Below, piece after piece: positions 1 to 22,197 of a stretch of 22,197 nt of DNA; position 1 is the first letter of the stretch; the number at the start of each line of letters is the position of its first letter. Both the position numbers and the translations under genes were made by a program. The notes beneath the pieces were generated by a model, which saw nothing but the letters and a program-made list of their open reading frames with translations, was not told where the DNA came from and made no database searches. Origin of the DNA: a virus. The stretch covers positions 1-22,197 of IMG/VR virus record IMGVR_UViG_3300042373_000178; one strand, given 5' to 3'.

Positions 1-1
1 T

Positions 2-436
2 ACAGATGGCACAGTGCGCACATTCACTGAAACCATTCTCAAGAATGTGATTCAGAAAGTGTGGACGCAAGGCGGCACTCCAAAGATTCTGATGTGCGGT
101 CCTGTGAACAAGCAGCGCGTGTCGGGTTTCTCTGGCATTGCTTCCAGCCGATTCAACATTGATGGCGGTGCAAAGCCTGCGACCTTGGTCGGCGCTGTTG
201 ACATCTACGTTTCCGATTTCGGCAACGTGCAGGTCATCGCCAACCGATTCCAGCGTGAGCGTGACGCCTGGGTGATCGATCCTGACTACGCCAAAATGAC
301 TGTGCTGCGTCCATACAGCCAGGTTGAATTGGCCAAGACAGGCGATGCCGAAAAGCGTATGCTGATCGTGGAATGGGGTCACAAAGTGTCGGCTGAAAAC
401 GCCCACGGCCTCGCAGCCGACCTTGTAACTTCTTGA
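2..436 (+). CDS. Major capsid protein, SU10-type (DUF5309-like), C-terminal part
   Basis: The reading frame is open from the window edge, so this is the C-terminal part (about 144 residues) of a gene that starts outside. The sequence resembles the C-terminal half of the SU10-type major head protein family (DUF5309): a segment around GGTPKILMCGP, then a beta-rich part with VDIYVSDFG and the ending AENAHGLAADL. In this family the protein forms the icosahedral shell. The neighbours fit: a terminator follows directly, and a SU10-like adaptor lies three genes downstream. The assignment rests on recognised family style, not on a search. The internal GTG at base 14 is not a credible start because upstream codons in the same frame continue the protein. 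Confidence 0.82.
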   Translation, partial: TDGTVRTFTETILKNVIQKVWTQGGTPKILMCGPVNKQRVSGFSGIASSRFNIDGGAKPATLVGAVDIYVSDFGNVQVIANRFQRERDAWVIDPDYAKMTVLRPYSQVELAKTGDAEKRMLIVEWGHKVSAENAHGLAADLVTS

Positions 437-450
437 TTTGAAGCCAACGG

Positions 451-480
451 AAAAGGCCAGGGAAACCTGGCCTTTTTTTT
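451..480 (+). terminator. Rho-independent terminator after the capsid gene
   Basis: A perfect 7-bp stem GGCCAGG (455-461) and CCTGGCC (466-472) closes a GAAA tetraloop and is followed by eight T (473-480). Four A precede the stem, so the helix can extend by A-U pairs and the element could also act on the minus strand. It lies 14 bases after the capsid stop and only three bases before the next start codon. It probably reduces transcription of downstream genes relative to capsid, like the terminator after gene 10 of T7. Confidence 0.9.
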
Positions 481-483
481 AAG

Positions 484-798
484 ATGATCCACAAAAGAAT
501 TTTTGACCAAAACAAAGAACAGGGCATCACACGTTTCTGGCATGAGAATGCCGAGGGCGATGTGACCGTCGAGACAGAACAAGACGTTACAGCGGTAATT
601 GAGGCGAACAAAGCCATCTACAATGCAGTTGACGAGAAAGCCAATTGGACGGGTGAATGGCACTTGGTCGCAAGCATTCCAGAAGCCTTGTTTTACAAGA
701 TGAAGGCCGAGGGAAAGATTGATGATCAGGAGTACATGAAACGCTGGTTGAACTCAAGTGAAAATCAATTCTTCAGGACTCGACCAGGAAAAGTATGA
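484..798 (+). CDS. Conserved phage hypothetical protein following the capsid gene
   Basis: This 104-residue acidic protein has no assigned function. I recognise its C-terminal pattern (a WLN segment followed by FFRTRPGKV) and the middle part (EANKAIYN, then HLVASIP) from small proteins that follow capsid genes in several phages. That is recollection and was not searched. No signal peptide or membrane segment is seen. The start codon lies three bases after the T-run of the capsid terminator and has no Shine-Dalgarno sequence, so initiation may be weak or depend on ribosomes arriving from the capsid cistron. The gene ends in an ATGA overlap with the glycosyltransferase start, which implies translational coupling. 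A minor virion or head-completion role is possible by position only. Confidence 0.75.
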   Translation: MIHKRIFDQNKEQGITRFWHENAEGDVTVETEQDVTAVIEANKAIYNAVDEKANWTGEWHLVASIPEALFYKMKAEGKIDDQEYMKRWLNSSENQFFRTRPGKV

Positions 799-1454
799 AC
801 ACCATTGCTGTATGCACCCCAGCCCGCGACCAGGTACACACCAACTATTGCTATTGCTTAGTCAACATGGTGGCGTATCACACACTCAGCACAGAGGACG
901 CCATCAGTCTGAAGTTGATGCAGGGCACGATTCTCCAAAACCAAAGGGCAGACCTTTGCTTGGATGCAATGGCCGAGGGTTGCACGCACATCCTGTTTAT
1001 CGACAGCGACATGACCTTTCCCCAGGACATGGTGCAGCGGCTGCTTAAGCACGACAAAGCCATCGTGGCGGCCAACTGCGCCAGGCGCAGAATGCCCACA
1101 GGGCCAACGGCGCAGAACTATGACGAGAACGGCAAGCGCATCCCTGTTTACACCATGCCCGAGTCCACTGGCTTGGAAGAGGTGGGCAGCATTGGCACTG
1201 GCATAATGCTGATCAAGCGCGAGGTGTTTGAGGGGATGTCTGAGCCATGGTTTGACATGCCTTGGCAGACCACACGGGGGTACATGGGCGAGGATGTGTT
1301 TTTCTGCAAGAAGGCACAGGAACTTGGCCACAAGATTTACATCGACCATGACGTTTCCCACGAAATCGGACACATCGGAACCTTTGAATTTGGGCATCCT
1401 CACACCTGGGCGGTGAAAGAGGAAATGGAAAAAGAGGCTAAAAATGGCACTTAG
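795..1454 (+). CDS. GT-A fold glycosyltransferase (family 2-like)
   Basis: This 219-residue protein looks like a short GT-A glycosyltransferase. A N-terminal strand (TIAVCTPARD) is followed by a strand ending in the metal-binding motif D70-S71-D72 (FIDSDMTFP). A later GED motif (165-167) sits where the catalytic acid usually lies, and His189 and His193 follow in DVSHEIGHIG. The family moves a sugar from a nucleotide-sugar to an acceptor in the cytoplasm. The acceptor cannot be read from sequence: virion protein, DNA or host surface glycan are all possible. The gene is locked between head genes, sharing ATGA with the upstream gene and overlapping the adaptor start by 11 bases, so it is a late gene. 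No membrane segment is visible. Confidence 0.85.
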   Translation: MNTIAVCTPARDQVHTNYCYCLVNMVAYHTLSTEDAISLKLMQGTILQNQRADLCLDAMAEGCTHILFIDSDMTFPQDMVQRLLKHDKAIVAANCARRRMPTGPTAQNYDENGKRIPVYTMPESTGLEEVGSIGTGIMLIKREVFEGMSEPWFDMPWQTTRGYMGEDVFFCKKAQELGHKIYIDHDVSHEIGHIGTFEFGHPHTWAVKEEMEKEAKNGT

Positions 1455-2067
1455 CACTTATGCAGAGTTGAGGACATCCATCGGGGATTGGCTTAACAGG
1501 TCTGACCTGTCGGCCACCATCCCTGATTTCATCAGCTTGGCCGAGGCCCAGATTGAGCGCACGCTGCGCACCCGGCAAATGATTGTTCGGGCCAATGCGT
1601 CTTTTGATTCTGAGTATGGCGCTGTGCCTGCTGACTTCTTGGAAACCAAGTCGCTGAAGCTGACCAGCACCAACCCACTGACACCCTTGGCATTCTTGTC
1701 AATTGATGACATGGACGAGGCGCGGTCGCATTACACGGCCAGTGGTCGGCCACGGTTCTTTAGTGTGGTGGGTGGGCAATTCCGAATCAGCCCAACACCT
1801 GATGCAACCTACACAGCCGAACTGATCTACTTTGGAAAGTTGACAAAGTTATCAAACAGCGTGGCCAGCAATTGGCTTTTAGCATCAAGTCCTGACATCT
1901 ATTTGTATGGGGCATTGCTGCAAGCTGCGCCATACTTGCAAGACGATGCGAGAATTCAAACATGGGCAACTCTGTATGAGCGTGCCTTGAATGACTTGCG
2001 TACAGCAGATGATCGTGCATCGACATCTGGTGGTGTGCTGTTGACCCGAGCAAAGACTTTTGGATAA
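1444..2067 (+). CDS. SU10-like adaptor (head-tail connector) protein
   Basis: The 207-residue protein matches the general plan of SU10-type phage adaptor proteins. It has an N-terminal helical segment (TYAELRTSIGDWLNRSD, then ISLAEAQIER), a beta-rich middle that includes VPADFLETKSL and a C-terminal helical part with YLYGALLQAAPYLQDD. Such proteins form a ring below the portal and join the capsid vertex to the short tail. The start at 1444 has a GAGG ribosome site about six bases upstream and overlaps the glycosyltransferase end by 11 bases. The location between capsid and tail genes fits the role. Family naming is from memory of the sequence pattern. Confidence 0.8.
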   Translation: MALSTYAELRTSIGDWLNRSDLSATIPDFISLAEAQIERTLRTRQMIVRANASFDSEYGAVPADFLETKSLKLTSTNPLTPLAFLSIDDMDEARSHYTASGRPRFFSVVGGQFRISPTPDATYTAELIYFGKLTKLSNSVASNWLLASSPDIYLYGALLQAAPYLQDDARIQTWATLYERALNDLRTADDRASTSGGVLLTRAKTFG

Positions 2068-2076
2068 GGGCTGGAT

Positions 2077-2475
2077 ATGTCATCTTTTACCGATTACACA
2101 GAAAATCTGGTTCTCAACTTTTTGTTGACTACCAACACGGCCACACGCCCAACAGCTTGGTATGTGGGCTTGTTCACGGCTGCGCCATCAGACACTGGTG
2201 GTGGCACTGAGGTGTCGGGAAGCGCATACGCCCGAGTTGCCACCGGGACCATGACGGTTTCCGGCACATCTCCGACAACCGCGACCAACGCTGCGGCTAT
2301 TGAGTTTGCTGCGGCCTCTGGTGGTAATTGGGGCGCCATCGGCTGGGCTGCCATTTTTGACGCATCCACAGGCGGCAATATGCTGGCCTGGGCGGCTTTG
2401 AGTACATCACGCACCATCAACGATGGCGATGTGCTGCGCATCCCTGCTGGCGACCTTGACGTTACCCTGACATGA
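2077..2475 (+). CDS. Small phage tail fibre-type protein
   Basis: This 132-residue Ala/Thr/Gly-rich protein follows a layout often labelled phage tail fibre protein. It has an N-terminal helix (ENLVLNFLL), the strand WYVGLFTAAPSDTGGGTEVSG, the pairs YARVA and AAIEFAAASGG, then WGAIGWAAIFDASTGGNMLAW and a terminal IPAGDLDVTL. The last strands are the most recognisable part. A role in the tail fibre or receptor-binding complex is inferred from naming conventions and from the fibre genes that follow. The start is preceded by AAGGG, and the next gene begins one base after its stop. Confidence 0.75.
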   Translation: MSSFTDYTENLVLNFLLTTNTATRPTAWYVGLFTAAPSDTGGGTEVSGSAYARVATGTMTVSGTSPTTATNAAAIEFAAASGGNWGAIGWAAIFDASTGGNMLAWAALSTSRTINDGDVLRIPAGDLDVTLT

Positions 2476-2476
2476 C

Positions 2477-3289
2477 ATGGCTGCATATGGTCGTGGCAGT
2501 TATGGAGTTGGGCAATACTCTGAACCACGGGTAGGGTACGGCGGCGGCTCCTACGGGGTCGGCAATTATTCCAGAGGCTCCTTTGAGCCTGCTGTCTCGA
2601 TTTCTGCAACAAGCGCCATGTCAGTTGGCGCAAGTGTTGTCTCCAACGTATCTGTATTGATCGAATCTGCCAGCACCATGTCGGTGTCGGCCACCAGGTT
2701 TACGTTTGCAGGTTTGACGGTTTCCAGCCAAAGCGCCATGACGGTGAGGGTCGTTGCGCTGTTTGATGCGGCGGCTGCCATTGCGGCCACCAGCAGCGTG
2801 GCAATTTCTGGTCTGCGGTATGCCATTGGCGCATCCACATTTGCGGCGGCATCTAGCGCCAGCGTGAGTGCCACCAGGTTTGCTTTTGCTGCTTTTGCTG
2901 CGGTGGACGTAAGCGCCATGACGGTCAATGCGGTTCGAGTGCCGCTGATTCAGATACTGATTGAAGACTTTGGCGCAATGACGGTCAGCACCAGCGTGAT
3001 CGTCAACCAGGCTGTGCTGATTCAGGCCCAATCTGCAATGACGATCAGCGCCACCCGCAGGCAAAGTGCTGCGGTTGTTTTTACTGGTGTGTCCAGCATG
3101 ACGGTGGCGGCAAACCTGAAATGGGTTCCAGAGGGTGACACGCCAGAAACCTGGGACACAATTGCCGACACAAACGAATCATGGACACCAGTGTCTGACA
3201 CGACAGAAACATGGGAAGCGATTGCAAACACCAGTGAAAGCTGGACGCCAATCGCGGATAATTCAGAAACTTGGCAAATTGCCGCATGA
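2477..3289 (+). CDS. Repetitive structural protein with beta-type and tryptophan repeats
   Basis: This 270-residue low-complexity protein has three parts. Residues 1-40 are Gly/Tyr/Ser-rich, with GRGSYGVG and GGGSYGVG. Residues of about 41-212 carry imperfect repeats built around SAMTVSATR, spaced roughly 20-26 residues, as expected for a beta-solenoid or extended fibre. The C-terminal end has six tryptophans at an exact 10-residue spacing (216, 226, 236, 246, 256, 266) in alternating ETW and ESWTP units. It lies between two tail fibre genes and is probably a tail or fibre component. I have no specific function for it, and no signal peptide or membrane segment is seen. Confidence 0.75.
   Translation: MAAYGRGSYGVGQYSEPRVGYGGGSYGVGNYSRGSFEPAVSISATSAMSVGASVVSNVSVLIESASTMSVSATRFTFAGLTVSSQSAMTVRVVALFDAAAAIAATSSVAISGLRYAIGASTFAAASSASVSATRFAFAAFAAVDVSAMTVNAVRVPLIQILIEDFGAMTVSTSVIVNQAVLIQAQSAMTISATRRQSAAVVFTGVSSMTVAANLKWVPEGDTPETWDTIADTNESWTPVSDTTETWEAIANTSESWTPIADNSETWQIAA
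2580..3110 (+). repeat. Degenerate in-gene repeat encoding SAMTVSATR-like units
   Basis: Short coding repeats recur here with cores such as AGCGCCATGACGGT, seen near 2730 and 2920, and close variants near 2610, 2680, 2970, 3035 and 3095. Spacing is irregular, about 60-80 bases. They encode the repeated Ser-Ala-Met-Thr-Val strands of the host gene. Confidence 0.6.
3122..3276 (+). repeat. 30-base coding period with tryptophan every 10 residues
   Basis: Six TGG codons recur every 30 bases, with a 60-base super-period that alternates TETW-type and ESWTP-type units. The DNA copies have diverged at third positions while the protein pattern is kept. Confidence 0.75.
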
Positions 3290-3297
3290 GGTGAAAA

Positions 3298-4113
3298 ATG
3301 GCTGATACCACGACCACAAACCTATTACTGACCAAACCCGAGGTCGGTGCATCGACTGACACCTGGGGAACCAAGATCAATACTGATCTGGACTCCATTG
3401 ACGCTTTGTTTGATGCGGGTCCAGTGCTGAAGGTGACAAAGGGCGGTACTGGTGGGGCTACAGCCTCTGCTGCACGGACTGCCCTTGGTGTTGCCATCGG
3501 TACTGATGTCCTAGCTTATGACTCAAACCTCCAGAGTTTTGTCACTGCGTTTACGTTGCCCACAGCCGATAGCACAGCAGACTTTGTGCTGAAGACAAAC
3601 GGTTCTGGCACATTGGGTTTTGCGGCTGCTGCTACAGGCGATGTAACTCTTGCTGGCGCTCAGACCTTTACAGGCACAAAGACCTTTGCTGGCACATCCT
3701 CTGCCCAAGCAATCATCCTGAACGATGCAGCAGAAGTCACCACAGTCTCTGCCACAGCAGCTACAGGCACTATTGCTTACGACATCACAACACAGTCGGT
3801 GCTGTACTACACCAGCAACGCATCAGCTAACTGGACAGTGAACTTTCGAGGCTCAAGCGGCACATCATTGGACACACTGATGTCCACAGGCCAATCCATG
3901 ACCGTGGCTTTCTTGGTGACTCAAGGCTCAACTGCTTACTACAACAGTGCTGTGCAGATTGACGGTACAACTTCTGGCGTGACTACGCGCTGGTTGGGCG
4001 GCGCTCCGACAGCGGGTAATGCAAGCGGCATTGACAGCTACCGCTATCTCATCATCAAGACAGGCAGTGCAACCTTTACCGTCTTGGCAAGCAACACACA
4101 ATTCAAGGCTTAA
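3298..4113 (+). CDS. Tail fibre-like protein with conserved attachment-type N-terminus
   Basis: The 271-residue protein opens with the block [20 protein letters not shown] followed by [11 protein letters not shown] recognise this as a common N-terminus of phage tail fibre proteins, where it probably anchors the fibre to the virion. It continues through [17 protein letters not shown], a fibre-like linker, and Thr/Ala-rich repeats ([12 protein letters not shown]). The C-terminal half is a compact beta-rich domain with NWTVNFRG and YRYLIIKTG. The start has a clear GAGGTG ribosome site overlapping the previous stop. The gene lies three bases before a putative receptor-binding protein, so the two may form one appendage. 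Confidence 0.75.
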
Positions 4114-4116
4114 TCT

Positions 4117-6051
4117 ATGCCATTACAAGCAACAAGTGGTGCGGCTAGTTACGATGCTTTTGGTGGCGGCGTACCTGTTGTGCCTAACTACATTGAGGAT
4201 GTGTTCCAGACTTGGCTGTACACAGGCAACGGCTCTACACAGACGATCACTAACGGGATTGATCTGGCGGGTAAGGGTGGGCTTACGTGGCTTAAATCTC
4301 GTTCTGCCGCAACAAACAATTTCTTGTTTGACACGACACGGGGCGCGTTAAACGAAATCAACAGCAACACCACAGAAGCTCAAGCATCTCTTGCAAATAG
4401 CCTGACAGCGTTTAACTCTAACGGTTTTTCTTTGGGGAGTGCTGCTGGCATTAACGTCAACGCAGCCACCTACGCCTCATGGACATTCCGAGAGCAAAGT
4501 AAATTTTTTGATGTGGTGACGTATACGGGGGATGGCGTAAACAACAGGGCAATTGCCCACAGTTTAACGTCTGCTCCCGGCTGTATTATCGTCAAGAGAA
4601 CAAGTTCTTCTAACGACTGGCGCGTTTACCACCGATCAATGGGTAGCCCTGCTCAGAACTACTTTATGAGCCTGAACGCAACACAGGCTGCTTTCGATAC
4701 ATCGGTTGCAACGATGTGGCCGTCTGCACCAACCAGCACAGCTTTTTTTGTCAGCGATCAATCTGAAGTAAACGCTTCTGGCTCTACTTACGTAGCCTAC
4801 CTATTCGCCCACAACGCAGGAGGCTTTGGCCTAACTGGTACGGACAATGTGATTTCGTGTGGGTCGTTTACGACCACTGGAGCAGTTGTTAACGTTACTT
4901 TGGGTTATGAGCCGCAGTTTTTGTTAGTCAAGAGAACGGATGGGGTAGATGATTGGCGAATCATTGACAACATGAGAGGGTTTTCGGCAGACAAAGATGA
5001 CCAGATACTTTATCCAAATTCATCTGCCGCCGAAGTAAATTTAAACCCGTACATAGGCCCGACAGCAACCGGATTTTCAACAGCGGCAATCACAACGGGG
5101 CGCACCTACATCTACATCGCCATACGCCGTGGCCCGATGAAAGTGCCTACTACGGGGACGAGTGTGTTTGCGCCTGTGATCGGTAACGCTAGTTCATCAG
5201 CACCTTTTACAACCTTTAATACATCATTTACAGTGGACGGAACAATATACCAAGCAAGGACTGGAAGCACGGGATACGAAGAATCTCGGCTGCAAGGAAA
5301 CGGTAGATATTTGCAAACAGCATCTACTGCGGCTGAACTGACTACCGGCGTGGTTGTCTGGGACAGACAGACGGGGGTTGGCTCAACGTCAAGCATAAAT
5401 CTTAGCGACTATATTGGCTGGATGTATCGCCGCGCTCCCGGCTTCTTTGATGTGGTTTGCTATACGGGGACTGGAAGTGCAAGGACTGTGGCGCACAACT
5501 TGGCAGCAGTGCCTGAGTTGATCATTGTGAAGCGTAGAAGTGGCATTGCCGGTTGGCCCATATATTCAGCGCCAACAGGCATAAATAAACTATTGTTTCT
5601 GAATCTCACAGACGCAGAACAAGGCGACCCAAGCAACACATATTGGAATAACACATTACCAACTACATCTGTGTTTAGTCTTGGTAGTAATGTTCCCAAT
5701 GCATCTGCTCAGACATATGTAGCCTACCTCTTTGCAACCTGCCCCGGCGTAAGCAAGGTCGGCAGTTACACAGGCACCGGCACAACACAGGCTATTGCTT
5801 GCGGCTTCACTGGCGGTGCAAGGTTTGTTCTCATTAAGCGTACAGACTCAACGGGTGATTGGTACGTGTGGGATTCTGCCCGTGGAATTGTGGCTGGCAA
5901 TGATCCATACCTCCTGCTCAACAGCACAGCCGCTCAAGTGACGGGTACGGACTACATCGACACATCGGCTACTGGCTTTGAGATCAGCAGCACAGCGCCC
6001 GCAGCTATCAATGCCAGCGGTGGAACATTCGTGTTCCTTGCCATAGCGTAA
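4117..6051 (+). CDS. Multidomain receptor-binding type protein with DUF7483-like repeats
   Basis: This 644-residue protein is built of about five related beta-rich modules. Each contains a YTGxG or SFTTTG opening, a VKR or IKR strand followed by a D-W pair, and often an AYLF or FLAIA ending. Modules begin near residues 30, 130, 247, 442 and 548. The phrase FFDVV opens two of them, and IGWMYRRAPGFFDVV is typical of proteins I associate with DUF7483. These are found in phage tail and receptor-binding proteins. The modules before 330 and after 440 are separated by a segment without the pattern. The location next to a fibre gene and before a tail assembly chaperone supports a host-recognition role. 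Sugar binding is plausible but unproven. Confidence 0.75.
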   Translation: MPLQATSGAASYDAFGGGVPVVPNYIEDVFQTWLYTGNGSTQTITNGIDLAGKGGLTWLKSRSAATNNFLFDTTRGALNEINSNTTEAQASLANSLTAFNSNGFSLGSAAGINVNAATYASWTFREQSKFFDVVTYTGDGVNNRAIAHSLTSAPGCIIVKRTSSSNDWRVYHRSMGSPAQNYFMSLNATQAAFDTSVATMWPSAPTSTAFFVSDQSEVNASGSTYVAYLFAHNAGGFGLTGTDNVISCGSFTTTGAVVNVTLGYEPQFLLVKRTDGVDDWRIIDNMRGFSADKDDQILYPNSSAAEVNLNPYIGPTATGFSTAAITTGRTYIYIAIRRGPMKVPTTGTSVFAPVIGNASSSAPFTTFNTSFTVDGTIYQARTGSTGYEESRLQGNGRYLQTASTAAELTTGVVVWDRQTGVGSTSSINLSDYIGWMYRRAPGFFDVVCYTGTGSARTVAHNLAAVPELIIVKRRSGIAGWPIYSAPTGINKLLFLNLTDAEQGDPSNTYWNNTLPTTSVFSLGSNVPNASAQTYVAYLFATCPGVSKVGSYTGTGTTQAIACGFTGGARFVLIKRTDSTGDWYVWDSARGIVAGNDPYLLLNSTAAQVTGTDYIDTSATGFEISSTAPAAINASGGTFVFLAIA

Positions 6052-6067
6052 ATTTAAGGAGTAACAA

Positions 6068-6565
6068 ATGCAAATTCGAACAAATGACGGTCGAGTAATG
6101 TACGAGGTAGAGTTCCGTACACACATCAAAGCCAACGGTGGCCCATCATGGGATACAACAACTCCTGAAGTCCTAGAGGCTTTGGGTGCTGATGTCGTCT
6201 TTGAAGGCCCACAAGCCACAGGCGGTACGGTGTATCAATACTCTCAAGCTGACGGTGTTGAGCAGATCGATGGCAAGTGGTACACCAAGCACATCCTTGG
6301 TCCTGTCTTTACAGACACAACAGTTGATGGCGTGACAACCACTGCTGCTGAGAATGAGGCTGCTTACAGGGCCGCCAAAGATGCTGAACAGGCTAAGTCT
6401 GTACGCACAAGCCGTAGCGAGAAGCTCAAGGACAGCGATTGGACTCAGGTGGCTGATGCCCCTGTGGACAAAGCTGCATGGGCTACATACCGCCAAGCCT
6501 TGCGTGATGTCACTGGCCAAGAAGGTTTTCCTTGGACTATCACATGGCCAACACAACCGGAATAA
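6068..6565 (+). CDS. Tail assembly chaperone (Phage_tail_APC-like)
   Basis: The C-terminal third carries the pattern known from phage tail assembly chaperones: RSEKLKDSDWTQVADAP, then WATYRQALRDVTGQEGFPW and a terminal TWPTQPE. In this family the domain helps fold or assemble tail fibres and is probably not kept in the virion. The N-terminal 100 residues are beta-rich and variable. The gene sits directly after the receptor-binding type protein, as expected for its chaperone. The start at 6068 has one of the best ribosome sites in the window (AAGGAG, about seven bases before ATG). The whole protein is 165 residues, an ordinary length. Confidence 0.82.
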   Translation: MQIRTNDGRVMYEVEFRTHIKANGGPSWDTTTPEVLEALGADVVFEGPQATGGTVYQYSQADGVEQIDGKWYTKHILGPVFTDTTVDGVTTTAAENEAAYRAAKDAEQAKSVRTSRSEKLKDSDWTQVADAPVDKAAWATYRQALRDVTGQEGFPWTITWPTQPE

Positions 6566-6568
6566 ACC

Positions 6569-6775
6569 ATGTCGGAGCAGATCGATGCAACGGAGGCTAG
6601 ATTGACCACCCATGAACAGGTTTGCGCCCATCGTTATGAAGGCATTCAAAAGTCTTTTGAATCAGGCTCTAAGCGGATGGCAAAGATTGAGTACCTGCTT
6701 TATGCGGTGATCGCTGCGGTATTGCTTGGCCCAGGTGTGGCTGCTGAGTTGGTCAAAAAGATATTTGGCTTATGA
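6569..6775 (+). CDS. Small membrane protein, XhlA-like, lysis module
   Basis: The 68-residue protein has a polar, probably helical N-terminal part (1-40) and one hydrophobic segment at about 42-59 (LLYAVIAAVLLGPGVAA), ending in a short basic tail. This plan is shared by XhlA-type and other small phage holin-associated proteins. It opens a run of four membrane proteins upstream of the endolysin, which supports a lysis role. Its stop overlaps the start of a 32-residue membrane peptide (ATGA at 6772-6775). No enzymatic motif is present. The family name is a resemblance only. Confidence 0.65.
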   Translation: MSEQIDATEARLTTHEQVCAHRYEGIQKSFESGSKRMAKIEYLLYAVIAAVLLGPGVAAELVKKIFGL

Positions 6776-6870
6776 AAGATTGGGCCGTTAGCTTTATTGC
6801 AGCGGCCAGCCTGGTTTGTTTTATTGTTTGGTCCACCAGCATAATCGTGCCATTCGTATGGAGCCTGTAA
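6772..6870 (+). CDS. 32-residue single-span membrane peptide
   Basis: A 32-codon frame starts in the ATGA overlap with the preceding gene and its TAA stop at 6868-6870 is followed at once by the next ATG. The product begins MKDW and is then almost wholly hydrophobic (about residues 5-30, including VSFIAAASLVCFIVW), ending with PFVWSL. It fills the only gap between two lysis-module genes and uses both neighbours' boundaries exactly, which supports a real gene. It could be a holin regulator or pinholin-like peptide. I know of no named family. Confidence 0.65.
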   Translation: MKDWAVSFIAAASLVCFIVWSTSIIVPFVWSL

Positions 6871-7317
6871 ATGCTTGCAGAAATCGCGGCGGCGAACGCA
6901 GCTTTTGCAGTCATCAAGGCTGCGCTGGCTAATGGCAAAGACCTGTCCGATCTTGGCTCTCGCGTCTTTGACTACTTTGACAACAAGGCCAAGATTCAGC
7001 AGAAGGTCACCGAAAAAGGCAACCGTTCAGACATTGAAGAATTCTTTGCCCTTGAGAAGCTCAACGCTCAAGAGGTCGAACTGCGCGAACGCATGGTCTA
7101 CGCAGGTCGCCCTGGCATGTGGGGTGATTGGCAAAAGTTCCAGGCCGCAGCAGCACGCAGGCGCAGGGAAGACAAAGAAGCAGCAGCCAAAGAGGCGCAG
7201 AGGCGCAAGCAGCAGCTTGAAGACCTTGCGGAATACATTGCCATCGGTTTGGGCGTAATCGTGCTTGCTGCCCTTTTGATTGGCGGCATCATTTTGTACA
7301 TGAAGCACCTGAGATGA
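6871..7317 (+). CDS. Conserved phage protein with C-terminal membrane anchor
   Basis: The 148-residue protein has three visible parts: an N-terminal helix with ANAAFAVIKAAL (8-19), a conserved-looking centre MVYAGRPGMWGDWQKFQ (75-91), and an Arg/Glu/Ala-rich coiled-coil stretch (about 95-120) leading into one membrane span (122-143). I have seen this combination in unannotated proteins of aquatic phages, always without function. By topology it would be a cytoplasmic domain anchored in the inner membrane. It lies in the lysis module between two other membrane proteins and shares ATGA with the next gene. Lysis accessory or virion ejection roles are both possible. Confidence 0.75.
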   Translation: MLAEIAAANAAFAVIKAALANGKDLSDLGSRVFDYFDNKAKIQQKVTEKGNRSDIEEFFALEKLNAQEVELRERMVYAGRPGMWGDWQKFQAAAARRRREDKEAAAKEAQRRKQQLEDLAEYIAIGLGVIVLAALLIGGIILYMKHLR

Positions 7318-7931
7318 GCGACGAAAAGCTAAACGCCAACTCAGCCCTCGACAAGGTGCTTGGGTATGTGGACAGCCCATTCAAGCTGTTCGCCATCCTG
7401 GTCATGGGCGTGGTCGCCTTTGCCGGGTACTTTCTTTGGCAAAACCAAGAGTTCATGTTTGATGCTTACAAGGAATCCAAGAAGCTGCCGGAGATCAACA
7501 CGGCCAGGGCAGATGACGCCAGTTCCATGCTGCTGAAAAAGACGGGGGCCACGGTGGTGGCGGTGTTTAAGGTCAACCCGCTGTTTAACAGCCGGGTGCT
7601 GTACCGGGCATACACTAAGGATGGCAGGGGCAAGGAAATTGAGGACATTGACGTTGGGCTGTTTTCCCAAAACACCGCCAACAATGCGGATGTGGTCAAG
7701 CTGATGACCAATGAGATTCCATGCTCAGAGTACCGCTATGCACAGTCTGAAGTGGGTTTGTGGTACTTGGACAAAGGCGTCACGTTTACTTGCCGGGTAA
7801 GTGTTCCACCTGACAGCCATCGCTTTGTTGGCCAGATCACAGTGGGATGGGCAGAGCCTCCGCAAAACCTTGACCAAGTTCGTTTCATGCTGGAGATTGC
7901 TTCAGCAATGCTTACCAAGAGAGGTAATTGA
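7314..7931 (+). CDS. Single-span membrane protein with periplasmic domain, lysis module
   Basis: The 205-residue protein has a short N-terminal region, one membrane span at about 24-43 (KLFAILVMGVVAFAGYFLW), then a soluble domain of about 160 residues. The soluble part contains VVAVFKVNP, an IPC segment with Cys137, and GVTFTCRVSVPP with Cys160, followed by GQITVGW. The two cysteines could pair in the periplasm. There is no lipobox, so it is not a typical outer-membrane spanin. It overlaps its upstream neighbour by ATGA and its downstream endolysin by one base, so it belongs to the lysis operon. Function is unknown. I recall similar unannotated proteins in other aquatic phages. Confidence 0.75.
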   Translation: MSDEKLNANSALDKVLGYVDSPFKLFAILVMGVVAFAGYFLWQNQEFMFDAYKESKKLPEINTARADDASSMLLKKTGATVVAVFKVNPLFNSRVLYRAYTKDGRGKEIEDIDVGLFSQNTANNADVVKLMTNEIPCSEYRYAQSEVGLWYLDKGVTFTCRVSVPPDSHRFVGQITVGWAEPPQNLDQVRFMLEIASAMLTKRGN

Positions 7932-8446
7932 TGGCACAGTTTGAACCTGCTTTTGAACTCATGATGGCCGACGAGGGCGGCTATGTCCTCCACGAAGTTC
8001 CCGGCGACACGGGCGGCATGACCTACGCAGGCATCGCACGCAACAAGAACCCGCAGTGGCCCGGTTGGGCGCTGGTGGACAAGAAAGAGTTTGGCGGCTC
8101 TTTGACCCCCATGGTGCGGGAGTTCTACCGTGTCGAGTTCTGGGACAAGATGCGCGGCAACGAGATCAACAACCAGGATGTTGCCAACACGATCTTCAAC
8201 TTTGGCGTCAACGCTGGCATGGGCATGGCTGTCAAGCTGGCGCAGCTTGTCGTTGGGGCTACCCCTGACGGTGGAGTCGGCGCAAAGACGGTCGAGAAGC
8301 TGAACCAGATACCTGACGGCCAGCGGTTCAAGGAGCAGTACGCCTTGGCTAAGATCGCCCGGTATGTGGAGATTTGCAACAAGAACCCCGTGCAGGTCAA
8401 GTTCCTCAAGGGCTGGCTGAACCGCACACTGAAAGGTCTGAAATGA
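7931..8446 (+). CDS. Endolysin, glycoside hydrolase 108-type N-acetylmuramidase
   Basis: The protein matches the GH108 lysozyme-like family. The motif E15-G16-G17-Y18 near the N-terminus carries the catalytic glutamate, PGDTGGMTYAGI follows, and a C-terminal part has VANTIFNFGVNAG. The enzyme cleaves the glycan backbone of peptidoglycan. There is no signal peptide, so it needs a holin, which is the next gene. I chose ATG 7931 (171 residues) because GAGAGG lies six bases upstream. An in-frame TTG at 7928 is three bases earlier. The stop of the upstream gene overlaps this ATG by one base, and the holin start overlaps this stop as ATGA. Confidence 0.9.
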   Translation: MAQFEPAFELMMADEGGYVLHEVPGDTGGMTYAGIARNKNPQWPGWALVDKKEFGGSLTPMVREFYRVEFWDKMRGNEINNQDVANTIFNFGVNAGMGMAVKLAQLVVGATPDGGVGAKTVEKLNQIPDGQRFKEQYALAKIARYVEICNKNPVQVKFLKGWLNRTLKGLK

Positions 8447-8880
8447 GCTTACTTGGCGTGGGATCAATTATTGAGGCGGTCGGCAAGGTTGCCGGGGATT
8501 TAATCACCACCGACAAGGAACGGCTGGAGATGGAGGTCGAGCAGCGCAAGCTGGACCTTGAGGAAAAGCGCATCGACCAGGCCACCGACTTGGCCCAGAT
8601 CGAGGTCAACAAAATCGAGGCGGGAAGTTCCAGCGTGTTTGTTTCTGGCTGGCGGCCTGCCATCGGCTGGATCGGTGTTGCGGCCATGGGCTATCAGTTC
8701 TTGGCCTACCCGTTATTTCAGTGGGGCTGGAAGTGGGCGCAGGCCACCAACTGGATTCCAGCAGGCTTGGAGCCACCCCCGGTGCTAGACGCCGACCAGC
8801 TTTGGGTCATCTTGTCAGGCATTCTGGGGATTGCTGGCATGAGAAGTTTTGAGAAGACCAAAGGCGTGGCCACCAAGTAA
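8443..8880 (+). CDS. Holin, 3TM type (GTA_holin_3TM-like)
   Basis: This 145-residue protein starts in an ATGA overlap with the endolysin. A cytoplasmic amphipathic and charged coiled-coil part (about 22-60) precedes SGWRPAIGWIGVAAMGYQFL, a second hydrophobic stretch near LAYPLFQW, and a final span with WVILSGILGIAGMRSFEKTKG. This order, and especially the WRPxIGW and GMRSFEK motifs, is typical of the 3TM holin family of gene transfer agents and phages. Holins oligomerise in the inner membrane and release the endolysin. A longer frame opening at 8374 would run far into the endolysin gene and is not needed. Confidence 0.88.
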   Translation: MSLLGVGSIIEAVGKVAGDLITTDKERLEMEVEQRKLDLEEKRIDQATDLAQIEVNKIEAGSSSVFVSGWRPAIGWIGVAAMGYQFLAYPLFQWGWKWAQATNWIPAGLEPPPVLDADQLWVILSGILGIAGMRSFEKTKGVATK

Positions 8881-8898
8881 AGCTGGAATAATGCACCC

Positions 8899-9555
8899 AT
8901 GGCCAACGTCAAACAGCAATTAGAAACGCCCTTTGTACCAAGTCTGGGTTTCCCCCCGGACGGGTACGAGCGCAGGCACTTTAATGAGAATTACGGTGCG
9001 CTCAACAATTTCTTTTTCAAGCTGGTCTTTAGCCTTGGATCGCTGTTCGGCCCAAGGGGTGGCAAGTTCTTGAACAACCCATATGGTGCTTTTCAAGACT
9101 CCACAAATCAAACTGCTGCCAGCACCACTGTTGCATATCCTGTCACATTCAACACCACAGACTTCACAAACGGCGTCACCATGGTCAGCGGCAGTCGCAT
9201 GACGGTGGCAGTTGATGGCCTGTGGAACATCCAGTTTTCCATTCAATTCAAAAACACCACCAACGATGGGCAAGATGTGGATATTTGGTTCCGTAAGAAT
9301 GGGACCAACGTGCCAGCATCTAACAGCAGATTTCATCCGCCAGCCCGAAAGGGTTCTGGTAATCCAAGTCACATCATTGCCGCCTTAAATTTCTTCATTA
9401 ACCTTGGGGCTGGCGACTACGTTGAGATAATGTGGCGCACAGAAAACACAGGCGTTTCCATTGAGGCTTTTGGCACAAGCACCAGCCCAACAAGACCAGC
9501 CGTACCATCCGCTATTGCGACAATGGCGTTTGTCTCCAATTTACCAACGGTGTGA
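8899..9555 (+). CDS. Jelly-roll-like structural protein, possible fibre or receptor-binding domain
   Basis: The 218-residue protein begins with a proline-rich segment (ETPFVPSLGFPPDGY) and a helix, then has a beta-rich domain from about residue 64 on. Strands such as VTFNTTDFTNGV, GLWNIQFSIQF and VDIWFRKNG, followed by GDYVEIMWRTEN, resemble C1q/TNF-like jelly-roll modules used in phage fibres. The N-terminal part could dock it on the tail. It stands apart from the other fibre genes, directly before the nozzle-like gene, so it may be a second appendage. Function is inferred from fold impression only. Confidence 0.65.
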   Translation: MANVKQQLETPFVPSLGFPPDGYERRHFNENYGALNNFFFKLVFSLGSLFGPRGGKFLNNPYGAFQDSTNQTAASTTVAYPVTFNTTDFTNGVTMVSGSRMTVAVDGLWNIQFSIQFKNTTNDGQDVDIWFRKNGTNVPASNSRFHPPARKGSGNPSHIIAALNFFINLGAGDYVEIMWRTENTGVSIEAFGTSTSPTRPAVPSAIATMAFVSNLPTV

Positions 9556-9557
9556 CC

Positions 9558-11036
9558 ATGTACATTCCAATCAAACTGCCACCAGGTGTTTACAAGAACG
9601 GCACAACCTACCAGTCTGCTGGCCGCTGGAACAATGCCAACCTTGTACGCTGGTACGAGAACACGCTGCGGCCTATCAACGGGTGGCGCAAGCGGTCTGA
9701 AAGCCAGATGACAGGATTGTGCCGAGGCATCATCACATGGCGTGCCAACGGCGGTGATCGCTGGATTTCGGCTGGCACTCACTCCAAGCTGTATGCCATG
9801 AACGAGTTGGGCGTTTTGAAAGACATTACCCCCACTGGCTTTTCTACTGGATTTGCAAGTTCCACCACATTGGTGGGCTATGGCACAAACGTCTATGGGG
9901 CTTATGCGTATGGCGTGGCGCGACCTGATACGGGTCAACCAACCGCAGCGACCACATGGTCCATGGATACATGGGGCGAGTACCTGGTGGCCTGCTCCAG
10001 CTATGACGGCAAACTGTACGAGTGGCAGCTTGGGTTTTCCACACCAACGCTGGCAGCCGCCATTGCCAACGCGCCAACAGGCAACAAGGCTGTGCTGGTC
10101 ACGCAAGAGCGCATCATCTTTGCTCTGGGCGCTGGTGGCAACCCTCGCAAGGTGCAGTGGTGCGACCAAGAGAACAACACGTTATGGACACCCAACACTG
10201 ACAACTTGGCGGGTGACTATGACCTGGCCACACCCGGTTCATTGATTGCTGGCAAGCGAGTCAAAGGCGTCAACCTGCTGTTTACAGATGTCGATGTCCA
10301 CACGGCTCAGTATGTGGGTGCGCCATTCGTTTACGGCTTTGAGAAGGCTGGCTCTGGCTGCGGCTTGATTTCTGCTCAGGCTGTGGCCGCCATTGACACT
10401 GCTGCCATTTGGATGAGCAAATCAGGCTTTTGGATTTATGACGGTTACGTCAAGCCGCTGCCCAGTGATGTGTCTGACTACGTGTTTGACAACATTAACA
10501 TCGCGCAGTTGTCAAAGGTCTATGCGGTCCATGTCAGCAAGTTTGGCGAAATCTGGTGGTACTACCCAAGCAGCGAAAGCAACGAAAACGACAGCTATGT
10601 CACGTTTAACTATCGTGAAAACCACTGGAACATTGGCACGTTGTCGCGCACAGCGGGTGTCGATTCTGGCGTGTTCACTTACCCCTTGATGGTGTCCAGT
10701 GACGGTTACATCTACGAGCATGAAGTTGGTTTCGCCTATGACGGTGCGGCAGTTTTTGCCGAGTCTGGACCCGTGCAAATTGGCAACGGCGACCAGGTGA
10801 TGAGCGTGCTGGGGGTAATTCCAGACGAGCAAACGCTGGGTGAGGCTGTGGTGTCATTTACTGCCCGTATGTACCCAACAGGGGCTGAATCCTCATATGG
10901 GCCTTATTCGGCATCCAACCCGACCAGCGTGCGCTTTTCGGGCAGGCAGGTCAACATGAAGGTGACAGGCAACACTTTGGCCGATTGGCGAGTTGGCGTG
11001 ATGCGGCTTGACGCTGTGGCCTCTGGCAAGAGATGA
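9558..11036 (+). CDS. Tail nozzle-like protein with beta-propeller character
   Basis: This protein (about 492 residues) starts with YIPIKLPPGVYKNGTTYQSAGRWNNANLVRW, an arrangement common in short-tailed phage proteins that resemble the P22 gp10 or SU10 nozzle group. It continues with repeated blade-like segments, for example KAVLVTQERIIFALG, LLFTDVDVHTAQYVG, FGEIWWYYPSSES and YIYEHEVG. Such proteins form the lower tail tube of podoviruses and keep DNA in the head. The start is ATG 9558. A GTG at 9552, forming GTGA with the upstream stop, is an alternative two residues longer. The downstream gene overlaps by ATGA. The name is inferred from pattern and gene order. Confidence 0.7.
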   Translation: MYIPIKLPPGVYKNGTTYQSAGRWNNANLVRWYENTLRPINGWRKRSESQMTGLCRGIITWRANGGDRWISAGTHSKLYAMNELGVLKDITPTGFSTGFASSTTLVGYGTNVYGAYAYGVARPDTGQPTAATTWSMDTWGEYLVACSSYDGKLYEWQLGFSTPTLAAAIANAPTGNKAVLVTQERIIFALGAGGNPRKVQWCDQENNTLWTPNTDNLAGDYDLATPGSLIAGKRVKGVNLLFTDVDVHTAQYVGAPFVYGFEKAGSGCGLISAQAVAAIDTAAIWMSKSGFWIYDGYVKPLPSDVSDYVFDNINIAQLSKVYAVHVSKFGEIWWYYPSSESNENDSYVTFNYRENHWNIGTLSRTAGVDSGVFTYPLMVSSDGYIYEHEVGFAYDGAAVFAESGPVQIGNGDQVMSVLGVIPDEQTLGEAVVSFTARMYPTGAESSYGPYSASNPTSVRFSGRQVNMKVTGNTLADWRVGVMRLDAVASGKR

Positions 11037-11401
11037 GCGACCTTGAGCATTTGGAGAGACTGCGCCACCATGTGGAGGCCGCATTAGAATACTCTGGAGG
11101 CACACACCATTTTGTTGATGTCGTCGAAATGGTCAAGCAGAACAAGTTGCAGGTATGGCCTGCGGTGGATTCTGTGGTGCTAACTGAGATCATTGTCTAT
11201 CCCAGGCTGAAGAATTTGCATTACTTCTTGGCTGGTGGCGACCTAGATGAACTCTCACGGATGCGACCGATGATCGAATCCTGGGGCAAGTCATTGGGCT
11301 GCACCAGGGTGTCATTGGCAGGCCGAAGGGGCTGGGCCAAGACATTTTTAAAAGATGAAGGATACAGTCCACAGTGGACTGTATTGGCAAAGACACTTTA
11401 G
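11033..11401 (+). CDS. Small GNAT-like phage protein
   Basis: The 122-residue protein has a helix with conserved SGGTHHFVDV, strands around LTEIIVYPRLKNLHYFLAGG, and a C-terminal pattern CTRVSLAGRRGWAKTFLKDEGY. The last part resembles the end of GNAT acetyltransferases, where a strand is followed by a helix and a Gly-Tyr/Phe turn. The protein is shorter than a full GNAT domain and the acetyl-CoA pyrophosphate loop is not evident. Similar small proteins sit among structural genes of several aquatic podoviruses in my memory, unassigned. It shares ATGA with the nozzle-like gene and precedes the internal virion block. Confidence 0.65.
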   Translation: MSDLEHLERLRHHVEAALEYSGGTHHFVDVVEMVKQNKLQVWPAVDSVVLTEIIVYPRLKNLHYFLAGGDLDELSRMRPMIESWGKSLGCTRVSLAGRRGWAKTFLKDEGYSPQWTVLAKTL

Positions 11402-11410
11402 GGGTAAATC

Positions 11411-12652
11411 ATGGCAATTGCACTTCCAACAGGCTGGACAGGCTACACGCCGCAGCAAAAGATTTCTTGGTTCAACGCCAACAGGATCACGCCTGCTCAG
11501 TTGCTGGGTGAAGGTGTGCCAGCGTCTGACATCAACTACATGCTGCAAAACGGCTACAACGCTGGCGGCCAAGCCGCTGGCTCAAGTGTTGGATTGACGC
11601 TACCCCAAGGCTGGCAAAACTACACGCCAGACCAGAAAATTTTTTGGTTCAATGCAAACAAAGTCACCAGCACTGATTTATTGAATTTGGGCGTGCCAGC
11701 GGGTGACATTGATTGGATGAGAACGCAAGGCTACACCGGAACAGGGCTTACCCCAGCACAAATTGCCAACACGCCAGGTATGGGTGTCGGTGGAATTGGT
11801 GTTACTGGAGTAGTGCCCCCTGGTGCAGTCAACACTGGCACAACCACTGGCAGACCCCCTGCAACCTCTTTGCCAGGCTACACGCTGCCAGAAGGCTGGA
11901 CAGGCTTCACGCCCGAGCAAAAGATTTCTTGGTTTAACGCCAACAATATAGTGCCAAGCCAATTAACTGCTGCTGGTGTTCCAGCAGAGGACGTTAATTG
12001 GATGATGAACAACGGCTACACAGCAGGCCGCCGACCATTTGCCAACGCCACACAAGGATTTGAGCAAAATTTTCAGAATTACAGATCAATCCCTATTGGT
12101 GCGCAGTACAACCCCAACGTCACTGCCTTTGGTGAATCGCCTTACAGCCAAATTCAGACGCAGACGCGGCCACTTGGCAACCCTTACGCCAACTTTCAAT
12201 CTGGTCAGGTCATGGGTGGATATGACCCCGGCATTTATGCCCGAGATGTACGAACTGCTGCTGCTGCTGATGCAGCGGCGGCGGCGGCGGCGGCTGCGGC
12301 TGCGGCTGCGGCCAATGCATCAGGAACAAATGCTGGTGGTGCTGGTGGCATTGGCAACGATGGTGGGGTTGGTAGCGATGGCAATGCTGTTGGTGAAACT
12401 GGCGTATCTGCTACGGGCGAAGCGAATGCTGGTGGCCCTGGAAGTGGCGGTGGCGCAGACAACTATATGGGCGGCCTAATCACCAAGGTTTTTGGCACTG
12501 ACCCCTCTGGCCCTGATGAGGGGCAAATCAACATTCAGCGTGGCGAATACGTTGTCAAAAAATCATCGGTCAAAAAGTATGGCAAGGGTTTGCTGGACAT
12601 GATCAATGATGGCAAGATTCCAGCCAAAAAAATGAAATCCCTTTTGGGTTAA
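11411..12652 (+). CDS. Three-repeat virion-type protein with polyalanine stretch
   Basis: The 413-residue protein has three copies of a 45-residue module at about 5-49, 64-108 and 159-203. Each has a LPxGW opening, YTPxQK or FTPEQK, xWFNAN, a GVP turn and a final NGY or QGY. Linkers are Gly/Thr/Pro-rich. An Ala tract (281-300 region) and a long Gly/Asn/Ala linker follow, and the C-terminus reads GEYVVKKSSVKKYGKGLLDMIN. I associate that pattern with the C-termini of phage virion proteins. It precedes the large ejection-type proteins and is probably a late structural protein. No enzyme motif was found. AGGGGT upstream gives a fair ribosome site. Confidence 0.75.
   Translation: MAIALPTGWTGYTPQQKISWFNANRITPAQLLGEGVPASDINYMLQNGYNAGGQAAGSSVGLTLPQGWQNYTPDQKIFWFNANKVTSTDLLNLGVPAGDIDWMRTQGYTGTGLTPAQIANTPGMGVGGIGVTGVVPPGAVNTGTTTGRPPATSLPGYTLPEGWTGFTPEQKISWFNANNIVPSQLTAAGVPAEDVNWMMNNGYTAGRRPFANATQGFEQNFQNYRSIPIGAQYNPNVTAFGESPYSQIQTQTRPLGNPYANFQSGQVMGGYDPGIYARDVRTAAAADAAAAAAAAAAAAAANASGTNAGGAGGIGNDGGVGSDGNAVGETGVSATGEANAGGPGSGGGADNYMGGLITKVFGTDPSGPDEGQINIQRGEYVVKKSSVKKYGKGLLDMINDGKIPAKKMKSLLG
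11423..12019 (+). repeat. Three 135-base coding repeats
   Basis: Units at about 11423-11557, 11600-11734 and 11885-12019 encode the 45-residue module. Units 1 and 3 are closest at the DNA level in the AAGATTTCTTGGTT core, and unit 2 is more diverged. Spacers differ in length (42 and 150 bases), so this is not a CRISPR array. Confidence 0.85.
12257..12313 (+). repeat. GCN trinucleotide tract encoding polyalanine
   Basis: Nineteen codons in frame: four GCT, one GAT, one GCA, six GCG, three GCT-GCG pairs and a GCC. All but the GAT encode alanine. Such a tract is prone to length change by slippage. Confidence 0.9.
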
Positions 12653-12661
12653 GGAGCAGAT

Positions 12662-13603
12662 ATGTCAAAAGGCGGCGCACCAGATGTTACGACCAATGCG
12701 GTCGATCCAGATATCAAAAGAGCATTTCTTTCAAACTTCCAAAACGCTCAAGGGGTGGCCAGTGCGCTGCCCGTCCAACAGTTTGCTGGCCTTAACCCAA
12801 CTTATCAGGCGGGTGAAGAGGCTTTGGTCAACACTGGCTTGGCTGGCCCAGGCATCACTGGCACTGACCTTGCAGCCCAAATGGCTGCGTATGGCGGTGT
12901 GTACCAGCCAGCCATGCAGACTGCTGGCCAAGCCAACCTCGGCATGACCGGGCCGGGGTCCATTGTTTCTTACATGAACCCATACACCAGCCAAGTGCGC
13001 CAAAACGCATTGGCTGACCTGGAGTCCTCGCGCCAGATGGCAATCCAAAACACGGGTGAGCGTGCAATGCAGGCCAAGGCTTTTGGCGGCTCACGCCAAG
13101 GTGTGGCCGAGGGCATCACCAACCTGGGCTTTGCCAAGCAGGCTGGCACGCTGGGCACACAACTGAACGAGAACGCATTTAATCAGGCCGTGCAATTGCA
13201 GGCTGCTGACTTGGCACGCACACAGCAAGCTGCGGCGGCCAACCAGGCTGCTGGCCTGTCTGGTGCTGAGTTGCGCCTGCGTGGTGCAGGTCAGCTTGGC
13301 AGCTTGGCCGCACAGCAGCAGGCTTTGCGCCTTGGCGGTGCGCAGGCTGTTATGGGCGCTGGTGGTGCGCGTCAGGCTATGGACCAGCAGCAGATGGACG
13401 CCATCCGCAACATTGGCTTGCAGCGCCTTGGCATTGTGCAGTCTTCATTGGGTGCAACACCAGCCAACCTTGGCGGCACTGTATCCACACCAACTTACAG
13501 CAACCCGGCATCTGGTGCATTGGGCGGTGCTTTGGCTGGTGGCCAAATGTTTGGCCCATATGGCGCAGTTGCTGGCGGCATTCTTGGCTTGCTTGGTAGT
13601 TAA
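12662..13603 (+). CDS. Putative internal virion / DNA ejection protein with glycine-zipper end
   Basis: This 313-residue Ala/Gln/Gly-rich protein contains YMNPYTSQVRQNALADLE (about 101-118) followed by QAKAFGGSRQGVAEG. This couple is common in phage virion proteins that accompany DNA ejection proteins. The middle is a long helical Gln/Ala region with no enzymatic motif. The last 35 residues (GGALAGGQMFGPYGAVAGGILGLLG) form a glycine-zipper-like hydrophobic end that could insert into a membrane. The start has AAGGAG upstream. It is the first of four large proteins in a row, which fits a short-tailed phage ejectosome. The role is inferred from composition and place. Confidence 0.72.
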   Translation: MSKGGAPDVTTNAVDPDIKRAFLSNFQNAQGVASALPVQQFAGLNPTYQAGEEALVNTGLAGPGITGTDLAAQMAAYGGVYQPAMQTAGQANLGMTGPGSIVSYMNPYTSQVRQNALADLESSRQMAIQNTGERAMQAKAFGGSRQGVAEGITNLGFAKQAGTLGTQLNENAFNQAVQLQAADLARTQQAAAANQAAGLSGAELRLRGAGQLGSLAAQQQALRLGGAQAVMGAGGARQAMDQQQMDAIRNIGLQRLGIVQSSLGATPANLGGTVSTPTYSNPASGALGGALAGGQMFGPYGAVAGGILGLLGS

Positions 13604-13612
13604 GGGGGCACT

Positions 13613-15073
13613 ATGGCTGAATTTGACTTCATGAATATGTTTGCTCCTCGGGGCACACCGACAGGGCTTGATGCGCTGTTCAATGATGACCAGCGCCGAC
13701 TGATGAGCAGAAACGCCAACTTGTCGGCTGCTGCTGCGCTGCTGCAAGCTGGTGGCCCCAGCCGCCAGCGTGTTGGCCTTGGCCAAGCCCTTGGCGCTGC
13801 TTTGCAGGCTGGTCAGCAGGGTTACAGCCAAGCCCGTGCTGGATCGCTGCAAGACCTGATGCTGGGTGAGAAGCTGAAGGAGGCCGAGCAGGCCCGTGCA
13901 TTACAGAAGCAAGTTTCTGGTGCATTGATCACTACACCATCGGTGCTGTCGCCAACGCAGCAGGCTTTGGCCGCACCCGGTCAGCTTGGCCCGACTAATG
14001 CGCGTGCAGACATGATGGACTCTATGGCAGAGATGACGCCCAACCAGATTAAAGCCACCCAATACCAAAACGCTGCCGACATCTTGGCGGCTGCTGGCCG
14101 TGTGAGTGATGCTGAAAAGTATCAGGCCATGGCCGAGAAGCTGAACCCTCGGGACGAAGTGACAGGCCAGCCTTTTGAGGTCACTGATGCATCTGGCAAC
14201 CCATTGCTGGTGCAACAGATGAAGTCTGGCAAGCTGCAAACATTGCAGGGCTTTGGCCCTAAGCGTGAAGTGGTGTTGCAGAACTTGGGTGGCCGCACAG
14301 TTGCTGTGAACAAGGCTGGCCTCAAGGGCGGTGAGTCATTTGAGATGACCATGACACCTGGCGAGACTGCTTCCAACATCATTGCGCAAGGTAACTTGGC
14401 TGTGTCGCAAGGCCAGCTTGGTGTGTCTCAGGGCCAGCTTGGCGTGGCCAGAGGAGGCTTGGCTTTGCGTGGAAGAGAGTTTGACCGTGGTGCTTTTGAC
14501 CGTGTTGAAACTGCTGATGGCTTGATGTATGTGCCCAAGACCCCAGGCGGCGCGGCCATCCCATTGACTGGCCCCGGTGGTCAACCATTGCGCGGCACAG
14601 GCAGCGCCCCAACTGAAGGTCAATCCAACGCTGCTGGCTTTGCCCAGCGTATGGAGTTGGCGCAAAGCATCATTGGTGGCCTGCCTGCCAACTCGCAACC
14701 AGGTGCTGGCACGCGCATGGCCGAGGCCGTGCCATTTGTTGGCGGTGCTTTGGCACGTTCAGGCCAAAGCCCAGCCACTCAGCAATACGACCAAGCGGCG
14801 CAAGATTGGATTCGTGCCAAGCTGCGCAAAGAATCTGGTGCGGCCATTGGCGCGGATGAGATGAAGCAAGAATATGCAACCTATTTCCCCATGGTCAATG
14901 ATACGGCAGAGAAAATTGCACAGAAAGCTGAAGCACGGCGCGTGGTCACCATAGGCATGGGCAAGTCTGCCGGCAAAGCATACGAGCCATATGTGCCACC
15001 ACCCCCACCACCTGCCGCTGTAACATCCAATAAAAAAATGGTTTGGGATGGCACGAAGTTTGTTTTTCAATGA
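13613..15073 (+). CDS. Putative internal virion protein, ejectosome-type
   Basis: The 486-residue protein has a helical Ala/Gln/Leu-rich N-terminal third, a beta-rich centre with PFEVTDASGNPLLVQ, and 7-residue repeats (LAVSQGQ, LGVSQGQ, LGVARGG) near 262-282. The C-terminal domain has DWIRAKLRKESGAAI, YFPMVNDT and QKAEARR. That last block is a recurrent motif in phage proteins of the DNA transfer group. The tail ends with a Pro6 stretch and WDGTKFVFQ. AAGGGGG lies upstream of the start. No membrane span is obvious. The function is inferred from gene order and the recurring block. Confidence 0.72.
   Translation: MAEFDFMNMFAPRGTPTGLDALFNDDQRRLMSRNANLSAAAALLQAGGPSRQRVGLGQALGAALQAGQQGYSQARAGSLQDLMLGEKLKEAEQARALQKQVSGALITTPSVLSPTQQALAAPGQLGPTNARADMMDSMAEMTPNQIKATQYQNAADILAAAGRVSDAEKYQAMAEKLNPRDEVTGQPFEVTDASGNPLLVQQMKSGKLQTLQGFGPKREVVLQNLGGRTVAVNKAGLKGGESFEMTMTPGETASNIIAQGNLAVSQGQLGVSQGQLGVARGGLALRGREFDRGAFDRVETADGLMYVPKTPGGAAIPLTGPGGQPLRGTGSAPTEGQSNAAGFAQRMELAQSIIGGLPANSQPGAGTRMAEAVPFVGGALARSGQSPATQQYDQAAQDWIRAKLRKESGAAIGADEMKQEYATYFPMVNDTAEKIAQKAEARRVVTIGMGKSAGKAYEPYVPPPPPPAAVTSNKKMVWDGTKFVFQ
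14396..14458 (+). repeat. Three 21-base tandem coding repeats
   Basis: Three in-frame 21-base units encode LAVSQGQ, LGVSQGQ and LGVARGG, with a decayed fourth after them. The core GGCCAGCTTGG is shared between the unit joints. Confidence 0.75.
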
Positions 15074-15079
15074 GGCCGT

Positions 15080-16936
15080 ATGAAAAAAATCACCATTGAA
15101 GGCATTGGGGAACTTAGCTTCCCTGCCACGGCTACTGATGAGCAGATTGCTGCATTTGTCAACAGCACGCCACCTGCACAGCTTCAGCAAATTGCTGCAA
15201 GCCAAGCGCCACAAGCACCCGACACTATGGGCCGCCAAGCAGGCTTGGCTGTGCGCCCAATGGCACAGGCTGCCATGACTGCTGGCGGTATGCTGCCGAT
15301 GGCTGTGGACCCCTTGGTGAACCTGTTCAACTTGGCCGCTGGAACAAACGTGCCAACCATGACCCAAGCTGTGGGTCAGACCCTCAACCGTGTTGGCTTT
15401 CCAGAGCCTCGCACGGCGCAAGAGCGCATTGTTCAAGATGTGTCGCAGGCTGGCTACGGTGTTGGCGGCTTGGCCAACTTGGCGGCGCGTGCAGCGCCAA
15501 TGGTGACATCGGCAGCAGGTCAGGGCATAGCGCAAATGCTGGCCACCAACCCACGGGCGCAATCGTCAGCCGCATTGGCGGCCACGGCTGCTGGTGGCCT
15601 GCTGCGCGAGGGTGAGTTTTCCCAGGGTGCGCAGTTGGCTGGTGCATTGGGTGCAGGTATGCTTGCACCTGGTGGTCCAACCCTGTCCACCACACAGCGT
15701 GTTTTGGCCGCGCCTGGTGCTGTGGTCAAGCCATTCACGCAACAGGGCCGCGAGGTCATTGTCGGCAATGTGCTGAATAAACTGGCCACAGACCCAGCGC
15801 GTGCCATCACCAATTTGCAAAATGCCGCACCCACAGTGCCGGGTGTGCGCGTCACCACAGCCGCTGGTGCGCGTGACCCCGGCTTGGCCGCTGCCGAAAC
15901 ACCCATCCGGGCCTTGGACCAATCAGGTGCATTCCCATCGGTGCTGTCTTCCAACCAGCAAGCCCTGATGGATTCATTCCGCAGGCTGTCTGGACGCCCC
16001 GGCTCCATTGAAAGTGCCGAGGCCAAGCGGTCCAGCATCACAGCGCCAATGCGTGAGTCGGCATTTGCCAACGCGCAGCCCGTGTCGGTCGAGCCAATCG
16101 CTGCGGCCATCCAAGGCATCACCAGCAACCCGGCAACGCAGCGCCAAACTGTTGACCAGGCCATGGGCTATGTCTCAAGCCTGTTGGCGCGGCGTGTGGA
16201 CCCAGAGACAGGAACCATCAACCCGATGGCGCTGTACAGCGTGCGCAAAGACATCACCGATGCCATGGCCGGCAAACTGTCCGGCGACTTGGCCAACCTG
16301 CGGCTTGCCCGTGGCCAGTTGGCCGACCTGCTGCCTGTCATCGACTCGACCATCGAATCTGGTGCGCCTGGTTATCAGCGGTACATGCAACAGTTTGCCA
16401 AAAACTCTAGCGCCATTGACCAGATGCGCCTGCTGCAAGGCATCGAAAGCAAGGTCACTACAGGCCAGCCCAACCTGATGACGGGTGAGCCAGTGCTGGC
16501 CGCATCTGCACTGCGCAGACAGTTGGCCGCTAAGTCTGAAGAGATCGGCGCACAGTTGTCGCCAGCAGCGCAGCGGCGTCTGGACAACATCATCAACGAA
16601 ATCAACCGTGGCCAGGCCGCGACAGCACCAGGTGTGAAGGCTCCAGGCTCCAACACGTTCCAGAACATGAGCATGGGCAATCTGATTGGCCGTGTGTTCA
16701 GCGATTCGCTGGCCGACAACACCACACTGCGCACCATGACGCGGCCATTGGATTTCTTGTACAAGCTGCCAGATCAGCAGATTCAGCAATTGCTGGTGGA
16801 GGCCATGCTGGACCCGCAACTGGCAGCCCAGATGATGAGCAAGGCCAGCATCATGAAGGTCGAGCCACTGGCAAAATCACTGCGTAACAAGGCCGAGCAG
16901 CTTGGATTTGGTTCGATCATCGGCGCACAGGAGTAA
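15080..16936 (+). CDS. Large putative internal virion / DNA ejection protein
   Basis: This 618-residue protein begins with a small domain (ITIEGIGELSFPATATDEQI), a layout I recognise at the N-terminus of phage virion proteins. Hydrophobic Ala/Gly-rich stretches follow at about 55-80 and 150-200, and a long helical region has LYSVRKDITDAM and a segment near LADLLPVIDS. The C-terminal half ends with a helical QQLLVEAMLDPQLAAQMM. The mix of amphipathic and hydrophobic helices suits a protein that leaves the capsid with DNA and enters the envelope. GAGG precedes the start by five bases. No catalytic motif was found, and I cannot name a precise family. Confidence 0.7.
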   Translation: MKKITIEGIGELSFPATATDEQIAAFVNSTPPAQLQQIAASQAPQAPDTMGRQAGLAVRPMAQAAMTAGGMLPMAVDPLVNLFNLAAGTNVPTMTQAVGQTLNRVGFPEPRTAQERIVQDVSQAGYGVGGLANLAARAAPMVTSAAGQGIAQMLATNPRAQSSAALAATAAGGLLREGEFSQGAQLAGALGAGMLAPGGPTLSTTQRVLAAPGAVVKPFTQQGREVIVGNVLNKLATDPARAITNLQNAAPTVPGVRVTTAAGARDPGLAAAETPIRALDQSGAFPSVLSSNQQALMDSFRRLSGRPGSIESAEAKRSSITAPMRESAFANAQPVSVEPIAAAIQGITSNPATQRQTVDQAMGYVSSLLARRVDPETGTINPMALYSVRKDITDAMAGKLSGDLANLRLARGQLADLLPVIDSTIESGAPGYQRYMQQFAKNSSAIDQMRLLQGIESKVTTGQPNLMTGEPVLAASALRRQLAAKSEEIGAQLSPAAQRRLDNIINEINRGQAATAPGVKAPGSNTFQNMSMGNLIGRVFSDSLADNTTLRTMTRPLDFLYKLPDQQIQQLLVEAMLDPQLAAQMMSKASIMKVEPLAKSLRNKAEQLGFGSIIGAQE

Positions 16937-16939
16937 GAC

Positions 16940-18376
16940 ATGGCGGGATTGCTTGATGACATCTTGGGGTATATGGAAGACCCACGGCGCACGCAGCAAA
17001 TGCAAATGCTGGGTGGTTCGATTCGATCTGGTCTTTTGAACATTGAAGAAAAAGACAGAAAATTTAAAGACCTGCAAAGCAAAGCGTTTGCCGATCCAAA
17101 GAACCCAGCAAATGTGACAGACAAAGCCGCATTGGCCGAGTTGACAGACATGGTGATGGCTGGGCCAATGGGCCTCGCCCAGGCTGGCATGACCAAGGCA
17201 ACTGGGAAAAAGATCACAAAAAAAGATGCGACAGTAATGCGCCCAGAGCGTATTGCGTATCCAGACATCTACCAAAATCCACGGGAATTGGTTGCTGGCG
17301 CTGCTCAACGAGTCGCGCCAGAAGACCCCATCATGAAGCAATTGTTTGGTGTCACTCGGGATGATCTGTGGCAAATGTCACAACAAGGACAGCGGCAGGG
17401 AAACATCACTGAGCGACCATTCAAGGCGGCGGCAGCAGCAAAGGGTGCAGCCCATGCCGGCGAAGTGATGAATCCCCGAAACACCAAAAGACTGCAAAAC
17501 ATCATTGAAGAAGCGCAGCAGTATCCAGACCTCTACAAAGGCATGGGTGCTTGGTACACCATGGACCCACTCTTCAAACGATTTGAGCAAATCTACGGGC
17601 CTCAGAGGGCCATTGCTGAGTACAACAAGTTCAACACATTGACTGGCATGGCATCACCAGGCAGCGAGGTGTTAACCGAGTTCAATCGCGGCACTGCCGC
17701 CAACTGGCTGGCCAATACCGGCCGATTTGAAGACTTCCAAAAATTTGGAGGCTTGGCCGAATTCCGCAGGGGCAAGGATTTCCCTCAAGACATGAGGGCC
17801 GTGATTGGCCACCCGTACCACAGCACAGCGCATAGTGGACCCATGTCCAAATATGTGCAGTCCGGTGAGTTAGACATGGGGTCTGCCAAAGTTCCAAGCT
17901 ACATCCATGCATCTGGTGTTCCACAAACAGGATTCCAAACGCAGTGGCCAGTTGGTGATGCCCATTGGTCGCGCCTGGTTGGCCTGCCGGATGTGCGTGG
18001 CGCAACAACCAAGAAGGGTGTGGCTTCTGTGCCAAACGCAAGCGCCAGCGTGCCAGAAATGACAGCCCTTGGACCATGGTGGAAAAGTGATGTGGCAGCG
18101 CCAATGAACCTTGAGGCTGTGCCTGCTCAAGCCATTGTCTGGGGCGCAGGCTCTGGCGCCACTGGTGTGACATCGCCAATCGGCGCACCCAAGCTGGAAC
18201 TGCTGGCCCAGCAAATCAACAAGGCAGCCAAGCGAATGAACGTGTCGCCACAGACAGCGCGAGACATGATCATTCAAGGCAAAGCACACGCTGGATTTAT
18301 TGATCCAAAACTGGCTGCGGCAATTGCTGCTGCTTCTGGTGGCGTGATGGGGTTGAATGAGTTCTACGCAGATTGA
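16940..18376 (+). CDS. Large late phage protein of unknown function
   Basis: This 478-residue protein is the last gene of the late block. The N-terminus (LLDDILGYMEDPRRTQQMQM) is helical and virion-like. The central part is more like a folded enzyme or nucleic-acid-binding domain: RLQNIIEEAQQYPDLYKGMG, then WYTMDPLFKRFEQIYG, NKFNTLTGMASPGS and VGDAHWSRLVGLPDVRG, with conserved-looking Trp, His and Asp residues. The last 80 residues are helical and end with an Ala-rich hydrophobic segment. It vaguely recalls phage proteins with a DUF7178-type layout, but I am not sure. AGGAG lies upstream. A terminator-like hairpin begins 15 bases after its stop. Confidence 0.7.
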   Translation: MAGLLDDILGYMEDPRRTQQMQMLGGSIRSGLLNIEEKDRKFKDLQSKAFADPKNPANVTDKAALAELTDMVMAGPMGLAQAGMTKATGKKITKKDATVMRPERIAYPDIYQNPRELVAGAAQRVAPEDPIMKQLFGVTRDDLWQMSQQGQRQGNITERPFKAAAAAKGAAHAGEVMNPRNTKRLQNIIEEAQQYPDLYKGMGAWYTMDPLFKRFEQIYGPQRAIAEYNKFNTLTGMASPGSEVLTEFNRGTAANWLANTGRFEDFQKFGGLAEFRRGKDFPQDMRAVIGHPYHSTAHSGPMSKYVQSGELDMGSAKVPSYIHASGVPQTGFQTQWPVGDAHWSRLVGLPDVRGATTKKGVASVPNASASVPEMTALGPWWKSDVAAPMNLEAVPAQAIVWGAGSGATGVTSPIGAPKLELLAQQINKAAKRMNVSPQTARDMIIQGKAHAGFIDPKLAAAIAAASGGVMGLNEFYAD

Positions 18377-18485
18377 TCTCATCAATTGCCCAGGTCAATG
18401 CTTCCACCGCAGTGGGGCATTGACCTGTTTCTGCTTCAATGTTTTGCGCCTGCTCAAGTAGGCGTTTGAGTATTTCAAGTTCCAT
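18297..18485 (-). CDS. 62-residue helical protein, convergent end of the minus operon
   Basis: The frame from ATG 18485 encodes a 62-residue product with a helical, charged character (MELEILKRLLEQAQNIEAE, then ALTWAIDEINLRR). The start lies within the end of the upstream winged-helix-like gene (11-base overlap), as elsewhere in this operon. A longer frame opening at 18578 is less likely because it would overlap the neighbour by over 100 bases. The last 80 bases overlap the 3' end of the plus-strand late gene in the opposite direction, and the late terminator hairpin lies in its middle. Both facts lower confidence. No function is recognised. Confidence 0.5.
   Translation of the reverse strand: MELEILKRLLEQAQNIEAETGQCPTAVEALTWAIDEINLRRTHSTPSRHQKQQQLPQPVLDQ
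18391..18437 (+). terminator. Strong hairpin ending the late block
   Basis: An 11-bp perfect inverted repeat CAGGTCAATGC (18391-18401) and GCATTGACCTG (18417-18427) encloses a second stem CCAC/GTGG with loop CGCA. TTTCTGCTTC follows on the plus strand. It begins 15 bases after the last late stop codon. The T-tract is only moderate, so termination efficiency is uncertain. It lies inside the reading frame of the convergent minus-strand gene. Confidence 0.7.
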
Positions 18486-18903
18486 TTGATTTTCCAAAAA
18501 AAGCAGCAACAAGCGGATCGCGTTTAACGACCCGTTCTTTCTGTCTTCGCCTGGCATCCTTGAAAGCCTTGTCTTCAATCGTCAGCTTTTCCCGGTACTC
18601 TTGCACCCGCCGGGTGTTTGTGCGCCCTGTCGGCGGGGGGCATGGCGCATCAACGCCAGCCCCAAGCGCATACTGAGGACGCCATCGGTAACTGTCACCA
18701 GCCTTGGCCCATGCGGCAATATGCACCAAGCCTTCCCGGTGCATTTTTTCTAATTCCCACTGCACCACGCGCCTGTTGCAGAAAATGATTTCCATCAATT
18801 CCCTGTCGCATCTGGCCCGGCCATCGGCCATTATCAAATCTAGTTTGGGCCGCACACGGTCTTTTATTCCAGGCTTTATTTGCGGCTTTAATCCCCCTGG
18901 CAT
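18475..18903 (-). CDS. Winged-helix-like DNA-binding phage protein
   Basis: The 142-residue basic protein has an N-terminal lysine/proline-rich arm. A helix-turn-helix-like part follows (RELMEIIFCNRRVVQWELEK, then MHREGLVHIAAW), reading like a winged helix in which the second helix recognises DNA and a GLVHIAAW strand forms the wing. A Pro-rich linker and a very charged helical end (DARRRQKERVVKRDPLVAAFFG) follow. I recall related small proteins in betaproteobacterial phages without assigned function. The start at 18903 has GAGGACG upstream and overlaps the previous gene by 16 bases. A regulatory or replication accessory role is a guess. Confidence 0.7.
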   Translation of the reverse strand: MPGGLKPQIKPGIKDRVRPKLDLIMADGRARCDRELMEIIFCNRRVVQWELEKMHREGLVHIAAWAKAGDSYRWRPQYALGAGVDAPCPPPTGRTNTRRVQEYREKLTIEDKAFKDARRRQKERVVKRDPLVAAFFGKSNGT

Positions 18904-19088
18904 TTTTCGTCCTCATCCAGTTTGATTTTCCACAGCGCCATCTCCCGGCGCTTCACACGCTCCAGCATGGCCCGCGCCACATACGCACGGCTGCGCAGGT
19001 CTTGCGGGATGGCGTGGCCACTGCCCTCAGGGTCGAGCAAATCATTGAGCAGGTCGATGCCTGCATCCAGTGCGGGTGTGAGGCTCAT
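18888..19088 (-). CDS. 66-residue hypothetical protein downstream of the methyltransferase
   Basis: The gene starts at ATG 19088, which shares ATGA with the methyltransferase stop, and AGGAGA lies about eight bases upstream. A longer frame from 19142 would overlap the methyltransferase by more than 50 bases and lacks this ribosome site. The product has helical segments (LDAGIDLLNDLLD, then LRSRAYVARAMLERVKRRE) and an acidic tail. It has no cysteine cluster, signal peptide or membrane span. I do not recognise a family. The coupling suggests it is made together with the methyltransferase. Confidence 0.7.
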   Translation of the reverse strand: MSLTPALDAGIDLLNDLLDPEGSGHAIPQDLRSRAYVARAMLERVKRREMALWKIKLDEDEKCQGD

Positions 19089-21064
19089 TTCAAATTCTCC
19101 TGAATTCTTTTCCCAATCCACCGTACATTTGGGACGGCCCATGAGTTGCCCAGTGCTTTGTATCTTGGCCCATCTGGTGACTCATCTTTCTTTCGCCAAG
19201 GGATGTTGGTGTAGTTGTCTGGGAAGCCTTGAAGGCGCTCACACTCAACAGGTGTTAGGCGGCGAACTTGCATTCCAACAATGTGTGATGCGGCCTTTTT
19301 TTCATCGTTGTAATCAAACTCATAACCAGCAGTTAAAGTTTGGGCGGTTTCGGCATAAGTTACTGGCTGCGCCACAGTGTTGTCGTATACACCGCCAGCC
19401 GCGCACCTAAGTGCTGCCGTTGTGTCTGATTGAGTTTGGTTGTAAGCATCAAAAGCCATCGGGTTCTTGGCCTCCAATGTCTGGCTAACATTCAAATCAG
19501 CATTGATTCCTTGATTGCTTTGAACACTACTGAATGTGATTGGCTGCGCCACAGCCGCGCCAGCCGTACCACCACCTTTGCTGACCTGCAAAGTCGGGCA
19601 CATCTCGCCGGGGCTTGCGTTGGTTCTATAGTGGCTGAATGCAATCGGCTGCGCTACCCCCTGAGTTGCATGGGTGTCCACCGTGTAAGCTGTGCCATCA
19701 TCATTCCAGCCACGCCCGTTCTGTGCCTTTTCACGGGGTGTTACGTCTTGCAGGGCTATAGGCTGAAACACTGCTGGCGGTGGACTGTTGGTATCCAAAC
19801 TGGTTGAGTACTCCTCATAAAACTTGCCAGCCTGATTGCTGGTGGTGTTGTGCATCTTGGTGGTGTAAGCCAACACATTCTCGCCTCCATTGTTCCGGCC
19901 TTGGGCAAAAGCAATGTCAGACACACATGGGTCTTGTGTTCCGTGAACAACGTAATTGAATGTATCTGGCGCTTGTATGCCCTGCAAACAGTTTAATGTG
20001 TTTGCCACAACAGGGATCAACTGACCAGCATCACCCGGCATACCTCCCTCACCTGGCCTATTTACACGCAATGTTGGTGCGCAGTCTGGAACGAACAAAG
20101 GGCATCCAGCGTTCACATGCTGATCTTCCAACCCTTGTTTTGTGCCAAACGTGGTGTCAAGTGTTGATGCAATATCAGCAGGCCACCTTTTTACTGGCGC
20201 AAGATATGCCCCGCGCTGGCTGAAAATCTCTTGGTTGCTGGAACCAACCCCACCACTACCCTTAGCCGACTGGTTCAAGGTCGGGTGAGGGTAGTCTCCA
20301 TCCCAGTGGCTACGGCTTACAACCATTGCCTCAGCCTCTACTCTTTCGTTGCCTGTGCGACTGAAAGGAGGGCCGTTTGTAACGCAGGGGGCAATTGCTT
20401 GCCCCGTTTCTCTGCTCGGCGCAGTATCCCGGCGCACGCCGTCGAACTCAAAAAGAACCGCTGCGGGATCGAAGTCTGCTCTAGCACTTGCGACAACGAA
20501 CACACGCTTGCGTCGTTGGGCCACGCCGAAATATTGGGCATCGAGAACTCGCCACGCGACTGCTCTTTTGGGTCCAAGCACATAACCAGCGTTCGTCCAT
20601 TTTCCCCCTGTCGGTTCCAAGGGGTTATTTTCCCCCGCGAGCCCAGCAAGGAAGCAACCAAAGGCGTTGTCTTTGGTGGAGAGAACTCCGGGGACGTTTT
20701 CCCAGAAGACGATTGAGGCTGGCTCTCCTCGAACAGATCGAACATGGTCAATTGCATTTGCGATACCTACAAATGTGAGTGAAAGATTTCCCCGTGCGTC
20801 ATCAAGGGAGTTGCGAAGACCAGCCACTGAAAATGCTTGGCAAGGTGTGCCACCACAGAACACATCTGGCGCTTCAACTTCACCAGACAAAATGCGCTCG
20901 GGCAACAAGGTCATGTCTCCCAGATTGGGGACATCGGGGTAGTGGTGAGCCAGCACCGCAGAGGGAAACGGCTCAATCTCAGACAGCCATGCGGCTTTCC
21001 AGCCAAGTGGATGCCATGCAACGCTGGCGGCCTCAATGCCGGAGCAGACAGAACCAAACCTCAT
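19085..21064 (-). CDS. Cytosine-C5 DNA methyltransferase with long repeat-rich insert
   Basis: Canonical C5-methyltransferase motifs are present: FGSVCSGIEAAS (3-14, AdoMet site), GGTPCQAFS with catalytic Cys75, WENVPG (121-126), QRRKRVF (183-189), RRLTPVECERLQGFP (601-615) and YKALGNSWAVPNV (635-647). It transfers a methyl group to cytosine C5 in host or phage DNA, probably for protection or regulation; the target sequence cannot be read. At 659 residues it is far above the usual 330-420. The excess lies between motif VIII and motif IX (about 190-600), where target recognition belongs. That part holds many TL-centred short repeats and four VAQPI-like units. The gene shares ATGA with both neighbours, and GGAG lies eight bases upstream of the start. 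A second frame is nested in it at 20338-20757. Confidence 0.93.
   Translation of the reverse strand: MRFGSVCSGIEAASVAWHPLGWKAAWLSEIEPFPSAVLAHHYPDVPNLGDMTLLPERILSGEVEAPDVFCGGTPCQAFSVAGLRNSLDDARGNLSLTFVGIANAIDHVRSVRGEPASIVFWENVPGVLSTKDNAFGCFLAGLAGENNPLEPTGGKWTNAGYVLGPKRAVAWRVLDAQYFGVAQRRKRVFVVASARADFDPAAVLFEFDGVRRDTAPSRETGQAIAPCVTNGPPFSRTGNERVEAEAMVVSRSHWDGDYPHPTLNQSAKGSGGVGSSNQEIFSQRGAYLAPVKRWPADIASTLDTTFGTKQGLEDQHVNAGCPLFVPDCAPTLRVNRPGEGGMPGDAGQLIPVVANTLNCLQGIQAPDTFNYVVHGTQDPCVSDIAFAQGRNNGGENVLAYTTKMHNTTSNQAGKFYEEYSTSLDTNSPPPAVFQPIALQDVTPREKAQNGRGWNDDGTAYTVDTHATQGVAQPIAFSHYRTNASPGEMCPTLQVSKGGGTAGAAVAQPITFSSVQSNQGINADLNVSQTLEAKNPMAFDAYNQTQSDTTAALRCAAGGVYDNTVAQPVTYAETAQTLTAGYEFDYNDEKKAASHIVGMQVRRLTPVECERLQGFPDNYTNIPWRKKDESPDGPRYKALGNSWAVPNVRWIGKRIQENLK
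20338..20757 (-). CDS. Overlapping frame inside the methyltransferase gene, conserved-type phage protein
   Basis: This 139-codon frame lies wholly inside the methyltransferase gene, in the +1 frame over its residues 103-242. The product starts MQLTMFDLFEESQ, continues with SSSGKTSPEFSPP and SAWPNDASVCSLSQVLE, then ends with ACAGILRRAEKRGKQLPPAL. I recognise the motifs GKTSPE, WPNDASVCSLS and GILRRAEKRGK from a widespread unnamed phage protein family, so I do not treat it as an ordinary shadow frame. That recognition is memory, not a search. The ribosome site is poor (TAGG, about eight bases upstream). Expression could come from internal initiation. The alternative is that database members are themselves shadow annotations. 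Confidence 0.6.
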   Translation of the reverse strand: MQLTMFDLFEESQPQSSSGKTSPEFSPPKTTPLVASLLGSRGKITPWNRQGENGRTLVMCLDPKEQSRGEFSMPNISAWPNDASVCSLSQVLEQTSIPQRFFLSSTACAGILRRAEKRGKQLPPALQTALLSVAQATKE

Positions 21065-21237
21065 TTCAGAGTCTCCACATCCTTGCGGTACACCCGGCCA
21101 AAGTGCATCAGGCTGGGCAACTTGAAGGCATCCATGGCTTTTGGTCGGCCTGCATAGGGCAGCAACTCTTTGCCATCGTATCGGCCAGCCATCTTGTCGA
21201 TCATGGTGGGTGGGGTCTTAATAGATTGGTCGGCCAT
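21061..21237 (-). CDS. 58-residue hypothetical protein before the methyltransferase
   Basis: The start at ATG 21237 overlaps the upstream gene by 20 bases, and the stop shares ATGA with the methyltransferase start. The product is basic, with MIDKMAGRYDGKELLPYAGR and a C-terminal LPSLMHFGRVYRKDV. It is soluble and without cysteine clusters. Alternative starts further upstream (a frame from 21363) would overlap the neighbouring gene heavily. I do not recognise a family. Its ribosome site is weak, so it probably depends on translation of the gene before it. Confidence 0.7.
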   Translation of the reverse strand: MADQSIKTPPTMIDKMAGRYDGKELLPYAGRPKAMDAFKLPSLMHFGRVYRKDVETLK

Positions 21238-21427
21238 TTTTGATGCACTCGATTTGGTATTGAAGATTCTGGACTTTGCGCCAGGCTTGGTCACGGGACT
21301 GAAGGTCACTCGGGCAATTGCGCACGGTGTGGGGCAGCAACTCCAAGTTTCTGGCGCTGTCAAGCGCGTGCTGAAGCTGCGCTTCCATGTCGGGCAGGTC
21401 GGCGGTGGTCAGGTCTTTGAGGCTCAT
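21218..21427 (-). CDS. 69-residue helical hypothetical protein
   Basis: The frame from ATG 21427 shares ATGA with the 34-residue cysteine-rich gene upstream and has AAGG about eleven bases before it. The 69-residue product is helical and polar (DLPDMEAQLQHALDSARNLE, then AWRKVQNLQYQIE), possibly a short coiled coil. A longer frame from 21628 would run through two upstream genes and can be set aside. No known family was recognised. It precedes a small gene and then the methyltransferase in the same coupled chain. Confidence 0.7.
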   Translation of the reverse strand: MSLKDLTTADLPDMEAQLQHALDSARNLELLPHTVRNCPSDLQSRDQAWRKVQNLQYQIECIKNGRPIY

Positions 21428-21528
21428 TTGCGGCATCCCTTTTGGCAGGCTGGTGACATCTTGGACTGGCACACGCCAAGGATTTGGCAGCGTGTCAGTG
21501 GTTTGGGTTTGATCCAGATGGTCTTCAT
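21424..21528 (-). CDS. 34-residue four-cysteine miniature protein
   Basis: A 34-codon frame fits exactly between two neighbours: its ATG overlaps the stop of the 89-residue gene as ATGA, and its TGA overlaps the next ATG in the same way. AAAGGGG stands five bases before the start, one of the strongest ribosome sites in the operon. The product has a basic N-terminus (MKTIWIKPKPLTR) and cysteines at 14, 20, 28 and 32 (spacing x5, x7, x3), with CQILGVCQSK and PACQKGC around them. This looks like a minimal zinc-binding knuckle. I recall similar LGVCQ-containing small phage proteins, but no function. Confidence 0.72.
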   Translation of the reverse strand: MKTIWIKPKPLTRCQILGVCQSKMSPACQKGCRK

Positions 21529-21794
21529 GCCTGCCCCTTTGTGTAAAGCGCAATTGGCTTGTATACGCTTGAAGGTTTTTTCCATCGAAAATATTTGTGG
21601 CCAACTGCGTTCTCACAAAGGTATGCAACAGGCTCAGAAATTGTTATTGAGATCACGCCATTCTGGCTAGGTATTGGCTGCTCTAGGTACTTGGCATAAA
21701 CATGATCAGCAACAAGGGCGGCAAAGTGTTCAATGTCGCCATGCAGGGTCAAACCATTGGCCTCGATCAATTCAAAGATTTCATCTCTGTTCAT
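21525..21794 (-). CDS. 89-residue hypothetical phage protein
   Basis: I place the start at ATG 21794, which shares ATGA with the 47-residue membrane gene upstream and has GGTGG five bases before it. A frame opening at 21818 adds eight residues but has no such support. The product has an acidic helical N-terminus (MNRDEIFELIEANGL) and a C-terminal part with SEPVAYLCENAVGHKYFRW and a YKPIALYTKG ending. That ending, a short domain closing in PxALYT, is a common feature of small phage proteins of unknown function. No membrane segment is seen. Confidence 0.75.
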   Translation of the reverse strand: MNRDEIFELIEANGLTLHGDIEHFAALVADHVYAKYLEQPIPSQNGVISITISEPVAYLCENAVGHKYFRWKKPSSVYKPIALYTKGQA

Positions 21795-21934
21795 GTTGAC
21801 CACCCGTAAAACAAGCAAGCGGCCAAGCCGATGCCGATGACAAGGGCAGTGATCAGGTCCAGTGCGGCCTCTGCACGGGCGTGCAGCTTAGCGGCGCGGA
21901 CTTGGTAGTGCTGGTGATATTTGTGGTGTTTCAT
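21791..21934 (-). CDS. 47-residue single-span membrane peptide, first gene of the minus operon
   Basis: The frame from ATG 21934 has AGGAG four to five bases upstream and ends in an ATGA overlap with the next gene. The product has a His/Lys/Tyr-rich start (MKHHKYHQHY), a basic amphipathic helix (QVRAAKLHARAEAAL) and one membrane span at about 24-43 (LITALVIGIGLAACLFYGW). It is the first gene after the control region, so it should be the earliest product of the operon. I do not recognise it. A role at the host membrane, such as exclusion or host takeover, is speculation. Confidence 0.72.
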   Translation of the reverse strand: MKHHKYHQHYQVRAAKLHARAEAALDLITALVIGIGLAACLFYGWST

Positions 21935-21948
21935 GTTGCTCCTTAAAT

Positions 21949-21975
21949 CGTGAAACGGGTTGTGTAGTCATTGCA
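21949..21975. repeat. 27-bp direct repeat, copy 1 (operator candidate)
   Basis: This copy starts CGTGAAAC and contains TTGTGTAGTCATT. It matches copy 2 at 23 of 27 positions. It lies 15 bases before the start codon of the first minus-strand gene, within its probable 5' leader. CTTAAA stands just upstream of both copies. Confidence 0.85.
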
Positions 21976-21994
21976 AACGTCTTAAACGGCGAAC

Positions 21995-22021
21995 CGTGAA
22001 ACATATTGTGTAGTCATTACA
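21995..22021. repeat. 27-bp direct repeat, copy 2 (operator candidate)
   Basis: This second copy begins 46 bases after copy 1 and covers the candidate -10 box and spacer of the leftward promoter. Inside it TGTA-GTCAT-TACA is a short inverted repeat; copy 1 keeps it as TGTA-GTCAT-TGCA. Binding here would be expected to block leftward transcription. Confidence 0.85.
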
Positions 22022-22028
22022 TGGACAA
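22000..22028 (-). promoter_or_regulatory. Candidate leftward promoter for the minus operon
   Basis: Read on the minus strand, TTGTCC (22028-22023) and TATGTT (22005-22000) stand 17 bases apart, each matching four of six consensus bases of a sigma70-type promoter. Transcription would start near 21993, giving a leader of about 60 bases before ATG 21934. The match is only moderate. Confidence 0.45.
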
Positions 22029-22050
22029 TGCAACACCTATTTGTTTGTGT

Positions 22051-22079
22051 TTGGAATTAACAACAATGTTAAGTAAAAT
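22051..22079 (+). promoter_or_regulatory. Candidate rightward promoter for the regulator gene, possibly leaderless
   Basis: TTGGAA (22051-22056) and TAAAAT (22074-22079) are spaced by exactly 17 bases. The -10 box matches five of six consensus bases. The expected start point, about seven bases downstream, is base 22086, the A of the start codon. This predicts a leaderless message, as known for lambda cI transcribed from its maintenance promoter. Confidence 0.55.
22057..22072. promoter_or_regulatory. Palindrome in the rightward promoter spacer (operator candidate)
   Basis: TTAACA (22057-22062) and TGTTAA (22067-22072) form a perfect inverted repeat around ACAA. It fills nearly the whole spacer between the -35 and -10 boxes, a typical place for an autoregulatory repressor site. 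Confidence 0.6.
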
Positions 22080-22085
22080 GCTGGC

Positions 22086-22197
22086 ATGACATCTGTTCAC
22101 GACATCCGCACCTTGGCCAAGCAGCACGGCATCAGCATGAAGGCCGTGTGCATCGAAGCCCAAATACAACAGCCCCAAGTCAGCAGGTGGCTGAGTG
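22086..22197 (+). CDS. Helix-turn-helix regulator, XRE/Cro-like, N-terminal part
   Basis: The gene is cut by the window end; 37 codons are visible. The sequence MTSVHDIRTLAKQHGISMKA followed by AVCIEAQIQQPQVSRWLS reads as a helix-turn-helix: a first helix, a turn at HGISMKA, then a recognition helix with QPQVSRWLS. This is the usual layout of small phage repressor or Cro-like proteins. It is transcribed away from the minus operon. There is no Shine-Dalgarno sequence, which agrees with the leaderless promoter proposed just upstream. Whether it is a repressor of the operon is inference from the divergent arrangement. Confidence 0.7.
   Translation, partial: MTSVHDIRTLAKQHGISMKAVCIEAQIQQPQVSRWLS

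Follow-up and report, generated by a model that had tools for sequence, protein, structure and literature searches.

A second protein is apparently encoded within the C5-cytosine methyltransferase genes of many phages

In many phages, P1 among them, one stretch of the C5-cytosine DNA methyltransferase (MTase) gene appears to be read in two frames, the second of which is kept by selection. Comparison of relatives indicates that the nested open reading frame is almost certainly a gene for a real protein, and this protein probably works together with the MTase. We infer, with somewhat less assurance, that it is a second subunit of the same enzyme.

The analysis started from a 22,197-nucleotide stretch of viral DNA (IMG/VR record IMGVR_UViG_3300042373_000178), hereafter the window, on whose minus strand all features described below lie. 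Its MTase gene (positions 19,085-21,064, frame 0) encodes 659 amino acids that match PF00145 (E 2.9e-35), phrog_116 (E 1.5e-86) and TIGR00675, and the PF00145 domain with motifs I-VIII, IX and X identifies the product as a C5-MTase; motifs IX-X are found at 19,088-19,267. As the initial annotation had pointed out, the +1 frame of this gene contains an ORF of 139 codons plus a stop (20,338-20,757), with an ATG start and without internal stops, and all three sequences named there, GKTSPE, WPNDASVCSLS and GILRRAEKRGK, are present in its translation. The same bases give QYFGVAQRRKRVF and NISAWPNDASVCS in the two frames. In particular, MTase motif VI (ENVPG, 20,687-20,701) coincides with the nested GKTSPE, and motif VIII (QRRKR, 20,504-20,518) with WPNDAS. 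The ORF had been described as running from ENVPG to QRRKRVF; it does cover both, but starts before the former and ends well past the latter. The first position of a nested codon is the second position of an MTase codon, and MTase third positions are nested second positions, so the demands of the two frames are almost opposite. The conserved part of the nested protein is its C-terminal core of three predicted helices (residues 86-136, 20,350-20,502), which is under strong purifying selection.

Relatives of the nested product are numerous. At E<=0.01, tblastn returned 165 phage records; it also returned 532 plasmid records, mostly P1-like and from Escherichia and Salmonella, and at least 424 IMG/VR loci. 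The match at P1 Dmt has 49% identity across 98% of the query, and other relatives are found in P7 and in phages of Pseudomonas, Vibrio, Aeromonas, Caulobacter, Mycobacterium, Ruminococcus, Faecalibacterium and Streptococcus. Low-GC phages are represented as well, for example by the Streptococcus phage Javan422 locus (GC 0.35). All of the best 80 viral loci have the same +1 register and an MTase frame open across the nested product, and in a wider first set an unbroken MTase frame and the same register were observed in all but 2 of 203 profile hits. The nested gene is deeply conserved in phages of Proteobacteria, Firmicutes and Actinobacteria, including P1 dmt, with a remote form in a methanogen virus.

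The initial annotation had asked whether homologues occur away from MTase genes. Nearly all lie inside them in the same register, and the few exceptions are fusions to the C-terminal half of an MTase, one of them without overlap, and an 81-aa core gene in Mycobacterium phage Thibault. A search for standalone copies in samples of Clostridia and Gammaproteobacteria gave matches in 26 of 291 and 3 of 274 genomes, respectively, nearly all again in MTase genes, and PADLOC applied to the relatives produced only a few weak MTase-like matches. In three Clostridia or metagenome-assembled loci (L164, L180 and L177) the nested frame is interrupted by a stop or a frameshift, with the core downstream intact. 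Chromosomal MTases of Clostridia (L182-L191) have an open +1 frame of 160-209 aa with LSDILEEDVPEKYYLSQK and without GILRRA; the nested frame may extend to host-borne mobile elements.

Gene finders avoid nested genes, and this one has almost entirely escaped annotation as a result. The GenBank records inspected annotate the MTase and leave out the nested ORF, except for Streptococcus phage MM1, whose ORF14 is annotated as nested in ORF13, and Thibault, where the 81-aa core gene is gp104. The product had also been assigned to a common protein family, which is only partly correct. Searches of Pfam and NCBIfam found no family for it, but PHROG 16143 (139 aa) covers the streptococcal version: streptococcal relatives are its members (E 1.5e-76), and 40 of 56 relatives match it at E<=0.01. 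The window protein does not match this PHROG at E<=1, and the streptococcal form, including MM1 ORF14, lacks the GILRRAEKRGK of the window protein. PHROGs 16143 and 1008 are both named "DNA methyltransferase", and their inspected members are nested ORFs of MTase genes, so that the name seems to have been taken over from the host gene. We found no description of the nested family as a conserved dual-coding gene in the openly accessible literature that was searched.

The core is related to a segment of other MTases. Its HMM profile also finds single-chain MTases, where the match lies in the MTase frame a short way past motif VIII (7.7e-10 for L197, 4.9e-9 for L327, 1e-7 for L340, and weakly for mtbP of SPbeta). 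In L197, the Bacteroides phage dmt, the segment is GILLKDILEDEVDEKYYLSNK; it aligns with FELNTFVKDLL...HLVIDRK of M.HhaI and with KKIKDILVDSSNYKY of M.MpeI, that is, with the stretch where the catalytic domain passes into the recognition domain. These HMM hits are the evidence used here, as an hhalign comparison of the nested core with the in-frame segment is biased by the selection of both sets by motif pattern.

Fused and split forms also connect the nested protein with the MTase. In two Anaerotignum loci (L447 and L448), the frame-0 ORF stops a little beyond motif VIII, and it is the nested ORF that continues through the recognition region to motifs IX-X, making a protein of 552 or 598 aa. 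The same join is observed in a gut phage (L483) as far as the frame is open (340 aa), and in L484 a 487-aa protein with a nested-profile match of 8.5e-19 follows the first half without overlap; both are unverified metagenome records. The L484 MTase (2647-4437) thus consists of two tandem non-overlapping ORFs, the second opening with the nested-type domain, while the first half seems to be frame-shifted upstream. Fusions to the C-terminal half may be derived curiosities. Faecalibacterium phage Lelie (L087, 2737-4034) has an apparent circular permutation, with the motif I region after motif X in one ORF; a nested-type N-terminus (MECIQLSLSGKMFPEL) precedes motif VIII in the frame of the MTase, as though the two frames had changed places. 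In Thibault (L103/L487, 61538-63339 of the record), the MTase is split by an HNH endonuclease gene, and gp104 (81 aa) is the surviving nested core with a replaced N-terminus.

A real nested protein could nevertheless be independent of the MTase, acting for instance in anti-restriction or regulation, with its placement being historical or co-regulatory. Such a role would suit a short protein under its own constraint in accessory phage genes, and Thibault keeps the gp104 core gene despite its split MTase. We consider it somewhat unlikely, given that the protein is nearly always found with the same MTase in the same register, and that its core is related to an MTase segment and occurs fused to the MTase C-terminal half.

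The translation start of the nested gene is conserved. The xAT|G context of its ATG (20,755-20,757 in the window) is shared by 80 of 81 relatives, even though only 40% of the Asn codons of these genes are AAT. In Clostridia, a Shine-Dalgarno sequence GAGGTG is located about 8 nt 5' of the ATG; it is supplied by an MTase Arg codon for which AGG is used in 69 of 72 cases, compared with 407 of 2217 Arg codons overall; the same ATG-AGG makes a nested-frame TGA a few codons before the nested ATG. In the window, TAGG (20,766-20,769) provides both a weak Shine-Dalgarno-like site and a nested-frame TAG four codons 5' of the ATG, which leaves the ORF little room for an earlier start. Taken together, the conserved ATG, the Clostridia Shine-Dalgarno sequence and the upstream stop argue for internal initiation, not frameshifting from upstream. 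Programmed +1 frameshifting, whose product would be a truncated MTase with the nested core at its end, could account for the location of the strongest constraint after motif VIII; however, constraint begins already at the nested ATG, and any shift before that point would run into the stop a few codons upstream, making this explanation very unlikely.

The open frame of the window is by itself modest evidence. When the MTase protein was re-coded with its own codon usage, the nested frame stayed open in 2.3% of re-codings (P=0.023, given the MTase protein), so this single sequence is not convincing. The streptococcal set and the L362-441 viral clade were fetched by MTase queries only, one of them through a viral scan in the MTase frame that gave a set unbiased towards the nested frame. 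It is present in 79 of 79 streptococcal loci, in two of them as a short frame, and in 80 of 80 loci of the other set, with a mean per-sequence chance of an open frame of 0.0002 and 0.008, respectively.

Selection on the two frames was analyzed in four independent sets, about 310 sequences in all, from gamma-like phages, Clostridia, streptococcal phages and the L362-441 clade, with MTases carrying the homologous segment in frame as the control. In the set nearest the window, divergence at MTase third positions is 0.36-0.42 over residues 1-100, before the nested ORF, and falls to 0.135 from the nested start, then to 0.10, and to 0.046 over the nested core. Accordingly, the ratio of third- to first-position divergence (p3/p1) drops from 3-7 before the ORF to 0.24 over the core, where MTase first positions, which are nested third positions, vary four times more than third positions. 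The reversal is repeated in Clostridia (p3/p1 0.19-0.30), in the streptococcal set (0.42) and in the L362-441 clade (0.31), and is present but weaker in a mycobacteriophage-type set. In the control MTases p3/p1 exceeds 1.1 throughout, with no reversal.

Overlapping-frame dN/dS, in which changes are counted by their effect in both frames, leads to the same result. For the nested core it is 0.23 (0.14-0.37), 0.23 (0.15-0.32), 0.30 (0.18-0.44) and 0.30 (0.22-0.40) in the four sets, all intervals lying below 0.45, compared with 0.83 (0.62-1.13) in the control; the limits were obtained by resampling codon columns, and the sequence pairs are phylogenetically non-independent. In parallel, MTase dS falls along the ORF, from 0.93 to 0.30 and 0.16, from 1.18 to 0.65 and 0.26, and from 2.08 to about 0.4, and stays at 1.07-1.27 in the control. 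The two hallmarks of an overlapping gene, dN/dS below 1 in the alternative frame and fewer synonymous changes in that of the host gene, are thus observed, and it is firmly established that the nested core is conserved as a protein and that MTase dS is lowered across the ORF. The claim is weaker for the N-terminal half, where dN/dS ranges over 0.44-0.76 and the intervals of three sets extend to 1; a streptococcal segment upstream of the nested ORF also gives 0.32, based on few sites. The selection signal is a proof of coding, not of function.

The initial annotation had offered two outcomes, a conserved dual-coding pair or a shadow of dcm genes, and the codon-position and overlapping-frame tests in four lineages decide for the former. 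A shadow ORF, open and conserved merely through conservation of the MTase, would explain why GKTSPE mirrors the invariant WENVPG and why L327, an MTase with the segment in frame, gives a weak match to the N-terminal half in its +1 frame, and the P value of the window sequence alone leaves room for it. It is nonetheless highly improbable, since synonymous sites are frozen and non-synonymous MTase sites vary, and the relative in L484 does not overlap; dN/dS refutes it for the core, with less certainty for the N-terminal half. Least credible of all is an RNA or DNA element, any of which would lower synonymous change, as the signal has a three-base periodicity in the nested phase over about 60-140 codons in four lineages and the same protein occurs in frame elsewhere.

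The predicted structure agrees with a division of the nested protein into two parts. In an AlphaFold model based on 56 diverse rows, residues 1-87 are disordered and helices span residues 88-93, 105-118 and 124-136, with a mean pLDDT of at least 90 across residues 101-130; a core-only model agrees. Foldseek comparison of the full and core-only models with the PDB gave only short helical matches (E >2) and no fold match, and a sequence search of the PDB found nothing credible. In BFVD, the 81-aa Thibault protein (41% identity) and a phage MTase were returned.

The disordered N-terminus carries a candidate interaction motif. Residues 2-6, QLTMF (20,740-20,754), fit the beta-clamp-binding consensus Q-phi-x-[L/M]-[F/L] (PMC11139829), as do QMSLF or QMTLF in streptococcal relatives, QLDLF in mycobacteriophages and QLSLF in some gut phages; the likeness to clamp-binding proteins is at the level of the motif only. 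In two dereplicated lineages, the motif is found in 10 of 14 sequences against 0.28 expected from MTase-preserving re-coding and in 9 of 29 against 0.49, approximately 20-35 times the expectation. It is absent in other lineages, including most Clostridia (0 of 30 dereplicated sequences). A clamp tether is therefore plausible for part of the family only.

The scenario that we favor can be described as follows. The nested gene would be translated from its own internal start, and its product of about 139 aa would consist of a disordered N-terminal half followed by a small core of three helices. The counterpart of this core in single-chain C5-MTases would be the connecting segment that follows motif VIII and links the catalytic domain with the target-recognition domain. 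A change of frame after motif VIII may have overprinted this segment in frame 0, the old segment now being supplied in trans from the +1 frame. In lineages with an N-terminal QLTMF, QMSLF or QLDLF, the nested protein may have the further role of anchoring the MTase at the replication clamp. Physical partnership with the MTase and a requirement for its activity are inferred; the window MTase, with all motifs including IX and X in frame 0, could also be working alone. The complete combination, in which a subunit acting in trans completes the MTase and its clamp motif ties methylation to the replication fork, is doubtful.

This same-strand overlap is among the clearest large comparative cases of prokaryotic dual coding. 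By implication, a second polypeptide may exist for many phage C5-MTases that are regarded as single-chain, which, if true, would affect cloning, specificity assays and annotation.

The closest known parallel is M.EcoHK31I, whose beta gene, as reportedly described by Lee, Kam and Shaw in 1995, is nested within the alpha gene; here, too, a C5-MTase gene contains a second protein in another frame. M.EcoHK31I and M.AquI are two-polypeptide C5-MTases, and in M.EcoHK31I motif IX is located on the smaller polypeptide (PMC3404938). In the window, by contrast, motifs IX and X have both remained in frame 0, and what the nested protein carries is the segment preceding the recognition domain. The motif division described for M.EcoHK31I is observed in another C5-MTase clade, at the phrog_1008 loci, where nested ORFs occupy the same +1 register, frame 0 has motifs I-VIII and X but lacks motif IX, and the nested ORF supplies the motif IX-like LNPEWVEWLMGFP. 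At such loci in Clostridia and Gammaproteobacteria genomes (L492-L503), the nested ORFs have about 190-231 aa, and the layout looks like that of M.EcoHK31I alpha and beta. These ORFs differ from the family described here in having the motif IX-like LNPEWVEWLMGFPxGWTD and lacking the GILRRA core; the N-terminus of phrog_1008 (a 329-position profile) resembles that of the present family in comparison with the L362-441 relatives (hhalign probability 74%, E 2.9e-5), which is suggestive only.

Out-of-frame proteins within phage methylase genes are likewise already known, as are two-polypeptide C5-MTases (PMC3404938, PMC11855218). In phage ShiLan, an out-of-frame HNH endonuclease lies inside the methylase (PMC11855218). 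That homing endonuclease was inserted as extra DNA, whereas here there is no insertion and the MTase motifs themselves are overprinted; a homing endonuclease of this type is ruled out for the nested product, which has no HNH motif and no histidine. If the clamp reading is true, the nested protein and its MTase would provide a phage parallel to DNMT1 and PCNA, with both phage partners written in the same DNA.
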